Positions 1-64,000 of a DNA stretch of 64,000 bases are shown here, piece after piece. The notes below the pieces were generated by a model. That model saw only the letters and a program-made list of their open reading frames with translations, had not been told where the DNA came from and searched no databases. The position numbers were made by a program, and so were the translations under genes. Position 1 is the stretch's first letter. Each line of letters opens with the position of its first letter. The DNA is from Bacteroidota bacterium. GTDB lineage: Bacteria > Bacteroidota > Bacteroidia > B-17B0 > Aurantibacillaceae. The DNA is taken from contig JAFLBH010000002.1 in the NCBI GenBank assembly GCA_017303905.1, positions 62,001 through 126,000 on the forward strand, given 5' to 3'.

Positions 1-190
1 TTGCTTTATTTTGTAAAATATAAAGACAAGCTATAGAACCTAAACAGCTTTGAGCGGTCATGTACATGGCCATCCAACCGAATCGGCTTTTTTCAAATTT
101 CTCCGCTTGTTTATTAAACCAACCATCGATGCCGATGGTATTTAGTTGTGATTTAGGCTTTGTAGCCACTTGTGCTTTTGTTGTATTCAT
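1..190 (-). CDS. Small membrane protein, partial (C-terminus outside window)
   Basis: An open reading frame starts at an ATG (complement of 188-190) and runs off the left edge; 63 residues are visible. The N-terminus is polar (Lys/Gln/Thr-rich). From about residue 41 it turns hydrophobic (GWMAMYMTAQSCLGSIACLY), which looks like the first membrane segment of a short integral membrane protein. I do not recognise the family. It lies next to an Rrf2-type regulator gene transcribed the same way, and its upstream region shares an exact 16-bp sequence with the regulator's promoter, so it is probably under the control of that regulator. The start is clear because the preceding sequence is AT-rich and non-coding. 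Confidence 0.6.
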   Translation of the reverse strand, partial: MNTTKAQVATKPKSQLNTIGIDGWFNKQAEKFEKSRFGWMAMYMTAQSCLGSIACLYILQNKA

Positions 191-225
191 GATTTTACGT
201 TTTTAATTAATATAAAAAGACCTTT

Positions 226-241
226 ATATCCTTTATTTATT
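226..241 (-). promoter_or_regulatory. Operator-like repeat copy upstream of the partial membrane protein gene
   Basis: The 16 bases at 226-241 are identical to 735-750 upstream of the Rrf2 gene, in the same orientation. The adjacent bases are also related: 218-231 and 727-740 both fit (A/G)GAC-N5-ATATCC. Being placed before two neighbouring genes, one of which encodes a DNA-binding protein, suggests a shared operator. Inference only. Confidence 0.45.
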
Positions 242-250
242 CAAATTTTT

Positions 251-685
251 TTATCGATGTAAAAATGTTAAGCCCTTTTCAAGCTCTTTTGATAGTTCAT
301 AAATGCTTGTCGTTTCAAGCATATGTCTTAATTCATCACGCACTTTTTTAAATTTATGATGAACAGGGCAGGGGCGTTTTTCAGAGCATTCTTTAAAACC
401 TAAGCCGCAACCTTTATAAATACTATCACCGTCGATAGCCAACACAATTTTACCTATTTTTAATTGGTGCGCCTTTTTCTTTTCTATACTAAATCCACCA
501 CTTGGACCTTTTACAGAATCAATTATTTCTGCGCGGCTTAATTGTTGTAAGATTTTTGCTGTAAAAGCCTCCGGTGAATCTATCGCAGCTGCAATTTCCT
601 TAAGGCTAACTCTTTTTCCTAGATTAGATTGCTCGGCAACATAAATCGTGGCTCTAATGGCATATTCGCAGGCTTTTGAAAACAT
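251..685 (-). CDS. Rrf2 family transcriptional regulator (Fe-S type)
   Basis: This 144-residue protein has the usual Rrf2 length and layout: an N-terminal winged helix (from MFSKACEYAIRATIYVA, with the wing around GPSGGFSI at 60-67) and a C-terminal dimerisation helix. Three cysteines at residues 93, 100 and 106 (CGLGFKEC...PCPVH) match the spacing of [2Fe-2S] ligands in IscR/NsrR-type members, so it probably senses nitric oxide, oxygen/redox state or Fe-S supply. Which signal cannot be told from the sequence. A promoter lies at 702-733, and an operator-like dyad (727-740) covers its -33 element, so autorepression is likely. The neighbouring small membrane protein gene carries a copy of the same sequence and is the obvious second target. 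Confidence 0.9.
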   Translation of the reverse strand: MFSKACEYAIRATIYVAEQSNLGKRVSLKEIAAAIDSPEAFTAKILQQLSRAEIIDSVKGPSGGFSIEKKKAHQLKIGKIVLAIDGDSIYKGCGLGFKECSEKRPCPVHHKFKKVRDELRHMLETTSIYELSKELEKGLTFLHR

Positions 686-701
686 TATCTATTTGTTTAC
701 A

Positions 702-740
702 CAAATGTAATGTGTTTTTATAATTCGGACAAAAATATCC
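702..740 (-). promoter_or_regulatory. Rrf2 gene promoter with overlapping operator dyad
   Basis: On the minus strand there is a -7 box TACATTTG (709-702) and a -33 TTTG (733-730) separated by 20 bp, the Bacteroidota promoter layout. The imperfect dyad GGATA-N4-TGTCC (740-727) encloses the -33 element, and 735-750 is repeated exactly at 226-241. A repressor bound here would block the -33 element. Confidence 0.55.
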
Positions 741-784
741 TTTATTTATTTGTTAAATTGTGTGCATAATGACAAAAATCACTT

Positions 785-1588
785 TTAAGGGGTAACAACC
801 CCGCTGTATTTTTTTAGATAAACCTTTACTGTACCTACTACAATCGGTGTTTCTACTTTTATAGGTAATCTCCTGTCATCGTCTGTTACCCAAACCGTCA
901 TTTCATCTCCTTCCTTAAAAATGGTTCCGGGGATTAAAGTGGGCTTAAACTTTATGCAATTAAATGTGCCCAGTTCGGTTTTTATAGTTTCTTTTCCTAA
1001 ATAGGTAATCTTTTGTTTAAATACTTCGTTATCGAGTAAAATGCTAATTGGTATTTCATCTTTCACTTTAAAATTATTGTAGTCTAATGCCCGCGCGTAA
1101 TAAATCATACTCATGGGGTCGAAGGTAAGGGACGTAATTTTTAATGTATCAATTTTTAAAGTGGGGCGCTTTTTACTTTTAATGTAACCAATGGCTTTGT
1201 TATTCCGTTGGTCAAAAGTTACATCGTTGTACACCCATTCGCCGCCATCGTTACTGTTTCTGATGTATTTAAATGGGCGAAGCGTAGCAGTATCATTAAA
1301 GGCTTCAAATTTATCGCGCACTTTGTAAAACCAATCCCAGTTTTTTTTACTCCAACCTTCACCGATAAAATGAAACAATGTTTTGTCTTTAACCGTTTCG
1401 TGTTTTACTGAAAAGTTCACATAGCCGGCATTCACCCAAATAACTCCCCAATTGTAAAATACATCGTACTCTAAAACTTCACCTCTGGTAAAGGCTTTAA
1501 TTTTAGGACTGAGATTTTGGGCTTGAAATTTTTTAAATACAAGAAAGACGGTAAAAAATAAAAGAACATATTTTTTCCGACCTTTCAT
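785..1588 (-). CDS. DUF3108 domain-containing exported protein
   Basis: The 267-residue protein starts with a charged N-terminus and a hydrophobic segment (VLLFFTVFLVF) ending near AQ, a signal peptide. The rest resembles DUF3108, an all-beta envelope domain of unknown function: GEVLEYDVFYNWGVIWVNAG near the start and the VWVTDDDRRLPIKVE segment near the C-terminus are typical. It is the last gene of a minus-strand run (ligA, SPFH protein, this gene) with only 2 bp to the gene upstream, so co-transcription is likely. The reading frame is complete. Function is unknown; localisation in the periplasm or outer envelope is inferred from the signal peptide. Confidence 0.8.
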   Translation of the reverse strand: MKGRKKYVLLFFTVFLVFKKFQAQNLSPKIKAFTRGEVLEYDVFYNWGVIWVNAGYVNFSVKHETVKDKTLFHFIGEGWSKKNWDWFYKVRDKFEAFNDTATLRPFKYIRNSNDGGEWVYNDVTFDQRNNKAIGYIKSKKRPTLKIDTLKITSLTFDPMSMIYYARALDYNNFKVKDEIPISILLDNEVFKQKITYLGKETIKTELGTFNCIKFKPTLIPGTIFKEGDEMTVWVTDDDRRLPIKVETPIVVGTVKVYLKKYSGVVTP

Positions 1589-1590
1589 TT

Positions 1591-2457
1591 TTATTTAATA
1601 GTTTTTACCGGCTTAACATCTCCGAAAATAATCGACACGTTTTGTTTGTCTTTTATGAGTTCAACTTTTTCTTTTTCAATTTCTAACTGACGTAATTCTA
1701 AATAATCGCTGATGCTCATGCCCATTTGTTGTTTGTAAGCTTCGTCGGCTATGGCTTTGTTGATTTCTGCTTGCTTACGAGATAACTCAGCTTTTGCGCG
1801 CGCTTCTTGTGTTAAAATACTTTGATTTTGCGCAGCGGTTTTTTGTGTTTCCACTAATACTTCATCAGGCGGAGTAGCGGCACCAATGGTTACTTGCATA
1901 ATTTCAACCGGAATCTTTATGGCCTTAAAATAAGTTTCCATGCTTTTATATAATTTTTCATCAATAGCTGTTAAGATTTCACGACTACTAATTAAATCTT
2001 GCATTTTGTATGCACTTACCACATCGCGTACCAATGATCTGAATTTAGGAGAAACATTGTGCTCATACCAATCCGACCCGAAATTTTTATATAAATCAGG
2101 TGTGCTGCCTTTATGTATACGCAATGTTAAATGCGTTTCGAAGTCTAAAGGAACATTATCATCAGAAATCAGATTTTCAAATTTCTCTGCATAGGCAACA
2201 GGCGTAATTTTAAAAATGACATCATCAGTAGTAGCGGCCACCATGATTCGCCCTGAACTTACGGGTGTTTCATCTACACCACCATGACCAAAGAAAAAAG
2301 GTTTCATAATTAATACCGCTTCTTCATCACCATTTACACTTACATAACTGCACGATGACATGCCAATGATGGTAACAATGAAAATTAATCCTCCAAATTT
2401 TAAGCCGCGTAATATTTTACTGCCGGTACTTGTGTTTCTGTTGTTAAATTGATTCAT
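1591..2457 (-). CDS. SPFH/Band 7 (prohibitin-like) membrane protein
   Basis: This 288-residue protein has one N-terminal membrane segment (about residues 20-36, FGGLIFIVTIIGMSSC), then an SPFH-type domain (GDEEAVLIMKPFFFGHGGVD onward) and an Ala/Glu/Lys-rich coiled coil (about 205-265: QKTAAQNQSILTQEARAKAE). That order is typical of prohibitin/stomatin-like proteins, which form large rings at membranes and often act as scaffolds or protease partners. The membrane segment suggests an inner-membrane anchor. The SSC at about residue 36 could be a lipobox, but its distance from the N-terminus makes a plain anchor more likely. It sits 6 bp after ligA and 2 bp before the DUF3108 gene, in one transcription unit. 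No specific partner can be named. Confidence 0.85.
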   Translation of the reverse strand: MNQFNNRNTSTGSKILRGLKFGGLIFIVTIIGMSSCSYVSVNGDEEAVLIMKPFFFGHGGVDETPVSSGRIMVAATTDDVIFKITPVAYAEKFENLISDDNVPLDFETHLTLRIHKGSTPDLYKNFGSDWYEHNVSPKFRSLVRDVVSAYKMQDLISSREILTAIDEKLYKSMETYFKAIKIPVEIMQVTIGAATPPDEVLVETQKTAAQNQSILTQEARAKAELSRKQAEINKAIADEAYKQQMGMSISDYLELRQLEIEKEKVELIKDKQNVSIIFGDVKPVKTIK

Positions 2458-2463
2458 GTTGTT

Positions 2464-4491
<2,028 letters not shown>

Positions 4492-4595
4492 TTAGATGAT
4501 TTAACAAATTTGTGAAAAACGTACCTAAAAAATAACGAAATTTGTGATAAGAAGTTAACACTATTAAAGCCTTTAAAAAATATCTTTTCGGACTA

Positions 4596-4961
4596 ATGGT
4601 TGCAGTTTACGTAACTACGGCTATTGGTATTCCTGTTTACATGCATTATTGTGGCGGTGAATTGGAAACCGTGAGTTTTTTAGTAAAGGATAATACTTGT
4701 TGTGGGGAGGAAGAAGAGGAAATGCCTTCCGGTTGTTGCGATAATGAGAATACGTTTGCGCGTTATGCCCCTGATTTTATTGCTAAAAAGATCAATGTAG
4801 GCTCCGATATTCAGATTCCTACAGTGGATTTAATTTTTAATACTACATTTCAGCTATCAGATATATTGATTCATACATCCAATGTTTCATCGGAGTCTTT
4901 TGTTCCACCTCCAAAGCTCTTGCAGAGCGATATTATAAAGACTTCCGTACTCAGAATTTAA
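4596..4961 (+). CDS. HYC_CC_PP family protein (cysteine-rich, metal-associated)
   Basis: The visible protein (121 residues from the first ATG) has the features that name this Bacteroidota family: an HYC motif (YMHYCGGELE), two CC pairs (NTCCGEEEEE and SGCCDNE) and a C-terminal PP (VPPPKL). The cysteine/glutamate clusters suggest binding of soft metals such as copper. The start is uncertain: upstream in frame, from the stop at 4548-4550, the sequence reads on as IKAFKKYLFGLM, giving the positive residues and full membrane segment the family normally has, so translation may start at an ATT near 4563. It precedes an exported heavy-metal domain protein and a TonB-dependent receptor on the same strand; the three look like one metal-uptake or metal-handling unit. 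Confidence 0.75.
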   Translation: MVAVYVTTAIGIPVYMHYCGGELETVSFLVKDNTCCGEEEEEMPSGCCDNENTFARYAPDFIAKKINVGSDIQIPTVDLIFNTTFQLSDILIHTSNVSSESFVPPPKLLQSDIIKTSVLRI

Positions 4962-5022
4962 TGGTGAGCTGATTCCTTTCGTCAGTTTATATTTTATTAT
5001 TTAACCATTAAATCAAATTAAC

Positions 5023-5370
5023 ATGAAGAATTTATTTTTATTGATCGGATTGTTTTTATCCGTTAATGTATTTAGTCAAACCAAATCAACTCAAACCGTA
5101 ACATTTTCCGTAAAGGGCAATTGCGAACAATGTAAAGAACGTATCGAAAATGCCGCCGATATAAAAGGCGTTAAAGTTTGCACCTGGGAGGAAAAAACAC
5201 AGGTTGCAACCTGTGTTTACAGTCCGGATAAAGTAAGTCCTGATCAAATTAAGCAAGCCATTGCAAAAGCAGGACATGATGTGGGCGATATAAAATCAAC
5301 AGATGCAGTTTACAAAAAGCTGCCTAAATGCTGCCAATACCGTGATAATAAATGTGAGGATAAGAAATAA
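5023..5370 (+). CDS. Exported heavy-metal-associated (HMA-like) domain protein
   Basis: A 115-residue protein with a signal peptide (MKNLFLLIGLFLSVNVFSQ) followed by an HMA-like ferredoxin fold containing the metal site GNCEQCKERIE (GxCxxC) and the usual C-terminal half (VYSPDKVSPDQIKQAIAKAG). A further cysteine cluster lies at the C-terminus (KCCQYRDNKCEDKK). HMA domains bind Cu(I), Zn or similar ions and hand them to partners. With a signal peptide this one should work in the periplasm, probably receiving or delivering metal for the receptor encoded 14 bp downstream. The metal itself cannot be identified from the sequence. Confidence 0.88.
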   Translation: MKNLFLLIGLFLSVNVFSQTKSTQTVTFSVKGNCEQCKERIENAADIKGVKVCTWEEKTQVATCVYSPDKVSPDQIKQAIAKAGHDVGDIKSTDAVYKKLPKCCQYRDNKCEDKK

Positions 5371-5384
5371 TTCATTCGTTTAAA

Positions 5385-7649
5385 ATGAAAAAATTATTCC
5401 TTTTCCTTATTGGAATTGGTTGTTCGTTTTTAACCTCGGCCCAAATTAAAGGTCGAGTTGTTGAACTCGATGCCAAAAAAAAGCCTGTTGGTTTGCCGAA
5501 TGCTATCATACAGGTGAAGCACGGTGAAATTGCCATGACAGATACAGCCGGCAATTTTCAGTTGATACACGCAACCAAAGGCGATACGGTTTTATTTTCA
5601 CTAACAGGCTATAAAACCGAAGGTGTAATTGTGAAAGATGATAGTAAGCCGATAACCGTTATCTTAACCAGTGGTGTAAACCTCTCTGAAGTTGAAATTG
5701 AATACATCAGCAGTGGCACCGAAATTTCTTACCTCAATCCAATTAAAACTGAAATTTTAACGGAGCGCTCTCTCATGAAAGCGGCTTGCTGTAATTTGTC
5801 GGAAAGCTTCGAAACCAATCCTAGTATTGATGTGAATTTTGCTGATGCCGTTAGCGGTACCAAACAAATTCAAATGCTTGGTTTATCCGGACAATACGCG
5901 CAAATTACCAAGGAAAACATGCCCTATATGCGTGGATTAGCCAACAGTTATGGATTAACTTTTATTCCCGGAACATGGATAAAATCTATTCAATTAAGTA
6001 AGGGTGCAGGTTCAGTTGTAAATGGCTATGAAAGTTTTACCGGTCAAATCAATACTGAGTTGCACGATCCGGCTAATGCCGACAAATTAAATTTCAATAC
6101 CTATATAAATCAAAACGGACGTAACGAGTATAATTTGGATTTCGTGCAGAAAGTAACAAAGCGTTTTTCTACCGGATGGTTGGCGCATGCCAGTTTTAAT
6201 CCCCTCGCTGAGGATCACAATCATGATTTGTTTCTGGATATCCCAACAGGAAGACAATACAACGTCATCAAAAAATATACCTATGAAGGGAAAAAAGGTT
6301 TTGAGGCGCGTTTTGGCGGCGGATATATGATTGATGAACGAAAGGGCGGACAATTATCTACCGCGCATGCCCACAACGATTCTATTCATCCCTATGAAAT
6401 AGGAATTAATAATGAAAAATGGGAAGTCTACAGCAAAACGGGTTATGTTCTTAAAAAACCGGGTACCAGTATGGGATTGCAGTTATCCTATTTAAATCAT
6501 AACCAGAATAATTATTATGGTCACAGTAAGTATTCAGGATTGCAAAAAACATTTTATGCCAATTATATTTATCAGGGTATCATTAAAACCACAGATAACA
6601 GCTTTAAAGTGGGAGCGAGTTATATGGATGATGTGATTGATGAAAAGTTTCAGCTATTTAAGTACAACCGTAATGAAAAAGTAGGCGGGGCATTTGCAGA
6701 GTTTGCGCATAACACAAAAGACAAGTTTAATTTGGTAGCAGGGATAAGGGCTGATTATCATAATTACTACGGATTGTTCTTTACACCGCGTTTACATTTG
6801 CGTTATGCCTTAAATGAAAGTAAGACTGTTTTCAGATTGAGCGGAGGCCGTGCATTACGCACAGCTAATATTTTTGCGGATAATACTTATTTGATGGCAT
6901 CATCGCGAACATGGGTAGTAACACCTTCGGATTTCAGTATGCCTTATGGATTAAAACCTGAAGATGGTTGGAATTATGGTTTTAACTTTACTCAAAAGTT
7001 TAAAATCAATTACCGCGAGGCTTATATAACGGTCGACGCCTACCGAACAGATTTTACGAATCAGGTGGTTGTTGATGTAGATAAAAATACTCAGGAAGTA
7101 AATATCTACAATCTTAAAGGACCGTCGTATTCCAACACTGCTCAGTTTGAATTTAATATGGAGCCGCGCAAGCGTTTCTTTGTTAAGACCGCTTATCGTT
7201 ATGTGGATACAAAGATGAAGTACGAGCAGGGATTAATGCAGAAGCCAATGGTTAGCATGCACCGTGCTTTTGTTAATTTCAGTTACGAAACCAAGCGGAA
7301 TCACTGGCAGTTTGACGCAACTCTACAATACAATGGTTCAAAGCGATTACCGTATACACAATCAAATCCGGAGGTTTATAAACGAAACTCGTATTCGCCA
7401 GACTTCTATAATGTATTAGGACAAATCACTTATCTCACCAAATTCCCTAAGGCGGAATTACATATTTATGTTGGGGTAGAGAATGCCTTGGACTATAAAC
7501 AGCAGAATCCAATCGTTGCCAGTGAAGCACCGTTTAGTAAATATTTCGACGCGAGTATGGTGTGGGGACCAATTTACGGACGAATGATTTATGCCGGCTT
7601 GCGATTTAAAATAAAAGAACTGACTTGGCTAAAGTTTAAGGAGGATTAA
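5385..7649 (+). CDS. TonB-dependent receptor, probable metal/metallophore transporter
   Basis: A 754-residue outer-membrane receptor. It begins with a signal peptide (to about residue 19, LTSAQ), then a carboxypeptidase-like regulatory domain (about 20-105), a plug domain (about 115-230; IQMLGLSGQYAQITKENMPY, then GSVVNGYESFTGQINTE) and a 22-strand type barrel ending in YAGLRFKIKELTWLKFKED. The plug starts with a Cys-Cys pair (KAACCNLSESFETNPS), and the barrel has His-rich stretches (EDHNHDLFLD, TAHAHNDSIHP). Both features fit a metal ligand. It follows HYC_CC_PP and HMA-like genes with 14 bp to the latter, so the three are probably co-transcribed. The substrate (copper or another soft metal, free or chelated) is inferred. 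Confidence 0.9.
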   Translation: MKKLFLFLIGIGCSFLTSAQIKGRVVELDAKKKPVGLPNAIIQVKHGEIAMTDTAGNFQLIHATKGDTVLFSLTGYKTEGVIVKDDSKPITVILTSGVNLSEVEIEYISSGTEISYLNPIKTEILTERSLMKAACCNLSESFETNPSIDVNFADAVSGTKQIQMLGLSGQYAQITKENMPYMRGLANSYGLTFIPGTWIKSIQLSKGAGSVVNGYESFTGQINTELHDPANADKLNFNTYINQNGRNEYNLDFVQKVTKRFSTGWLAHASFNPLAEDHNHDLFLDIPTGRQYNVIKKYTYEGKKGFEARFGGGYMIDERKGGQLSTAHAHNDSIHPYEIGINNEKWEVYSKTGYVLKKPGTSMGLQLSYLNHNQNNYYGHSKYSGLQKTFYANYIYQGIIKTTDNSFKVGASYMDDVIDEKFQLFKYNRNEKVGGAFAEFAHNTKDKFNLVAGIRADYHNYYGLFFTPRLHLRYALNESKTVFRLSGGRALRTANIFADNTYLMASSRTWVVTPSDFSMPYGLKPEDGWNYGFNFTQKFKINYREAYITVDAYRTDFTNQVVVDVDKNTQEVNIYNLKGPSYSNTAQFEFNMEPRKRFFVKTAYRYVDTKMKYEQGLMQKPMVSMHRAFVNFSYETKRNHWQFDATLQYNGSKRLPYTQSNPEVYKRNSYSPDFYNVLGQITYLTKFPKAELHIYVGVENALDYKQQNPIVASEAPFSKYFDASMVWGPIYGRMIYAGLRFKIKELTWLKFKED

Positions 7650-7652
7650 AGG

Positions 7653-7707
7653 GCCGTCATTGCGAGCGCAATGTAATGAAGCGAAGCAATCTGTTTTAGA
7701 TTGCTTC
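7653..7707. repeat. Dispersed palindromic repeat with hairpin, between convergent genes
   Basis: The stretch begins with GTCATTGCGAGCG, a word typical of short dispersed intergenic repeats, and ends in a perfect 10-bp stem (GAAGCAATCT 7683-7692, loop of 5, AGATTGCTTC 7698-7707). It lies between the converging ends of the receptor gene and the T9SS protein gene and could also act as a bidirectional terminator, though no long T-tract follows. Confidence 0.5.
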
Positions 7708-7726
7708 ATTTCATTCTCGAAGTTGA

Positions 7727-9085
7727 TTATTCAATTATTACTTTACCAATATGAATTACTTCTTTGTTTTGTAACACGGCATAAGTATAAATGCCTTTTA
7801 ATAAATTCTGTGAGTTGATTTTGTTGCTGCCCTGTTTGATTTCTTCACGCATTACAACTTGTCCTAAAATATTTCGTATTTCAATTTCACCGTTTTGGAT
7901 AGGTTTAGCAATATCTAAATTAAAACTTCCGTTGTTAGGATTAGGATATAGGTTAAACATTTCAGACTGATGTAAAGTGCTTACACCGCTACTTACGGCA
8001 ATAGGTGAACATTGTGCGTCAAAATACGCGTAACCTGCATGGCCGGAGTAAGGGCAATCGATTCCGGTTACCTCAATTGAAATACAGCTTCCAATCCAAA
8101 ATGAAAGGTCTACTGAATCAACACGCCATTTATTATAAACCCATCCTGCAATTGCAGCATTTGTAAATGTAAGTGGTGCACCGGTGGTGCAAGGTCCTGT
8201 TGGAGTACAGCCAGGTCCGGCAGAAGGAGAAACACTAAATTGACCTGATGTTGCTAACATATTACCTAAACAATCTTTAAAGTTTATAGCAATCCCAACG
8301 TTATCACAACAACAGTGCGCACCTTGAGCAACAGCAATTGAAGCGAATTTAAATTTCGCGTTGGCAGGGCTAACAATAAAGCTTTTAGTGATTCTTGAAA
8401 TTCCTGCACCGGCAGTTTGATTGTTAACTCTAACAATCCAGTCGCCACGCATATTAGTAGGATTTCCGCTTATTAGACTTCCGTTGTTTGCATTATTACC
8501 AAAAACAGAAAATATTGGATAGGATGCGCCAATTACAGCGTCAACATAACCAGAGGATCCAATACCAATTTCAGCTACAACTAATCCAGTACTAGATGTA
8601 CAGCATCCCCCAAGAACGCAAGAGCCATTAGATGCGGTGTTAACTCCGCTTGTCACTGTCCAGCCATTTACATCAGTAGTAGTAGTTACGTTTACTACCG
8701 CGGGAACCGAAGTAACGAGTCCTTGTTCTTCAAAATCCTCATTAACGCAAGAAGCAGTTGCTAATTTTGTGACATTAGAATAAGAGTCGTTCTTGATAGG
8801 TTTCGAAACTAGATTGTATTTGCTTTTAATAAAATCACGCCTAGAAATTGCCATGTAAACATCCATTTCTTCAGCGGTAATTCCCTTTAGAGGAGCTAAG
8901 TCACGCGCTTGTTGTTCGTTAAATCCGCTCAGAGAATCATTATGTTTTACTTTCGATAAAGTAAGTGTATTTGATTCTTCCAGTAGAGAGACGCTGTTAT
9001 TTAATAAAGGTTGTTTATTTTGAGCAATAGATGTTATTGAACTCACCATAAACAAAGCAGCAATAAAATGTAGATTTTTTTTCAT
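7727..9085 (-). CDS. Secreted protein with T9SS type A sorting domain
   Basis: A 452-residue protein with an N-terminal signal peptide (HFIAALFMVSSITSIAQ) and a C-terminal type A sorting domain (about 375-452): LYPNPNNGSFNLDI, then IRNILGQVV and GIYTYAVLQNKEVIHIGKVI. This directs export by the type IX system. The central part has many cysteines (SCVLGGCCTSSTG, GAHCCCDNVG, PGCTPTGPC), suggesting disulfide-stabilised beta domains, but I do not recognise a catalytic family. A segment of about 85 residues after the signal peptide looks like a pro-region. It stands alone, convergent with the TonB-receptor gene, and has no clear partner. Confidence 0.8.
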   Translation of the reverse strand: MKKNLHFIAALFMVSSITSIAQNKQPLLNNSVSLLEESNTLTLSKVKHNDSLSGFNEQQARDLAPLKGITAEEMDVYMAISRRDFIKSKYNLVSKPIKNDSYSNVTKLATASCVNEDFEEQGLVTSVPAVVNVTTTTDVNGWTVTSGVNTASNGSCVLGGCCTSSTGLVVAEIGIGSSGYVDAVIGASYPIFSVFGNNANNGSLISGNPTNMRGDWIVRVNNQTAGAGISRITKSFIVSPANAKFKFASIAVAQGAHCCCDNVGIAINFKDCLGNMLATSGQFSVSPSAGPGCTPTGPCTTGAPLTFTNAAIAGWVYNKWRVDSVDLSFWIGSCISIEVTGIDCPYSGHAGYAYFDAQCSPIAVSSGVSTLHQSEMFNLYPNPNNGSFNLDIAKPIQNGEIEIRNILGQVVMREEIKQGSNKINSQNLLKGIYTYAVLQNKEVIHIGKVIIE

Positions 9086-9257
9086 GCTTTAAGGGGTTAG
9101 TTTAAAGGTAAAAATACAATTATCATGCTATTTTCTTTCTTTTTACAATAAGCACATACCTTGTTTCGCTCAATTTTGTCCATATTCCGTCCTAAAACTG
9201 ACCTAAATTTCAATCACTTTTGTTAATTATCTGTCAATGATTCCTCAATACAATTCC

Positions 9258-9265
9258 TATCTTTG
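9258..9265 (+). promoter_or_regulatory. -7 promoter box of the E1 gene
   Basis: TATCTTTG matches the Bacteroidota -7 consensus TAnnTTTG and ends only 4 bp before the ATG at 9270. The -33 element is not convincing. If used, transcription would start at or next to the start codon, which argues against the upstream ATG at 9237. Confidence 0.45.
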
Positions 9266-9269
9266 CCAC

Positions 9270-11273
9270 ATGTTAATTACAGCCGAAACTCCAATTAAAT
9301 ACGATCGTAAAAAGCTGAAAGACGATACGCTTTTAACGCTCTATAAAAACATATTAAAACCCCGAATGATTGAGGAGAAGATGCTCCTTCTGTTACGTCA
9401 GGGAAAAATTGCAAAATGGTTCAGTGGCATCGGACAGGAAGCTATTTCTGTAGGAGTGGCCAGTGCTTTAAACCCGGACGAATACATCCTTCCAATGCAT
9501 CGTAATCTCGGTGTTTTTACAACCCGTCAAATTCCGCTTAACCGTTTATTTTCTCAGTTTCAGGGTAAACCTGGTGGCTTTACGCAAGGTCGCGATCGCT
9601 CTTTCCATTTCGGAACACAAGAGTTTAAAATTGTGGGGATGATTTCCCATTTAGGACCTCAAATGGGAGTCGCAGATGGAATTGCTTTAGCTAATAAATT
9701 AAAACAAGATAAAAAGGTAACAGTTGTTTTTAGTGGAGATGGTGGAGCCAGTGAAGGTGATTTCCATGAAAGTATTAATACAGCTGCTGTTTGGGATTTG
9801 CCTGTAATCTTTGTGATTGAAAATAACGGTTACGGATTAAGTACACCAAGCAACGAACAATTCCGTTGTAAATCTTTTGCCGATAAAGCGATTGGTTACG
9901 GTATTGAAGGAGTAACCGTTGATGGAAATAATGTGGTGAAAGTGTACGAAACCGTAAAGCAATTAGCGGAATCGATTCGTGAAACACCTCGTCCGATAAT
10001 TTTAGAATGTATTACGTTCCGTATGCGCGGACATGAAGAAGCGAGTGGAACAAAATATGTACCGAAGGAATTGTTTGATGTGTGGGGTAAAAAAGATCCG
10101 GTAAATAACTATGAAAGATTCTTAATTACCGAAGGTGTATTGAGCGAAGAAAATATCGAATCGATTCGCGCGGATATTAAAAAAGAAATTGATAACGGTC
10201 TGGAGATTGCGTTCGCTGAAAGTAATCCGGCTCCTGATACACAAAAGGAATTATCTGAAATATTTAAACCTTATTCAACAACTGATACTTCAAATACAAA
10301 TGGCTCCAAAACAAACAAGCGTTTAATTGATGCTGTTTCTGATGGAATGCGTTTAGCGATGCGTAAACATCCTAATCTTGTTTTAATGGGACAAGACATT
10401 GCGGAGTACGGCGGTGTATTTAAGATTACTGAAGGTTTTGTAGACGAGTTTGGTAAAGGAAGAGTAAGGAACACACCGTTATGTGAAAGCGCCATTTTAG
10501 GAACCGGTTTTGGTTTATCTATTAATGGTCATAAGGCGATGGTGGAAATGCAGTTCGCTGATTTCGTAAGTGAGGGTATTACTCAAATCGTTAATAATTT
10601 AGCGAAGAGTCATTATCGCTGGGGACAAAACGCTGATGTGGTAGTGCGAATGCCAACAGGCGGTGCCGTAGCAGCCGGACCATTCCACAGTCAGAGTAAT
10701 GAAGCATGGTTCTTCAAAACTCCGGGATTAAAAATTGCGTATCCGGCATTTCCGGTGGATGCAAAAGGATTATTATTGACAGCGTTTGAAGATCCGAATC
10801 CTGTCATGTTCTTTGAGCATAAAGCATTATACAGAAGTATAACAGAAGATGTTCCGGATGATTATTACACGATTCCATTCGGGCAAGCAAGAGTATTACG
10901 TCATGGAAAAGATGTTACCATTGTTACGTATGGTTTAGGTGTACATTGGGCATTGGAAGCGTTGGATGAATTCAGTGATATTAGTGCTGATTTAATTGAC
11001 TTAAGAACATTAGCGCCATTAGATACCAATACTATTTATGAATCCGTTCGTAAAACAGGTAAAGTTTTAGTGTTGCATGAAGATACTTTAACTGGTGGAA
11101 TAGGAGGAGAGATTGCTGCCTTGATAACTGAAAATTGTTTCGAATATCTGGATGCGCCGGTTATGCGTGAAGGTAGTTTAGATACACCGGTACCAATGAA
11201 TGTTGACTTGGAATGGAACTTTTTACCTAAAGATCGTTTCAAAAAGAAACTTCAGGATTTATGGAATTATTAA
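9270..11273 (+). CDS. Fused alpha/beta E1 of a 2-oxoacid dehydrogenase complex
   Basis: The enzyme uses thiamine diphosphate to decarboxylate a 2-oxoacid and pass the acyl group to a lipoyl E2. The N-terminal half is E1-alpha (GIGQEAISVG; the ThDP/Mg site GDGGASEGDFHES...VIENN) and the C-terminal half from about residue 350 is E1-beta (KHPNLVLMGQDIAEYGG; EMQFADFVSEG), joined by a Ser/Thr/Asn-rich linker. This fused form is common in Bacteroidota and usually annotated as branched-chain or pyruvate type; the substrate is not decided here. I start at the ATG at 9270 (MLITAETPIKYDRKK), not the one at 9237, because a promoter box lies at 9258-9265. No E2 or E3 gene is nearby. A strong terminator follows. 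Confidence 0.93.
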   Translation: MLITAETPIKYDRKKLKDDTLLTLYKNILKPRMIEEKMLLLLRQGKIAKWFSGIGQEAISVGVASALNPDEYILPMHRNLGVFTTRQIPLNRLFSQFQGKPGGFTQGRDRSFHFGTQEFKIVGMISHLGPQMGVADGIALANKLKQDKKVTVVFSGDGGASEGDFHESINTAAVWDLPVIFVIENNGYGLSTPSNEQFRCKSFADKAIGYGIEGVTVDGNNVVKVYETVKQLAESIRETPRPIILECITFRMRGHEEASGTKYVPKELFDVWGKKDPVNNYERFLITEGVLSEENIESIRADIKKEIDNGLEIAFAESNPAPDTQKELSEIFKPYSTTDTSNTNGSKTNKRLIDAVSDGMRLAMRKHPNLVLMGQDIAEYGGVFKITEGFVDEFGKGRVRNTPLCESAILGTGFGLSINGHKAMVEMQFADFVSEGITQIVNNLAKSHYRWGQNADVVVRMPTGGAVAAGPFHSQSNEAWFFKTPGLKIAYPAFPVDAKGLLLTAFEDPNPVMFFEHKALYRSITEDVPDDYYTIPFGQARVLRHGKDVTIVTYGLGVHWALEALDEFSDISADLIDLRTLAPLDTNTIYESVRKTGKVLVLHEDTLTGGIGGEIAALITENCFEYLDAPVMREGSLDTPVPMNVDLEWNFLPKDRFKKKLQDLWNY

Positions 11274-11276
11274 AAT

Positions 11277-11303
11277 AAAAGCCCCCGATTTTCGGGGGCT
11301 TTT
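11277..11303 (+). terminator. Rho-independent terminator after the E1 gene
   Basis: GCCCCCGA (11281-11288) pairs perfectly with TCGGGGGC (11292-11299) across a 3-base loop; flanking AAAA/TTTT extends the stem and provides the T-tract. Confidence 0.9.
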
Positions 11304-11306
11304 ATT

Positions 11307-11450
11307 TGTCATGTCGAGTTTATCTACCGAAATGGTGATGAAGGTAGACGGAGTCGAGACATTTTTTCAAACAGATTCCTCCTTACAGTCGGAATGACAC
11401 TTGCTAACGACTGTCATGTTAAGGATGGTCCCCGAGCTTGTCGAGGGGGC
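11307..11450. repeat. Dispersed intergenic repeats (GTCATGTCGAG type)
   Basis: A 93-bp unit bounded by TGTCAT (11307-11312) and ATGACA (11394-11399) has internal pairing (TCTACC with GGTAGA; ATGTC with GACAT). A second unit begins GTCATGT near 11413 and contains a GC-rich hairpin (CCCCGAGCTTGTCGAGGGG, 11430-11448). Similar elements are common in intergenic DNA of Bacteroidota; no coding content is seen. Confidence 0.5.
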
Positions 11451-11459
11451 CGTATTTAT

Positions 11460-12266
11460 TTACTTCTGTAATAGCTCCTTCATTTTTTTATAAATAAACT
11501 CGGCGGCAAATTTCGGACTTAATCTGTAAAGAAAATCCATAAAGCGTGAATCGGAGCCGACCATTACCCGATATTTGTTTTTTTCCATGCCTTCAATAAT
11601 CATTTCTGCAGCTTTTGTTGCAGGTAAAGATTTAAATTTCTGTTCTTGTTCTTTGGACACACTTGGCATTTTTAATCCTGAGTTATTCGCAATGTTAGTT
11701 CCAATAGCACCCGGAAAAATCAAAGTGACTCTTACGTTTGTATCTAATAATTCTGAACGTAATCCTTCCGTTAAAAGTTTTACGGCAGCTTTAGTTGCGC
11801 CATAGATGCTTTGTCCTGGCACGGGTAAAAATCCACCCATGCTCGAGATATTTACAATATGAGCTTCCGGTCGCTTTAATAAATGTGGTAAAAAACTTTT
11901 CGTCATGTAAAGTAAACCGTAAAAATTAATGTTTACGACACGTTCAATTGATGCGTAATCCAAATCATTCACTTTTACAAATGGCTGTATGATGCCGGCG
12001 TTGTTGATAATGCCGTCTATTTGTCCGTGCGTATTTATAATTTGCTGAGGCAAATTTTCAACGGCAGATTTATCTGTTATGTTCACCACATGAAGTGATA
12101 AACGATTCGCATTGGCACCTGCTAAAGATTTTGTTTCATTTAAATAATCTTCTCTAACGTCTAAGGCCGCAACGCGGGCACCTTTTTTTAAAAGGAGTAG
12201 AACTAATTCACGTCCCATACCGTTTCCTCCTCCGGTAACAAGAATTGTTTTGTTATTTACATTCAT
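11460..12266 (-). CDS. Short-chain dehydrogenase/reductase (SDR)
   Basis: A 268-residue classical SDR: NAD(P)-binding motif TGGGNGMG (11-18), NNAG (86-89), and catalytic Ser140, Tyr153 and Lys157 (YGATK). The likely reaction is reversible oxidation of an alcohol or reduction of a ketone; the substrate is unknown. The C-terminal part (PKFAAEFIYKKMKELL) resembles SDRs acting on lipids or long-chain substrates, but this is weak. It is downstream of an MFS transporter gene on the same strand with 136 bp between, so it may have its own promoter. All catalytic residues are present and the length is normal. Confidence 0.9.
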   Translation of the reverse strand: MNVNNKTILVTGGGNGMGRELVLLLLKKGARVAALDVREDYLNETKSLAGANANRLSLHVVNITDKSAVENLPQQIINTHGQIDGIINNAGIIQPFVKVNDLDYASIERVVNINFYGLLYMTKSFLPHLLKRPEAHIVNISSMGGFLPVPGQSIYGATKAAVKLLTEGLRSELLDTNVRVTLIFPGAIGTNIANNSGLKMPSVSKEQEQKFKSLPATKAAEMIIEGMEKNKYRVMVGSDSRFMDFLYRLSPKFAAEFIYKKMKELLQK

Positions 12267-12402
12267 AAGTAAGAATTATATTTATTAAAGATAGGTACAA
12301 ATAACCTTTCAGGCTAACACCATGACCAACATCATTCTGTTTCATTAAAACAATGATATAAATCGTGTTTAAAGTAATTCTTGAGTAAACTCTCGTCTTA
12401 TT

Positions 12403-13665
12403 TTAAGATAATAGCTCGTGTTGTTTCTTAAAAAAGAACAAGGATGAAATTTTTGGAGCGTTATTTTTACAACGCATACGTCTTTCAATAAAAAATGCAG
12501 AAGCTAAGGTTAATACACCAATTAAAATTACCGCGCTATTTAAACCAAATACATCAGCCATAAATCCGGTTAAAATGGCACCGATGGCATATCCTAAATC
12601 TCTCCATAATCTGAATACGCCTAAGCTTTTTGGGCGGTCGATTGGGTGTGTGTTTTCTGCTACAGTTGCTAAAAAAGTTGGATACACCATCGCTGTTCCC
12701 CAACCCAATAAAGAAGATATTATAATGTAATGAGCGAAAGTATTGGCAAATATTAAAGATAATAGAGCTAAGCCTTGTAAGAACATACCCCAGAACAACA
12801 TACTTTTTTTACAAAAATGATCACTCATTTTTCCGGTAACTAATTGACCGATGCCCCACACTGCCGGGTATACAGCGGTTACAATTCCAATTTCCGAAAT
12901 GGAAAATCCTTTATCTGCGAGTAGTATTGGAAATAAACCCCATGCCATTCCATCGTTTAAATTATTGATAAGTCCGGCTTGAGTAACAGAGCCTAAGTTT
13001 CTGTCGAATAAAGTTGTGTCCCAGAACACATTTTTCAAACGTGGCACTTTATTATCGGACGCTTCTTTAGCTACATGATGCTTTGTGTCTTTAATGAAGA
13101 GGATGGAAATGATTAATCCTAAAATAGCCATCACAATACCCAGGTAAAAAGGGTAGGGGCGAAGACCGTAATGAGAAGCTATCCATCCGGTAAAAAAGGC
13201 AACCAAGGCAACGGCAATATAGCCGGCAAATTCGTTGAGTCCCATGGCCAGACCGCGACTTTTTTCTCCCACTAAATCAATCTTCATCACCACCGTGCTG
13301 CTCCAGGTTAACCCTTGGTTAATACCCAGTAATATATTGGCAGCAATAATCCAATTCCAACCATTGCTTAGCATTAAAATTAAAGGTACCGGCAAAGCAA
13401 ATATCCAACCGATAATCAGTAAGTTTTTCCTTCCTAATTTATTCGCCAAGGTGCCGGTAAAATAATTTGTGAGTGCTTTTACTACACCGAACACAATAAT
13501 AAATGAAAGAATGGCGGTTTTAGCGGCAATATGAAATTCCCCTTCTGCTATTTGTGGAAGTATGGAGCGTTCTAAACCAACCATACCGCCAACAAAGGCA
13601 TTCACAACAATCAGTAAAATAAATTGCTTGAGGTTTTCTTTTAGTCCGAGTTGTATGTTCGACAT
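12403..13665 (-). CDS. Major facilitator superfamily transporter
   Basis: A 420-residue protein with about 12 hydrophobic segments in two halves. The loop after the second segment carries the MFS motif A (GTLANKLGRKNLL), with a related copy in the second half (GKMSDHFCKKSML). The substrate cannot be read from the sequence; the family includes drug and metabolite exporters. The gene is preceded by a -7 box (13682-13689) and a perfect 16-bp palindrome (13711-13726) where the -33 element should be. The gene just upstream encodes a Crp/Fnr family regulator, the obvious candidate to bind that palindrome. Confidence 0.88.
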   Translation of the reverse strand: MSNIQLGLKENLKQFILLIVVNAFVGGMVGLERSILPQIAEGEFHIAAKTAILSFIIVFGVVKALTNYFTGTLANKLGRKNLLIIGWIFALPVPLILMLSNGWNWIIAANILLGINQGLTWSSTVVMKIDLVGEKSRGLAMGLNEFAGYIAVALVAFFTGWIASHYGLRPYPFYLGIVMAILGLIISILFIKDTKHHVAKEASDNKVPRLKNVFWDTTLFDRNLGSVTQAGLINNLNDGMAWGLFPILLADKGFSISEIGIVTAVYPAVWGIGQLVTGKMSDHFCKKSMLFWGMFLQGLALLSLIFANTFAHYIIISSLLGWGTAMVYPTFLATVAENTHPIDRPKSLGVFRLWRDLGYAIGAILTGFMADVFGLNSAVILIGVLTLASAFFIERRMRCKNNAPKISSLFFFKKQHELLS

Positions 13666-13681
13666 GGCAGTAATTCTGATA

Positions 13682-13726
13682 CAAAATTACCCCAGTTCAT
13701 TTCAGAACTACTTATCATATGATAAG
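13682..13726 (-). promoter_or_regulatory. MFS gene promoter with perfect 16-bp palindromic operator
   Basis: On the minus strand the -7 box TAATTTTG lies at 13689-13682, 16 bp before the ATG. CTTATCATATGATAAG (13711-13726) is a perfect palindrome. Its core TTATC-N4-GATAA has the same 5-4-5 geometry as Crp/Fnr sites (FNR: TTGAT-N4-ATCAA) and overlaps the expected -33 position. No T-tract follows, so it is not a terminator. Confidence 0.55.
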
Positions 13727-13729
13727 AAA

Positions 13730-14293
13730 TTATTTGTGTGATCTTATTCGGCTCAGACTAACCGGTGTAATTCCTAAGTAGGATGCAATGTATTTGAGAG
13801 GAACGCGTTTAATCACATCAGGTGCCTCTTTGAGTAGTGCTTTGTAGCGTTCTTCAGCTGTATGAAACTGTATGCTCTCGATGCGGTTAATGGTTTCTAC
13901 ATGCGCGGCTTCAAAAACCCGGGCAAAAACACTTTCTAGCTCAGGAAATTTAGAATAAAGTTTAAATAATTGATTGGCATCAATGGCAATTAGATCAGAG
14001 TCCTCTAAAGCCTGAATGGCTTTTTTACTTGGACGACCGGTGAATAAACTTTCGTAACGTACCACTAAATGATTTTCAAACGAAAAACTTTCCGTTATAT
14101 CAATGTCATTTTTAAAATAATAAATTCTGGCAAGACCTTTTTTTAAAAAGTAAATGGTTTTGCAAGTATGGCCAATTGGCTGTATATCGCTGTTCTTCTT
14201 AAACTGTAATTCTTTACAAATGCCTACTAAAGCTTCCTTGGCGGCCTTACTGAGGGGCATAAAAGAATTTAAATATTTAATCAGACTCTGCAT
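13730..14293 (-). CDS. Crp/Fnr family transcriptional regulator
   Basis: A 187-residue protein with an N-terminal cyclic-nucleotide-binding-type beta-barrel (about 25-120, including IYFLKKGLARIYYF) and a C-terminal helix-turn-helix (about 164-187: VPLKYIASYLGITPVSLSRI). It has no FNR-type cysteine cluster, so it is not an Fe-S oxygen sensor, and no clear cAMP phosphate-binding motif. Many Bacteroidota carry such regulators with unknown ligands. It follows the glycosyltransferase gene by 3 bp, so the two are probably co-transcribed, and is followed after 64 bp by an MFS transporter gene with a Crp/Fnr-like palindrome in its promoter. Confidence 0.88.
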   Translation of the reverse strand: MQSLIKYLNSFMPLSKAAKEALVGICKELQFKKNSDIQPIGHTCKTIYFLKKGLARIYYFKNDIDITESFSFENHLVVRYESLFTGRPSKKAIQALEDSDLIAIDANQLFKLYSKFPELESVFARVFEAAHVETINRIESIQFHTAEERYKALLKEAPDVIKRVPLKYIASYLGITPVSLSRIRSHK

Positions 14294-14296
14294 TCG

Positions 14297-15442
14297 TTAT
14301 TTAATGATTGGATTTATCGCTTCCACAAATTTCTTTGCCCAACTATTCCAATTCAAGCGTTCGTCATATTCCTTACGTGTGCTAACTCTGAGCTTTTCGT
14401 ATTGACCTGGAGTATCCAGAATTTCTTTTATTTTTTTGGCGTAAGAAATGCCTTTGTCGTTATAGTCAATTAAATAACCATTTTGTCCTTCTGTAATATG
14501 CCCTCCAACGCCTCCGGTATTAGCGGATAAAACAGGAAGCGCATATGCTGCTGCCTCACAAAAAACGATTGGTGTACAATCGAAACGGGTTGGTAAAATG
14601 AAAAAGTGATGATTCAGGAATAATTCATCCAATTGTTTTCTTCCTTCCGCTGTATTTTTATTGACAAAAGGAATAATGGTTAATCTGTTATTGTTGATGG
14701 GCTCCGGTGGGGTACATCCGCAAACCGTTAGCTTCGCATCAACGCCCATTTTTACTAATTCGTTTAAAGTATTAACTGCAATATCAGCGCCTTTGTTTTC
14801 CCAATAGGTTCCTACCAGCAGTAAATTACATGTTCCGCTTTTTTGATGCTTAAACACAAATTCGGATGAAGGTAATTCATCCATGTTGGCGCCAAATGGT
14901 ATTACCGCAATTTGTTTATCCGGTAAGCCGTAAGTGTCTTTGGCAATCGCGGCAGCCCAGGGTGAAGAAAACACTGTAAGTGCACTGCCAAGCATGGCGT
15001 GTTTATCGGTGTTGATACTTTGCTTTTCGCTGAATTTCCAGAGTTTTTTAAATATGCTGTGATAGTTAATAGTGCCGGCAATGGTTCGGTCTACCACCAA
15101 CACTTTTGGAATATCCGTTTTTATATAGCCTATATAAGCCACACCCGCCGGAGAAACAATTAAATCGTATTTTTTGCCCTTAAGCTTTTGACCAAATAAA
15201 CGACCGCATGCCTTTGCGTAAAGAGTAGAATGTCGGTAATCAAATCGTTTACCAACCAACAGAGAAAAGGCGTGAATGATTTTACAAATAAAAACAGTAA
15301 AACGTGGTTCGGCAGGTCCTAATAAATCAACTTGTTTAAATTGTGTCTGTAAGCTTTTCCAGATGTAATGGTCGGTTCCGCTCCACGAATGTTTGTTATG
15401 TGGATCGGTAACTGTTATGTAAGCGATTTTGTAAGGAAGCAT
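14297..15442 (-). CDS. Glycosyltransferase, GT4-like
   Basis: A 381-residue GT-B fold protein. The N-terminal half lacks strong signatures. The C-terminal half has the nucleotide-sugar-binding region: LLLVGTYWENKGADIAVNTL and then FCEAAAYALPVLSANTGGV, with the EX7E-like acidic pattern of GT4 enzymes (FILPTRFDCTPIVFCEAAAY). It probably transfers a sugar to a cell-surface glycan or glycolipid. Donor and acceptor are unknown. There is no signal peptide; action at the cytoplasmic side of the inner membrane is typical. It is upstream of the Crp/Fnr gene (3 bp) and not linked to other glycan genes here. Confidence 0.85.
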   Translation of the reverse strand: MLPYKIAYITVTDPHNKHSWSGTDHYIWKSLQTQFKQVDLLGPAEPRFTVFICKIIHAFSLLVGKRFDYRHSTLYAKACGRLFGQKLKGKKYDLIVSPAGVAYIGYIKTDIPKVLVVDRTIAGTINYHSIFKKLWKFSEKQSINTDKHAMLGSALTVFSSPWAAAIAKDTYGLPDKQIAVIPFGANMDELPSSEFVFKHQKSGTCNLLLVGTYWENKGADIAVNTLNELVKMGVDAKLTVCGCTPPEPINNNRLTIIPFVNKNTAEGRKQLDELFLNHHFFILPTRFDCTPIVFCEAAAYALPVLSANTGGVGGHITEGQNGYLIDYNDKGISYAKKIKEILDTPGQYEKLRVSTRKEYDERLNWNSWAKKFVEAINPIIK

Positions 15443-15494
15443 GCAGCTAAAACTGCATTAAATATAATTAAAATAAGCAGTAAAAAGGGGAGGC

Positions 15495-16148
15495 TTAACA
15501 ATTATTTCGACGCTTTACAATGTGTATGTCTTTAATAATTTCCTCTTTAGTTATTACGTCCTCCGGATGATCTTCATACCAAAAATCAATTATTTCCTCG
15601 CCATTAAATTTTATGATGGTTGAATATTCTCTCTTATAATACCCGCCTTTGAAGTAAGTAAACAAAGCTATGTTTTTGCCAATACCAAAATATACCATTT
15701 GGTTTTGTGGTAATGAATTTCCAACCCATAGAACGGTTGGAACGGAGTCTTTTTTCACCGGATCATAAATGTTTTTAATAACCTGATCATGGAAATCGGT
15801 TATGCTACCTGCATTCCATTCTTCACCGGTATTGGCCATGTCGTTAATGCACTTGAAGTTTTTCATCAATAAAAAAACCTTAATAAAAGTTGGGATTTGC
15901 TTGACATCTCTTATCTCCGCGAGGTTTTCTTTATCGAGCTCCGCTAATAATGTGAATTTATTTTTTTTAGCCACGATTAAACTCGTATCAATTTTATAAA
16001 AGCCATTCTCTTTGGTTACACTGCTTAAATATTCTTTATTATCAGTTTGAATGTTTGCCTGATTATGATTGCCGGATAAGTTGTTACATTGATAATATAA
16101 CAGGCCTGAACCTATTACAATTAAAGATAAAAGCAGGTTTCTTTTCAT
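15495..16148 (-). CDS. Unrecognised exported protein, possible lipoprotein
   Basis: A 217-residue protein starting with MKRNLLLSLIVIGSGLLYYQC, a signal sequence with a cysteine at residue 21; the lipobox (LYYQC) is poor, so lipidation is uncertain. The rest is mixed alpha/beta with a basic C-terminus (IVKRRNNC) and matches no family I recognise. It starts 2 bp after the end of a cytochrome c lipoprotein gene on the same strand, so the pair is very likely co-transcribed and may work together in the periplasm. No metal- or haem-binding motif is visible in this protein. Confidence 0.65.
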   Translation of the reverse strand: MKRNLLLSLIVIGSGLLYYQCNNLSGNHNQANIQTDNKEYLSSVTKENGFYKIDTSLIVAKKNKFTLLAELDKENLAEIRDVKQIPTFIKVFLLMKNFKCINDMANTGEEWNAGSITDFHDQVIKNIYDPVKKDSVPTVLWVGNSLPQNQMVYFGIGKNIALFTYFKGGYYKREYSTIIKFNGEEIIDFWYEDHPEDVITKEEIIKDIHIVKRRNNC

Positions 16149-16150
16149 GT

Positions 16151-16567
16151 TTATTTTGTTTGGGCGGCACGGATGGCCATTACATATTTAAAAACAGCAT
16201 CTTTCTGTGAAGCACTAATGCCGGCTTTCTCTGCCATATTATCGATTACCGGTTTCCAATGCGCATCACTGCCGGCGTATATATTTTTAACGCCATGACA
16301 ATTGGTACACGGACCCTGTGCATAGAGAGCGTAACCTTCCTTTAGTTTGTCTAAAGTGGCATCCGGAAATTTGGATTGAATAGCAACTAATTCATCATTT
16401 CCTGGTGCATATACACCATTGGCCGGTTTACTGGCAACAGCAGGTGTTGAAGGAGTAGTGGGAGTGGCCGGTGCCACAGCCGTGGATGTAGTCGATTTTT
16501 TCGTACTGTTACAGGCAACAATGATAGCAAGTCCTGCTAATCCTAAAGCGATAGATTTTAAATTCAT
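16151..16567 (-). CDS. Small cytochrome c lipoprotein
   Basis: A 138-residue protein with a lipoprotein signal peptide (LAGLAIIVAC, lipidated Cys19), a Ser/Thr/Pro/Ala-rich flexible tether (about 20-50) and a single c-type haem site CTNCH at about 87-91. The likely axial methionine is in one of the downstream stretches (DNMAEKAG or KYVMAIRAA). It should sit on the periplasmic face of a membrane and carry electrons; the Pro/Thr linker would let the haem domain swing between partners. The gene downstream (2 bp) encodes an exported protein of unknown function. No oxidase or reductase gene is close by. Confidence 0.85.
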   Translation of the reverse strand: MNLKSIALGLAGLAIIVACNSTKKSTTSTAVAPATPTTPSTPAVASKPANGVYAPGNDELVAIQSKFPDATLDKLKEGYALYAQGPCTNCHGVKNIYAGSDAHWKPVIDNMAEKAGISASQKDAVFKYVMAIRAAQTK

Positions 16568-16703
16568 AATTATGGTGTGTGATATTGTAAATTCAATAAT
16601 TTCAGAAAAGATACAAAGAAGCTTATTTAGGATTCATTATTTAACAAATAGCCAAATGCGGCTTAACATTAATTAAGGGAATTAATATGGAAAATTAAAA
16701 TTG

Positions 16704-17330
16704 TTAGGGTTGAATCTTAAAATACTCCTTATACCAGGCAATTTCGTGGTGATCGATTTTATTTTCATCAATTTGATGACTAGGGTTTATTTTAGAATAA
16801 AGAATTTCAAGAGAAGCATAATCACGCTGACTAATCACTTTAAATCCGTTTCGTATTAGGAGGGCTGTACAAACGCCGGCTCCAATTTGATACACTTTGT
16901 TTTCGGAAAAGCGATTGCCATTATAAATAACCTGACTACCGCATGCTCCGCTCATATCCATCATAACAGCCAGTTCAATGTTTTCAGCTTTTGCAAGTGC
17001 TAACATTTTTTCTGCCGCTTTAATAATGCCCTCACTCCAATCTTTACCACTTTCACTTAAGAGTTTGGCTTTTCCATCCAGTACATCAAATCCTGTTCCT
17101 CCATGTATATCGCACATTTCACGCGGACTGCCAAATGAAAATTCTTCGGGACAAAATTTTACGATTTTGGCGGTGGGATACGTGAGTAACTTTAATGCAC
17201 TTGGATATTCTCCATTGGCAGTTCCATCGTAACCGCACGTGATACCGGCTAAACAGGCACTCATTAATATTCTTAATGGTTCTTCTTTGCTGGGTACTCT
17301 TAATTGTTTTAAATAGTTTCGGTCTGTCAT
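16704..17330 (-). CDS. DUF523 domain-containing protein
   Basis: A 208-residue protein from the ATG at 17330. The N-terminus has the DUF523 signature (ILMSACLAGITCGYDGTANG) with two cysteines, then CPEEFSFGSPREMCDIHGG and the conserved MMDMSGACGSQVIYNG. These conserved cysteines suggest a metal or sulfur centre, but the function of DUF523 is unknown. I choose 17330 rather than the TTG at 17390, because the longer form overlaps the end of the upstream gene (17351) and its extra 20 residues do not match the family. The protein is cytoplasmic. Confidence 0.85.
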   Translation of the reverse strand: MTDRNYLKQLRVPSKEEPLRILMSACLAGITCGYDGTANGEYPSALKLLTYPTAKIVKFCPEEFSFGSPREMCDIHGGTGFDVLDGKAKLLSESGKDWSEGIIKAAEKMLALAKAENIELAVMMDMSGACGSQVIYNGNRFSENKVYQIGAGVCTALLIRNGFKVISQRDYASLEILYSKINPSHQIDENKIDHHEIAWYKEYFKIQP

Positions 17331-17350
17331 GCGAACTAAATTAGTTAAAA

Positions 17351-17950
17351 TCACAAATTGGCCAAGCAAGGAATTTGTTTGAACAGCCAAGTATAAAATT
17401 TCATGTTTTTGGTTTCTGTATAGGGCATAAGTGTAAAACCATCCGGATGAAATCTATTCTTAAATCGTTTTTTTGCCTGTGCTTTTTCCTCATTGGTGTA
17501 ATTGTAGGCGTAGGTCACATCTTTACAGTTGTGTTTAGTCAAACTTCGTTTAATTGGTTTAATTTTTCTGGTTTTACCATTCAGGTATTCGGGATTCATT
17601 TCGGTATCACCACCGTTTTTCATATAATTAAGAGTAGTGAGATAAGTATAATATTCATTTGTTAACTCATAAGTAAAAGGTCCTTCTGTCAATTGATACG
17701 TTCCCCAATAGTAACGCGACGTGTCGTTTTCCAAACTCATTGGCGCAAAAATAACATGTCCTTTCGGAGTGAAATACAAACCACCCTGTATACCACCTTC
17801 TTCAAAATCGATTCCCTGACAGGTTTTAAGGTCAATGGATTCCATGAGAATAAAAAGTTGGTCAATGCGTTTGTCTGATTTCTCAAACGTATAAAACGAG
17901 CAAAGGCTAATAATAATACCTAAACTGCTAATTAATAAAAACTTTTTCAT
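17351..17950 (-). CDS. Unrecognised exported protein
   Basis: A 199-residue protein with a signal peptide (KKFLLISSLGIIISLCSFYTF). The mature part contains short beta-like stretches (GGLYFTPKGHVIFAPM; RYYWGTYQLTEG), reminiscent of small envelope proteins that measure or bind something at the surface, but I recognise no family. There are few cysteines and no catalytic motif. It ends 20 bp before the DUF523 start on the same strand; that link gives no functional clue. Confidence 0.7.
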   Translation of the reverse strand: MKKFLLISSLGIIISLCSFYTFEKSDKRIDQLFILMESIDLKTCQGIDFEEGGIQGGLYFTPKGHVIFAPMSLENDTSRYYWGTYQLTEGPFTYELTNEYYTYLTTLNYMKNGGDTEMNPEYLNGKTRKIKPIKRSLTKHNCKDVTYAYNYTNEEKAQAKKRFKNRFHPDGFTLMPYTETKNMKFYTWLFKQIPCLANL

Positions 17951-18045
17951 CAGGGTAAAGCTATCAAATTGACTGATTTGTTTTTGTTTAATAATGTTAA
18001 GATCATTGTTAAATATTAGTATTTAGAATTTTGTATTTTAGGTGT

Positions 18046-18414
18046 ATGAAAAAAGTCATATTACTTTTGTTATTTCCTTTTATACTGTTGGCGCAAAGTC
18101 CGGGAACGGAGGAAATGAAACAACGTGCCAAAGAGGATATTGAAGGGTATCGTAGGAAAGTTTTGAGAGGGGAATCTTTTGGAAGTCTTGCCGCGTTGTA
18201 TAGTGACGATTCCGGTTCCGCGAAAAATGGGGGTATTTATAAAAATGTGGTAAAGGGAATGATGGTGAAGGAATTTGAAGATGTAGCTTTCAGTTTAAAA
18301 CCGGGAGATGTTTCTGAAGTTTTTGAAACTAAATATGGTTTTCATTTTATTCAACTCATAGCCCGCAGAGGAGATGAATTAGATTTAAGACACATCTTGG
18401 TTATTCCTAAATAG
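18046..18414 (+). CDS. Small periplasmic parvulin-type peptidylprolyl isomerase
   Basis: A 122-residue protein from the ATG at 18046; the TTG at 18031 adds only five non-family residues. After a signal peptide (VILLLLFPFILLAQ) comes a parvulin (PpiC) domain: GESFGSLAALYSDDSGSAKN, KNGGIYKNVVKGMM, EFEDVAFSLKPGDVSEVFET and YGFHFIQLIARRG. It should help prolyl isomerisation in periplasmic folding. The family's usual first strand (RHILV) is missing at the N-terminus and appears instead at the very end (DLRHILVIPK). This is either a circularly permuted domain or the truncated start of a second one. The gene is convergent with 18416, with 1 bp between. Confidence 0.82.
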   Translation: MKKVILLLLFPFILLAQSPGTEEMKQRAKEDIEGYRRKVLRGESFGSLAALYSDDSGSAKNGGIYKNVVKGMMVKEFEDVAFSLKPGDVSEVFETKYGFHFIQLIARRGDELDLRHILVIPK

Positions 18415-18415
18415 A

Positions 18416-18700
18416 TTAGCTGCCTGCAAAAGGCGTACCGAAAATCCCAACAGCTAATTCGGCCCATACTAAAACAAGTGCTGCCAATATTAAAAGTGAA
18501 ATGAGGATGCGAAATTTAGTTTGTTTTACTTTTCTTAAAACAAACTCAATACTAAGACCGGTACCATAAAGCAAGATAGCGGCAATAATAAAATCGAATA
18601 AACTCCAGTTTACCTCGCTCGTGAATTGCATGGCTGCGAATGGGATTAAAAGAAGAGTAGTTGCAATACTTAAAATAATGATGAGTCGTTTGTTTTCCAT
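18416..18700 (-). CDS. Small integral membrane protein, unrecognised
   Basis: A 94-residue protein with three hydrophobic segments (about 6-25, 33-50 and 64-90) and few charged residues, mainly a basic loop RKVKQTKF between segments two and three. It is an inner-membrane protein of unknown function. It ends 1 bp from the end of the convergent parvulin gene. No nearby gene on the same strand is close enough to suggest an operon. Confidence 0.65.
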   Translation of the reverse strand: MENKRLIIILSIATTLLLIPFAAMQFTSEVNWSLFDFIIAAILLYGTGLSIEFVLRKVKQTKFRILISLLILAALVLVWAELAVGIFGTPFAGS

Positions 18701-18775
18701 AATGCGATATTTTTGGTATTAACGTTTAGTGTATCCTATAAATTGTGTCTTCAATTAATAAAAAATGTGAAAAAT

Positions 18776-19411
18776 TTAATCGTTCAAGCCCTTACCTTTA
18801 AGAATAGCGGCGGTACATTTCTCAATGCGCGAAGCACGTGTGGCAGATTGTTTAGCCTGAGAGAAAAATAACAAGTAACCTCTTTGTCGGCCTGGAGTTA
18901 AAGCATAGAAAGCTTTTTTAAGTGAGGCGTTTTTCTTGAAAGCGCTTTCCAGTTCCTCAATCATTAAATCCTCTGAAGTTTGTTTGAATTCAATTTTCTT
19001 TCCTTGTTTTTCTAATTCGATGGCTTCCTTAATATAAGCTTTAATGTTGGTGGAAAGTTTTTCAATTTCTTTTACGCTGGTAAATCTAAACTGACGAGCA
19101 GCTTGTGAGTTTTCACCTGGAGAACTCAAAAGTTTTTTAGCATCTTTTAAAAGCGCGCCTTTAAAAAAACTAACAGAGCAATAATCTTTAAAAGCCGCTA
19201 ATATCAAAACGTTTTTGTTTTCGAATGTATAACATGGTACACTCCATTTTAATTCTTCGGTGAGCCCACAGTCTTGTATTATTGCTCTTAATACTTTTAA
19301 CTCGGTGGACCAGGTATGGACTTTACATTGTGGAGTTTTGTAAAGCTTACATCTGCCACAGCCATCAATAAGGTATTGATCAACTTGTTTGGTATTGGTA
19401 TTAGGTGTCAT
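18776..19411 (-). CDS. YdeI/OmpD-associated family protein (DUF1801-like)
   Basis: A 211-residue protein. The N-terminal part (about 25-130) has the DUF1801/YdhG-like pattern: LKWSVPCYTFENKNVLILAAFKDYCSVSFFKGALL. The C-terminal part (about 140-205) is YdeI-like, with the motif ALTPGRQRGYLLFFSQAKQS and basic residues after it. Family members are small cytoplasmic proteins linked to stress or antimicrobial-peptide tolerance in some bacteria; a biochemical role is not established. An N-terminal cysteine cluster (GCGRCKLYKTPQCKVH) may bind metal. It appears monocistronic. Confidence 0.82.
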   Translation of the reverse strand: MTPNTNTKQVDQYLIDGCGRCKLYKTPQCKVHTWSTELKVLRAIIQDCGLTEELKWSVPCYTFENKNVLILAAFKDYCSVSFFKGALLKDAKKLLSSPGENSQAARQFRFTSVKEIEKLSTNIKAYIKEAIELEKQGKKIEFKQTSEDLMIEELESAFKKNASLKKAFYALTPGRQRGYLLFFSQAKQSATRASRIEKCTAAILKGKGLND

Positions 19412-19508
19412 AATTTAAAATTATGCTAAGTTGAGAGAAGGATTGTTACTACATTTTTTAATAGTTACAGAACTAAATGAATTACATTATTAGCGGTTAT
19501 ACTTTTCC

Positions 19509-20603
19509 TTAAAAAATCTCATTCAATTGCGCAACGCCGTTTTTTCGAAGTAGTTTCCAATGAGAAACCATGGCTTGCGATAACGTTGGCATGTGGCGAT
19601 ATGGAATATTGTATTCGGCGGCAGTTTCTACCATGATTTTTCTTACTTCAGGAAAATGAACATGTGCCATAGCAGGAAACAAATGATGCACCGCGTGATA
19701 GTTAATTCCTCCAAAAAAGAAACTTGCAAAAGGCCATTTAGTACCAAAATCCATGGTTACACTCATTTGATGCTCGGCCCATGTGGATTTCATATCGCCA
19801 TTTTTATCCGGCTCGGGAAAAATAGATTCCTCATATAAATGAGCAGGAAATAAAGCTGTTGCTGCTGCTAAACTTGCTACAACATGCATGAAAAAGAATC
19901 CTAACAAAACGATTGGCCAGCTGCACCCCGAAAAAATTAATGGAAGAACTAGGGCATAGCTGAAATAAATTATTTTCGAAACGATGAATGAAATCACTTG
20001 CGCTGTAGAGTGTTTTACTTCTTTAGACCCAATTTTATAAGAGAAGAAATCGGTCCAGTCTCTTCTTAAAATTGCATTCAGCGAATAAAAACAATAAAGC
20101 ATAGGGGCGTAAATTTTTTGGTATTTATAACTTGGAGGAGGATTTTCAAGTGGCTGAAATGTTAGCATGCCTGTTTGCTGTATATCCACATCATGTTCCG
20201 GTACCATAGGGTTAGGATGATGCGAATAAACATGACGCATTTTCCATAAATAACCGGAAGAACCTAACAAATCAAACGTATAAGTAAAAAGATGATTAAT
20301 GATTCTATTATTAGAAAATGAGCTATGTACACCTTCATGGCCGAGATTAAGTACCAGACAAATTTGTATAAATCCCAACAATGCAAAGCAAGTTAAAAGT
20401 AATGGTGAATTACCGTTGGCACGTAGGATAAAAGTATAAGTAACCGCAAAAGCAACTAAAAAAAGAATTGCTTTAAAAATGCCAAAGGCGTTAGTTTTTT
20501 TGGAAATTTTATTTGAAACGAAATAATCGTTTACGCGTTTGTTAACGGTATAAAAAAAACTGTCTTTTTCTTCCTTCTTATATTTTACGTCTTTATAGTC
20601 CAT
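19509..20603 (-). CDS. Membrane fatty acid desaturase
   Basis: A 364-residue membrane di-iron desaturase. Three histidine boxes are present: HEGVH (89-93), HVYSHH (124-129) and HAVHHLFP near residue 305. Hydrophobic segments lie around 43-62, 66-85, 200-220 and 225-245. The spacing fits the acyl-lipid/acyl-CoA front-end type group. It puts a double bond in membrane fatty acids and is typically used to adjust fluidity, for example in the cold. Electron donors are not encoded nearby and there is no fused cytochrome b5. An upstream hairpin (GGTTG/CAACC) and a short palindrome near the start are visible, with no proven role. Confidence 0.9.
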   Translation of the reverse strand: MDYKDVKYKKEEKDSFFYTVNKRVNDYFVSNKISKKTNAFGIFKAILFLVAFAVTYTFILRANGNSPLLLTCFALLGFIQICLVLNLGHEGVHSSFSNNRIINHLFTYTFDLLGSSGYLWKMRHVYSHHPNPMVPEHDVDIQQTGMLTFQPLENPPPSYKYQKIYAPMLYCFYSLNAILRRDWTDFFSYKIGSKEVKHSTAQVISFIVSKIIYFSYALVLPLIFSGCSWPIVLLGFFFMHVVASLAAATALFPAHLYEESIFPEPDKNGDMKSTWAEHQMSVTMDFGTKWPFASFFFGGINYHAVHHLFPAMAHVHFPEVRKIMVETAAEYNIPYRHMPTLSQAMVSHWKLLRKNGVAQLNEIF

Positions 20604-20754
20604 GCTTAAATTAAGTATGGTTGCTTTAACAACCTTTTAGTTTAATGCACTAAAATACAATTAAACCTGAGATTTACAAGTGTTTATAATATTTTTATTC
20701 ATCCGTTTAAAATGGATTGTACATTTAGGAATACTGGCTTCTGATATAAATTAA

Positions 20755-20782
20755 AAAAGGAGCCTTGACTATGACTCCTTTT
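20755..20782 (-). terminator. Terminator after the glycyl-tRNA synthetase gene
   Basis: AAAAGGAG (20755-20762) pairs with CTCCTTTT (20775-20782) across a 12-base loop. Read on the minus strand it is followed by a T-rich tract and sits 31 bp after the stop of the synthetase gene. Confidence 0.8.
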
Positions 20783-20812
20783 ATTTAAATGGTTAAAATT
20801 AACTCTTCGGTT

Positions 20813-22354
20813 TTATAATTGTTTGAGTAAACTTTTCAGACTTACTTTTTCATCCAGAATTCTGGCAAGTTCGCTGATTTTTACGCGTTCTTGTTTCATG
20901 GTATCACGTTCTCGAATCGTAACGCTGTTGTCATTTAAACTATCATGATCAACCGTAATACAATATGGTGTACCGATGGCATCTTGTCGTCTGTAACGGC
21001 GACCTACAGTATCTTTTTCGTCGTAAGTAACAATATGATCGAACATTAATTCTTTCATGATTTTCTCTGCTAACTCCGGTAAACCGTCCTTTTTTACTAA
21101 TGGTAAAATAGCGGCTTTTATTGGGGCGAGAGCAGGAGGTAAGTTTAAAACGGTGCGCTTATCTCCGCCTTCTAATTCTTCTTCTTTTAATCCCGCACTT
21201 AATATGGCTAAGAATAAACGATCCAGACCAACAGATGTTTCTACAACATAAGGCACATAATTCTGATTTAATTCAGGATCGAAGTATTGTAATTTTTTTC
21301 CACTGAATTGTTCGTGCTGTTTTAAATCGAAATCGGTGCGTGAGTGAATACCTTCTAATTCTTTAAATCCAAACGGAAAAGCAAATTCAATATCACAAGC
21401 AGCGTTTGCATAATGCGCCAGTTTTAAATGATCGTGATACTTATATTTTTCATTCCCTAATCCTAAACTTTGATGCCATTTTAAACGTGCTTTTTTCCAG
21501 TATTCGTACCATTCCATTTCAGTACCCGGACGAACAAAAAACTGCATTTCCATTTGTTCGAATTCGCGCATGCGGAAAATAAACTGGCGGGCTACAATCT
21601 CATTACGGAAAGCTTTACCGGTTTGAGCAATACCAAACGGAATTTTCATGCGTCCGGTTTTTTGCACATTCAGGAAGTTAACGAAAATACCCTGTGCGGT
21701 TTCCGGACGAAGATAAATGGTGTTACCTTCTTCAGCTACCGAGCCCATGCTGGTTGAGAACATTAAATTAAACTGTCTAACGTCCGTCCAATTACGGCTT
21801 CCGCTAATCGGACAAACAATTTCACAGTCAACAATAATTTGTTTTACCTCCGCTAAATCGCCTTTGTCCATGGCGTTTTTAAAACGGTTATTAATACTGT
21901 CAATTTTATCCTGATATTCCTTTACACGTGCATTGGTGCTGCGGAACATGGCTTCATCAAAATTCTCGAAGCGTTTAGCCGCTTTTTCAACTTCTTTATT
22001 AATCTTATCCTCAATCTTTACCACATGCTCTTCAATAAGCACATCAGCACGGTAACGTTTTTTACTGTCTTTGTTATCGATTAATGGATCGTTAAAAGCG
22101 TCTACGTGTCCGCTGGCTTTCCAGGTAGTTGGGTGCATGAAAATGGCCGCATCGATACCAACAATGTTTTCGTGCATTTGTACCATGGCACGCCACCAGT
22201 ATTCACGGATGTTTTTCTTTAATTCGGCACCATATTGACCATAATCGTAAACGGCACTTAGTCCGTCATAAATTTCGCTGGATGGGAAAATATAACCGTA
22301 CTCTTTACAATGAGAGATAACATTCTTAAAAAAATCTTCAGGCTTCTGTGACAT
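20813..22354 (-). CDS. glyS: Glycine--tRNA ligase, single-chain (alpha2) type
   Basis: A 513-residue class II aminoacyl-tRNA synthetase that charges tRNA-Gly with glycine. The family motifs are visible: motif 2 region with FIFRMREFEQMEMQFFVRPG, the preceding RPETAQGIFVNFLNV, and motif 3 with ETSVGLDRLFLAIL. The C-terminal anticodon-binding domain starts near LAPIKAAILPLV. This is the eukaryote/archaea-like homodimeric form, not the bacterial alpha/beta (GlyQ/GlyS) form, and is the form usual in Bacteroidota. The start is set by a TATTTTTG -7 box 19 bp upstream. A terminator follows. Confidence 0.96.
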   Translation of the reverse strand: MSQKPEDFFKNVISHCKEYGYIFPSSEIYDGLSAVYDYGQYGAELKKNIREYWWRAMVQMHENIVGIDAAIFMHPTTWKASGHVDAFNDPLIDNKDSKKRYRADVLIEEHVVKIEDKINKEVEKAAKRFENFDEAMFRSTNARVKEYQDKIDSINNRFKNAMDKGDLAEVKQIIVDCEIVCPISGSRNWTDVRQFNLMFSTSMGSVAEEGNTIYLRPETAQGIFVNFLNVQKTGRMKIPFGIAQTGKAFRNEIVARQFIFRMREFEQMEMQFFVRPGTEMEWYEYWKKARLKWHQSLGLGNEKYKYHDHLKLAHYANAACDIEFAFPFGFKELEGIHSRTDFDLKQHEQFSGKKLQYFDPELNQNYVPYVVETSVGLDRLFLAILSAGLKEEELEGGDKRTVLNLPPALAPIKAAILPLVKKDGLPELAEKIMKELMFDHIVTYDEKDTVGRRYRRQDAIGTPYCITVDHDSLNDNSVTIRERDTMKQERVKISELARILDEKVSLKSLLKQL

Positions 22355-22373
22355 GCTAATAAACTTTGAGCCA

Positions 22374-22381
22374 CAAAAATA
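22374..22381 (-). promoter_or_regulatory. -7 promoter box of the glycyl-tRNA synthetase gene
   Basis: TATTTTTG on the minus strand (TAnnTTTG) ends 19 bp before the ATG at 22354. No clear -33 TTTG is seen at the expected distance. Confidence 0.45.
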
Positions 22382-22470
22382 GGGATTTTAGCTTATTTGC
22401 CTACTGAACTTATTAGCAGTATAGATTTGATAAAATACCGATTCCTAGCTTTAATCATTGGCTAAAAACA

Positions 22471-22499
22471 AAAAGCCCGGAACAAACACCGGGCTTTTT
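22471..22499. terminator. Terminator hairpin, distal of two tandem
   Basis: AAAAGCCCGG (22471-22480) pairs with CCGGGCTTTT (22489-22498) across an 8-base loop. A/T tracts on both sides allow use on either strand. Confidence 0.85.
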
Positions 22500-22528
22500 C
22501 ACTAACAAAACAATAAGAGCATTCGTTT

Positions 22529-22564
22529 AAAAAAGCTGCCTCCATCCCCAAAGGCAGCTTTTTT
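22529..22564. terminator. Terminator hairpin, proximal of two tandem
   Basis: AAAAGCTGCC (22531-22540) pairs with GGCAGCTTTT (22553-22562), with A/T tracts on both sides. It lies 110 bp after the stop of the PKD lipoprotein gene, read on the minus strand. Confidence 0.85.
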
Positions 22565-22674
22565 GTTGGTTGGTATCAGATTATTTATTTATGAATGGCC
22601 AACCGTATTTTACCATCATTACTAACCTATACGCCGGCAATTTTTGAAAGGTTGGGTGAAGATTAAAAAATATT

Positions 22675-23793
22675 TTATTTATATGCCACAGCTACAACAG
22701 CTTTACCTTTTTCTATTGTTAATGAGCCTGTTGCGCTAAATACCTTACAGCTAAACTCTAAGGTTAACTTCTTTGTTTTTTGTCCGTTACCATTGTTCTC
22801 ATAATTCTCAACTCCAATAATTTTAAAATAACTGTTTGCAGGTTGACCAAAATCATCAGAAGTATAAACATTACCTGCTGCATCGGTATATTTAATAATA
22901 ATATTAGAATAGCCTTTTGGATTTTGGATTGGGGTTACACCAACTATTAAATAATTGGTGGTGCAATCGAGTCCGTTTGGCGTTAAGTAATTAAGATGTG
23001 CAACCGCGGTATCATTTACGGCATCAATAACACGTAAACTTACAGGGTATCGTCCTTGCAATGCGTAGCTATGCGAAGGAATAGCCATATTGGATGTATT
23101 ACCATCACCGAAATTCCATAAAAAATTATAAGGCGGCACACCTAAAGTTGAATGCGTAAATGTAGCGGTAAGAGTAGAAGTAGAGCTGGCAGTTATGGAA
23201 GTACGACAATCAGCACCGGTATTTCCGAAACTTTGCATGTTACATACAGAGTTCGTACAACCTGCGGTATCCTGAACACTTAAGCAAACATTGTATTGTC
23301 CGGTTCTGAAAACATGGGATGTGTTAGGCATGGTAGAAGTAGCGCCATCCCCAAAGTTCCATAAGTAATTGGTAGAATATTTATTGAAGAGGGAGTAAAA
23401 TTGAACATTGTGTAACACCGGCATGGGATTACCCGCCATAAACGGATAAAATTTATACATGAAAGCCGAATCGGCACCGGATGTTCCATTATAAGCACTG
23501 ATGCGATGATCATTAATTTGTATCTCGATGCTGTTTGGACAAACACCACTGCAATTGTGCGATTTTAAATTGGCTTTAAATCCGTATAAGTTATTTACAT
23601 CTTGCTCATATGAAGAGTACATGTAATAATTATCAACGCCTGCTTTAAATTCAACAGGTACATTGTTTACTTGCGCAGAAAAATAAAACTGCGGGTCGTT
23701 GGTTTCGTTGTCGGTGGGTAATTCCTTTTTCTTACAGTTCGTTAATAGGGCGGGGCTTACTGCAATTAAAAGGAACAGGTGTTTTGGTTTCAT
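22675..23793 (-). CDS. PKD-domain lipoprotein
   Basis: A 372-residue protein with a lipoprotein signal peptide (LIAVSPALLTNC, lipidated Cys20). Two PKD domains follow, each with the diagnostic W-N-F-G-D-G motif: YLWNFGDGATSTMPNTSH (about 143-160) and FLWNFGDGNTSNMAIPSH (about 225-242). PKD repeats are Ig-like beta sandwiches used in adhesion or glycan binding on the cell surface. The C-terminal third is beta-rich with no recognised domain. It starts 9 bp after the end of the barrel protein gene, which is translationally coupled to an ECF sigma factor gene. The three form one operon, so this may be the surface-exposed part of that signalling unit. Confidence 0.85.
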   Translation of the reverse strand: MKPKHLFLLIAVSPALLTNCKKKELPTDNETNDPQFYFSAQVNNVPVEFKAGVDNYYMYSSYEQDVNNLYGFKANLKSHNCSGVCPNSIEIQINDHRISAYNGTSGADSAFMYKFYPFMAGNPMPVLHNVQFYSLFNKYSTNYLWNFGDGATSTMPNTSHVFRTGQYNVCLSVQDTAGCTNSVCNMQSFGNTGADCRTSITASSTSTLTATFTHSTLGVPPYNFLWNFGDGNTSNMAIPSHSYALQGRYPVSLRVIDAVNDTAVAHLNYLTPNGLDCTTNYLIVGVTPIQNPKGYSNIIIKYTDAAGNVYTSDDFGQPANSYFKIIGVENYENNGNGQKTKKLTLEFSCKVFSATGSLTIEKGKAVVAVAYK

Positions 23794-23802
23794 TATTCGT
23801 TG

Positions 23803-25410
23803 TTACTTTTTAAATAAATCGAGACATAGTGTAACTTTAACACCCATGGCTCTTTCGTTTGTATTGTTTTTAAAATGATCGTTTTTCTTAATATCGGTAA
23901 AGCCGTAAATAAACTCTGCATTCGCGCTTAAGCCTTTGTAAATACGGCGGCGGTAAAACACAGATGCCTGAACATCTAAACTGTTAAACCCTGTTACATA
24001 ACCGGTTTCTTTTTTAGTGCTTAAACGATTGCTCTCGTTCATTGGCTCTGCGTTATTGGTGCGGTATTTTTCAGTCTGACTATCGCTATTTAACAGGAAT
24101 CCGGTGTTTGCTCCAAAACCAATGGTATTGTTTTTACCTAAATCAACACCCAATTTAATTGGCACAGAAATGTAATGTATGCGAATGTATTTAATGGCCG
24201 TAACATCGCGCTGTACACCAAAATTATACTCAGTTGTACTAGCCGTGTAGGTACTGTTACTTAAATTGCCAATGCTGTTGTATTGTAAGCCTGCGGTTAA
24301 AGAAACTTTAGGACTGATATATTGCTGATAGTTGATACCTGCCACTGCATTAAAACCGTTAGCTTCCTGACTGCCATTTACATTCCAACCAAACAAATAA
24401 GTAGCACCAGCTTCCGCATATAAAAACTTCGGACGGATTTTTGGTTTTACTGAAGAAGGAAGATTTAGGTCATTCGCAGTTGACGTGCTATCTACTTTGG
24501 CCAATACCGGTGTTTGTGTATTGTTTGTATCGGCAATAGGAGAGCTCATTTCAATGACATCTTTTGTTACAACTGCCGCTAAGGAGTCGGTTACCTTCGA
24601 ATCGTTACCGGAAATGTTATTAGTTATTACAGCTGTTCCTTCCGATTTTAAATTGCCTTCACGGTTGCTGTTGATGCCTTTGTTTTCTGAATTTACAACG
24701 GTGTTGTTTTTATTTGTGGCACTTAAGTTACTGCCAAGAATAACAGGAATTTCAGTTTGCGTAGTGCTTTTTGATTTTTCAGATTTAGCAAGCTTAATGG
24801 TTTCAGAACTTTCCTTTCCGGCAGCTGTTCCGTTTGGTGAAGAAGAACCGGAACCGGGATTGGTATTGCTTGCTGGAGTGGATTGAGAGGTGGTTGAATT
24901 GCTGTTTTCTGAAGAAGAATTACTGTTAGTTTGAGTTTTATCAGAACTAGCCTCAGTGTGACTAACGTTAGACGAAGATTTACCGCCGATTGATTTTTTA
25001 GTCCCTGAAGTGTTATTATTGGTGGTTGTACGATTTGTGTGTTGATTATTATCGTCGTTGTTATTTAATTTATTTTCATTAACGTTTGCAGCAGTTTCAA
25101 CTTCAGATGTTGCAGGATTTACGGGTTGCATATCGGAAGGCTGAACAGATTGCTGATTCTTGCTAATATCATTTAACGCCAAAAGCGGTTGCTCGTTGTT
25201 TGAGCTGCCGCTTTGTGTGTAATACACTACACCAAGAGTTAAGATTAATGCTATCGATGAGAGGAAAAATATCCATTTAGGCCTGTTATTGCTACGCGAG
25301 GCATCAATCATGGCGCGGGCCTTTTCCCAGTTTTGTTCATCAAACGGAAACTCCGCATTATCGAGCTTCTGCTTTAGGTGTTGTTCGAATTCGTGTAAAT
25401 CCTTTTTCAT
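23803..25410 (-). CDS. Sigma-factor-linked protein with inner-membrane anchor and outer-membrane beta-barrel
   Basis: A 535-residue protein with an unusual layout. Residues 1-45 are hydrophilic and cytoplasm-like (PFDEQNWEKARAMIDASRS), followed by one membrane segment (46-64, WIFFLSSIALILTLGVVYY). Residues about 68-330 are a low-complexity Ser/Asn/Thr/Lys/Glu-rich linker. From about 330 there is a beta-barrel domain of the outer-membrane type (FLYAEAGATYLFGWNV; ISPKVSLTAGLQYNSIG; ending VKVTLCLDLFKK). Its ATG overlaps the stop of the sigma factor gene by 4 bp, the usual place of an anti-sigma factor, so the N-terminal segment may bind the sigma factor. One chain could reach from cytoplasm to outer membrane. 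That topology is an inference. Confidence 0.75.
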   Translation of the reverse strand: MKKDLHEFEQHLKQKLDNAEFPFDEQNWEKARAMIDASRSNNRPKWIFFLSSIALILTLGVVYYTQSGSSNNEQPLLALNDISKNQQSVQPSDMQPVNPATSEVETAANVNENKLNNNDDNNQHTNRTTTNNNTSGTKKSIGGKSSSNVSHTEASSDKTQTNSNSSSENSNSTTSQSTPASNTNPGSGSSSPNGTAAGKESSETIKLAKSEKSKSTTQTEIPVILGSNLSATNKNNTVVNSENKGINSNREGNLKSEGTAVITNNISGNDSKVTDSLAAVVTKDVIEMSSPIADTNNTQTPVLAKVDSTSTANDLNLPSSVKPKIRPKFLYAEAGATYLFGWNVNGSQEANGFNAVAGINYQQYISPKVSLTAGLQYNSIGNLSNSTYTASTTEYNFGVQRDVTAIKYIRIHYISVPIKLGVDLGKNNTIGFGANTGFLLNSDSQTEKYRTNNAEPMNESNRLSTKKETGYVTGFNSLDVQASVFYRRRIYKGLSANAEFIYGFTDIKKNDHFKNNTNERAMGVKVTLCLDLFKK

Positions 25411-25967
25411 AATTCTATTTTATACGGTGCAACAATGTTTTCGAGCATTTCTTTTAATTTGGTGCGTGCCGAGTTAAGGTGCCATTTAGAGGTCCCCTCT
25501 TCAATACTTAACATTTCGGCAATTTCTTTATGCGAATAGCCATCCACCACAAACAAGTTAAAAACCTGTTGTGCCATAGGCGGCAGTTTGGTAATTAATT
25601 CGTGGATTTTTGCTGTATTGATACGATCGAGAGCTGAATTTAACTCGGCATACTCGCTGTTATCATAATACTCCTCCACATAATCAATCACCTCACTTTG
25701 TTTTTTGTTTTTTCTGTACTCATCAATCAGCGTATTAATCATAATGCGTCTGATCCATGCCTTAAACGGAATTTCTTCCTTGTATTTATCGAGGTTATTC
25801 AGGATTTTAAGAAAGCCTACATTAAGGATTTCCTTTGCCAAATCCTGATTGCGTGTATAACGCACGCAAATACTCATTAAATAACTATAGGTTAGTTTGT
25901 ACAGTTCATATTCAGACCTTCTGTTTCGGCTAATACAATCCTTTATCAGTTGAGGCTGAATGTTCAT
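25407..25967 (-). CDS. ECF-type RNA polymerase sigma factor
   Basis: A 186-residue sigma-70 family protein with the two ECF domains. Region 2 is visible at about 20-85 (LMSICVRYTRNQDLAKEILN; PFKAWIRRIMINTLIDEYRK) and region 4 at about 125-180 (LPPMAQQVFNLFVVDGYSHK, then EIAEMLSIEEGTSKWHLNSA). It directs RNA polymerase to its own set of promoters. The gene overlaps the next by 4 bp (ATGA), so the two proteins are made together, as expected for a sigma factor and its regulator. A PKD lipoprotein gene follows in the same operon. The target promoters cannot be told from the window. Confidence 0.93.
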   Translation of the reverse strand: MNIQPQLIKDCISRNRRSEYELYKLTYSYLMSICVRYTRNQDLAKEILNVGFLKILNNLDKYKEEIPFKAWIRRIMINTLIDEYRKNKKQSEVIDYVEEYYDNSEYAELNSALDRINTAKIHELITKLPPMAQQVFNLFVVDGYSHKEIAEMLSIEEGTSKWHLNSARTKLKEMLENIVAPYKIEL

Positions 25968-26026
25968 TCCTTGAATTCAATTAAATAACTGTACGAGTAA
26001 TAACGCCAAAAGGTTGGGACGTATTA

Positions 26027-26872
26027 CTAATTAATAACTAAGTTATCAATTAATCTGATTTTTCCGACAAAACAGGCTATTAAAATGATTGATGAGGCCT
26101 TGATAGTTAGGGAATTAAGCGGTAATAACGTATTAGCATCACAAACTTCAAAATAATCAGGATTGTAAAGAGGATTATGGCTTAACGTTTCTAAAACGTA
26201 TTTTTTGACAGATTCAATAGGTTCAGCGTTATTTAGTCTGGTTTGAGCCTCCTGCATTAATTGAGGGATTAAGGATGCCGCTTTGCGTTCTTGTTCATTT
26301 AGTAGCATATTTCTTGAACTCATAGCCAAACCATCGCTCTCACGCAAAATAGGACAAGCAATAATCTCAATAGAGTAGTTCTGAATCTCACACAGCTTTT
26401 TTATGATAGCGACTTGCTGGTAGTCCTTTAATCCGAAAAAAGCTTTATGAGGTTTTACAATGTCAAACAAGCGACTCACCACTTGTCCGACCCCGTTAAA
26501 ATGCCCTGCACGGTGTTTGCCTTCCAAAACTTTATCTAAATGCCCAAAATCAAAAACGCGGGTGTCAGTTTCCGGATAAATATCCATCACCTCCGGCATA
26601 TAAAGCAAATGGCAGCCTGCTTTTTCGAGCATAGCCGCGTCTTTTTCGGGCATACGAGGGTAGCGCTCCAGATCGGCCTTATCATTAAACTGGGTTGGAT
26701 TTACAAATATGCTGCAAACTGTAAAATCGCTTTGTTTTAATGAATTTTCGATTAAGGAAATGTGCCCGGAATGCAAGGCACCCATAGTAGGCACAAAACC
26801 AATAATTTTCCCATTTTCTCTTTGCTTGTCAAGAATGGGCATTAATTCGGCCTTATTTCGTATAATAATCAT
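26027..26872 (-). CDS. panC: Pantoate--beta-alanine ligase (pantothenate synthetase)
   Basis: A 281-residue enzyme joining pantoate and beta-alanine with ATP to give pantothenate, the precursor of coenzyme A. The nucleotidyltransferase HxGH motif is in PTMGALHSGHISLIE (29-43), and the conserved GLKDYQQVAIIKKL and DGLAMSSRNMLL (KMSKS-like) motifs follow. Length and motifs are normal. No other pantothenate gene is adjacent. It is divergent from the glycogen-synthase-like gene, with 87 bp between the starts. Confidence 0.97.
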   Translation of the reverse strand: MIIIRNKAELMPILDKQRENGKIIGFVPTMGALHSGHISLIENSLKQSDFTVCSIFVNPTQFNDKADLERYPRMPEKDAAMLEKAGCHLLYMPEVMDIYPETDTRVFDFGHLDKVLEGKHRAGHFNGVGQVVSRLFDIVKPHKAFFGLKDYQQVAIIKKLCEIQNYSIEIIACPILRESDGLAMSSRNMLLNEQERKAASLIPQLMQEAQTRLNNAEPIESVKKYVLETLSHNPLYNPDYFEVCDANTLLPLNSLTIKASSIILIACFVGKIRLIDNLVIN

Positions 26873-26900
26873 TAAAAAACGGGCTAAAGCTACAATTTAC

Positions 26901-26932
26901 TTTGAAATTTGGGGATTTTTTTATTAATTTTG
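26901..26932 (+). promoter_or_regulatory. Promoter of the glycogen-synthase-like gene
   Basis: TTTG (26901-26904), a 20-bp spacer and TAATTTTG (26925-26932) match the Bacteroidota -33/-7 consensus. The -7 box ends 27 bp before the ATG at 26960 and lies inside the longer 5' extension of the frame, which argues against that extension. Confidence 0.6.
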
Positions 26933-26959
26933 TATACTAATCAAAACCCCCATACAATT

Positions 26960-27784
26960 ATGAAGAAAGCTAAAGTGCTTTTCGTGTCGCAGGAGATTAC
27001 CCCTTATTTAGACGAGACGTATGTAGGTAAAATTTCGAGGAAATTACCGCAAGGAATTCAGGAACGAGGTAAAGAAATCAGAACATTTATGCCTAAGTAC
27101 GGCTGTATCAATGAGCGCCGTCACCAATTACACGAAGTAATTCGCCTATCGGGGATGAACTTAGTGATTAACGATGTTGACCATCCGCTAATCATTAAAG
27201 TTGCTTCCATCCCTAGTGCACGTATGCAGGTGTATTTTATTGATAATGAAGAGTTTTTCCAACGCAAATCAATATTAACCGATAAAACCAGCGGAAAATA
27301 TTTTGATGACAACGATGAGCGCGCTATGTTTTTTGTGCGTGGTGTTGTTGAAACCGTTAAAAAATTAGGCTGGGCCCCGGATGTTATCCATTGCCATGGT
27401 TGGTTTACTTCATTAATGCCTCTTTACATTAAGAAATATTATGCCGAGGATCCATTATTTGCAGATACTAAAATAGTAGTGTCTATTTATGATGAAGAAT
27501 TCCCAAAAGCATTAAATAAAAAATTAGTGGATAAGTTAGGACATGATGGCTTCACTAAGAAAGACCTTAAGTCTATTGCAGAAGAAGCGAATTATGTGAA
27601 TTTTGTAAAGCAATCACTTGATTTTGCAGATGGTATTATTCAGGGAAGCGAAACAATTAACGCCGAACTTGAAAAGTGTATTAAAAAATCAGGAAAACCA
27701 TTCCTAACCTTTAAAAACGAAACTGAGTACATGGATGCATGTAACGATTTCTACGACATGGTTCTGGAAGAAGTGAATGTATAA
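26960..27784 (+). CDS. Lone glycogen/starch synthase N-terminal (GT5) domain protein
   Basis: A 274-residue protein from the ATG at 26960. It matches the N-terminal Rossmann domain of GT5 glycogen synthases: KAKVLFVSQEITPYLDETYV at the start, then the stretch around RGKEIRTFMPKYG and the conserved GWAPDVIHCHGWFTSLMPLY. The C-terminal GT-B domain with the ADP-glucose site is absent; a full synthase has about 480 residues. The frame ends with a clean stop and terminator, so it looks like a real short protein. Activity is doubtful because the donor-binding half is missing; a regulatory or binding role is possible. It is divergent from panC. Confidence 0.82.
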   Translation: MKKAKVLFVSQEITPYLDETYVGKISRKLPQGIQERGKEIRTFMPKYGCINERRHQLHEVIRLSGMNLVINDVDHPLIIKVASIPSARMQVYFIDNEEFFQRKSILTDKTSGKYFDDNDERAMFFVRGVVETVKKLGWAPDVIHCHGWFTSLMPLYIKKYYAEDPLFADTKIVVSIYDEEFPKALNKKLVDKLGHDGFTKKDLKSIAEEANYVNFVKQSLDFADGIIQGSETINAELEKCIKKSGKPFLTFKNETEYMDACNDFYDMVLEEVNV

Positions 27785-27791
27785 AATTAAA

Positions 27792-27816
27792 GGCCCCTCA
27801 AAAAGGGGCTTTTTTA
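27792..27816 (+). terminator. Terminator after the glycogen-synthase-like gene
   Basis: GCCCCT pairs with AGGGGC (27793-27798 with 27804-27809), followed by six T, starting 8 bp after the stop. Confidence 0.85.
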
Positions 27817-27896
27817 TTGCTTTTAACTCACAAATTCTATTTCATAAAATAATTTAATTTAATTGGCGTTTATAGTTTAACTGACTTAGTTTTTAC

Positions 27897-27904
27897 TACT
27901 TTTG
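27897..27904 (+). promoter_or_regulatory. -7 promoter box of the DUF4270 gene
   Basis: TACTTTTG matches TAnnTTTG and ends 24 bp before the TTG start. No TTTG is seen at the -33 position. Confidence 0.4.
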
Positions 27905-27928
27905 AAACCTAATAAATTATAATACGCT

Positions 27929-29293
27929 TTGAAGTTGAAATTCATACACGCTTTCGTCCTGATTCTAATCATTGCCTTTTTATCTTGTAAAAAGAAACAG
28001 AATACAACTTTAGGAACAGATGTTCAGCCTGAAATTGATGAACTGAATATTGAAATTTCAGACACATCCACTATTCAGGCTCATACGATTATTCATCAAA
28101 GATCACGTTCATTTCAGGATCAATTCAAATACCTTGGCTCTAACCAGGATCCCGTTTTTGGCCGCACTAATGCGAGTGTATATACCAATATTTCTTTACC
28201 AAATAACGTTTCAAATATTTCTTTTGGGGAAGATGCCGTTTTAGATTCGGCAGAGATTATTGTGGCGTTTACACAAAATTTCATTGGCGATAGCACAAAC
28301 GCTTTGTATTATCAGGTTCATCAGCTTACACAAACAATGAGCAAAGATTCATCGTACTATATGGATCAAAATTTAACGTATAATACTTTGCCTTTAGGAA
28401 GCGCGTGGCGTAGGATCAGTAAAACAGGAAGTTATTATTCAATTAAAATTCCGGTAGATGCCGCTTTTGCATCGGCCATGATCACCAACTCACAATATTT
28501 AATCGATAATGCTACTTTTCAATCTGTTTACAAAGGTTTTTACATTACCACAAAAAGCACCAACAATTTAAATCCAACTTCCAAACCGGGAGCTTTGTTG
28601 AAAATAGATTTGGATAATGGTATTTCGGGTATGTACGTTTATTATCACAACGGTTCTTCACCTGCCTCTAAAGAGCCTAAGCAATACCGTTTTCCTTTTA
28701 GTGGCAGTAATTCGTCTCGCTTCAATAACATCGAATACATTTATTCTTCCGGAGCAAACAGTTTATTGGTGCAACAAATTGCTGATAAAGATTCCGCAAA
28801 AGGAAAACAAAATTTATTTTTGAAAGGGACAGGCGGAACTAAAGTTGTTTATCGGTTACCGTACTTGAAAAATTACGCCGATTCTTGTCCCATTTCAGTG
28901 AACCGTGCCGAAGTTGTTTTAAAAGTAGACCAAAGTTTTTTAGCGGCCATTGGCACATACGAACCTCCTTCTTATCTTTCTTTGGTAGCACTTGATGCAT
29001 CCGGAAATGAAATTTATGTAAAAGATCAATATTACACTGCCGATTTAACCCGTTACGGTGGAGCATATAATCCGGTAGCTAAGGAATACGTTTTCAATAT
29101 CGCGCGACATGTTCAGGATATTATGAGTGGTAAATTGGAAAACCACGGATTTAATTTAGTGGTGGCAAATACCAGTTTACTTCAAGTGGCGCGTCGTGAT
29201 AATAAAGGCGAGCGTGTTGTTTTGGGCGGAATAAACAGTGCTTATAAACCAACTTTCAAACTACACTTCGTAAGATTGCCTTACGACAAATAA
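27929..29293 (+). CDS. DUF4270 family lipoprotein
   Basis: A 454-residue protein with a lipoprotein signal peptide (FVLILIIAFLSC, Cys20) and the DUF4270 pattern: LGTDVQPEIDELNIEI near the N-terminus, FGRTNASVYTNISLP, and VLGGINSAYKPTFKLHFVRL at the C-terminus. The family is confined to Bacteroidota and its function is unknown; members are expected at the outer membrane. No ATG is available, and translation starts at TTG (27929 or 27935). The asparagine synthase gene begins 3 bp after its stop, so the two are likely co-transcribed, which may point to a link with surface glycan or envelope assembly. Confidence 0.85.
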   Translation: MKLKFIHAFVLILIIAFLSCKKKQNTTLGTDVQPEIDELNIEISDTSTIQAHTIIHQRSRSFQDQFKYLGSNQDPVFGRTNASVYTNISLPNNVSNISFGEDAVLDSAEIIVAFTQNFIGDSTNALYYQVHQLTQTMSKDSSYYMDQNLTYNTLPLGSAWRRISKTGSYYSIKIPVDAAFASAMITNSQYLIDNATFQSVYKGFYITTKSTNNLNPTSKPGALLKIDLDNGISGMYVYYHNGSSPASKEPKQYRFPFSGSNSSRFNNIEYIYSSGANSLLVQQIADKDSAKGKQNLFLKGTGGTKVVYRLPYLKNYADSCPISVNRAEVVLKVDQSFLAAIGTYEPPSYLSLVALDASGNEIYVKDQYYTADLTRYGGAYNPVAKEYVFNIARHVQDIMSGKLENHGFNLVVANTSLLQVARRDNKGERVVLGGINSAYKPTFKLHFVRLPYDK

Positions 29294-29296
29294 TGC

Positions 29297-31150
29297 ATGT
29301 GCGGTATATTAGCATATTATAACCGCAATGGCATCAATGGCGAAAAGCTAAATCAATCTTTATCGGCTTTAAAAAAAATCAAACATCGCGGACCCGATGG
29401 AGAAGGAGTGACTTTAATCAATTCCAAAACCGGCGACTATCGGGTTTTATTAACCGACGAAACACCTCCCGGTAATTTTAAAAATACAATCTCGTTAAAC
29501 GAAGCTAAAGACTTTTCATTTGATTTATTGTTGGGTCACCGTCGTTTAAGCATCATAGATTTAACAGCTAACGGTCATCAGCCAATGACAGATGAGGCGG
29601 GTAATTGGATAGTGTTTAACGGAGAGGTGTATAATTACCTCGAACTTCGTGAAGAATTAAAAAGTGAAGGTTGTGTTTTTAAAACCGAATCGGATACCGA
29701 AGTCATTTTAGCGGCTTACCGTGTTTGGGGAAATGACTGTGTGAAAAAATTCAACGGCATGTTCGCCATCGTGTTGTTTGATAAAAAGAAGCAACAGTTG
29801 TTTGTGGTGAATGATCGTTACGGCGTAAAACCCTTATATCTTTTTAAAGATGAACATTCCTTAATTTATGTTTCCGAATTAAAACAATTAAAGGAATACA
29901 AAATAAATCTAAGCACTAACAGCAATGCTGTGAATGTTTTTTTACAAGAGCATTACATTAACTACAATTGCGAAACATTTTACAAGGAGGTTAGTCGACA
30001 CAAACCCTCATCGTATGCAAAAGTATCTTTAGAAAATCGAATTGAAATCAGTGAAACCGCTTATTATGATGTATCACTTCATAACAACTTGAATTGTACA
30101 CTTAATGATGCAAAAGAACAGTTTCGTGATTTATTACTAAGTGCGATTCGCTTACGCATGCGCAGTGATGTTCCGGTGGGCTTTTCAAGTTCAGGCGGAT
30201 TAGATTCGAGTGCTATTCTTTATTTATCACATAAGATTTTAAGCGATTTGAACCTTAGTTCCAATGTAAATACTTTTTCAGCCATATTTCCCGGTGAGGA
30301 AGGTGATGAATCTTATTTTATTAAATTGGTAGAAAAGGATTTAAAAGTAAAATCTTTCTATGTAAATCCTGTTGAAGAATTTTCAATCGAAGATTTTGAG
30401 AAGCATATTTATCATCAGGATGAGCCTGTATTAACTACGGCATTTTACGCTGGCTGGAGTGTAGCACGCTTGGCACGTAAGCAAAATGTTACCGTGTTAA
30501 TGGTAGGGCAGGGAGCCGATGAAATTTTAGCAGGCTATCATCATCACTTTTATCGTTATTCACGGCAATTGATTTTGGGCGGACATATCCTAAAGTATTT
30601 ATCGGAATTGAAAAAATACGCCGAAATAAAAGGCATGGATTCCAATAAGCTGCATCATCTTATTTTAAATGATGTTAAGCTGGCCTTTAAGTTTAAATTG
30701 GGAATTGCTAAAACAGGAGGCGTACTTTCCGATAAATGGAACAAAGCCAATAAGCTGATTGAGCTATTAAAAACCGATTTAACCGAAACCAATATTCCTT
30801 TTTATTTAAGGGCTGACGACAGAAATTCAATGGCTTTTCATATTGAATCCCGTCATCCGTTTCTGGATTACAGATTAGTTGATTTTTGTTATAGTTTGCC
30901 GGATAGTATGAAAATCAATGATGGCTGGCAAAAGTATCTACTGCGCGAATCGATTGATACCATGCATCCTGAAATCAGATATAGAAAGGATAAAAAAGGC
31001 TATACTACCCCTCAAAACAAATGGCTTAATTTATATAAAAGTGATTTCGAAAAATATTTGAAATTTATACCTGAAACATACAATCTTTCAAACGTGAAGG
31101 ATCCATTTTTAAAGTATGCTTTAGGAGCATGGTTTAAAGTGAATAACTAA
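29297..31150 (+). CDS. asnB: Asparagine synthase (glutamine-hydrolysing)
   Basis: A 617-residue enzyme that transfers amide nitrogen from glutamine, normally to aspartate with ATP. Cys2 (MCGILAYY) is the glutaminase nucleophile and the N-terminal Ntn domain extends to about 200 (HRGPDGEG; FNGEVYNYLELREEL). The synthetase domain has the PP-loop SSSGGLDSSAILYLS at about 298-312. Copies next to glycan genes often amidate sugars or surface polymers instead of aspartate. That fits the genes after it: glycosyltransferase, UDP-GlcNAc 2-epimerase and deacetylase. The start is the ATG directly before TGC GGT; an overlapping ATG at 29293 is out of frame. Confidence 0.92.
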   Translation: MCGILAYYNRNGINGEKLNQSLSALKKIKHRGPDGEGVTLINSKTGDYRVLLTDETPPGNFKNTISLNEAKDFSFDLLLGHRRLSIIDLTANGHQPMTDEAGNWIVFNGEVYNYLELREELKSEGCVFKTESDTEVILAAYRVWGNDCVKKFNGMFAIVLFDKKKQQLFVVNDRYGVKPLYLFKDEHSLIYVSELKQLKEYKINLSTNSNAVNVFLQEHYINYNCETFYKEVSRHKPSSYAKVSLENRIEISETAYYDVSLHNNLNCTLNDAKEQFRDLLLSAIRLRMRSDVPVGFSSSGGLDSSAILYLSHKILSDLNLSSNVNTFSAIFPGEEGDESYFIKLVEKDLKVKSFYVNPVEEFSIEDFEKHIYHQDEPVLTTAFYAGWSVARLARKQNVTVLMVGQGADEILAGYHHHFYRYSRQLILGGHILKYLSELKKYAEIKGMDSNKLHHLILNDVKLAFKFKLGIAKTGGVLSDKWNKANKLIELLKTDLTETNIPFYLRADDRNSMAFHIESRHPFLDYRLVDFCYSLPDSMKINDGWQKYLLRESIDTMHPEIRYRKDKKGYTTPQNKWLNLYKSDFEKYLKFIPETYNLSNVKDPFLKYALGAWFKVNN

Positions 31151-31169
31151 ACTAACTTTCCTCTTTTAA

Positions 31170-31177
31170 TAACTTTG
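31170..31177 (+). promoter_or_regulatory. -7 promoter box before the glycosyltransferase gene
   Basis: TAACTTTG matches TAnnTTTG, 48 bp before the ATG at 31226. No -33 TTTG is visible, so use of this box is uncertain. Confidence 0.35.
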
Positions 31178-31225
31178 CAATTTATTCATAAAAATCGCGT
31201 TAAGATTGTGGATTTTTATAGGTAA

Positions 31226-32485
31226 ATGCCAAAAAAGCTCCTGATAGTTTCTTATACTTTTCCTCCAACTTCCGGGATTGGTGGAAGACGATGGGCAAAG
31301 TTTGCTAAGTATCTGAAAAGAAAAGGATATGACTTAACGGTATTAGCTGCCGATATTTCGTCTGAACAAAAATCTGAATGGACATCCGACATCGATGGAT
31401 TGAACATTGAACGCATTCCTACCAATTATCCAAGTATTGTTTCCAATCCGCAGCCCGGATTGATAAACAAATTCAAATACTTTGCCACCATTAAAAAATT
31501 ACAATTACTCGTTAAAGGAAACTACTTTGATAGAACAGCGCTTTGGAAAGAATCTGTACAAAGTAAAATTTCTGATTTAATAAAATCCAGAGGCATTAAT
31601 TGTGTGATTGTCACCGGAGGACCATTTCAATTAACGCATCACGTAAGCTCACTAAAACCGAAGTTTCCAAATGTAAAATTCATTGTTGATTTCCGGGACT
31701 TGTGGACTCAGGATTCTGAAATTACTTTTTTTTCAGTAATGCCACAGAGTCGTAAAGCTCTAGAGCTGGAAATGGAAAAGCAAACTGTTCAATGGGCGGA
31801 TCAGGTGATCACTACCATGGAAAGTATGTCGGATTACTATTCCAATTTAACCGATAGAAATAAAATTCATACCATTACAAATGGTTTTGATAAAGATGAT
31901 TTTTCTGACTTAAAGAATACTGAACGTGATAACAAGGATGAAATAATTTTTACCTACGCCGGAACGCTTTATTTGAATTTGCACTATGTATTGGATCCTT
32001 TTTTAGCGGCCATAGGAAAAATTAAAACCGAAAAGCCTGATTTGTATAAAAAAATTAAATTTAATTTTATCGGGAAGTTTCCTTCAGAATACGTGGATTA
32101 TATAAACCAATATAACATCAAAGAGGCGATTTGTATCAAAGGAAATAAACCACTGCGTGAGGTTTTATCCGAAATAAAAAAATCAGATTATTGCCTGCTT
32201 GTTCTCAACGATGTGTACAGTTTCAATTTAAGTACTAAATTTTTTGAATACATCGCGATGAAGAGAAAAGTAGTAGTTCTTTCAAATAAAGGAACTGCCC
32301 CAGAATTCATAGTAGGTAACAATTTAGGATACTGGATTAATCCGAGTGATGCCTTTAAAAATCTTACGGATATAATTAATAAGCGATTAACCGGCGAATC
32401 GCAAATTTGGAATTCAACATACGATATCGAACAATATTCACTCGAATCGTTAACAGATAAATTAATAAAGGTAATTGAAGCGTAA
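31226..32485 (+). CDS. Glycosyltransferase of the GT4-like group
   Basis: A 419-residue GT-B protein. The N-terminal segment (KKLLIVSYTFPPTSGIGGRR) is typical of GT4 enzymes acting in surface polysaccharide assembly. The C-terminal donor domain includes EIIFTYAGTLYLNLHYVLDP and FFEYIAMKRKVVVLSNKG, the latter matching the acidic E-x7-E-type nucleotide-sugar site only loosely. There is no signal peptide, so it works on the cytoplasmic side. It lies 6 bp before the UDP-GlcNAc 2-epimerase gene, and the deacetylase gene follows by overlap, so a GlcNAc- or ManNAc-containing glycan is the likely product. Donor and acceptor are inferred from context only. Confidence 0.85.
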   Translation: MPKKLLIVSYTFPPTSGIGGRRWAKFAKYLKRKGYDLTVLAADISSEQKSEWTSDIDGLNIERIPTNYPSIVSNPQPGLINKFKYFATIKKLQLLVKGNYFDRTALWKESVQSKISDLIKSRGINCVIVTGGPFQLTHHVSSLKPKFPNVKFIVDFRDLWTQDSEITFFSVMPQSRKALELEMEKQTVQWADQVITTMESMSDYYSNLTDRNKIHTITNGFDKDDFSDLKNTERDNKDEIIFTYAGTLYLNLHYVLDPFLAAIGKIKTEKPDLYKKIKFNFIGKFPSEYVDYINQYNIKEAICIKGNKPLREVLSEIKKSDYCLLVLNDVYSFNLSTKFFEYIAMKRKVVVLSNKGTAPEFIVGNNLGYWINPSDAFKNLTDIINKRLTGESQIWNSTYDIEQYSLESLTDKLIKVIEA

Positions 32486-32491
32486 TTTAAG

Positions 32492-33589
32492 ATGGCAAAT
32501 AAAAAAATTCTGGTTGTTGTAGGTACTCGCCCTAATTTTATCAAAGTGACTCAATTTAAAAGGGTAGCACAACAAAAAAATAGTGAACTTAAAATAGTAC
32601 ACACCGGTCAGCATTTCGATGATAAAATGGCGGATGTGTTTTTCCGACAATTTAATTTAGTACCCGATTTCTTTTTAAATATTCCGCAAAACTTATCGAG
32701 AGAAGAATTAATTCAAACCATTTCCAAAGAATTAATTCAACTCATGCAAACGCAATTTAAGCCCGATTTGCTAGTTGTGGTAGGTGATGTTAATTCAACC
32801 CTGGCAGGAGCTCTGGCCGGTAAATCATTGAACATAAAGTTAGCGCACGTTGAAAGTGGTTTGAGAAGTAATGACTTAACCATGCCTGAAGAAATTAACC
32901 GGATTGAGACGGATAAAATAACCGACTACTTCTTTGTAACCGAACAAAGCGGATTAGATAATTTAAAAGCTGATGGAGTAAAAAGTGAAAACATATTCTT
33001 TGTCGGCAATACCATGATAGATACCATGGTGGCTTTTAAAAATGAAATTGAAGCTTCACCGGTATTAGAGGATTTAAATCTGAAAAGCAAAGCATTTGTA
33101 TTAATGACTATGCATCGCCCGGCTACTGTTGACAGTAAAGAAGGTTTGGATAAATTGTTACAGATTTTAAAGGAAGTCAACAAAACATACAAAATACTTT
33201 TTCCGGTACACCCGCGTACTACAAAGAATATAGAGTTGCACGGTCTTAAAAAAGACTTTGAAAGTTTAAGCGGATTAATTTTCACACCGCCGCTCGATTA
33301 CTTCGCTTTTCAGAAATTAATTAAGCACAGTAAATTTATTTTAACTGACAGTGGTGGCATTCAGGAGGAATCCACATTCGTTCAAATACCTTGTTTAACA
33401 TTACGACCAAACACCGAACGACCTGTGACGTGCACCATTGGCACTAATACATTAATTCCTTTTGATGTACAGGTGGTATTAGAATATATCAACACCATCG
33501 AAAAAGGAACGTATAAAAAAGGCGATATTCCTCCCTTATGGGATGGAAAAGCAACCGAACGAATATTTGAAGCCATTTCCAAACTGTAA
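32492..33589 (+). CDS. wecB: UDP-N-acetylglucosamine 2-epimerase (non-hydrolysing)
   Basis: A 365-residue enzyme interconverting UDP-GlcNAc and UDP-ManNAc, a precursor for surface polysaccharides. The family motifs are intact: KILVVVGTRPNFIK at the N-terminus, LAHVESGLRSNDLTMPEE with the catalytic region around residue 115, TMHRPATVDS and LTDSGGIQEESTFV near the C-terminus. Its stop overlaps the deacetylase start (TAATG). No UDP-ManNAc dehydrogenase (WecC) lies in the window, so the next step is unknown. Confidence 0.95.
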   Translation: MANKKILVVVGTRPNFIKVTQFKRVAQQKNSELKIVHTGQHFDDKMADVFFRQFNLVPDFFLNIPQNLSREELIQTISKELIQLMQTQFKPDLLVVVGDVNSTLAGALAGKSLNIKLAHVESGLRSNDLTMPEEINRIETDKITDYFFVTEQSGLDNLKADGVKSENIFFVGNTMIDTMVAFKNEIEASPVLEDLNLKSKAFVLMTMHRPATVDSKEGLDKLLQILKEVNKTYKILFPVHPRTTKNIELHGLKKDFESLSGLIFTPPLDYFAFQKLIKHSKFILTDSGGIQEESTFVQIPCLTLRPNTERPVTCTIGTNTLIPFDVQVVLEYINTIEKGTYKKGDIPPLWDGKATERIFEAISKL

Positions 33590-34959
33590 TGATCAATAAG
33601 CAAAACGATAAAGTTTCTGAGTTAAGCGGTTTTCTATACGAAGGAAAACAAGCAGAGCCTCAGTTTATCGTTTTGGTTAATAAGAAAAGTAATCGTTTAA
33701 GTTACGTTTGTGATTTTGTTTTTCATCAAGCGCTTTTATGTAACTATGTGATTACCGATAATAGCAGTGATTTCAAATCATCCAAACTTAATAAAGTCAA
33801 TTATACTTCATTTGAAATCGAAGGTAGTTTTCATATACAGCCTTCCGGTTTTATAGATAGAGTAGTCGTGGAAGAAACACCACCACCAATAAAATCGCAT
33901 AATAATATTCCTTATTTTTTTCCGCAACAAAGCGGCGATATGTCCTTTGATGTTTTTTCCGCCGTGTTTTATTTTATTTCTCGCTATGAAGAATGGCAAA
34001 AATTCGTAAAGGATATACACGGAAGATTTGAAGAAAGGAATTCTATTTTATATAAGTTATCGGCTTTAAAGAAACCTGTAGTGGATATTTGGCTAGAAGA
34101 ATTTAAAACAGCCTTAAGAAATAAATTTTCCAAAGTAATTTTTTCAAAACGTGAATTTAAATTCATCTCTACCATCGATGTCGATAATCTCTATGCGTTT
34201 AAAGGAAAACCGTTCTTTCGCAATGCCGGAGGAGCCATAAAAGATCTAATGCGTTTAAATACTTCCATGTTTATGGCTAGATTGGCATCTGTGTTATTTG
34301 GTAAGAAAGATCCATTTGATAAATATGAAGAGCAAATTAAATTAGCAAATGAAACCGGAACCCCGCTTATTTATTTCTTTCTTTACAAAAACAATACAGA
34401 GTTCGATCGGACCATTCGTCCGGGTCATCCGTTATTCCTACAACTGTTTGATAAGTTAAAGCTGGAAAAGATAAGTTTCGGCATACATCCTTCTTATTTT
34501 TCATCCGACACTAATGATGGCATTAAAACCGAAACAGATTTATTAAGCGAACATTCTAAACAAAATACCATTTTGTCGCGGCAGCATTATTTGCGTTTTA
34601 ATATTAAAACAACGCCACAGTATTTAGAAGCAGCCGGCATACAGTTTGATTTTACGATGGGCTTCGCTTCCGCTTCCGGATTCAGGGCGGGTACCACTTT
34701 ACCATTTTATTATTACAACTTCGAGCGAGAGGAAGTCTTAAAAGTAATGGCTGTGCCTTTTGCTTTAATGGATGGGGCTTATTATATATACGCTAACGCT
34801 AAAATTGAGGAAGCCAAACAAGAGATTGAATTGCTGATAGAAGAGACAAAAAAAGTAAACGGACTCTTCGTCACAGTATTTCACGAACGGAGTTTTGCCG
34901 AGCAATTATACCCCGGATGGCGCCGTTTATATAGCCAAATTCACCACCTGATAAAATAG
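33589..34959 (+). CDS. Polysaccharide deacetylase family protein
   Basis: A 456-residue protein. The N-terminal part (about 1-190) is a DUF7033-like region found before NodB-type deacetylases in Bacteroidota. The C-terminal part holds the deacetylase core: FISTIDVDNLYAFKGK with the acidic motif (DVDN), LIYFFLYKNNTEFDRTIRPG with a metal-ligand pattern, and FGIHPSYFSS with the second histidine. It probably removes acetyl groups from GlcNAc in a surface glycan. There is no signal peptide, so a cytoplasmic or membrane-face substrate is likelier than peptidoglycan. It overlaps the epimerase gene by one base. Confidence 0.82.
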   Translation: MINKQNDKVSELSGFLYEGKQAEPQFIVLVNKKSNRLSYVCDFVFHQALLCNYVITDNSSDFKSSKLNKVNYTSFEIEGSFHIQPSGFIDRVVVEETPPPIKSHNNIPYFFPQQSGDMSFDVFSAVFYFISRYEEWQKFVKDIHGRFEERNSILYKLSALKKPVVDIWLEEFKTALRNKFSKVIFSKREFKFISTIDVDNLYAFKGKPFFRNAGGAIKDLMRLNTSMFMARLASVLFGKKDPFDKYEEQIKLANETGTPLIYFFLYKNNTEFDRTIRPGHPLFLQLFDKLKLEKISFGIHPSYFSSDTNDGIKTETDLLSEHSKQNTILSRQHYLRFNIKTTPQYLEAAGIQFDFTMGFASASGFRAGTTLPFYYYNFEREEVLKVMAVPFALMDGAYYIYANAKIEEAKQEIELLIEETKKVNGLFVTVFHERSFAEQLYPGWRRLYSQIHHLIK

Positions 34960-34993
34960 CGGAAATCTGTTTTTTAAATCCCTCATTTAATGC

Positions 34994-35001
34994 TATTTTT
35001 G
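34994..35001 (+). promoter_or_regulatory. -7 promoter box just before the lipoprotein ATG
   Basis: TATTTTTG matches TAnnTTTG and ends 4 bp before the ATG at 35006, a spacing that would give a leaderless or near-leaderless mRNA. A weak -33 (TTTTT at 34971-34975) is 18 bp upstream. Confidence 0.45.
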
Positions 35002-35005
35002 CTTT

Positions 35006-36106
35006 ATGTCATTTAAATTAAAAATAGTATCAGCATTTTGTTTAGTTGCCGTTATTTTCAACAGCTGCAAAAACGAGCTTAATATATTAGCCCCATACAA
35101 AGAATCTATTTCGGTTTATGCGATTTTAAATCCGCAGGAAACCCGTAATTACGTTAGAATAAACCGCATATTTTTAGGCGAAGGAAACTCCTTTCAAATG
35201 GCGCAGGTTAACGACTCCATCAATTATAAAAAAGGAGAATTAACAGTTACCTTAGAACGCTATGATAATGGCGCATTAGCTTTAACCACTGTAGGAAATC
35301 CAACGAAAAAATTAATTACTCTTAATGATACGGTGATTCAAACACAATCCGGTGTTTTTAATACTAACCAGCGTTTATTTTATACCGATGATAAATTATA
35401 CACCTGGGGCGATTACAAATTAACTATCACCAATAATAAAACGGGGAATGTATTTACATCAAAAGGAGCCATCATTGATAGCGTTAAGCCATTTCCGTTT
35501 CCGCCAATAGCACCGCCATATTATCCGGTAGCGTATAATCCAAGTAATCCGTCTTCGTATTACATCGACTTTTCATTACCAACGGTTAATCGCACTGTTC
35601 GTTTTAATTCAATTCCCGGTGCACGCGATTATGATCTTATCATGCGCTTTCATTATGCCGATTCTTTGAACACCGGCGCATTGGTTCCAAAATATATAGA
35701 TTATAATTTCCCAACGGTTTCATCAACGGATTTAAGCGGTGGCGAACAACTAGCTTTAACATTTACTTCCGGTGAATTTTATAGTTTTTTAGTGAGTAAA
35801 CTAAATGCTGATGAACCTTCGAACTTATTGTTTAGAAAAATTATTAAAGTAGACTTTATTGTTATTGCAGGCGCTCAGGATTTTGTTGACTTCTTAAAAA
35901 TCAGCGCTCCATCAACTTCAGTAGCCCAGGATAAACCGGTTTATTCCAATATAGAAGGAGGCTTCGGTATTTTCAGCAGCCGTTCACGTTTACACGTTTC
36001 AAAACAAATTTCAGTAAGTTGGATTGATTATATGGCTACTACCAAACCAACCTGCAACCTGAGATTTTTGAAGAGCGATGGCAATGTTTCTGCCATTTGT
36101 AACTAA
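35006..36106 (+). CDS. Lipoprotein, possibly DUF4249-like
   Basis: A 366-residue protein with a lipoprotein signal peptide (SAFCLVAVIFNSC, Cys20). The mature part is beta-rich: ISVYAILNPQETRNYVRINR, an Ig-like stretch with KGELTVTLERYDNG, and a Pro-rich loop PFPFPPIAPPYYP. DUF4249 lipoproteins have a similar layout, but I see no diagnostic motif, so this is tentative. It has its own promoter box and lies between the glycan genes and dnaK. Function unknown; surface or outer-membrane inner-leaflet location inferred from the lipobox. Confidence 0.65.
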   Translation: MSFKLKIVSAFCLVAVIFNSCKNELNILAPYKESISVYAILNPQETRNYVRINRIFLGEGNSFQMAQVNDSINYKKGELTVTLERYDNGALALTTVGNPTKKLITLNDTVIQTQSGVFNTNQRLFYTDDKLYTWGDYKLTITNNKTGNVFTSKGAIIDSVKPFPFPPIAPPYYPVAYNPSNPSSYYIDFSLPTVNRTVRFNSIPGARDYDLIMRFHYADSLNTGALVPKYIDYNFPTVSSTDLSGGEQLALTFTSGEFYSFLVSKLNADEPSNLLFRKIIKVDFIVIAGAQDFVDFLKISAPSTSVAQDKPVYSNIEGGFGIFSSRSRLHVSKQISVSWIDYMATTKPTCNLRFLKSDGNVSAICN

Positions 36107-36165
36107 TGTCAATTTGCCTTAAAACCAAGGCTTTACTGTCAAAATTAGTGTCCTTTTTTAACATT

Positions 36166-36180
36166 CTGCCAGCCTGTCAG
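36166..36180 (+). promoter_or_regulatory. Tandem CTGNCAG motif upstream of dnaK
   Basis: CTGCCAG (36166-36172) and CTGTCAG (36174-36180) are two CTG-N-CAG palindromes eight bases apart. A related word lies in the clpC-gyrA gap at 43149-43159. They sit 23 bp and more upstream of the dnaK TGGCAT element and could bind an activator. Inference. Confidence 0.35.
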
Positions 36181-36202
36181 AAAAATAAGCCTATTCGGGC
36201 TT

Positions 36203-36226
36203 TGGCATAACTATTGACTATATAAA
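36203..36226 (+). promoter_or_regulatory. Chaperone promoter of dnaK (GG-N10-GA type)
   Basis: TGGCATAA...TGACTATATAAA at 36203-36226 is nearly the same as the sequence upstream of clpC (42960-42982). GG (36204-36205) is followed 10 bases later by GA. This resembles the -24/-12 form of sigma-54 promoters (GG-N10-GC) with one mismatch. The right end is 17 bp from the dnaK ATG. Confidence 0.55.
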
Positions 36227-36243
36227 GGAAAAACTTTAGAACT

Positions 36244-38151
36244 ATGGCAAAAATAATTGGAATAGACCTAGGAACCACCAACAGCTGCGTAGCAGTAATG
36301 GAAGGTAACGAATCAGTTGTTATAGCTAACAACGAAGGCAAACGCACAACTCCATCTGTAGTGGCATTTGTGGAAGGTGGCGAGCGCAAAGTAGGAGACC
36401 CTGCAAAGCGCCAGGCTATCACCAACCCTCGTAAAACTGTTTACTCTATTAAACGTTTTATGGGACAAACTTATGATGAAGTAACAAAAGAAATCGCACG
36501 CGTACCGTATGCAGTGGTAAAAGGTGACAACAACACACCTCGCGTTCAAATCGACGATAGAAAATATACGCCGCAAGAAATCTCTGCTATCATCTTACAA
36601 AAGATGAAGAAAACAGCCGAAGATTATTTGGGGACAGAAGTTACCGAAGCTGTTATTACAGTTCCTGCTTACTTTAACGACGCGCAACGTCAGGCTACCA
36701 AAGAAGCCGGAGAAATTGCAGGCTTAAAAGTAAAACGTATCATCAACGAACCAACTGCTGCAGCTTTAGCTTATGGCCTTGATAAAAAAGGTAAAGACAT
36801 GAAGATTGTAGTGTTCGACTGCGGTGGTGGTACACACGACGTTTCAGTACTTGAATTAGGTGACGGTGTATTTGAAGTAAAATCAACCGATGGTGATACA
36901 CACTTGGGTGGTGACGACTTCGATCAAGTTATCATCGATTGGTTAGCAGATGAATTCAAAAAAGAAGAAGGTGTAGATTTACGTCAGGACCCAATGGCTT
37001 TACAGCGTTTAAAAGAAGCGGCAGAAAAAGCTAAGATTGAATTATCAAGTACCACATCATCAGAAATCAACTTGCCTTACATCATGCCGGTAAACGGAAT
37101 TCCTAAACACTTAGTGAAATCCTTAAGCCGTGCAAAATTTGAGCAATTAGCCGACAGTTTAATTCAGCGCACCATTGAGCCTTGTCGCTCAGCTTTAAAA
37201 AACGCGGGATTAAGCACCTCTGATATCAACGAAATTATATTAGTAGGAGGTTCTACTCGTATTCCTGCGGTACAAGCAGCAGTAGAAAAATTCTTCGGTA
37301 AAGCACCAAGCAAAGGTGTGAACCCGGATGAAGTAGTAGCTTTAGGTGCAGCAATTCAAGGTGGAGTTTTAACCGGAGAAGTAAAGGACGTGTTATTGTT
37401 AGACGTAACACCGCTTAGCTTAGGTATTGAAACTTACGGTGGCGTGTTCACTAAATTAATTGAAAGCAACACAACCATTCCGACTAAAAAATCAGAAACG
37501 TTCTCAACGGCCAGCGATAACCAACCAAGTGTACAATTACATGTATTACAAGGTGAGCGTCCAATGGCAAAAGATAACCGCACTATCGGACAGTTTAATT
37601 TAGATGGCATTATGCCTGCACCACGTGGTGTTCCTCAAATTGAAGTGACCTTTGATATTGACGCGAATGGTATCTTATCCGTTTCAGCGAAAGATAAAGC
37701 AACAGGTAAAGCACAAAACATTCGTATCGAAGCTTCTTCAGGATTAAGCAAAGAAGAGATCGATAAAATGAAGCGTGAAGCCGAAGCCAATGCGGACGCT
37801 GATGCTAAAGCCAAAGAGGAAATTGAAAAATTAAATCAGGCGGATGCAATGATTTTCCAAACGGAAAAGCAAATGAAAGAATACGGCGATAAAATTCCTG
37901 CTGAGAAAAAAGCGCCAATTGAAAGTGCTTTGGCAGACTTAAAAGCTGCACACGCTGCAAAAGATATGGCGAAAGTAGAAGCAGGATTAGCAGCCTTAAA
38001 CACAGCTTGGACAGCCGCTTCGCAAGAAATGTATGAAGCCATGAACCAAAACCAACAACAAGGAGGAGGAGAAACCAACCAACAGCAACAACAAGGCGCT
38101 AACGGTAATGGCGACAATGTACAAGATGTAAATTACGAAGAAGTGAAGTAA
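36244..38151 (+). CDS. dnaK: Molecular chaperone DnaK (Hsp70)
   Basis: A 635-residue Hsp70. The ATPase domain begins [19 protein letters not shown] and contains the phosphate-binding [20 protein letters not shown] and [19 protein letters not shown] loops; the substrate-binding domain starts near residue 390 ([18 protein letters not shown]). A helical lid and a Gln/Gly/Asn-rich tail ending in EEVK follow. It refolds or holds unfolded proteins with DnaJ and GrpE, whose genes are not in the window. The upstream region lacks CIRCE but carries a motif shared with clpC. A terminator follows, and then an AbiH gene. Confidence 0.98.
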
Positions 38152-38171
38152 TAATTTAAAAAACAAAATAC

Positions 38172-38206
38172 AAAAAACCGGTTCTTGATTAAAGGCCGGT
38201 TTTTTT
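38172..38206 (+). terminator. Terminator after dnaK
   Basis: AAAAAACCGG (38172-38181) pairs with CCGGTTTTTT (38196-38205) across a 14-base loop and ends in a T-tract. Only 7 bp separate it from the ATG of the AbiH gene. Confidence 0.85.
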
Positions 38207-38213
38207 ACGAAAA

Positions 38214-39296
38214 ATGAATACTTTAGTTATAATTGGAAACGGATTCGATATTGCACATGGATTAAAAACCAAGTATTCAGAATTTTTTCTATGGTATTTA
38301 AATGATATTTCTAAAAAATTAAATTCAGATAAAAAATATCACGACCCTTTAATTACTATATCTAAGTTTGGAGCTTTCCACGATTCTTTTTTTGACGTAA
38401 AGGATATTAGTGATTTTAAAAGAATTTATAATGAAGGCGAAGGAAAATTTTATAGCACTAAGTTTTCAGAATATTTATTTAATCACACGAATGATCCAAT
38501 TTGGGTTGATTTAGAATATGCGTACTTTAACAGTCTTACTGAAATTTATAGTGATTATTTTGAGAAATATAAAAGTGTAATCCCTCCTTCAAGAACAGAA
38601 CTAATCAATTTAGCAATCGAAGAGGTGCGTAAATTGAATAATATATGTATCTTTTTAAAATCAAAACTTGAAGAATATTTGCTTACGATAGACTCTCTTA
38701 CAAAAGAAGTTAATTCAGAAATTCTTCAGCATTTTACACAAGAATTTAGTATTGCTTCTGATATACCAAAAGGTGTTGTGTCACCAATCATGGACGCCAA
38801 TTTAATATTGAATTTTAATTACACAAGTACATTAGAAGTATACAAGCAAGAGCTAAGCGGTTATAATTTAAACATAAACTATATTCACGGAAAATTAAAG
38901 GATGAGCTTAATCCATTGGTTTTTGGATATGGAGACGAAGTTAATCCATATTATAAATTAATTGAAAATTTAAACAATAATGAATTCTTGAATAATTTCA
39001 AATCTTTTTCCTATTTCAAAACAGAGAATTATATAAAACTCATTAATTTTTTGAATGGTGGTAATTTTAAGGTGTTAATAATGGGACATTCTTGCGGTCT
39101 TTCTGATAGAGTATTATTAAATAGTATTTTTGAAAATAGAAATTGTAGAGGTATTAAAATATTTTATCACAAAAAATCTTTGACTGAAAATGATTTCTTT
39201 GAAAAGACTCAAGAAATTTCAAGGCATTTTAATAACAAGGAAAAGATGAGAGAAAAAATTACTCCATTTTTCAAATCAAGTCCTTTGATTTCTTGA
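38214..39296 (+). CDS. AbiH family abortive infection protein
   Basis: A 360-residue protein with the AbiH pattern. The N-terminus (TLVIIGNGFDIAHGLKTKYS) has the glycine-rich NGFDxAHGL signature. Later come LNFNYTSTLEVY, INYIHGKL and FKVLIMGHSCGLSDR, in the order seen in the family. AbiH proteins stop phage spread by a poorly understood route, possibly by a nucleotide- or NAD-related activity. The gene is visibly richer in A+T than its neighbours, with many AAT, TTT and ATA codons, and starts 7 bp after the dnaK terminator. Both points suggest horizontal acquisition. No partner gene, integrase or direct repeat is seen. It has no obvious promoter of its own; low read-through from dnaK is one possibility. 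Confidence 0.85.
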   Translation: MNTLVIIGNGFDIAHGLKTKYSEFFLWYLNDISKKLNSDKKYHDPLITISKFGAFHDSFFDVKDISDFKRIYNEGEGKFYSTKFSEYLFNHTNDPIWVDLEYAYFNSLTEIYSDYFEKYKSVIPPSRTELINLAIEEVRKLNNICIFLKSKLEEYLLTIDSLTKEVNSEILQHFTQEFSIASDIPKGVVSPIMDANLILNFNYTSTLEVYKQELSGYNLNINYIHGKLKDELNPLVFGYGDEVNPYYKLIENLNNNEFLNNFKSFSYFKTENYIKLINFLNGGNFKVLIMGHSCGLSDRVLLNSIFENRNCRGIKIFYHKKSLTENDFFEKTQEISRHFNNKEKMREKITPFFKSSPLIS

Positions 39297-39344
39297 TTAA
39301 TCTTTTTCATGAATCTTTGTAATCTGTCCTCAAATGAATCCAAC

Positions 39345-39818
39345 TCAATTTACCTTCACCGCATCCATTCCAGTTATAGGGTATAAATCTATTCCGAACA
39401 TTTGAAATAAACTGCCCTTCATTTTATTTTCGTTTACATCAAATGGTGCGCTTATTTCTTTTTTCAAATGAGGATCGCCCTCAAAGATAGCGCCGTTTAA
39501 TTCACCTTTAATTACATAATCGGTCGCCAAATTTAATTTGCGGCCTAAATCGCCACGGTTCTTTACTACTTTACAATTTTCAAAAGTAGCGTTTCCGATT
39601 TGTCCGCTTACTTTCCCGTCTTTGTCAATACTGAATTTTACTAGAATAGAGTCGGGGGCTGCAATAAAAACGAATTTGCCGTTTTGCTTTTGACGTACCG
39701 TTACTTTTTGTTTGGCTTGCCAATTACCAACTAAGTGAGTGGGTACTTCCCATGGCGCACAGGAAATAAATAACAGATACGTTATACAACTTGCGAATAC
39801 TAATTTGATTGTTTTCAT
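39345..39818 (-). CDS. Unrecognised lipoprotein under a putative FNR-type promoter
   Basis: A 157-residue protein with a lipoprotein signal peptide (ASCITYLLFISC, Cys20) followed by PWEVPTHLVGNWQAKQKV, an opening seen in small lipocalin-like or DUF lipoproteins. The mature part is beta-rich (FSIDKDGKVSGQIGNATFEN). I cannot assign a family. A perfect TTGAT-N4-ATCAA box lies 46 bp before its start, and a CATCTTTG box (one mismatch to the -7 consensus) lies 16 bp before the start, which suggests induction when oxygen is low. The gene is alone on its strand here. Confidence 0.7.
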   Translation of the reverse strand: MKTIKLVFASCITYLLFISCAPWEVPTHLVGNWQAKQKVTVRQKQNGKFVFIAAPDSILVKFSIDKDGKVSGQIGNATFENCKVVKNRGDLGRKLNLATDYVIKGELNGAIFEGDPHLKKEISAPFDVNENKMKGSLFQMFGIDLYPITGMDAVKVN

Positions 39819-39834
39819 GGTTTAAAATTTTAAG

Positions 39835-39878
39835 CAAAGATGAACCATGAAAAAGGAGGAACATTTGATGTATATCAA
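39835..39878 (-). promoter_or_regulatory. FNR-type box and -7 element before the lipoprotein gene
   Basis: TTGATGTATATCAA (39865-39878) is a perfect FNR-consensus palindrome (TTGAT-N4-ATCAA). On the minus strand a CATCTTTG box (one mismatch to TAnnTTTG) lies at 39842-39835. With a start site 6-7 bases beyond that box, the palindrome is centred near -42, the usual class II position for FNR activation. Confidence 0.6.
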
Positions 39879-39895
39879 AAAAACATTTTTTAGCA

Positions 39896-40240
39896 TTAAA
39901 GCGAAGCGCCTGCCGCTTCAACTACCTTTTTACTGTTGCCTACAAAAATCTGTTTACCGTTAATAATAACAGGGCGTTTCAGAAAAGTGTATTCTTCGAG
40001 TATCAGTTTTTTATACTCGCTTTCCTTCGAGGGTTTTGGATCGAGGGTTTTGTATTTTAATGCCACGCGGCTGAACAAAGCTTCATAACTACCGGCCATT
40101 TCTTTCATTTCTTCTAATTGCGCGGCTGTTATCTTGTCTGTTTTTATATCCTGAAAAACGAATTTGTGTTTCTCGAGGTTTAAGTCTTTAATAATTCTGG
40201 CGCAGGTGCTGCAGGAGGAGAGGTAATAGAATTTTTTCAT
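39896..40240 (-). CDS. ArsC/Spx family thioredoxin-like protein
   Basis: A 114-residue protein from the ATG at 40240 (MKKFYYLSSCSTCARIIKDL). The CSTC motif is a CxxC redox pair in the position of the arsenate reductase/Spx active site. The C-terminal part (EEYTFLKRPVIINGKQIFVG) has the conserved RP region of ArsC-like proteins. It is either a reductase or an Spx-like protein; the sequence does not decide. I reject the upstream start at 40324 because its 28 extra residues do not match the family and a TTTG-N19-TATCTTTA promoter lies at 40245-40275, inside that extension. Confidence 0.85.
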   Translation of the reverse strand: MKKFYYLSSCSTCARIIKDLNLEKHKFVFQDIKTDKITAAQLEEMKEMAGSYEALFSRVALKYKTLDPKPSKESEYKKLILEEYTFLKRPVIINGKQIFVGNSKKVVEAAGASL

Positions 40241-40244
40241 GCTA

Positions 40245-40275
40245 TAAAGATAAAAATTGCTTCTTCTATAACAAA
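40245..40275 (-). promoter_or_regulatory. Promoter of the ArsC-like gene
   Basis: On the minus strand, TTTG (40275-40272), a 19-bp spacer and TATCTTTA (40252-40245) match the consensus with one mismatch. The -7 box ends 4 bp before the ATG, predicting a leaderless or near-leaderless mRNA. Confidence 0.5.
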
Positions 40276-40297
40276 AGTGTGAGGGCGCTTCAACATC

Positions 40298-40311
40298 CCG
40301 ATAGCTATCGG
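40298..40311. repeat. 14-bp perfect palindrome, probable dispersed repeat
   Basis: CCGATAGCTATCGG is a perfect palindrome between the ArsC-like promoter and the clpC terminator. It has no T-tract, and short palindromes like this often occur dispersed between genes in Bacteroidota. Confidence 0.4.
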
Positions 40312-40333
40312 TATCAGCGACCATAAAACGAAA

Positions 40334-40353
40334 GCCCCGAATTTCTCCGGGGC
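40334..40353 (-). terminator. Terminator after clpC
   Basis: GCCCCG (40334-40339) pairs with CGGGGC (40348-40353). Read on the minus strand it is followed by CTTTCGTTTT, and it lies 45 bp after the clpC stop. Confidence 0.75.
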
Positions 40354-40397
40354 CTTCACATTATACTTTCAACTTTTCACCTTTAACCTTCCACCTC

Positions 40398-42941
40398 TTA
40401 CGCTTTATCTTCTTTCTTTCCTTTTTTAGCTTTAGGTTTATGAGTGCTTACAACGATTTCATCTTTTTCTTTGTTGTAGTCTACTTCAATTTCATCACCT
40501 TCAGTTAAATTACTTTTGATGATTTCTTCAGCCATAGGATCTTCAAGGTATTTTTGAATCGCACGTTTTAACGGACGAGCACCATAGTTAACATCGTAAC
40601 CTTTTTCTACAATAAAGTCTTTAGCAGCTTCAGTAATTTTAATTGTATAACCTAATGAACTTACACGGCTAAATAAATTACCTAATTCAATATCAATGAT
40701 CTTATGAATGTCTTCACGGCTTAACGAGTTAAACATAACTACATCATCAATACGATTTAAGAATTCAGGAGCAAAGGCTTTCTTTAAAGCACTTTCAATA
40801 ACCCCTTTTGAATGATCATCAACTTGGTCTTCTTTCGCTTTAGTTCCAAATCCAACACCGGTTCCGAATTCTTTTAACTGACGGGCACCAATGTTTGAAG
40901 TCATAATGATAATGGTATTCTTGAAGTCAATCTTACGACCTAAACTGTCAGTTAATTGTCCATCATCCAATACTTGCAATAACATGTTGAATACATCCGG
41001 ATGCGCTTTTTCAATTTCATCCAATAAAACAACAGAGTAAGGACGACGACGTACTTTCTCAGTTAATTGCCCGCCTTCTTCATAACCCACATAACCCGGA
41101 GGCGCTCCAATTAAACGAGTCACCGCAAATTTCTCCATGTATTCGCTCATATCGATGCGGATTAATGCCTCATCGTTATCGAATAAATGGCGTGCTAATA
41201 TTTTCGCTAATTGTGTTTTACCAACACCGGTAGGACCTAAGAAAATAAATGAACCAATTGGTTTATTAGGATCTTTTAATCCGGCACGGTTACGTTGAAT
41301 AGCTTTCACCACTTTTAAAAGCGCAGCATCTTGTCCGATTACTTTACCTTTTAAAAGTTCATTCATCTTCACTAATTTCTCGCCTTCGTTTTGGTTCACA
41401 CGTTGAACAGGAACACCGCTCATCATACTTACCACTTCCGCTACATTGTCTTCTGTTACAACTACACGGTTTAATTTAGTTTCTTCTTCCCAGGCTTTTT
41501 TAGCAGCGTCTAATTGCGCTTGTAATTGTTTTTCGGTATCGCGTAATTTAGCCGCCTCTTCATATTTTTGCGAACGCACCACTTGGTTTTTTAATTCCTT
41601 AATGTCTTCCATCTTCTTTTCTAATTCAAGAATATTTTCAGGAACATTAATGTTAGTGATGTGTACACGAGAACCCGCTTCATCTAAAGCATCAATTGCT
41701 TTATCCGGTAAATGACGGTCGGTAATATAACGCGCTGTTAAACTAACGCAAGCTTTAATCGCTTCATCAGTATAAGTTACGTTATGATGATCTTCGTACT
41801 TCGATTTAATGTTATTTAAAATTTGTAACGATTCATCTTGAGTAGCCGGTTCTACTAATACCTTTTGGAAACGGCGCTCTAAAGCTCCGTCTTTTTCAAT
41901 ATACTGACGGTACTCATCTAAAGTAGTAGCACCGATACATTGGATTTCTCCGCGAGCTAAAGCAGGCTTAAACATATTGCTCGCATCTAACGAACCGCTT
42001 GCACCACCTGCACCAATAATAGTGTGAATTTCATCAATGAATAAAATAACATCCGGCGATTTTTCAAGCTCGTTCATAACGGCTTTCATACGCTCTTCAA
42101 ATTGTCCGCGGTATTTTGTACCCGCAACTAAACTTGCTAAATCTAAAGTCACCACACGTTTTCCGAATAACACACGCGATACTTTGCGTTGAACAATGCG
42201 TAAAGCTAAACCTTCTGCAATTGAAGATTTACCTACACCAGGTTCACCAATTAATATTGGGTTATTCTTTTTACGGCGGGATAAGATTTGTGAAACACGC
42301 TCAATTTCTTTTTCGCGACCTACTACAGGGTCTAATTTACCGTCTTCTGCCATTTTGGTCAGGTCTCTGCCGAAATTGTCTAAAACAGGCGTTTTTGACT
42401 TACTGTCGCCCGGCTTTTTGGCAGCACCTTGTCCGCCGGCCGAACTAAAGCCGCTATCTTCTCCTTCATCATCATCTGCAGCTGTGTTCTCAATTTTATG
42501 AGGATTATCCATAAATCCTTCCAATTCGGTACGAACTGCATCATAATCTACCCCAAATTTTAAGAGAGATTTAGAAACAACATTATCGTTATCTTTTAAA
42601 ATACACAATAATAAATGCTCGGTTCCAATTTGAACAGCTTTAAAAGTTTTAGCTTCCAGGTAAGTAAGCTTTAATGTTTTTTCAGCTTGTTTTACCAATG
42701 GAATATTAGCCAGGTTGTTAGATTTACGGGCACCGGGAGTAAGGCTACCCTCAATACCTTTTCTAAGTTCCTGAATATCCACATTCAGTTTTTTTAATAA
42801 ACGAATACCAACACCTTCACCATCACGAATCATCCCTAACATCAGGTGTTCTATTCCTATAAAGTCGTGCCCCAAACGAAGTGCTTCCTCGCGGCTATAT
42901 GTAATAACATCTTTTACTCTGGGCGAAAATTTTGCTTCCAT
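40398..42941 (-). CDS. clpC: ATP-dependent Clp protease ATPase subunit ClpC
   Basis: An 847-residue Hsp100 unfoldase that feeds proteins to ClpP. Domains in order: Clp N-terminal repeats (about 1-145), AAA+ module 1 with Walker [10 protein letters not shown] and Walker [10 protein letters not shown], a UVR/M-domain coiled coil (about 430-475; [18 protein letters not shown]), AAA+ module 2 with GPTGVGKTQ and [12 protein letters not shown], and a C-terminal D2-small domain with a Lys/Glu-rich tail. All ATPase motifs are intact. The start is supported by a motif shared with dnaK 19-41 bp upstream. It is divergent from gyrA; clpP is not in the window. Confidence 0.97.
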
Positions 42942-42959
42942 AAAATGTACGTTTTAAAA

Positions 42960-42982
42960 TTTATATAGCATTTATTATGCCA
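42960..42982 (-). promoter_or_regulatory. Chaperone promoter of clpC (GG-N10-GC type)
   Basis: On the minus strand the sequence TGGCATAATAAATGCTATATAAA (positions 42982-42960, given in part as TGGCATAA and CTATATAAA) shares these two blocks with the dnaK promoter. GG is followed 10 bases later by GC, as in sigma-54 promoters. The GC is 26 bp from the ATG, the same as in dnaK (26-27 bp). Confidence 0.6.
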
Positions 42983-43148
42983 CAATCAAAAGTAACGTTT
43001 AAAAAGAGGTTTGATTGTGAAAATCCTCCCTTTTTTTAACAAAAAATTTGTTGATAAATATGTAGTTCAACTACCGGATTTATTGGTAGTTTAGGGGGAT
43101 GTATGATGGTTTTTCAGGTGTACGAATTGAATTTATTTTGGTTACAAA

Positions 43149-43159
43149 ACAGGCTGACA
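43149..43159. promoter_or_regulatory. ACAGGCTGACA motif in the clpC-gyrA gap
   Basis: Its complement TGTCAGCCTGT shares CAGCCTGT with 36170-36177 upstream of dnaK. It lies 168 bp upstream of the clpC GG-N10-GC element and 59 bp upstream of the gyrA ATG. Its role is unknown; the rest of this 276-bp gap is AT-rich and non-coding. Confidence 0.3.
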
Positions 43160-43217
43160 AAAATTCATGATTGATCTCAAAAACACAGCAAATTATAAAT
43201 TTTAAGAACTAAGGAAT

Positions 43218-45770
43218 ATGGCAGACGGAGAGAAAATTATCCCCATTAACATTGAAGATGAAATGAAAACGGCCTACATCGATTATTCGATGTCGGTTAT
43301 TGTATCACGTGCTTTACCCGATGTGCGTGATGGTTTAAAACCTGTACACCGCCGCGTACTTTACGGTATGTTGGAGTTAGGTTTAATGCACAACCGTCCG
43401 TATAAAAAATCGGCGCGTATCGTTGGTGAGGTTTTAGGTAAATATCACCCGCACGGTGACGCGAGCGTTTATGATACCATGGTGCGTATGGCTCAGGATT
43501 GGAGCTTACGTTACATGTTGGTTGACGGACAAGGAAACTTTGGCAGTATGGATGGCGATCCTCCTGCTGCGATGCGTTATACCGAAGCGCGTTTAAGAAA
43601 AATTGCCGAAGAAATTATTGCCGATATCGAAAAAGATACGGTTGATTTCCGTCCGAATTTTGACGACTCTTTACAAGAGCCAACTGTAATGCCAAGCCGT
43701 ATCCCTCAATTATTGGTGAATGGCGCATCCGGCATCGCTGTCGGTATGGCTACTAACATGGCACCACATAACTTAACAGAAATTTGTGATGCTTGTATGG
43801 CTTATATCGATAACCGTGATATAGATATCGCGGGATTAATGCAATATGTAAAAGCTCCTGATTTTCCAACGGGCGGAACTATTTATGGTTTCTCAGGCGT
43901 AAAAGAAGCTTTTGAAACCGGCCGCGGGCGTATTGTGTTACGCGCAAAGGCAAATATTGAAACCGTAAAAGACAGAGAGCGGATTATCGTTAGTGAAATT
44001 CCTTACCAATTGAATAAAGCAGAAATGATTAAAAAAACTGCTGAATTGGTGAATGAGAAAAAACTCGAAGGAATTTCCGATATACGTGATGAGTCGGATA
44101 GAGATGGTATGCGTATTGTTTACGAATTAAAGCGCGATGCCATTTCAAACGTTGTATTAAACAATTTATACAAGTACACATCTTTACAGACTTCATTCTC
44201 AGTAAATAACATCGCGTTAGTGAATGGTCGTCCGATGATGTTGAATCTGAAAGATCAGATTCATTATTTCATTGAACACCGTCATGATGTAGTTGTACGC
44301 CGTACGAAATATGAATTAGCGCAGGCTGAAAAACGCGCTCATATTTTGGAAGGTTTATTAATTGCCATCGATAATCTAGATGCAGTTATTAAAATCATCC
44401 GCGAAAGCGATACGCCTGATTCGGCACGCGAAGAGTTAATGAGCCGTTTTGGTTTAAGTGAAATTCAAAGCCGCGCTATTCTGGATATGCGTTTACGCGC
44501 ATTAACCGGACTGGAACGCGATAAGTTAAAAGAAGAGTATGCTGAATTAATGAAGCAAATCGATTATCTAAAATCTATTTTAAATGACGAAGTTTTGCGT
44601 TACAAAATCATTAAGGATGAAATTGCGGAAATAAAACAAAAATACGGCGACGGCAGAAGAACGGATATCGTTTATGCCGGCGATGACTTTAAAATGGAAG
44701 ATATGATTGCTGATGAGGATGTGGTAATTACCATTTCTCACATGGGTTATATCAAACGTACCAGTTTAAATGAATACCGCTTGCAAAATAGAGGTGGTAA
44801 AGGTTCAAAAGGTTCCGCAACGCGCGATGAAGACTTTATTGAACATATGTTTACCGCCACCACACACAACTATCTTTTATTATTTACCGAAAAAGGACAA
44901 GTATTCTGGTTGCGTGCGTATGAAGTTCCGGAAGGAAACAAAACAAGTAAAGGAAGAGCTATTCAGAATTTATTGAATATACCGTCTGATGATAAAGTGA
45001 AGGCCTTTATTAATGTGAAGAATTTATTAGATGAAGATTACATTAATAACAACTACATTATCTTATGTACTAAAGAAGGTATCATTAAGAAAACGACTTT
45101 AGAAGCTTATTCCCGTCCACGCGCTAATGGTATCAACGCGATAACTATCCGTGAAGGCGATCAATTATTAGAAGCAGCTTTAACCAACGGTAAAAATGAA
45201 ATCATGATTGCCACTAAATTGGGTAAGGTGTGTCGCTTTAACGAGGAAAAAGTTCGTCCGATGGGGCGTAACGCATCCGGTGTAATTGCGATCGATTTAA
45301 ATGATGAAGAAGGTGGTAATAATGAAGTGATTGGTATGATTTGCATTGATGATGTTAATGCAAACGTATTAGTTGTATCTGAAAAAGGTTATGGTAAACG
45401 TTCAGAAATTGATGAATACCGTATTACCAACCGTGGCGGTAAGGGTGTTAAAACCATTAACATCACCGACAAAACCGGTAATCTGGTAGCTATTAAATCG
45501 GTAACCGATGCTAATGATTTGATGATTATTACCAAAAATGGTATTACCATCCGTATGAATATTAGCGCACTTCGTGTGATGGGCCGTGCAACGCAAGGTG
45601 TACGTTTAATTAATATTCAGGATAATGATGAAATTGCCGCTGTAACGAAGGTTGATCATGAAGATGAAACCGAAAACGGTGAGAATGGGGGAGAGGGTGA
45701 AAATCCGGTAAATCCGGAGGTGACACCTGAAAACACCGAAAATTCTACACCAACGGACAATAATGCCTAA
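43218..45770 (+). CDS. gyrA: DNA gyrase subunit A
   Basis: An 850-residue type II topoisomerase subunit that, with GyrB, introduces negative supercoils. The catalytic Tyr is Y121 ([10 protein letters not shown]). The quinolone-resistance region reads [17 protein letters not shown]: the residue equivalent to E. coli Ser83 is Ala82, and Asp87 is kept as Asp86. The GyrA-box [11 protein letters not shown] and six beta-pinwheel repeats fill the C-terminal half, followed by an acidic, Asn/Thr/Glu-rich tail (about 820-850). Length is normal. It is divergent from clpC. Confidence 0.97.
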
Positions 45771-45882
45771 TAAATGGCGTAAAAAAAAGAGATTAAAAAC
45801 ATAATTTAGCGACTCAATAAAAACAAACAATGAAATAAGCTTTGCTTATTCCATGTGGCAAATAATTAACAAACAATAGCAC

Positions 45883-48747
45883 ATGAAAAGAAAATCGATC
45901 ATCTTAGGTTTATTAAGTGTTTTTGCAATAAGCACTTATGTAGCTCAACCTACACTAGTAGAAAAGGTAGAGGCAAAGCCTGGTAAACTATCAATTCCAT
46001 ATGAAAGATGGAAATTACCAAACGGATTAACCATTTTATTACACGAAGATCATTCTGATCCTGTAGTGAACGTAATGGTTACTTATAAAGTAGGTTCAAA
46101 CCGCGAAGATTTAGGAAAATCTGGATTTGCTCACTTCTTTGAGCACATGATGTTCCAAGGTTCATTACACGTGGCCGATGAAGAGCATTTTAAAATGGTA
46201 AGTACTGCGGGTGGTAACATGAACGGTTTTACGCAACGTGATAAAACAGTTTACTTCGAAACTTTACCATCTAACTACTTAGAAATGGGTTTATGGTTAG
46301 AAGCTGACCGTATGGGCTTTTTATTAGACTCATTAACTTCTAAAAAATTCGAAAACCAACGTGATGCGGTAAAAAATGAGAAGTCACAAAACTTCGAAAA
46401 CCGTCCTTATGGTTTAGCATTCGTAGAAGAAATCGGGAAGGCATTATATCCATTCAAACATCCTTACAGTTGGCCGGTAATTGGTTACGTTGATGATTTG
46501 AACCGTGCAACTTTAGATGACGTTAAAAACTTCTTCTTACGTTGGTACGGACCAAACAACGCAATCTTAACCGTTAGCGGTGACTTCACACCGGCAGATG
46601 CTTTAAAAATGATTGACAAATATTTTGGTGGTATTAAACCATGTCCGGAAGTGAAAAAATTACGTGTACCGCCGGTTGTAATTCCTACCGATAAGTATAC
46701 AGCTTACAAAGACCGTACTTATTTCCCATTAAACTTACGTGTTTATCCAACTGTTGGTCAGTACCACAAAGATGAACCGGCTTTAGATTTATTGGCGATG
46801 ATGATGGGTGGTGGAAACAACTCATTATTCTATAAAAACTTCGTTAAAAATGAAATGGCAATTCAGGCTGGTGTTGATCACCGTTCGGAAGAATTATCGG
46901 GTGAGTTCAGCATTCAAATTTTTGCTTATCCACCTGAAGACTTCAACTTAGAAGGATTATTCACCAAGTTGGATGAGAAAGTAAAAGCAACCATTGATGA
47001 GTTCGGAACAAGCGGAATTACCGATGAAGCTTTAGCTCGCGTAAAAGCAGAGATGGAATCTCGTTATTACGATGGATTAGATGAAGTATTCAATAAAGGA
47101 AGTGTAATTTCTGAGTGGGAGCGCTTATTAGGTCGTCCTTCAACAATTACTGATGAGATTGAGCGTTACACTAAAGTAACTAAAGAAGACATCACACGTG
47201 TATTTAATAAATACATCAAAGGTTCGGGTGCTGCTATTTTGAATACGTATCCAATCATGAATCAGAAAGATTCAGTGAAGAGTATCAATCCTAACGCAGG
47301 TGCAACATTCCCTGCAAATCCGGAATATGCGGGATTATCATACAAACCAAATGTAGATAACTTTAACCGTGCTGAACGTCCGAAAGCCGGAGAAGCAAAA
47401 ACTGTAAAAGCTCCTGAATTCTATCAAACCACTTTAAAAAATGGAATGAAAGTATTAGGAACAAAAGCAACTGAAAGCCCGATGATCAACATCACTATTA
47501 ACTTAGATGGTGGAGATATGGCTTTAACTCCTGACCAATTAAAGAAATTCGGTTTAGCGCAATTAGCTACCGGATTGATGAATGAAGGAACTAAAAATTA
47601 TACCACCGAGCAAATGGCTGCCGAATTAGAAAAATTAGGAAGTTCTATTAGCATCGGTGCCGGAAAAATGAACAATACTATTAATGTATCGTGTTTGAAG
47701 AAAAACTTAGATGCAACATTAAAATTATTGGAAGAAAAATTATTGAATCCGGGATGGCGTGCCGAAGATTTCAAGTTAGCGAAGAAACAATACAAAGAGA
47801 GTGTGAAGGATCAAAAAACAAACGCACAATCTTTAGCAAACAAGGCATTTAATCAGGCTATTTACGGACCATCATCTGTATTAGGTATGGAGCCAACCGT
47901 AAAAACCATTGATGCTATCGAATTAAAGGATTGCCAGGATTATTATAATAATTGTTTCTCAACTGCAGGTGGTAACATCGTGGTAGTAGGTGATGTAACA
48001 GACGCTGAAATTGTAAGCAAGTTAGATTTCTTAAATAAAATGAATAATAAGGAGGTAAAGATGCAAGCTATTCCTGAGCCTCCTGCAAAAGCAGAGCAAC
48101 AGTTCTTTATTCAGGAAAAAACGGCTGCTCCTTCTTCAGTTATCATGATGGGATATCCTGCGATGAAGTATGATGCAACAGGCGATTATTTCAAGAGCCA
48201 GATTGCAAACTTCGCATTTGGTGGTGCATTCAACAGTCGTTTGAATTTAAATTTACGTGAAGACAAAGGGTATACTTACGGTATCCGTTCATCTTTCAGT
48301 GGTAATAAATTTAACGGTACATTCTTAATCAGTTCATCTGTTAAGCGTCCTGCTACTGTGTTATCTTTAGCAGAGATTACGAAAGAGTTTAATAACTACG
48401 TACAAAACGGTATTACTGATAAAGAATTAGAATTTACTAAGCAATCGATGTTAAATGTGGAGGCTTTACGTTACGAATCACCTTGGCAAAAGGCAGGTTT
48501 CTTAGCAAACATCGCTCGATACAATTTACCAAAAGATTATGTAGCACAACAAAATCAGATTTTAAAGACAATCACTAAAGATGAGTTGAATGCTCACATT
48601 AAGAAGGTGTATGATCCAAACAAATTAACAACAGTTATCGTTGGAGATAAGGCTTACATTGAAGCAGCTTTAGATAGAGCAATGAAAGATGCTAAAAACA
48701 AGGAAGTGTTAAACAACGTTAAGTTTAAAAAGATTTCGGTAGACTAA
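45883..48747 (+). CDS. M16 (insulinase-like) zinc metallopeptidase, two-domain
   Basis: A 954-residue periplasmic or surface peptidase with a signal peptide (MKRKSIILGLLSVFAISTYV). The N-terminal half is the catalytic M16 domain: inverted zinc motif HFFEH at 84-88 (FAHFFEHMMF), with a distal Glu in the following helices. The C-terminal half (about 500-954) repeats the M16 fold without the zinc motif and should act as the closing half of the clam shell. M16 enzymes cut peptides, including processed or toxic ones. A long AT-rich leader precedes it, and a terminator follows. Two TPR protein genes come next. Confidence 0.93.
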   Translation: MKRKSIILGLLSVFAISTYVAQPTLVEKVEAKPGKLSIPYERWKLPNGLTILLHEDHSDPVVNVMVTYKVGSNREDLGKSGFAHFFEHMMFQGSLHVADEEHFKMVSTAGGNMNGFTQRDKTVYFETLPSNYLEMGLWLEADRMGFLLDSLTSKKFENQRDAVKNEKSQNFENRPYGLAFVEEIGKALYPFKHPYSWPVIGYVDDLNRATLDDVKNFFLRWYGPNNAILTVSGDFTPADALKMIDKYFGGIKPCPEVKKLRVPPVVIPTDKYTAYKDRTYFPLNLRVYPTVGQYHKDEPALDLLAMMMGGGNNSLFYKNFVKNEMAIQAGVDHRSEELSGEFSIQIFAYPPEDFNLEGLFTKLDEKVKATIDEFGTSGITDEALARVKAEMESRYYDGLDEVFNKGSVISEWERLLGRPSTITDEIERYTKVTKEDITRVFNKYIKGSGAAILNTYPIMNQKDSVKSINPNAGATFPANPEYAGLSYKPNVDNFNRAERPKAGEAKTVKAPEFYQTTLKNGMKVLGTKATESPMINITINLDGGDMALTPDQLKKFGLAQLATGLMNEGTKNYTTEQMAAELEKLGSSISIGAGKMNNTINVSCLKKNLDATLKLLEEKLLNPGWRAEDFKLAKKQYKESVKDQKTNAQSLANKAFNQAIYGPSSVLGMEPTVKTIDAIELKDCQDYYNNCFSTAGGNIVVVGDVTDAEIVSKLDFLNKMNNKEVKMQAIPEPPAKAEQQFFIQEKTAAPSSVIMMGYPAMKYDATGDYFKSQIANFAFGGAFNSRLNLNLREDKGYTYGIRSSFSGNKFNGTFLISSSVKRPATVLSLAEITKEFNNYVQNGITDKELEFTKQSMLNVEALRYESPWQKAGFLANIARYNLPKDYVAQQNQILKTITKDELNAHIKKVYDPNKLTTVIVGDKAYIEAALDRAMKDAKNKEVLNNVKFKKISVD

Positions 48748-48795
48748 TTGTGGATTTGCACAGTTATTGAGTCTTAATAAATAAAACAAACAATA

Positions 48796-48836
48796 AAAAC
48801 CAAACAGTGCGCCGCAAGGAACCTGTTTGGTTTTTT
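48796..48836 (+). terminator. Terminator after the M16 peptidase gene
   Basis: AAACCAAACAG pairs with CTGTTTGGTTT across a 15-base loop (CTGTTTGG at 48823-48830), followed by a T-tract. Confidence 0.85.
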
Positions 48837-48857
48837 GCATAAATAAAAAGTACAAAT

Positions 48858-50003
48858 ATGAAATCAATTATCACTTTTAGTCTGGCCGCGTTCACTGCAT
48901 TAGTAATGGCTCAGAACAATCAGGTTGTAAACTCGTACAACTATTTAAAGAATAAAGAATACGATAAAGCTAAGGCTGCAACAGACGCGGCGGCTGTACA
49001 TGAAAGCACAAAAGGCAGCGCCAAAATGTGGATGTACAGAGGCAAAGTTTATCAGGCCATTTTTGAGGACAAAGACGAGAAAGTTAGAAATTTAGATTTG
49101 GAAGCTGAAGAGAAATCGTTAGAAGCTTACATCAACTGCTTAAAGCTGGATGCGAAGGAAAACATTTACAAAGAAGATGTAAAAGGTCCGGTTGTAATCG
49201 CAGCATCTGCCGTTAATCGTAAAGCAGGCTGGTATTCGCAGGAAAAGCAAATTGAGAAAGCTTTAAAATGTTATGAATTAGTAGAGCAGGCTTTGCCGTA
49301 TGATTTCGATCAAGGGATGAAACGTAATAACATTACCAAAGAAAAGTTGATTTATAACCGTTATGAAATGTATGCGCGTGCAAATGATATTCCAAAAATG
49401 CAGGAGTTTGCCGATAAGTTGATTGCCATGAACTATAAAGAACCTAAAATTTATATTTACATGTCGCAAATCATGTTAGGCGCAAAAGATACAGCGAAAG
49501 CTTTATCATACATTGAAAAGGGTAAAGCCATTTTTGATGACAACATGGACTTAATCAATTCTGAAATTAATATTTACTTAGCGCAAGGGAAATCGGTAGA
49601 GTTAATTGATAAGTTACAGGCTGCTATCAAGGCAAACGATAATGAGTCGCTGCATGCTATCTTAGCTAACATCTACACTAAAAAGAATGAATTTGATAAA
49701 GCAGAACAGGAATATTTAAAAGCCTTAGAGATTAAACCGGACTATGAAATTGCTAACTACAACTTAGGTGTGGTTTATTTTAATAAAGGAAATGAGTGGA
49801 ATAAAAAAGCAGGTGATTTACCTCCAAAAGACGCGGCAAAAGCTAAGGAATATGATGCCAAAGCTATTGAAGAATGGAAGAAAGCCGTTACTTATTTAGA
49901 GAAATCTTACGAAGTTTCTCCTGATAAGGCAACAAAACAACGTTTGTTTCAGTTATTAAACAAATTAGGCGAGCCGGAAAAGGCTGCTAAGTACAAACAA
50001 TAA
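48858..50003 (+). CDS. Exported TPR-repeat protein
   Basis: A 381-residue protein with a signal peptide (IITFSLAAFTALVMAQ) and several tetratricopeptide-like helical pairs, clearest near FDKAEQEYLKALEIKPDYEI and AKALSYIEKGKAIFDDNM. TPRs mediate protein-protein contacts, so this is a scaffold or binding protein in the periplasm. It lies 10 bp before a second TPR gene, and both share the order signal peptide, helical N-terminus and C-terminal TPRs, so they look like a duplicated pair. The ATG follows the terminator of the M16 gene by about 20 bp, so the pair needs its own promoter, which I cannot identify. Confidence 0.82.
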   Translation: MKSIITFSLAAFTALVMAQNNQVVNSYNYLKNKEYDKAKAATDAAAVHESTKGSAKMWMYRGKVYQAIFEDKDEKVRNLDLEAEEKSLEAYINCLKLDAKENIYKEDVKGPVVIAASAVNRKAGWYSQEKQIEKALKCYELVEQALPYDFDQGMKRNNITKEKLIYNRYEMYARANDIPKMQEFADKLIAMNYKEPKIYIYMSQIMLGAKDTAKALSYIEKGKAIFDDNMDLINSEINIYLAQGKSVELIDKLQAAIKANDNESLHAILANIYTKKNEFDKAEQEYLKALEIKPDYEIANYNLGVVYFNKGNEWNKKAGDLPPKDAAKAKEYDAKAIEEWKKAVTYLEKSYEVSPDKATKQRLFQLLNKLGEPEKAAKYKQ

Positions 50004-50013
50004 TATTTTTCTC

Positions 50014-51315
50014 ATGATCCGTAATTTTCTAAGTTTAGCTTTAGCTGTTTGCGTAAGTGGAGCAGTAGCACAAAAATCAAAAGTTAACGCCGCATGGCGC
50101 GGTTTAACCGATTATCAGGCCACTGTAAAAGAGAAGCCGGATGTTTCTTATTTAAATAAGGCAAAAGAGGCCATTGATTTAGCAGCTGCCAATGAAGAAA
50201 CTAAAGACAATGTAAAAATGCACACCTATAGGGCGCAGATTTATTATGAATTGTTTAAATACAATTTAAAACAAGAAGAAGAAAAAGCGGCGGGTGGCGA
50301 CAAAAAGCAAAAAATGGAAATGGCTTATAGCACTGTTTCTACTAAAGAGTTTTTCGATGCCATTAAATCAGTAGAAGCAGTTAAAGCTAATACAAAAGAA
50401 AAAGACGCGTTCCAGGAATTATTATCTACTTCATTATCGATGGTAGATGATTTAAATAATTTGGCAGTTGGGTCGTACAAAGCAAAAAAATACGATGAAG
50501 CGGCTGATTATTTCGAAAATTCATTCGGATTAAGTAATATGATTAATCAGGGGCGAAAAGATACCGTTAGTTTATTTAACGCATCTTTATCTGCTTCAAA
50601 AGCTAAAAACTACGGTAAAGTGGTAAAGATTAATCAGCGTATTATTGATGAGAAAATGGCTAATGCCGGCACGTATCAATATTTATACAATGCTAAATGC
50701 GCTGTGAATGATTCGACCGGAGCATTAACTTCTTTAAAGGAAGGTCGTAGTTTGTATCCAAACGATATGACTTTATTAAATCTGGAGACAGATTATTACA
50801 TTAAGTCAGGCAAGCAACAAGAATCCCTTAATAATTTAAATTTAGCATTGGAGAAAGATCCAAATAACGCGGTGTTACATTTAATAGCGGCTAATACTTT
50901 AGATAACATGGCCAATCCAAAAGGCGCTGATGGTAAAGATTTGGAGAAGCCGGCCAACTTTAGCGAATTGTTTTCTAAAGCGGAAGAGCATTATAAAAAG
51001 ACGGTAGATTTAAAACCAAGTAATACGGAGTACAGTTTTAACGCTTTGTATAATTTGGGCGCTTTGTATTACAATTACGGAACGTATATGTATAACAAAG
51101 AAATGAACGATGCAACCATTGCAAAGCTGGCTCAAAAGCAAAAGGAGATTACCGCTAAAGTGAATGAACAATACAAAAAAGCAATTCCTTATTTCGAGCA
51201 AGCTTTACAAATAAAAGGGGATGATATAAGTACATTACAATCGTTAAGAAAATTGTATTTATTGACAGGTGATGAGGCGAAAGCGAATGAGATTAGCGCT
51301 AAATTGAAGAAATAA
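50014..51315 (+). CDS. Exported TPR-repeat protein, paralogue of the preceding gene
   Basis: A 433-residue protein with a signal peptide (LSLALAVCVSGAVAQ) and TPR-like repeats, including YDEAADYFENSFGLSNMINQ, ESLNNLNLALEKDPNNAVLH and KKAIPYFEQALQIKGDDIST. It shares the layout of the gene 10 bp upstream. A Lys/Glu-rich insertion (KQEEEKAAGGDKKQKMEMAY) sits in the N-terminal half. No enzyme domain is present. It should act in the periplasm, perhaps as a partner of the upstream protein. A hairpin follows the stop. Confidence 0.82.
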   Translation: MIRNFLSLALAVCVSGAVAQKSKVNAAWRGLTDYQATVKEKPDVSYLNKAKEAIDLAAANEETKDNVKMHTYRAQIYYELFKYNLKQEEEKAAGGDKKQKMEMAYSTVSTKEFFDAIKSVEAVKANTKEKDAFQELLSTSLSMVDDLNNLAVGSYKAKKYDEAADYFENSFGLSNMINQGRKDTVSLFNASLSASKAKNYGKVVKINQRIIDEKMANAGTYQYLYNAKCAVNDSTGALTSLKEGRSLYPNDMTLLNLETDYYIKSGKQQESLNNLNLALEKDPNNAVLHLIAANTLDNMANPKGADGKDLEKPANFSELFSKAEEHYKKTVDLKPSNTEYSFNALYNLGALYYNYGTYMYNKEMNDATIAKLAQKQKEITAKVNEQYKKAIPYFEQALQIKGDDISTLQSLRKLYLLTGDEAKANEISAKLKK

Positions 51316-51321
51316 AAATTT

Positions 51322-51350
51322 ATAAGGAGGCCCTAAAAACCTCCTTATTC
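51322..51350 (+). terminator. Terminator after the TPR gene pair
   Basis: ATAAGGAGG (51322-51330) pairs perfectly with CCTCCTTAT (51340-51348) across 9 bases; a T-rich stretch follows. Confidence 0.75.
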
Positions 51351-51441
51351 TTTCACATATTTATTTAACATAATATTAATTATAGTATTTTTAATTAACT
51401 AAAAATTAGGAGTTTATTACGCAAATATATACATTTATTGC

Positions 51442-52452
51442 ATGAAATACTCGATATTCTCTGTACAAGATCATCATCCTGCTTTTAAGCGTTCTATTCC
51501 CGATTTATATGCTCAAGTTTTACGCCAAGGTGTTCTGGCAGATCAATTAGGTTACCATTCTTTTTTTGTGGCCGAACATCATTTTCATGAATATGGCGCT
51601 GTTCCAAATCCTGCTGTTTTTCTATCTGCTCTATCACAAAAAACCAAACAAATAAAATTAGGTCCGGCTATATCCATCTTAACTTTCCATAACCCTTTAA
51701 CGGTGGCCGAAAATTATGCCATGTTGGATGTTTTATCGAACGGCCGATTAATACTTGGACTAGGCTCCGGTTATTTAAAGCATGAATTTGAAGGCTATTC
51801 CGTAAACCCTGATGAAAAACGTGAACGCTTTGATGAGAATCTCTTTATTTTAAAACAAGCCTTAACCGGCCAAAAAATAAATTATAAAGGCAAATACAAT
51901 ACGCTGAATAATGTTGGTATCAATGTTTTTCCTGTACAGAAAAATGTTCCTCTATATGTCGCTATTTTACGTTCTGAAGCGGCTTATCATGTGGGTAAAC
52001 AAGGTCACAATATCATTTGCGTACCGTATGCTTCCGTAAACAATTTTTCTGAAATTAAGTTGCTTGTCGCCGATTTTAAAAAAGGATTTTCAGAGTCCGG
52101 TAATTCTAATCCTTCCGACTGCTTATTTGCATTTCATGCGCACGTTGCCGAAACAGACGCGCAAGCTCGCCTAAATGCAGAAGAAGCTTTTAACTTATAT
52201 GTAAAGACTCGCTTGTATGCAAAACAACAAACTTACGATGATGTTATGCAAAGCGGCATTCATTTATTTGGTTCGGTTGAAACAGTCGCAAATAAATTAG
52301 TTGAGCTTTACCATATGGGTATTCATCATTTGTTACTTCTACAAAATTTCGGATTATTAGCACCGGAACTCGTTGAATCATCAATGCGCCTGTTTATGGA
52401 AAAAGTTAAACCTCTGGTTCACGATAAATTGAAAACTGAAATCGCGCTCTGA
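51442..52452 (+). CDS. LLM-class flavin-dependent oxidoreductase
   Basis: A 336-residue protein of the luciferase-like monooxygenase group, which uses reduced FMN (or F420). Visible features: FVAEHHFHEYGAVPNPAVFL, LGPAISILTFHNPLTVAENY, and LDVLSNGRLILGLGSGYLKH, typical of the TIM barrel. The substrate is unknown. It lacks the long insertions of true luciferases. It is convergent with the GNAT gene at 52453 with no bases between, and appears monocistronic. Confidence 0.9.
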   Translation: MKYSIFSVQDHHPAFKRSIPDLYAQVLRQGVLADQLGYHSFFVAEHHFHEYGAVPNPAVFLSALSQKTKQIKLGPAISILTFHNPLTVAENYAMLDVLSNGRLILGLGSGYLKHEFEGYSVNPDEKRERFDENLFILKQALTGQKINYKGKYNTLNNVGINVFPVQKNVPLYVAILRSEAAYHVGKQGHNIICVPYASVNNFSEIKLLVADFKKGFSESGNSNPSDCLFAFHAHVAETDAQARLNAEEAFNLYVKTRLYAKQQTYDDVMQSGIHLFGSVETVANKLVELYHMGIHHLLLLQNFGLLAPELVESSMRLFMEKVKPLVHDKLKTEIAL

Positions 52453-52896
52453 TTATTTTATCAAACGCATTTGAATATGCGGAATATCATCCTCCGGATA
52501 AATTTCTCCTTCTTCCACAAAACCTAAATCACGGTAAAATTTAAGTAGATAATATTGAGCAGAAATAACAATTTCATTGGTTTTAAATAATGAAAGTGTT
52601 TGTTTAATGGCTTCTTGCATTAATTCTTTACCTGCGCCTTTCCCTCTATAATTACCTGAAGTTACAACTCTGCCAATAGAAGCTTCTTTATATGAAATTC
52701 CTTGTGGTAAAATTCTTGCGTAAGCTACTAATTCACCTTCGTTATAACCTAAAATATGATGCGCTTTTTTGTCTTTATCATCCATATCCTGATAATTACA
52801 ATTTTGCTCAATCACAAAAACAGCGCAACGCAATTTTAAAGCTTCATACAGCTCATCAATACTTAATTCTTTATAAGGCTTTATGATAAATCGCAT
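52453..52896 (-). CDS. GNAT family N-acetyltransferase, ElaA-like
   Basis: A 147-residue protein from the ATG at 52896. The acetyl-CoA-binding loop is in RVVTSGNYRGKGAGKELM (about 76-93), and the start region CAVFVIEQNCNYQDMDDKD is typical of the ElaA-type group. The acceptor is unknown. I start at 52896 because its ATG overlaps the stop of the CoA-binding gene (TAATG), the same coupling as one gene further up, and because the 16 extra residues of the longer frame do not fit the family. It is the last gene of a five-gene minus-strand operon. Confidence 0.88.
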   Translation of the reverse strand: MRFIIKPYKELSIDELYEALKLRCAVFVIEQNCNYQDMDDKDKKAHHILGYNEGELVAYARILPQGISYKEASIGRVVTSGNYRGKGAGKELMQEAIKQTLSLFKTNEIVISAQYYLLKFYRDLGFVEEGEIYPEDDIPHIQMRLIK

Positions 52897-53258
52897 TAGT
52901 AATTTCCAACTGATAACATAACTAATGTGCAGGCTTCTACACACTCAATTCCTTTTGACTGAACTTGATTTTGAAATTCAGGATTTTCAGTACCAGGATT
53001 GAAAATTATACGTTTGGGTTTTAAACTAAAGATATACTCTTTCCACGCTTCCTGATTTTGCGGACCAACATACAAGGTTACAGTATCTACATTTGGAATT
53101 TGTGGTTTATCAGTAATGATGTCTATCCCTTCAATCTTTCCGCTTCTTAATCCAATCGGATATACTTTATGCCCATACTGATTTAACCTAACGGTTGCCT
53201 TATAGCTATAACGCTCAAAATTCGGAGATGCACCTATGACAACAGAATTCTTTCCCAT
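52896..53258 (-). CDS. CoA-binding domain protein
   Basis: A 120-residue protein, essentially one Rossmann CoA-binding domain: NSVVIGASPNFERYSYKATV at the N-terminus and the conserved IIFNPGTENPEF and GIECVEACTLVML stretches. Small stand-alone domains of this kind are widespread and cytoplasmic, with no defined activity. It is coupled by TAATG overlaps to the MFS gene upstream and the GNAT gene downstream. A protein that binds CoA next to an acetyltransferase suggests a shared acyl-CoA role, but that is only context. Confidence 0.88.
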   Translation of the reverse strand: MGKNSVVIGASPNFERYSYKATVRLNQYGHKVYPIGLRSGKIEGIDIITDKPQIPNVDTVTLYVGPQNQEAWKEYIFSLKPKRIIFNPGTENPEFQNQVQSKGIECVEACTLVMLSVGNY

Positions 53259-54511
53259 TATTCGGTATAATTTAAATCTTTATGAAAGGTTTCTTCTAAT
53301 CGATACCAGGCCCAAAATCCAAGTGCGAAAACGATGAGTCCGACAATAATGGCCGAATAAATGTTTCCGATACTTTCAATCTTACTGAAGTATTGAAATA
53401 AGGTGGTGATTAATATTGTGCCGCCTCTTACAAAATTAGGTACACTGGTTGTTACCGTTGCACGTAAATTAGTGCCGAATAATTCAGAGGCTGTAGAAAT
53501 AAATACCGCCCAATAGCCGGTAGCAAATCCAATTAAGATCACGACAGTGTAAAACATCACTACTGAGTTTTTTGCAATAGTAAAATAACCTACCACAAAT
53601 AAAACGGCGAGTAATAAAAATAATACCAAGCTTTTCTTACGACTTTGCAATTTTTGACTCACTACGCCGCTTACAATATCGCCAATGGTTATACCCACGT
53701 AAGCCAAGGTCATGGCTAATCTGGCATTCTCGGGTGGGTTTTCCATACCGAGACTTTTCATTAACTCCGGACAAAACGTAATCAAAATCCCCATCACATA
53801 CCAAACCGGTAATGCAACAAGTATGATGGTTATAAATTTGATGAAACGCTCTGATGTTTTAAATAAGGATAAAAAATTACCTTTTTCTACATTACTTTCC
53901 TTTACGCTTTTAAACATGGTAGATTCTAAAACGCCTATTCGCATCACCAATAATGCTAATCCCATTACACCACCGATAATATAAGACACTCTCCAGTCCC
54001 CGATTGATATTCCAACGGTTCCCGCCACTACGGCACCAAATAAACCAACAGAAGCCACAATGGTGGCACCCCATCCCCTCTTGTCTTTATCCATGCTTTC
54101 ACTTACTAAAGTAATACCCGCGCCTAATTCGCCTGCCAAACCAAAGCCTGAGATAAAACGTAAGAGAGCATACGTGGTTGTGTCTTGCACCATAGCGTTT
54201 GCAATGTTGGCTATGGAGTATAAAAAAATGGAGCCGAATAAAACAGATAATCTTCCTTTTTTATCACCGAGTATGCCCCAAAAAACGCCTCCAACCAGCA
54301 TACCAAACATTTGCCAGTTTAATAAGGAAATACCCACTTCTTTAACCTGACGCTTTAATTCAGCTTCATCAGAAATTGTTTTCGATAATATATCCGTTAA
54401 ACTGGAAACGCGTTCCATTCCGAATAAAACAAGATCATAGATGTCGACAAAATAACCTAATGCGGCAACAATTATTATTTTACTGAGGTAAGGAGAACTT
54501 TTAGCTGACAT
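53258..54511 (-). CDS. MFS transporter (metabolite/H+ symporter-like)
   Basis: A 417-residue protein with about 12 membrane segments. The first segment is DIYDLVLFGMERVSSL in a layout similar to metabolite:H+ symporters, and the loop GILGDKKGRLSVLFGS matches MFS motif A. The sequence FISGFGLAGELGAGITLVSE is typical of the fourth-segment region of that group. The substrate is unknown; organic acids or osmolytes are the usual ones. The gene overlaps the CoA-binding gene by one base and follows the protease gene by 7 bp, within one operon. Confidence 0.88.
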   Translation of the reverse strand: MSAKSSPYLSKIIIVAALGYFVDIYDLVLFGMERVSSLTDILSKTISDEAELKRQVKEVGISLLNWQMFGMLVGGVFWGILGDKKGRLSVLFGSIFLYSIANIANAMVQDTTTYALLRFISGFGLAGELGAGITLVSESMDKDKRGWGATIVASVGLFGAVVAGTVGISIGDWRVSYIIGGVMGLALLVMRIGVLESTMFKSVKESNVEKGNFLSLFKTSERFIKFITIILVALPVWYVMGILITFCPELMKSLGMENPPENARLAMTLAYVGITIGDIVSGVVSQKLQSRKKSLVLFLLLAVLFVVGYFTIAKNSVVMFYTVVILIGFATGYWAVFISTASELFGTNLRATVTTSVPNFVRGGTILITTLFQYFSKIESIGNIYSAIIVGLIVFALGFWAWYRLEETFHKDLNYTE

Positions 54512-54518
54512 AAAACAA

Positions 54519-56171
54519 TTATTGCTTCACTATTTTTTTTACTATAGTTGAATTACCAACTTGAATGTTTAAAAAATAAACGCCAGGTTTTAGCGAAGAA
54601 AAATCATTGAATTCTATTAATTCGTTTGCTGATTTTAAAGTACGCGTGTCAACAACCTGACCTAACACATTATTAATTATGATAGTAATATTTGATTCAA
54701 TTTTGTTGGCAAATTCGATATTTAATTTGTCGCTTACCGGATTCGGATATATATTAATTGAATTATTTAAATCATTCATTTCGTTGGAAGAAACCGATAG
54801 TAAGGTATTACTCGATGCAGTACACATATTTGGAATCCCCCACCCTACATTATTATTCGGACTAATTGAATTATTAGCAGAAGCCTTTAATGCTCCTAAA
54901 ATTTGCATTGGTTTTGCATAAGGTTTGTATTGCAGCAAACAAGCTACTGCTCCTGCCAGCACAGGTGTTGCGAATGATGTTCCGTTTCCGAAAAAACATC
55001 CGGTATTACAAACAAAAGCTGGTCCGCCTTGTGCACATAAATCCGGTTTTATTCTTCCATCGCTGGTTGGTCCGAATGAACTAAATCCTGCTTTTACGCC
55101 TGTAGGATCTACCGCACCAACCGTAATGATACTATCCGCATCAGCAGGAACGGAAATAAAATTCCATGCGCTTCCGCCTTCATTACCCGCTGCATTCAAC
55201 ACAAGCATACCTTTGCGTGTTGCCATGGTTGAGGCAATACTCATTGGGGCTGTTTTTCCATCCAATTGTGCGTAGGTATGATTGTTCAATCCTCCATCAA
55301 ATGTTGTATAGCCTAAAGAGGTAGTACACATATCAGCACCTAAGCTGTCAGCAAATTCGGCACCGCGGATCCAGTTGTATTCTTCACTTAAAGTTTCGCT
55401 TCCTACATCTTCAGTTCTCAATAACCAATAATTTGCTTTTGGAGCTGTACCGATAATATTTCCCGGATCGATAGCTGCCATACACGATAATACCATGGAG
55501 CCATGCGTATGATCTTCAAAAACCATGGTATCACCGGTAACAAAATCGCGGGTTCCTTTTAAACGACCTTGTAACCGTAAACTATCAAATACATTATCAA
55601 TGTGTACATCTTTAAAACCTGCATCTAACACGGCAATCGTAACACCTTGCCCTCTCCATCCGTAATTATGCATACAGTCGGCGCCAATCATACTGGCTTG
55701 CCCTGCTGATTGTCCGTAATTGAATGCGCTTGGCGATTGGATTTTATTATTTTCACTATGCGGATTAATAGTGGTTCTATCAATAGCCGGCATCACAATT
55801 TTATATCTGTTTACCGGAGCTGATGATTGTACAAAAGTAAAAGAGTTGATAGTAGTTAATGCAACTGTATTAGTGACGCTAATTACAATTCCGTTTAACC
55901 ATTTCGAACGAAATAAAACAGTCACACCGCTTACACCGTCAACTTGTGTGACATAACTTGGCGTAACAGGTAAGTCCGTTTGATCAATGGCAATTCCCAT
56001 ATTCACACGACGTGTAATTGCTTTTGCCGATAAGAAAGCACTTGGATTGGAAGTGGTATATGGTGTTCCGTTTTTGTTTTTGAATTTCACCCAATATTTC
56101 TGCGCAACTGCTAAATCAGAAAATAAAATGGAAGCTAAAAATGTAAGAGCGAAAATAAATTTCTTATTCAT
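54519..56171 (-). CDS. S8 subtilisin-like serine protease with T9SS sorting domain
   Basis: A 550-residue secreted protease. After a signal peptide (FALTFLASILFSDLAVAQ) and a pro-region (about 25-150) comes the subtilase domain with Asp183 (TIAVLDAGF), His223 (DHTHGSMV) and Ser399 (GNGTSFATP), and the oxyanion Asn330 (AAGNEG). The C-terminal part (about 475-550; NIYPNPVSDKLNIEF, GVYFLNIQVGNSTIVKKIV) is a T9SS type A sorting domain, so the protease is exported to the surface or medium. All catalytic residues are present. Its start overlaps the end of a lipoprotein gene by 8 bp, and transport and small-enzyme genes follow. Confidence 0.95.
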   Translation of the reverse strand: MNKKFIFALTFLASILFSDLAVAQKYWVKFKNKNGTPYTTSNPSAFLSAKAITRRVNMGIAIDQTDLPVTPSYVTQVDGVSGVTVLFRSKWLNGIVISVTNTVALTTINSFTFVQSSAPVNRYKIVMPAIDRTTINPHSENNKIQSPSAFNYGQSAGQASMIGADCMHNYGWRGQGVTIAVLDAGFKDVHIDNVFDSLRLQGRLKGTRDFVTGDTMVFEDHTHGSMVLSCMAAIDPGNIIGTAPKANYWLLRTEDVGSETLSEEYNWIRGAEFADSLGADMCTTSLGYTTFDGGLNNHTYAQLDGKTAPMSIASTMATRKGMLVLNAAGNEGGSAWNFISVPADADSIITVGAVDPTGVKAGFSSFGPTSDGRIKPDLCAQGGPAFVCNTGCFFGNGTSFATPVLAGAVACLLQYKPYAKPMQILGALKASANNSISPNNNVGWGIPNMCTASSNTLLSVSSNEMNDLNNSINIYPNPVSDKLNIEFANKIESNITIIINNVLGQVVDTRTLKSANELIEFNDFSSLKPGVYFLNIQVGNSTIVKKIVKQ

Positions 56172-56880
56172 GTCCGTAACTGATTACTTGTGATTTATAA
56201 ATTAATCCTGTTTTTTGGGGAATGTTATTTACCGGAGTTATTGTTGATGTTACCGGATGCTTGATGTCTATAATTTCTCTGTATACTAATCCTACTCCTA
56301 CTGTGTATTTTTCAACGTAATACTGCCATGAGATTAAAGTTCTGAAATTCTTTTGCGTTACTAGTAAAGTCTTTTGTAAAGGAATAGAATTAATGTTTTC
56401 ACTTTTATCGATATAGGAATAGGTATAATCCCATTGACCAATACTGTTTTTAGCATTTCCATCCCAGGTAGAACCTTCTTTAACGGGAAATATCAATTTG
56501 GTAAATCTCACATTTTCTTCAACAACTTCTACATTTGTTTTGTTCACATTGGCTTGCCAAATGTCTTTAATTGTCCAGGCAATCGAATCATAAGGTTTTG
56601 AAGCATTGAATTTTTTTATGTAACGCGCAATTTTAAGAGCGGTTTTGTTTTCAGGATCAGTGAATTCCTCTTCCAATTTTTCTTTTATGAGATATTTGTA
56701 ATGTGTGGTATCTGAAGTAAATTCATCGTAAACAATGCTATCCACCTCATAAATAACATAATTACCAAGCGTAGTAGGATAGTAATCTATGCCGTTTAAA
56801 ACATGAGTTTCCGAAACTGTTTTCTTTTTACAAGCAGCAAAAACAGCTATTAAAGCCAGTATGTAGAAAAGCTTTTTCAA
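56164..56880 (-). CDS. Unrecognised lipoprotein
   Basis: A 238-residue protein with a lipoprotein signal peptide (LALIAVFAAC, Cys17). The start of the mature part (IDYYPTTLGNYVIYEVDSIV) and the rest (FPVKEGSTWDGNAKNS) resemble beta-rich envelope lipoproteins of Bacteroidota. There is no catalytic motif. It is the first gene of the operon with the S8 protease (8-bp overlap), so it may serve or anchor the protease at the outer membrane. That is inference from position. Confidence 0.75.
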   Translation of the reverse strand: MKKLFYILALIAVFAACKKKTVSETHVLNGIDYYPTTLGNYVIYEVDSIVYDEFTSDTTHYKYLIKEKLEEEFTDPENKTALKIARYIKKFNASKPYDSIAWTIKDIWQANVNKTNVEVVEENVRFTKLIFPVKEGSTWDGNAKNSIGQWDYTYSYIDKSENINSIPLQKTLLVTQKNFRTLISWQYYVEKYTVGVGLVYREIIDIKHPVTSTITPVNNIPQKTGLIYKSQVISYGHE

Positions 56881-56967
56881 TAGCTTAAAGATACCAAATA
56901 ATTTGTTGAAATAAAAGCCCCGATTTATTGCCTTATTCTTATTAAATTCGCCTCAAATTCAACGTAT

Positions 56968-58125
56968 ATGTCAGATTTTTCAAACTATAAATTCGGTACC
57001 AAGGCAATCCATGCCGGAGCCGATCCGGATCCAAGCACAGGTGCAATTATGACGCCTATATTTCAAACCAGTACCTATGTTCAGGAATCTCCTGGAAAAA
57101 ACAAGGGATTTGGTTACGCACGCGGTAAAAATCCTACCCGTGAAGCATTACAGAAAAACATTGCTGCTTTAGAAAACGGTAAACACTGTGTTGCTTTTTC
57201 AAGTGGTATGGGTGCTACGGATGCAGTTATGAAATTATTACGCCCGGGTGATGAAGTTATTACCGGTGATGATTTATACGGTGGTTCTTATCGTTTATTC
57301 ACGAAGATATTTGAGCCTTATGGAATAAAATTTCACTTCATTAATCTGACAGATGCGAATAACATCAAGAAGTATATTAATGCCAATACCAAAATGATTT
57401 GGGCCGAAACGCCTACCAATCCAACCATGCAGATTATTGATATTGCAGCTTGCTCTAAAATCGCTAAGGAAAATAATTTACTAATGGTGGTGGATAACAC
57501 TTTTGCTTCTCCTTACTTACAAAATCCACTGGCATTAGGTGCTGATATTGTCATGCATTCGGTGACAAAATACTTAGGCGGACATAGCGATGTGGTGATG
57601 GGTGCTTTGGTAACCAATAGTGATAAATTGCACGAACAATTGTATTTCATTTTGAACAGTTGCGGAGCTAATCCCGGACCAATGGACTGTTTCTTAGTAA
57701 TGCGTGGAATCAAAACCTTGCATTTACGTATGGAAAGACATTGCTATAACGGAAGAAAAATTGCTGAATACTTAAAGAATCATCCAAAGATTGAAAAAGT
57801 ATATTGGCCGGGTTTCCCTGAACATCCTAATCATGAAATCGCGAAAAAACAAATGCGTGATTTCGGCGGAATGATTTCAATTGTATTAAAAGATAAGAGT
57901 ATCGAAAATACCTTTAAGTTAGCTTCTTCATTTAAAGTATTCTCATTGGCAGAATCATTAGGTGGTGTTGAATCTCTAATTAATCATCCGGCTACCATGA
58001 CACATGCTTCTATTCCTAAAGAAGAGCGTGAGAAAGCCGGTGTGGTAGATAACTTATTACGTTTAAGTGTGGGTGTTGAAGATGTGGAAGATTTATTAGC
58101 TGATTTAAAACAGGTATTAGGGTAA
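56968..58125 (+). CDS. Cystathionine gamma-synthase/lyase-type PLP enzyme
   Basis: A 385-residue PLP-dependent enzyme of the Cys/Met metabolism class. The Schiff-base lysine is Lys201 (HSVTKYLGGHSD), with the phosphate-binding SSGMGATDAVMKLL (79-91) and the conserved YARGKNPTREALQ (50-62) and ETPTNPTMQIIDI. It takes part in trans-sulfuration between cysteine and methionine; gamma-synthase and gamma-lyase cannot be told apart here. The N-terminus (TKAIHAGADPDPSTGAIM) is typical of either. It is 18 bp upstream of a small exported-protein gene. No SAM riboswitch is apparent in the short leader. Confidence 0.92.
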   Translation: MSDFSNYKFGTKAIHAGADPDPSTGAIMTPIFQTSTYVQESPGKNKGFGYARGKNPTREALQKNIAALENGKHCVAFSSGMGATDAVMKLLRPGDEVITGDDLYGGSYRLFTKIFEPYGIKFHFINLTDANNIKKYINANTKMIWAETPTNPTMQIIDIAACSKIAKENNLLMVVDNTFASPYLQNPLALGADIVMHSVTKYLGGHSDVVMGALVTNSDKLHEQLYFILNSCGANPGPMDCFLVMRGIKTLHLRMERHCYNGRKIAEYLKNHPKIEKVYWPGFPEHPNHEIAKKQMRDFGGMISIVLKDKSIENTFKLASSFKVFSLAESLGGVESLINHPATMTHASIPKEEREKAGVVDNLLRLSVGVEDVEDLLADLKQVLG

Positions 58126-58142
58126 ATCTTAAATATAAAACA

Positions 58143-58670
58143 ATGAATAGATTACTTGTCATTTTATGCGTATTGATTACTTGGGTTTCTTATTCCCAGG
58201 AGAAATTAAATCAATTGGATTTGAATAAACGCCGTACAGGTAAATGGTTAATTTATTTGGATAAGGATTGGAAGCGAACAGATGACAGCACAAATGCGCA
58301 GTATTGTCGCTATACATGGTATCACGACGGCATGAATATTTATCCGATGGGACCTTGCGGAAAAGAAGGCTACAAATTAGAAGCTCCTACTAATTCCGGA
58401 AGTTCAAAATTATTGAATGGCGAATACAAATGGCTGGATGAAAAGGGAAAATTATCATCGGTTCACATTTTCAAAAACGGAGTATATATTTCCTGTAAGG
58501 AATATTTTCCGGGAGGAAAGGATGTGGAGCAATATTTTGATTTCACTGAAAAATGTCAAGGTTCAAAACATGGATGGAAAGTGACGATATACAAAAAGAA
58601 TGGCGATGTAAAAATGATATCTCCTACTTGTCCGGATGCAAGTGGTAAATGGCCTTTAATGAGAGATTAA
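58143..58670 (+). CDS. Unrecognised small exported protein
   Basis: A 175-residue protein with a signal peptide (RLLVILCVLITWVSYSQ). The mature part has repeated short beta stretches with a YxxxG rhythm (NGEYKWLDEKGKLSSVHIFK and NGVYISCKEYFPGGKD), similar to MORN/YwqK-type repeats seen in Bacteroidota surface proteins. Cysteines are scattered (YCRYTWYH, GPCGKEG, EKCQGSKHG). No catalytic motif is present. It follows the PLP enzyme gene by 17 bp; a functional link is doubtful. Its stop touches the end of the convergent GT2 gene. Confidence 0.72.
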   Translation: MNRLLVILCVLITWVSYSQEKLNQLDLNKRRTGKWLIYLDKDWKRTDDSTNAQYCRYTWYHDGMNIYPMGPCGKEGYKLEAPTNSGSSKLLNGEYKWLDEKGKLSSVHIFKNGVYISCKEYFPGGKDVEQYFDFTEKCQGSKHGWKVTIYKKNGDVKMISPTCPDASGKWPLMRD

Positions 58671-59675
58671 TTACTTTACCCACCTTACCATACATTTACT
58701 GAGCAGTTTTGCCTTGCTTCCCTGATACAATTTACTAAGCGAAGATTTGTAGTAATGAAAATAAGCTTTCGGTCCTACATTTGTAATGCCGCAAGCATCG
58801 TACCATTGTTTTCCGATAACAGCATTGAGTGCTTCATCAGAAATAAAATGTAAAGTTTTGTTCTGTTCTAAAATGCTATGGAACCATTTCTCAATAATGA
58901 GTAAATCATTCATGGAAGTTATAATCTGAGAGCTGCCTAAATGGCAATGCATTCTGAATTCTTCTTCCGTAAATTTTAAGCCCACCTTTTCAAGTAAGGT
59001 TCTTCTAACTAAATTACCATTGCTGATTTGCTCACCTCTGTATTTTTTACTGACCTGCGAAGCGTGAATTCTGTACTTCAACAAAGGCTCGGACATATTG
59101 TGAAACTTACTTTTGAAAATTAAGCGGCTCCACAATTCGTAATCCTCCACATGTTTATACTGTGAATTTAAATAAGGTTTTTCATTTTGCAATAATCCTT
59201 TACGCATGATTAATGCCGGATGAACCATAGAGGAATTAAACAACATCCATCCCAAAATTATATCGTGGCTGTGATGCGATTTATGATAAATCTGTTTCCC
59301 TTTTCCGAAATGAATGTAATCACAACCACACACTCCTACTCCACTGTTACTTTCCATGAAATCAAATTGCTTTTGCAAACGTTCCGGCATACAAATATCA
59401 TCCGCATCCATTCGCGCAATATAACTAGCTTGACATAAATCAATGCCTTTATTCAATGTGGCAATAAGTCCGAGATTTTGCTCATTATTATAGTATTTAA
59501 TGCGTGGGTCTTTGTAAGAGAGAATTATCTCTTCCGAATTATCAGAAGAACCATCATTAATAATTACAAACTCAAAATCAGAAAATGTTTGACTTAATAC
59601 ACTATCCATACTCTCTTTTAAGAAAGCAGATGAATTGTAAACAGGCATTAAGACAGAAATTGAAGGAACACCCAT
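58671..59675 (-). CDS. Family 2 glycosyltransferase
   Basis: A 334-residue GT-A glycosyltransferase. The N-terminal signature PSISVLMPVYNSSAFLKESM, the metal-binding DxD-type motif in ARMDADDICMPERL and the conserved QTFSDFEFVIINDGSSDNSE are all present. GT2 enzymes add sugars to lipid-linked or surface glycans. The C-terminal part after residue 240 is helical with no recognised motif. It comes after the SMC-like gene on the same strand, but a terminator separates them, so it belongs to a different unit. Confidence 0.93.
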   Translation of the reverse strand: MGVPSISVLMPVYNSSAFLKESMDSVLSQTFSDFEFVIINDGSSDNSEEIILSYKDPRIKYYNNEQNLGLIATLNKGIDLCQASYIARMDADDICMPERLQKQFDFMESNSGVGVCGCDYIHFGKGKQIYHKSHHSHDIILGWMLFNSSMVHPALIMRKGLLQNEKPYLNSQYKHVEDYELWSRLIFKSKFHNMSEPLLKYRIHASQVSKKYRGEQISNGNLVRRTLLEKVGLKFTEEEFRMHCHLGSSQIITSMNDLLIIEKWFHSILEQNKTLHFISDEALNAVIGKQWYDACGITNVGPKAYFHYYKSSLSKLYQGSKAKLLSKCMVRWVK

Positions 59676-59692
59676 AAAATTGATACTTAAAA

Positions 59693-59725
59693 AAAATCGG
59701 GATTCATTTTAGAAGTCCCGATTTT
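59693..59725. terminator. Terminator between the SMC-like gene and the GT2 gene
   Basis: AAAATCGGGA (59693-59702) pairs with TCCCGATTTT (59716-59725) across 13 bases. A/T tracts flank both sides. It lies just after the SMC-like gene stop (59744), read on the minus strand. Confidence 0.8.
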
Positions 59726-59743
59726 GTTTTTGCTGTTTTTAAA

Positions 59744-62700
59744 TTAAGCTTCTACTTCAGTAACGATACTTGGGAAGATACGTACGTTTCCATTATCTTC
59801 TTTACGGAACTGATAAGTATAACGGTAATGACTTTCCAAACCACTCTTGTTTGGTAAACCATTAATCATCATAATATTTCTATTCTTAGCGAACTTCAAT
59901 AACTCACGTAAATAGTGAGCTGAAATCTGTCCTACCTCGTCGATGATACAATGTACTTTAAAGTCTTTACTGCTTCTATGCGAAGATTCTTTAATGAATA
60001 CGTGTAATAAAGTAATATAGATAATCGCTTTTACAAGGATATCGGTTCCGGTACTACCAATGCTGTCGATTTTATGTGTCCATCCGGTTTCATTCATACC
60101 TTCCTTAATATTGAACTTCAATTCAAATAAATCCTGTAATCGAATTTCTTCCTGATCTTGTTCTTTGATAGCCGAACGTAATTGTTCTAACAATCTAACC
60201 GCACGTGTACTGATTTCACGTTTTTGTCCGGTTGCAAAATCGGTGTTGAATAATCCTTCATTGTAAATCAAGCCATGCTCCTCACGGAACTCTTCGATTT
60301 TCTTTAATAGCTTATAAACTTTGTTATCCGATTCTTCAATCTTGATTTTGATAAACTCGATCAACTTACTTTCTTCGAACTCCGCTTTCTTAAAGTCTTC
60401 CGCAATTAAGCTGATGATATGAGAAATCTTGTCTTGTTGTCCGCTTAACTCTTTTACTTTACTGGCAATACTATCTGTTACTAAACCAATTTGAGTCGCT
60501 GTTTCCGCTATTGATAATTCAATTTTGTTCTCATTTAAAAAAGAACGTAAGTTTTGGGCAAAACGTTCATATTCCGCTTGAGTCGCATCATTACGAATCA
60601 TAAAGTTAAAGTGATTGTCGATACGGAATTTGCCCGCGTATTCATTTACATAACGTTGGAATGCACCATACTCTTCATTAAAGTGAGAATCGTTCTTTAA
60701 TAACTGAGTACACAAATCCATGATGTTGTAATTGGTACGTTTTGGTTCGGCACGCTCAATGATTTCGGCATACTTTCCATACACCGGTGTTTCACGGAAG
60801 TTGTTACTGTAAAAGTTAATACCATTATTAAATTCAATCAATTCTTCATCGAAAGCACGTTTTTGCTTATTCAACTCCATACGTTTAATGTTAAACTTAC
60901 GGGTTGCTTCTTCCAATTGAGTGGTTAAATCATTGGCAGTTTTTACAAACTCTTCTTTTTTCTGAATGTAATCCGGTAATTTATCGAAAGTTTCACGCTT
61001 ATCTTTTAAATAATCGCTTACTATCTGAGCATATTGCTCAATTTCTTTTAATTCTTCCTGTATTTCTTTGATGCGTCCTTCAACCTGCTTTAATTGTTTA
61101 CTGTCAACACCCTTCGATTTGAAATTGCTTTCCTTTTCTTTAGAGAGTTGTTCTTCCTTCTCTTCAAATTCTTTTACCTGATTTTTCTTCTCAACTTCTA
61201 ATTCAGAAATTTCAGTTTCCTGACGCTCTTTTAATTCGGCAATACGTTCTTCATTGTAAACACGCAAGCGTTCAATTTGCACATTAAAATCATTGAGGAG
61301 ATTGTTTTTCTTTTTGTTCAGAATAGATAATTCTTCTTCAATTAAATTTAATTTCTGACGGTTACCGCTTAATGAAGTTTCGATTTCAACACCTGCTCTT
61401 TGCTTCCACTCTTCTAGTTCTTCAATTAGCTTTTGTTCACGTTTTTCAGCTAATTCTAAAGAGTAGGCTAACACTTTCACCTCTTCTTTTAATTCGCCTA
61501 ATTGCTTTCCGTATTTATCGGCAGCTAAAACTTTTTCTTCGTTATTGTTAATCTGGAATTGATTTAAAGAATCTTCCAAATCACGGATTTGAGCTAAACG
61601 TTCGTTCTTTTCAAACTGATATTCTTCAATGCTTTTTGAAACAACATCCACGCTTTCTAAGTTCAACTGAATACCATATAATGATTTTACGGCTTCTTCT
61701 TTGTACTCAGGAGTTAAGTCGGTACGGAATAATAATTTCTCATTTACAACTTTACCAATGGTGGTATGCCAGTCTTTTACGTTTTTCTCAAGGTAACCAT
61801 AAAACGCATCGTGCTGCACTTCCAACTTCCCTTCTACTTCCTTAATTTCATTCTTCAGTTTAATAATTTCATTATTGATGGTATTAACCTGATTGCTTAA
61901 GGAAGCTTTCAATTTAGCTTCAGTCTGCTCCCACTCACGTTGTAAAGTTTGTACTAAGTTTTGTTTGATGGCGCGCTCACTCTTATTCTTATAATTAACG
62001 GCACGTAATTCAGCTAATTCTGTTTCAAGCGCTTTAATTTCGTTCTCATAAAAGCGTGTATTGCGAATTACCTTTTCTTCCGACTTTAATTCGTTAAACT
62101 CAATTTGTTTAGCAGTAATTTCAGAAGTTACTTCTTCTAAAGAAGCATCACGCTTTTCACGTAGTTCTCCGTCTTTTTTATTGTACTCGTTCTTTTGAAG
62201 TAATTGCAATTCGTTATAATGATTAAATACTTCAGAAGTTTTGGTATTGATTTTATTAATGTAAGCGGCTTTATCATTTCTTAATTGCTCAATTAAAGAA
62301 GAATACTTTAATTCAATACTACTTACGTTAGAAGTTAAAGATTCATATTCGCGACGTGCGATATTTAATTCTACCTGCAATTTCTCACGTTCCGAGTTTT
62401 TCTCTACCGCTTGTTCAATGTTTTTCTCTTTATACTCTTTTAATTTTTTATTGGCTTCACGAATGGTACGGTCGTAATATCCAATTTCTTCACGAATATC
62501 CTTTTGTTTTTCTTCAATGCTGGTTTTATGCTCTTCGTGACTTTCAATTAGTTTTTCAAGTTCTTCTTCCTTTTGCTTTGCCGCTTCACGAATGCTTTCA
62601 TTTTGTGTTTCCGCAAAACGTAAGCTGCTTCCTAATTTATCGGCCAATTCCATTTGTGAACCCTTTAACATATGTACTTGATCGTACTTCTTATCAATGA

Positions 62701-63427
62701 GTTCAACTAATTGCTGACTTTCCTTTTTAAGGAAGGTCTCAATATCCATGTATTTCTCATTAAACTGACGTAGCTGACGTTCCACTTGCTCTAACTTAAT
62801 ACTTGAGTTTTCGGTAGTAAGTGAGTTAGCAATGAAATCTTTGATAAAACGTGAATCAATACTGTTCTTCGAACTCAAGAAAACGTTGGTAATTGACTTC
62901 GGAATGTTTTGATATTTCTCGTTACCTTTTAATAAATGGAATTTCGATAATTGTTTATCTGTTTCTGTTCCGTAAATAATGTTACGGTAACGTTCGAAGG
63001 TATCGATTTGGTTACTGATATAAATACCGCGTTTTTCTACATTGGCAATTACTTCTTTTATTTTTAATGCTTCATCATTAGCATTTAAGAAGAAATCCGG
63101 ATTGTACGGCGCATCTAAGAAACGATATACTAATTTATTGTGGCGATATACCAACACGCAGAATGGTTTGTCTTCGGTAGCGATCTCATAAATCAAAAAT
63201 GAGTTTTCGTAGCGGAAGTAGTGTTCCTCAAAAGATTTTTGAGATTGAGCGATACCTAAACCACGGCTATTCGCACTGTAAAAAAATAAAATAGCGCGTT
63301 GTAAAGAAGTCTTTCCATAGTTATTGGTACCAACGAAACATGTATTTCCACATAACTCGATATCCGCATACTTTACGTTAGCAATATTAATCTCAACAAT
63401 TCTATTTAATATCCTGCAATTTTCCAT
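59744..63427 (-). CDS. SMC/MukB-like ATPase (DUF3584-like)
   Basis: A 1227-residue protein with the architecture of SMC proteins. The N-terminal ATPase half has a Walker A at 33-41 (GTNNYGKTS). Coiled coil runs from about 240 to 540, rich in Glu/Lys, then a non-coil centre at about 541-600 (KDWHTTIGKVVNEKLLFRTD) that looks like a hinge, then more coil to about 900. The C-terminal ATPase half has a signature-like segment at 1122 (SIGSTGTDILVKAIIYI) and Walker B at 1156-1164 (FKVHCIIDE). Length and layout fit the DUF3584/MukB-like group. No CxxC zinc hook is present, which argues against Rad50/SbcC. The gene follows, by 50 bp, a small protein gene that continues outside the window. Confidence 0.82.
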   Translation of the reverse strand: MENCRILNRIVEINIANVKYADIELCGNTCFVGTNNYGKTSLQRAILFFYSANSRGLGIAQSQKSFEEHYFRYENSFLIYEIATEDKPFCVLVYRHNKLVYRFLDAPYNPDFFLNANDEALKIKEVIANVEKRGIYISNQIDTFERYRNIIYGTETDKQLSKFHLLKGNEKYQNIPKSITNVFLSSKNSIDSRFIKDFIANSLTTENSSIKLEQVERQLRQFNEKYMDIETFLKKESQQLVELIDKKYDQVHMLKGSQMELADKLGSSLRFAETQNESIREAAKQKEEELEKLIESHEEHKTSIEEKQKDIREEIGYYDRTIREANKKLKEYKEKNIEQAVEKNSEREKLQVELNIARREYESLTSNVSSIELKYSSLIEQLRNDKAAYINKINTKTSEVFNHYNELQLLQKNEYNKKDGELREKRDASLEEVTSEITAKQIEFNELKSEEKVIRNTRFYENEIKALETELAELRAVNYKNKSERAIKQNLVQTLQREWEQTEAKLKASLSNQVNTINNEIIKLKNEIKEVEGKLEVQHDAFYGYLEKNVKDWHTTIGKVVNEKLLFRTDLTPEYKEEAVKSLYGIQLNLESVDVVSKSIEEYQFEKNERLAQIRDLEDSLNQFQINNNEEKVLAADKYGKQLGELKEEVKVLAYSLELAEKREQKLIEELEEWKQRAGVEIETSLSGNRQKLNLIEEELSILNKKKNNLLNDFNVQIERLRVYNEERIAELKERQETEISELEVEKKNQVKEFEEKEEQLSKEKESNFKSKGVDSKQLKQVEGRIKEIQEELKEIEQYAQIVSDYLKDKRETFDKLPDYIQKKEEFVKTANDLTTQLEEATRKFNIKRMELNKQKRAFDEELIEFNNGINFYSNNFRETPVYGKYAEIIERAEPKRTNYNIMDLCTQLLKNDSHFNEEYGAFQRYVNEYAGKFRIDNHFNFMIRNDATQAEYERFAQNLRSFLNENKIELSIAETATQIGLVTDSIASKVKELSGQQDKISHIISLIAEDFKKAEFEESKLIEFIKIKIEESDNKVYKLLKKIEEFREEHGLIYNEGLFNTDFATGQKREISTRAVRLLEQLRSAIKEQDQEEIRLQDLFELKFNIKEGMNETGWTHKIDSIGSTGTDILVKAIIYITLLHVFIKESSHRSSKDFKVHCIIDEVGQISAHYLRELLKFAKNRNIMMINGLPNKSGLESHYRYTYQFRKEDNGNVRIFPSIVTEVEA

Positions 63428-63477
63428 TCTATAATGTTTCTCGTTTCTTAATCTTGATTAAAGTATAGTGTTTGATT

Positions 63478-64000
63478 TTAGTTGTAAATAATTCCGCCAC
63501 CCTGTCCATCGCTGCTATCATCATAAATAGCAATTGCGTTGATAACATCAAGCAAATAAGTATAAGCATCCAATACTTTGTAGCTTTCACTTTGTTCGTC
63601 TTCCAACTCTAAAAACGAGTCACGTGACATTAAGTCGCATATATCACGCACTTTGTTTAATAAAGTTTCGGAGCGATACATTGGAATTTTTTGAAGCTTT
63701 TGTTTCAAACGTACGTTTGCATTACACTCTTCTGCGATTTCGCTCGGACGAAAACGAGAGCCAATGGTGATTTTATTATCCATGCTGGCAAATAAATCAA
63801 CCACATCGATATAACGTTCGAAGGTTTCTAGTTTTTTCTCAATGATACTATTAGCCTCACTGGTTTTAGAAAAATAGAAATAGTTATTTCCACGCTCTAT
63901 GTTGTAGCGAATCACATTAAAATAAGCCTGTAAGCGATCAAAGTTGTCGGGATTATTGATGATATCGTAAAGTCGACCCATACCGTCTTTGGTTCCGTTG
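63478..64000 (-). CDS. Small partner of the SMC-like ATPase, partial (N-terminus outside window)
   Basis: The frame runs from the right edge to the stop at 63478; at least 173 residues are visible. The ATG at 63981 may not be the true start, because in-frame codons continue upstream to the window end (NGTKDG before it). The sequence is mainly helical and acidic (SYKVLDAYTYLLDVINAIAI) and ends in a Gly-rich tail (DGQGGGIIYN). It matches no family I can name. Its size and position directly before an SMC-like gene resemble MukE/MksE or the JetB protein of Wadjet, but I see no specific motif. It is probably co-transcribed with the ATPase gene. Confidence 0.65.
   Translation of the reverse strand, partial: NGTKDGMGRLYDIINNPDNFDRLQAYFNVIRYNIERGNNYFYFSKTSEANSIIEKKLETFERYIDVVDLFASMDNKITIGSRFRPSEIAEECNANVRLKQKLQKIPMYRSETLLNKVRDICDLMSRDSFLELEDEQSESYKVLDAYTYLLDVINAIAIYDDSSDGQGGGIIYN

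What the first reader, a model, noticed from the sequence alone, without database searches (positions are those of the whole stretch)
22675..25967. ECF sigma factor coupled to one protein that may span from cytoplasm to outer membrane
Seen: the sigma factor gene overlaps (ATGA) a 535-residue protein with a cytoplasmic-type N-terminus (1-45), one inner-membrane segment (46-64), a very long Ser/Asn/Thr/Lys linker (about 68-330) and an outer-membrane-type barrel (330-535). A PKD lipoprotein gene follows by 9 bp. Known: ECF sigma factors are usually paired with an anti-sigma factor, and in Bacteroidota often with outer-membrane receptors. Inferred: the anti-sigma and the outer-membrane sensor are fused into one envelope-spanning chain, with the PKD lipoprotein as a surface part.
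Basis: partly seen in the sequence, partly recalled or inferred. Interest (0 to 1): 0.6.

Follow-up and report, generated by a model that had tools for sequence, protein, structure and literature searches.

The report
Envelope-spanning anti-sigma with lipoprotein partner
This bacterium carries a stress-response switch whose single regulator protein appears to run from the cell interior to the outer membrane, a design already known from gut Bacteroides, but here it comes with a fixed lipoprotein partner, its own promoter type and probably a small regulatory RNA.

Summary
In detail: an ECF sigma gene, then a 535-residue protein (cytoplasmic two-helix N-terminus, one membrane helix, disordered linker of about 260 residues, OmpA-like barrel), then a PKD lipoprotein, in one operon. 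The fusion is not chance: 71 of 73 sigma-anchored loci with enough sequence keep it. The envelope-spanning anti-sigma is already known in Bacteroidota as the Dma family (PMC13088901; earlier PMC9308784). The N-terminus and barrel are homologous to a Bacteroidaceae-like set that contains a Dma2-type operon. So this is a Dma subfamily, not a new principle. What I did not find in print: (1) the PKD lipoprotein follows in 65 of 68 loci; (2) a fixed-spacing promoter, ACCCAAC(C/T)NTT-N13-CGTA, found in 11 of 11 operon-bearing genomes against 1 of 10 without a fused-protein match; (3) a second copy directly after the operon drives either a T9SS-secreted PKD protein or a terminated transcript of about 70-120 nt, a candidate sigma-dependent sRNA; in the window at 22624-22529, minus strand. 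Sigma binding, topology and RNA expression are untested.

The parts
25993..26017 (-). ECF-type promoter P1 of the operon (CCAACCTTTTGGCGTTATTACTCGT), just upstream of the sigma gene
   Evidence: AAC(C/T)-N16-CGT at fixed spacing upstream of the sigma gene in 50 of 79 sequences; shuffles mean 0.98, max 4; other spacings 0-6; position
25407..25967 (-). ECF sigma factor gene, 186 aa
   Evidence: Pfam Sigma70_r2 and Sigma70_r4_2, NCBIfam sigma70-ECF 2.5e-25
23803..25410 (-). Dma-type fused gene, 535 aa: anti-sigma-like N-terminus, membrane helix, linker, barrel
   Evidence: conserved fusion in 71 of 73 loci
25279..25410 (-). N-terminal two-helix motif, residues 1-44 (EFPFDEQNWEKA; W28 in at least 90% of 50 rows)
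   Evidence: alignments A1 and A4; homology to the Bacteroidaceae-like N-terminus, E 5.4e-6, 0 of 200 column shuffles reach the score
25210..25278 (-). inner-membrane helix, residues 45-67
   Evidence: helix 45-67 in the model; hydropathy peak at 47; 70 of 71 relatives have a hydrophobic segment, median start 47
24430..25209 (-). disordered Ser/Asn/Thr/Lys linker, residues 68-327
   Evidence: pLDDT 33-56 for most of it; family range 138-352 residues, median 204, n=70
23806..24429 (-). OmpA-like outer-membrane barrel, residues 328-535
   Evidence: pLDDT mostly 90-98; Foldseek OmpA E 2e-7; VIA Z 16.4 to NspA, 15.7 to the OmpA TM domain
22675..23793 (-). PKD lipoprotein, 372 aa, invariant Cys20
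   Evidence: PKD_4 x2; C20 invariant in 18 rows; directly follows the fused gene in 65 of 68 loci
22630..22657 (-). second copy of the promoter (P2), just after the PKD gene
   Evidence: genome-wide search: 3 strict hits in the 3.95-Mb genome, 0 for the control pattern;
22529..22624 (-). candidate sigma-dependent sRNA of about 95 nt, ending in a hairpin (22564-22529) with a T run; its first base is estimated
   Evidence: MFE -28.2 kcal/mol, z -3.19; nearly identical in sister genome G006

Best explanation
It is a Dma-type (dual membrane-spanning anti-sigma) signalling operon. The N-terminal two-helix domain of the fused protein holds the ECF sigma factor at the inner membrane. The disordered tether crosses the periplasm to an OmpA-like barrel in the outer membrane that acts as the sensor, probably together with the PKD lipoprotein. 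A disturbance of the outer membrane, or failure to insert or hold the barrel, leads to loss of the anti-sigma domain, most likely by proteolysis. The freed sigma factor reads ACCCAAC(C/T)NTT-N13-CGTA promoters and switches on its own operon, a second transcription unit directly after it (a short terminated RNA here and in some relatives, a T9SS-secreted PKD protein in others) and one or a few other genes. Shown by computation: architecture, conservation, homology to a Dma2-containing set, promoter and its specificity for operon-bearing genomes, terminated second unit in the sequence. Inferred: sigma binding, topology in the cell, the signal, proteolysis, RNA function.
For: Architecture. Fusion in 71 of 73 and PKD partner in 65 of 68 sigma-anchored loci. 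Barrel homology to Bacteroidaceae-like Dma proteins, hhalign probability 98.6, E 8.9e-16; N-terminus E 5.4e-6, 0 of 200 shuffles. One member of that set, L208, is a Dma2-type operon: it is followed by a DUF4943 lipoprotein (E 1.3e-21), as the Dma2 paper describes for BT_1557. In that paper loss of Dma2 strongly raises its sigma gene and neighbours and hypervesiculation needs the sigma factor; in P. vulgatus a similar anti-sigma with a barrel responds to an envelope toxin. Promoter: 50 of 79 upstream regions; strict pattern in 11 of 11 operon-bearing genomes, 0 control hits, against 1 of 10 genomes without a fused-protein match.
Against: No test of binding: the in-frame sigma/N-terminus chain gave pLDDT 83-92 for about residues 201-230, but the first N-terminal helix ran on from the last sigma helix (157-203), probably an artefact of the join, and no interface score was available. 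No expression data. 29 of 79 upstream regions lack the exact promoter pattern, Saprospiraceae-type loci above all. Three of 68 loci lack the PKD gene. Membership of ECF21 could not be tested. Some related loci keep anti-sigma and barrel as separate genes, so a single chain is not essential for this kind of system.
Confidence: 0.82

Rival explanations
1. The fused protein is cut in the linker as a matter of course, so the working parts are an ordinary inner-membrane anti-sigma factor and a free outer-membrane barrel made from one gene.
For: Related loci outside this subfamily encode a short membrane anti-sigma (about 240 aa) followed by a separate secreted protein, in 3 of 4 tested an OMP_b-brl_2 barrel above its Pfam cut-off (loci). 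The linker is low-complexity and exposed.
Against: The fusion is kept in 71 of 73 loci and no linker is shorter than 138 residues (n=70), as a tether that must cross the periplasm would need. No conserved cleavage motif was seen in the linker alignment.
Confidence: 0.15
2. The barrel gene is simply an outer-membrane protein with an odd N-terminus that acts as signal sequence; it has no anti-sigma function.
For: The only Pfam match of the window protein is a sub-threshold barrel family (Opacity, E 0.0046). No solved structure matches the N-terminus.
Against: The 45-residue N-terminus is better conserved than the linker and is shared with Dma-like proteins; it repeats in tandem in some relatives (3-4 profile stretches in L108, L111, L126); the gene sits next to the sigma gene throughout.
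Confidence: 0.05
3. The short transcript after the operon is not a regulatory RNA but only the operon's 3' end with an internal promoter, or encodes a tiny peptide (MMVKYGWPFINK in the window).
For: The reading frame is visible in the window and in G006. The same hairpin would also end the operon transcript. In the L068-type clade a gene starts 100-170 nt after the promoter, so a leader with an attenuator is possible.
Against: The promoter copy is on the operon strand in 19 of 66 loci and on the other strand in 0 of 66. Terminator stems covary in the L068 clade (4 pairs with changes on both sides in 6 sequences). In the window a terminator lies between it and the next gene. The tiny frame was not seen in the aligned type-B copies.
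Confidence: 0.4

Closest known systems
Dma2/Das2 of Bacteroides thetaiotaomicron (PMC13088901: abstract, introduction, three results sections, discussion, part of the references and passages read) and, by its citation, Dma1/Das1 (PNAS 2024, not held, not read)
   Same: Adjacent ECF sigma gene; N-terminal anti-sigma domain, one TM helix, long disordered tether, C-terminal barrel; three-gene operon whose third gene, in L208, looks like a lipoprotein; operon induced when the anti-sigma is lost.
   Different: Third gene there is DUF4943, here a PKD lipoprotein; Dma2 is said to be limited to Bt and close relatives, this subfamily is widespread outside Bacteroides; promoter type, second unit and candidate sRNA are not in the parts read; OMV phenotype unknown here.
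P. vulgatus M0N98_03760-61 sigma/anti-sigma pair induced by toxin BcpT (PMC9308784, passages read)
   Same: Anti-sigma factor predicted to span the periplasm with a beta-barrel in the outer membrane; responds to envelope stress.
   Different: No PKD lipoprotein in the passages read; regulon changes O-antigen length and NigD-type genes.
RpoE/RseA of E. coli with MicA and RybB sRNAs (recalled, no call)
   Same: Works like it if the sRNA is real: envelope-stress ECF sigma with its own small RNA.
   Different: RseA has no barrel and does not cross the periplasm as one chain; no sequence relation tested.
FecI/FecR/TonB-dependent transducer systems (recalled)
   Same: ECF sigma, membrane anti-sigma and an outer-membrane protein as sensor.
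   Different: Separate proteins and a TonB-dependent receptor; here one chain with a small OmpA-like barrel.

Membership tests
Dma (dual membrane-spanning anti-sigma) family | C-terminal beta-barrel of outer-membrane type | tested here: met
   Model 328-534; OmpA/NspA-like, Z about 16; profile homology to Bacteroidaceae-like Dma barrels, E 8.9e-16
Dma (dual membrane-spanning anti-sigma) family | one transmembrane helix after a short cytoplasmic N-terminus | tested here: met
   Helix 45-67; 70 of 71 relatives have a hydrophobic segment
Dma (dual membrane-spanning anti-sigma) family | long intrinsically disordered tether | tested here: met
   pLDDT 33-56 for most of it; 138-352 residues in 70 relatives
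Dma (dual membrane-spanning anti-sigma) family | N-terminal anti-sigma domain homologous to known members | tested here: met
   hhalign E 5.4e-6, 0 of 200 column shuffles, against a set containing L208, a Dma2-type operon identified by its DUF4943 neighbour
Dma (dual membrane-spanning anti-sigma) family | binds and inhibits the adjacent sigma factor | tested here: inconclusive
   Adjacency conserved; fused-chain model uninformative on the interface
Dma (dual membrane-spanning anti-sigma) family | cognate sigma belongs to group ECF21 | not testable with these tools
   No ECF-group library held; it is an ECF sigma
Dma (dual membrane-spanning anti-sigma) family | controls vesiculation | not testable with these tools
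   needs mutants
FecR-type transducer systems | separate anti-sigma and TonB-dependent receptor | tested here: not met
   One chain with a barrel of about 207 residues; no FecR or TonB-receptor Pfam match at E up to 1
zinc-finger (zf-HC2/RsiW-type) or RseA-type anti-sigma factors | recognisable anti-sigma Pfam or NCBIfam domain | tested here: not met
   No such match for the fused protein at E up to 1

The most novel reading that the evidence does not exclude
Probability: 0.3. Interest if true: 0.78.

Novelty: new variant of a known kind. Interest (0 to 1): 0.5.

Why it matters
It moves a signalling design known from gut Bacteroides to many other Bacteroidota: full-length PKD-lipoprotein matches at E 1e-53 or better, covering at least 350 of 373 positions, in 47 of 295 sampled genomes of the class, 16 family labels (my count from the listing). 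It supplies what the known Dma systems lack in the text I read: a clear promoter code, a tiny predicted regulon, a dedicated lipoprotein partner and a candidate small RNA. These make the signal and output of such systems directly testable.

Tried and rejected
Tested and set aside: a soluble periplasmic domain instead of a barrel (OmpA/NspA-type matches); a coincidental neighbour of the sigma gene; presence of the same architecture at the other sigma loci of this genome (only the window locus matched the N-terminus and barrel profiles among the 24 loci). The looser promoter pattern CCAACYNTT-N13-CGT is no better than its backwards control in G006 (8 against 9 hits; G000 8 against 3), and several of its hits lie inside genes; only the stricter form is used for the regulon. 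The Rfam scan of the sRNA region gave nothing at a gathering score. The phmmer search of the N-terminus against solved structures found none. The generic sigma-70 scan found no more sites than shuffles, and its terminator rule missed the 22564-22529 hairpin, which folding shows. The paired sigma/N-terminus fold was not informative. VIA rows for the second model are only sigma folds over 1-182.

On print: searches for ECF sigma with anti-sigma, PKD domain and lipoprotein (none), for dual membrane-spanning anti-sigma, for ECF21, for Dma1/Das1/NigD and for sigma-dependent small RNA in this phylum did not show the PKD partner, the promoter or the RNA (listings and starts of abstracts seen, except for the papers named as read). 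The founding Dma1 paper is not held, so its content on distribution is unknown to me. A CGT -10 box for an ECF sigma is already reported in F. psychrophilum (PMC9723704, passages).
Full report
OBSERVATION. On the minus strand: an ECF sigma gene (25407-25967), a 535-residue protein (23803-25410) overlapping it by 4 bases, and a PKD lipoprotein (22675-23793) 9 bases further on. Pfam confirms sigma regions 2 and 4 and two PKD stretches; the fused protein has only a sub-threshold barrel match. The structure model, made with an alignment of 50 rows, shows helices 3-17 and 25-40, a membrane helix 45-67, a disordered stretch to about 320 and a confident barrel 328-534. The closest solved folds include the OmpA and NspA transmembrane domains (Foldseek OmpA E 2e-7; VIA Z 16.4 for NspA, 15.7 for the OmpA domain).

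CONSERVATION. 17 of 41 genomes searched (the own genome among them) have a match to the fused protein; 18 operons (17 from relatives and the window) were aligned. To avoid choosing by the fusion, I then anchored on the sigma alignment and fetched the 80 best loci from a collection of 84,980 species. Of 73 with at least 1500 bases after the sigma gene, 71 have N-terminus and barrel in one adjacent ORF; the two exceptions are a filter miss and a run of undetermined bases. Of 68 with at least 3200 bases, 65 have the PKD lipoprotein next; L096, L098 and L114 do not. Ten of the 80 loci lie on contigs that also gave rows to the profile. Linkers run from 138 to 352 residues, never short (n=70). The N-terminal motif occurs in tandem in some relatives (several profile stretches in L108, L111 and L126; two copies visible in the aligned L010 row).

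WHAT IT IS. The architecture is that of the Dma family: N-terminal anti-sigma domain, TM helix, disordered tether, C-terminal barrel, next to an ECF sigma gene (PMC13088901, passages and sections). I tested the kinship. In a family that I take to be Bacteroidaceae, 19 of 41 genomes matched a 64-residue N-terminal query. Of the ORFs extracted from its 21 loci I aligned 19 proteins; L201, L209 and two further reading frames of L192 were left out. One of them, L208, is followed by a DUF4943 lipoprotein-like gene (E 1.3e-21), as the Dma2 operon is said to be. Against this set the barrels align with probability 98.6, E 8.9e-16. The N-termini align with E 5.4e-6; 0 of 200 column-shuffled controls reach the score and segments of the sigma factor do not match. 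W28 is invariant there and nearly so here. An earlier paper describes a similar anti-sigma with a barrel in P. vulgatus, induced by an envelope-acting toxin (PMC9308784, passages).

SPLIT RELATIVES. In other genomes the closest sigma factors are followed by a short membrane protein of about 240 residues with the same kind of N-terminus and then a separate secreted protein; 3 of 4 tested of these carry the OMP_b-brl_2 barrel domain above its cut-off. This fits a gene fusion or fission of one functional pair.

PROMOTER. Upstream of the sigma gene, 50 of 79 sequences hold AAC(C/T)-N16-CGT; shuffles give mean 0.98 and maximum 4, and nine other spacings give 0-6. The pattern was first read off the window. 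The consensus extends to ACCCAAC(C/T)TTT-N13-CGTA. The strict form was searched in whole genomes: 28 hits in 11 of 11 operon-bearing genomes (1-5 each), no control hits; 1 hit in 10 genomes without a fused-protein match, 8 of them same-family and 2 same-class. The window's own P1 departs from the strict form by one base and is found with the looser form.

SECOND UNIT. In the window a second copy lies at 22630-22657, right after the PKD gene. It is followed by about 95 nt and a strong hairpin with a T run (MFE -28.2, z -3.19), before glycyl-tRNA synthetase. The sister genome has nearly the same stretch, with one more gene between. Within 250 nt after a complete PKD gene, 19 of 66 loci have the motif on the operon strand and 0 on the other. 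In 10 of these 19 (L050, L051, L052, L068, L070, L071, L074, L075, L076, L112) a hairpin with a T run starts about 35-85 nt after the motif; in L053, L055, L057, L091 and L100 a gene for a likely secreted protein starts within 100 nt; L078, L087 and L106 had no hairpin and no ORF listed, though L078 does have such a gene; L058 has a hairpin only at 129 nt. In the L068-type clade the terminator stem covaries (4 pairs with changes on both sides among 6 sequences). Five genes after the operon that I tested, L049, L052, L057, L064 and L078, all carry the T9SS type A sorting domain above its cut-off. Other strict hits in the genus lie before a small secreted 184-residue protein (G000, G006, and its homologue in G002), a 65-residue protein and a PKD protein.

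HOW IT LIKELY WORKS. Shown: architecture, conservation, kinship, promoter code and its association with the operon, existence of a terminated second unit in sequence. Inferred from Dma2 and from ECF systems in general: the N-terminus holds the sigma factor; a change at the outer membrane frees it; it raises its own operon and the second unit. Inferred further: since the sensor is itself a barrel that must be inserted, the system may read outer-membrane assembly directly, and the RNA may act on surface-protein mRNAs, as MicA and RybB do under RpoE (recalled). The PKD lipoprotein is a fixed partner of unknown place.

RESULTS AGAINST. The fold of sigma plus N-terminus as one chain, possible where the two genes are in frame, gave a continuous helix across the join and no interface score, so binding is untested. 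29 of 79 upstream regions lack the exact promoter. The loose pattern is near background genome-wide. One genome without a fused-protein match has a strict hit. The founding Dma1 paper could not be read.

VERDICT. The lipoprotein partner, promoter, regulon and candidate sRNA are additions that I did not find in print.

Noticed in passing
window 22529-22657, minus strand: Second sigma-type promoter and short terminated transcript after the operon; it also holds a tiny frame MMVKYGWPFINK, intact in the sister genome.
   Followed up: partly
L068, L070, L071, L074, L075, L076, after the PKD gene: A different short transcript with a covarying terminator stem and a conserved TTTGTGTT loop, plus conserved AGTTCTGTGTTT blocks.
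   Followed up: partly
L049 8000-9412: The sister genome has a T9SS-secreted PKD protein between the lipoprotein gene and the short transcript; the window lacks it.
   Followed up: partly
L168, L171, L185, L187: Split version of the system: sigma, short membrane anti-sigma, separate secreted barrel or secreted protein.
   Followed up: partly
L108, L111, L126, L010: Tandem copies of the N-terminal sigma-binding-type motif in the fused protein.
   Followed up: no
L230 (G000:C1:429047), L251, L252: Strict promoter copy before a small secreted protein of 184-186 residues, possibly a small barrel, in three genomes of the genus; no Pfam match for the one tested.
   Followed up: partly
L247 (G000:C4:357472) and L229: Strict promoter copy before a 65-residue protein in the window's genome and its sister.
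   Followed up: no
window 27929-29293, plus strand: DUF4270 gene (E 2.6e-38) with a lipoprotein-like start near the operon.
   Followed up: no

Follow-up and report, generated by a model that had tools for sequence, protein, structure and literature searches.

A nuclease-free MksBEF operon as the probable sole condensin of a family of Bacteroidia

Our picture of bacterial condensins is built on Smc-ScpAB and MukBEF, and MksBEF is mostly viewed as an accessory complex or as a defence system. In a 2023 Hi-C study of gut bacteria, two Bacteroidetes had no known condensin, and unidentified SMC complexes were postulated for them (PMC10197239). Does a MukB-like SMC gene in this class serve the chromosome or defence? 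We asked this of an ATPase gene at the edge of a 64,000-nucleotide stretch of DNA (the window; bases 62001-126000 of contig 2) from a genome of 3.95 Mb that is 99.99% complete. A preliminary description of the locus had proposed a head-coil-hinge-coil-head ATPase of 1227 residues with a small partner, together forming a condensin-like or Wadjet-like complex of unusual make-up.

The ATPase proved to be as described. The match to DUF3584, the MksB/JetC-type family, covers most of its length, and no other Pfam family exceeded the cut-off in a profile search (Table 1). The Smc model (TIGR02168), whose cut-off is 567 bits, scored 11, and the MukB N-terminal domain (PF04310) found no match at E <= 1. 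The Walker A variant, a signature-like GSTGT (residues 1124-1128) and the Walker B FKVHCIIDE (residues 1156-1164, with its DE) lie where they had been placed and are all intact, so nothing points to a dead enzyme. An AlphaFold model of low confidence (mean pLDDT 63, with poorly modelled heads whose confidence is too low for a structure search) contains helical arms at 209-536 and 600-874 around a non-coiled part at about 537-599, close to the 541-600 expected from the sequence; the arms and short hinge of the proposed layout are present in this model. When PADLOC was applied to mksFEB, the JetC model matched the N-terminus at E 0.03 and JetA and JetB did not match; a genuine JetABCD operon likewise draws weak matches from these models.

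Table 1. Features of the mksFEB operon (window coordinates)
Feature	Position	Strand	Basis or description
mksB (MukB/MksB-type SMC ATPase, 1227 aa)	59744..63427	(-)	Pfam DUF3584 (PF12128), E 4.5e-67
Walker A variant GTNNYGKTS	63305..63331	(-)	Residues 33-41 of MksB
mksE (KITE subunit, 200 aa)	63478..64000, extends ~80 bp beyond the window edge to the homologous ATG	(-)	Pfam MksE and alignment
mksF (kleisin, 415 aa)	Outside the window, equivalent of 64190-65437 (L003:6191-7438)	(-)	JetA homology and fold
Probable intrinsic terminator of the operon	59690..59725 (about)	(-)	10-bp stem, 13-nt loop, T run, read from the sequence

The small partner, which had been said to lie within 50 bp of the ATPase gene and to cross the window edge, is MukE-like. 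Its gene ends 50 bp from mksB, and the Pfam MksE profile (PF21980) matches the in-window part at E 1.5e-25 and the longer ORF at E 9.9e-31, the start having been chosen by alignment with the homologous start of its relatives. The search for a kleisin-like gene beyond position 64000, suggested in the preliminary description, led to the 415-residue product of the next gene. This protein has no Pfam match over the cut-off and is homologous to the first gene product, JetA, of a true JetABCD operon (phmmer, E 5e-38). In its AlphaFold model (pLDDT 71, from 26 relatives) an N-terminal part resembling a winged helix is followed by a helical bundle, then by a linker with little order, and the C-terminal part is of helix-strand type. 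In Foldseek, matches of this model to the PDB at E <= 0.001 were limited to JetA (8as8, 8q72) and MukF (9gm7, 7nz2), with TM-scores that are low, probably from flexible placement of the parts. In a second-look structural alignment the MukF rows (3rpu, Z 13.3) did not outrank unrelated bundles of helices, and of the two comparisons we used the Foldseek one alone. Taken together, the homology to JetA, the place in the operon and the Foldseek result indicate that the predicted protein is the kleisin MksF. Sequence searches of the PDB with the single sequences of MksB, MksE and MksF returned nothing, and profile searches returned coiled-coil noise or nothing.

Read from the sequence, the operon is mksF-mksE-mksB. 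This is a complete MksBEF set in the ordinary layout, and in its parts the make-up is not unusual. The flanking genes are unrelated to MksBEF. Beyond mksF lie a GT4 glycosyltransferase gene and then one for a RecD/Pif1-like helicase. Downstream of mksB we read a hairpin, AAAATCGGGA-N13-TCCCGATTTT, with a T run after it, and then the GT2 glycosyltransferase gene, both in agreement with the preliminary description. An automated terminator scan, which allows loops of at most 8 nt, reported none at this place.

The operon is a constant feature of the largely uncultured family to which the source genome belongs. Among the 37 genomes examined for this family, nearly all of them MAGs, PF12128 was present in 37 and MksE in 36, the exception being a 390-contig assembly. 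Two genomes (G017 and G013) hold fragments of mksB only, and in another (G012) mksE lies ~95 kb away from mksB. Across 75 named related loci we found 60 full-length MksB genes; 57 of these loci also have mksE, and in 52 of the 57 the order is F-E-B in one orientation, contig ends and genuine gaps being counted together in the remaining five. With so many full-length relatives and so consistent an order, the observation is far above chance, and the pairing of the small protein with the ATPase is indeed conserved. Insertions of ~1 kb separate E from B in some genera and hold, where inspected, a gene of 332-339 aa of no known family. Across two genera or more, mksFEB is syntenic with a glycosyltransferase gene, which favours vertical descent.

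The Walker A form GTNNYGKTS, which had been flagged as unusual for an SMC protein, is a real departure and marks a clade. All 60 relatives conform to G[T/A]NN[F/Y]GKTS (GTNNFGKTS in 54, GTNNYGKTS in 3, GANNYGKTS in 3), and the Walker B is CIIDEVGQI in 60 of 60. In contrast, the JetD-linked homologues of our tree set have the Walker A GTQGVGKST in 13 of 14 and GDQGAGKST in the remaining one, with CMMDEIG or CVMDEIG at the Walker B. A subfamily alignment model of MksB run against 247 genomes of the phylum matched in the source genome only, and phage records gave no match; the subfamily looks family-specific, with the exception of Persicobacter plasmids. JetD-less MksFEB operons occur there on large secondary replicons (Persicobacter psychrovividus pPP3 and Persicobacter sp. 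JZB09 Plasmid2), with no JetD within a 5 kb flank. The Persicobacter MksB is ~28-29% identical to that of the window and has the Walker A GSNGFGKTT, of the form GxNxFGKT, and the Walker B CMIDEVG, which ends in IDEVG.

In an unrooted tree of 29 MksB homologues, from which far outgroups were excluded, the MksB of the source family and the nuclease-free Persicobacter MksB form a group apart from every JetD-linked protein (support 100/100). The tree program warned that long branches meet in this group, whose support with distant outgroups is 86; a sister relation of the two is likely on these sequences. Three further JetD-less operons of the same tree fall within the JetD clade and appear to have lost the gene recently. 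Rooting with proteobacterial operons gave branches of 4-5 changes per column, at which loss and gain of JetD are not separated. A JetD-like gene of the DUF7281 type is present in each of the two outgroup operons, which makes JetD loss the simpler story. A review has likewise proposed that the MksBEF of Pseudomonas aeruginosa derives from Wadjet through loss of JetD (PMC10586767).

Could the complex nevertheless cut plasmids as Wadjet does, with a nuclease supplied in trans? No JetD is encoded in the locus, nor in the examined flanks of the 75 related loci, which bears out the earlier remark that none follows mksB. The source genome does have a second operon, jetA-jetB-jetC-jetD, on contig 4 (L046). 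Its JetD ORF looks intact, and its JetC is split into ORFs of 551 and 594 aa by an apparent frameshift, either genuine or introduced in assembly. Given this nuclease and the homology of MksBEF to JetABC, service in trans is conceivable. The distribution argues otherwise: JetD_C was found in 3 of the 37 genomes of the family, each time at a separate operon of its own, whereas mksB is in all. These JetD counts are lower bounds, as the source genome's own JetD, a diverged one, escaped the JetD_C model. The rates of evolution also differ. Between two genomes that carry both systems (G000 and G022), MksB is 81% identical and JetC 50-52%, MksE 82% and JetB 57%, and the kleisins differ less (MksF 72%, JetA 63%). 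Mean column identity of MksB within the family is 82-85%, and comparison with a near relative (G003) gave dN 0.001 and dS 0.15. Judged from such comparisons, MksB is under strong purifying selection and appears to evolve more slowly than its JetC paralogue, a housekeeping-like pattern that would also fit a core function that is conserved yet not essential. We also considered an 'IFDR' motif of JetB, a JetD contact, as a marker of nuclease loss and rejected it; the helix aligns, and the motif is unclear even in JetD-linked sequences. With the separate clade and motifs of MksB added, trans-acting defence is improbable, and the Wadjet-like role first suggested is better assigned to the contig 4 operon than to mksFEB. 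Less plausible still is a RecN- or SbcC-type repair ATPase beside an unrelated neighbour, which shares with MksB the general head-coil-head layout only. It is contradicted by the DUF3584 match, by the lack of any RecN or SbcC family among the Pfam and NCBIfam matches and, decisively, by the MksE and kleisin partners in their conserved order.

A different possibility is that MksBEF is an accessory next to a highly diverged Smc that escaped detection and acts as the main condensin. There is precedent, in that MksBEF coexists with Smc in P. aeruginosa (PMC7485682). Moreover, many Smc-less families of Bacteroidia gave no condensin match of any kind to the models applied, and the Smc search is blind to a strongly diverged Smc. 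Nevertheless, both markers score clearly where they are present, and both fail throughout the family: Smc exceeded its family cut-off in 0 of 37 genomes and ScpB was found in 0 of 37, matches below the cut-offs being only weak coiled-coil or P-loop matches. In the 23 genomes of the class that belong to other families, Smc was found in 4 and ScpB in the same 4, so that the two negative results in the source family agree. Smc exceeded the cut-off in 204 of 247 genomes of the phylum, so its absence here is probably a derived state, one that is also common to other Bacteroidia families. A hidden Smc thus seems unlikely, if slightly less so than a nuclease in trans. On the Smc and ScpB searches the family probably has no other condensin and, since mksFEB is universal and conserved in it, MksBEF is most likely its only one. 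We put at roughly 0.75 the probability that the window carries the end of an operon for a nuclease-free MksBEF that is the sole condensin of the family and does housekeeping rather than defence.

By homology to the MukBEF and Wadjet cores, MksBEF would be an ATP-driven and probably loop-extruding complex (PMC10512200). MksB would dimerise via its hinge and bind ATP between its two heads, which the kleisin MksF would bridge while carrying MksE (KITE) dimers; the ATP cycle would then drive extrusion of DNA loops on the chromosome. Because JetD is missing from mksFEB, no plasmid cutting is expected, and the complex would serve chromosome folding and sister separation rather than cleavage, the housekeeping work done elsewhere by Smc-ScpAB.

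Several known systems resemble this one. The P. aeruginosa MksBEF (Petrushenko 2011, cited in PMC4255302; PMC7485682) resembles it in subunit composition, a nuclease-free set of SMC, kleisin and KITE subunits. A chromosome role has been demonstrated for it (PMC4255302; PMC7485682), but there it is secondary to Smc-ScpAB, neither of whose markers Smc and ScpB was detected in the source family. Wadjet JetABCD and the MksBEFG of Corynebacterium glutamicum (PMC10123090; PMC10586767) have homologous subunits (A/B/C corresponding to F/E/B), and the gene order of mksFEB is that of the F-E-B-D operons of Bacteroidia. Unlike those systems, mksFEB lacks JetD/MksG, differs in Walker A and in the surroundings of Walker B, and is universal and slow-evolving where they are patchy. 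Escherichia coli MukBEF follows the same three-part logic and provides fold matches for the kleisin (9gm7, 7nz2, 3euh), although the Pfam model of the MukB N-terminus does not match the window MksB.

Elsewhere in the class a shorter operon was found. Three Smc-less families (G039, G046 and G055) have a short MksB of ~890 aa followed by MksF and a clear MksE, in the order B-F-E, and an Smc-bearing relative (G241) has such an operon too. About 12 other Smc-less families yielded neither Smc nor MksE, and a short-MksB profile search of the class returned the same families only, with none in the other Smc-less ones. In the open-licence literature one paper pairs MksB with the name Bacteroidetes, and another pairs it with Bacteroidota but deals with other SMC proteins. 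As a tentative history, somewhat short of an even chance in our estimation, a defence-type SMC complex may have shed its nuclease and become the only condensin of the source family, which would have lost Smc-ScpAB, the shorter and hitherto unrecognised operon perhaps doing the same job in other Smc-less families of Bacteroidia.

The kind of machine is known; its apparent status as sole condensin, its universal presence and its distinct nuclease-free clade are new. The family combines a nuclease-free MksBEF in every genome examined with a lack of detectable Smc and ScpB, and some of its members have a Wadjet system besides; it would allow a direct test of whether a defence-type motor can alone carry chromosome segregation.

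Besides its nuclease-free mksF-mksE-mksB operon, the genome of the window (G000) also holds another operon, jetABCD of the Wadjet type, which includes a JetD-like TOPRIM gene and is preceded by a regulator-like ORF of 299 aa. Its jetC is found in two ORFs of 551 and 594 aa, whose frames differ. Several genera of the same family (f1) have a gene of 332-339 aa, belonging to no known Pfam family, inserted between mksE and mksB.

Several other families of Bacteroidia have a compact operon of the order B-F-E, encoding a short MksB-like ATPase (886-909 aa), an MksF-like protein (398-410 aa) and a clear MksE; of the three products, MksE alone clearly matches a family of Pfam, NCBIfam or PADLOC. In addition, one Bacteroidia genome, G051, from which Smc is absent, encodes a 1204-aa MukB-type protein in one operon with genes of 452 and 231 aa, the latter an MksE match. 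Neither Smc/ScpB nor MksE was detected with the models used in twelve class-level relatives (G038, G040, G042, G044, G045, G047-G049, G053, G054, G058 and G059).

Positions of the operons and genes within their loci
Feature	Locus and coordinates	Genome or record	Basis
jetABCD operon	L046:7448-13715	G000, contig 4, 237447-243714	
332-339-aa gene, mksE-mksB interval	L111:4235-5233; L112:6237-7235; L114:6651-7670		
Short MksB-like B-F-E operon	L048:4798-9240; L049:4602-9066; L050:4402-8808; L137:7779-12954		
MukB-type operon	L131:5812-11542	G051 (Bacteroidia)	MukB N-terminal PF04310
JetD-less F-E-B operon	L254:1911-7341	Parabacteroides distasonis NZ_OY725754.1	

Outside of the family, the JetD-less operon of P. 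distasonis has JetC-type motifs and adjoins NAD synthase and glutamine synthetase genes; the record that holds it, labelled a 'plasmid', appears to be a contig of the chromosome. Nuclease-free MksFEB is also encoded on the large secondary replicons pPP3 and JZB09 Plasmid2 of Persicobacter (L235 and L253), and the same Persicobacter organisms carry the JetD version on pPP6 and JZB09 Plasmid1.
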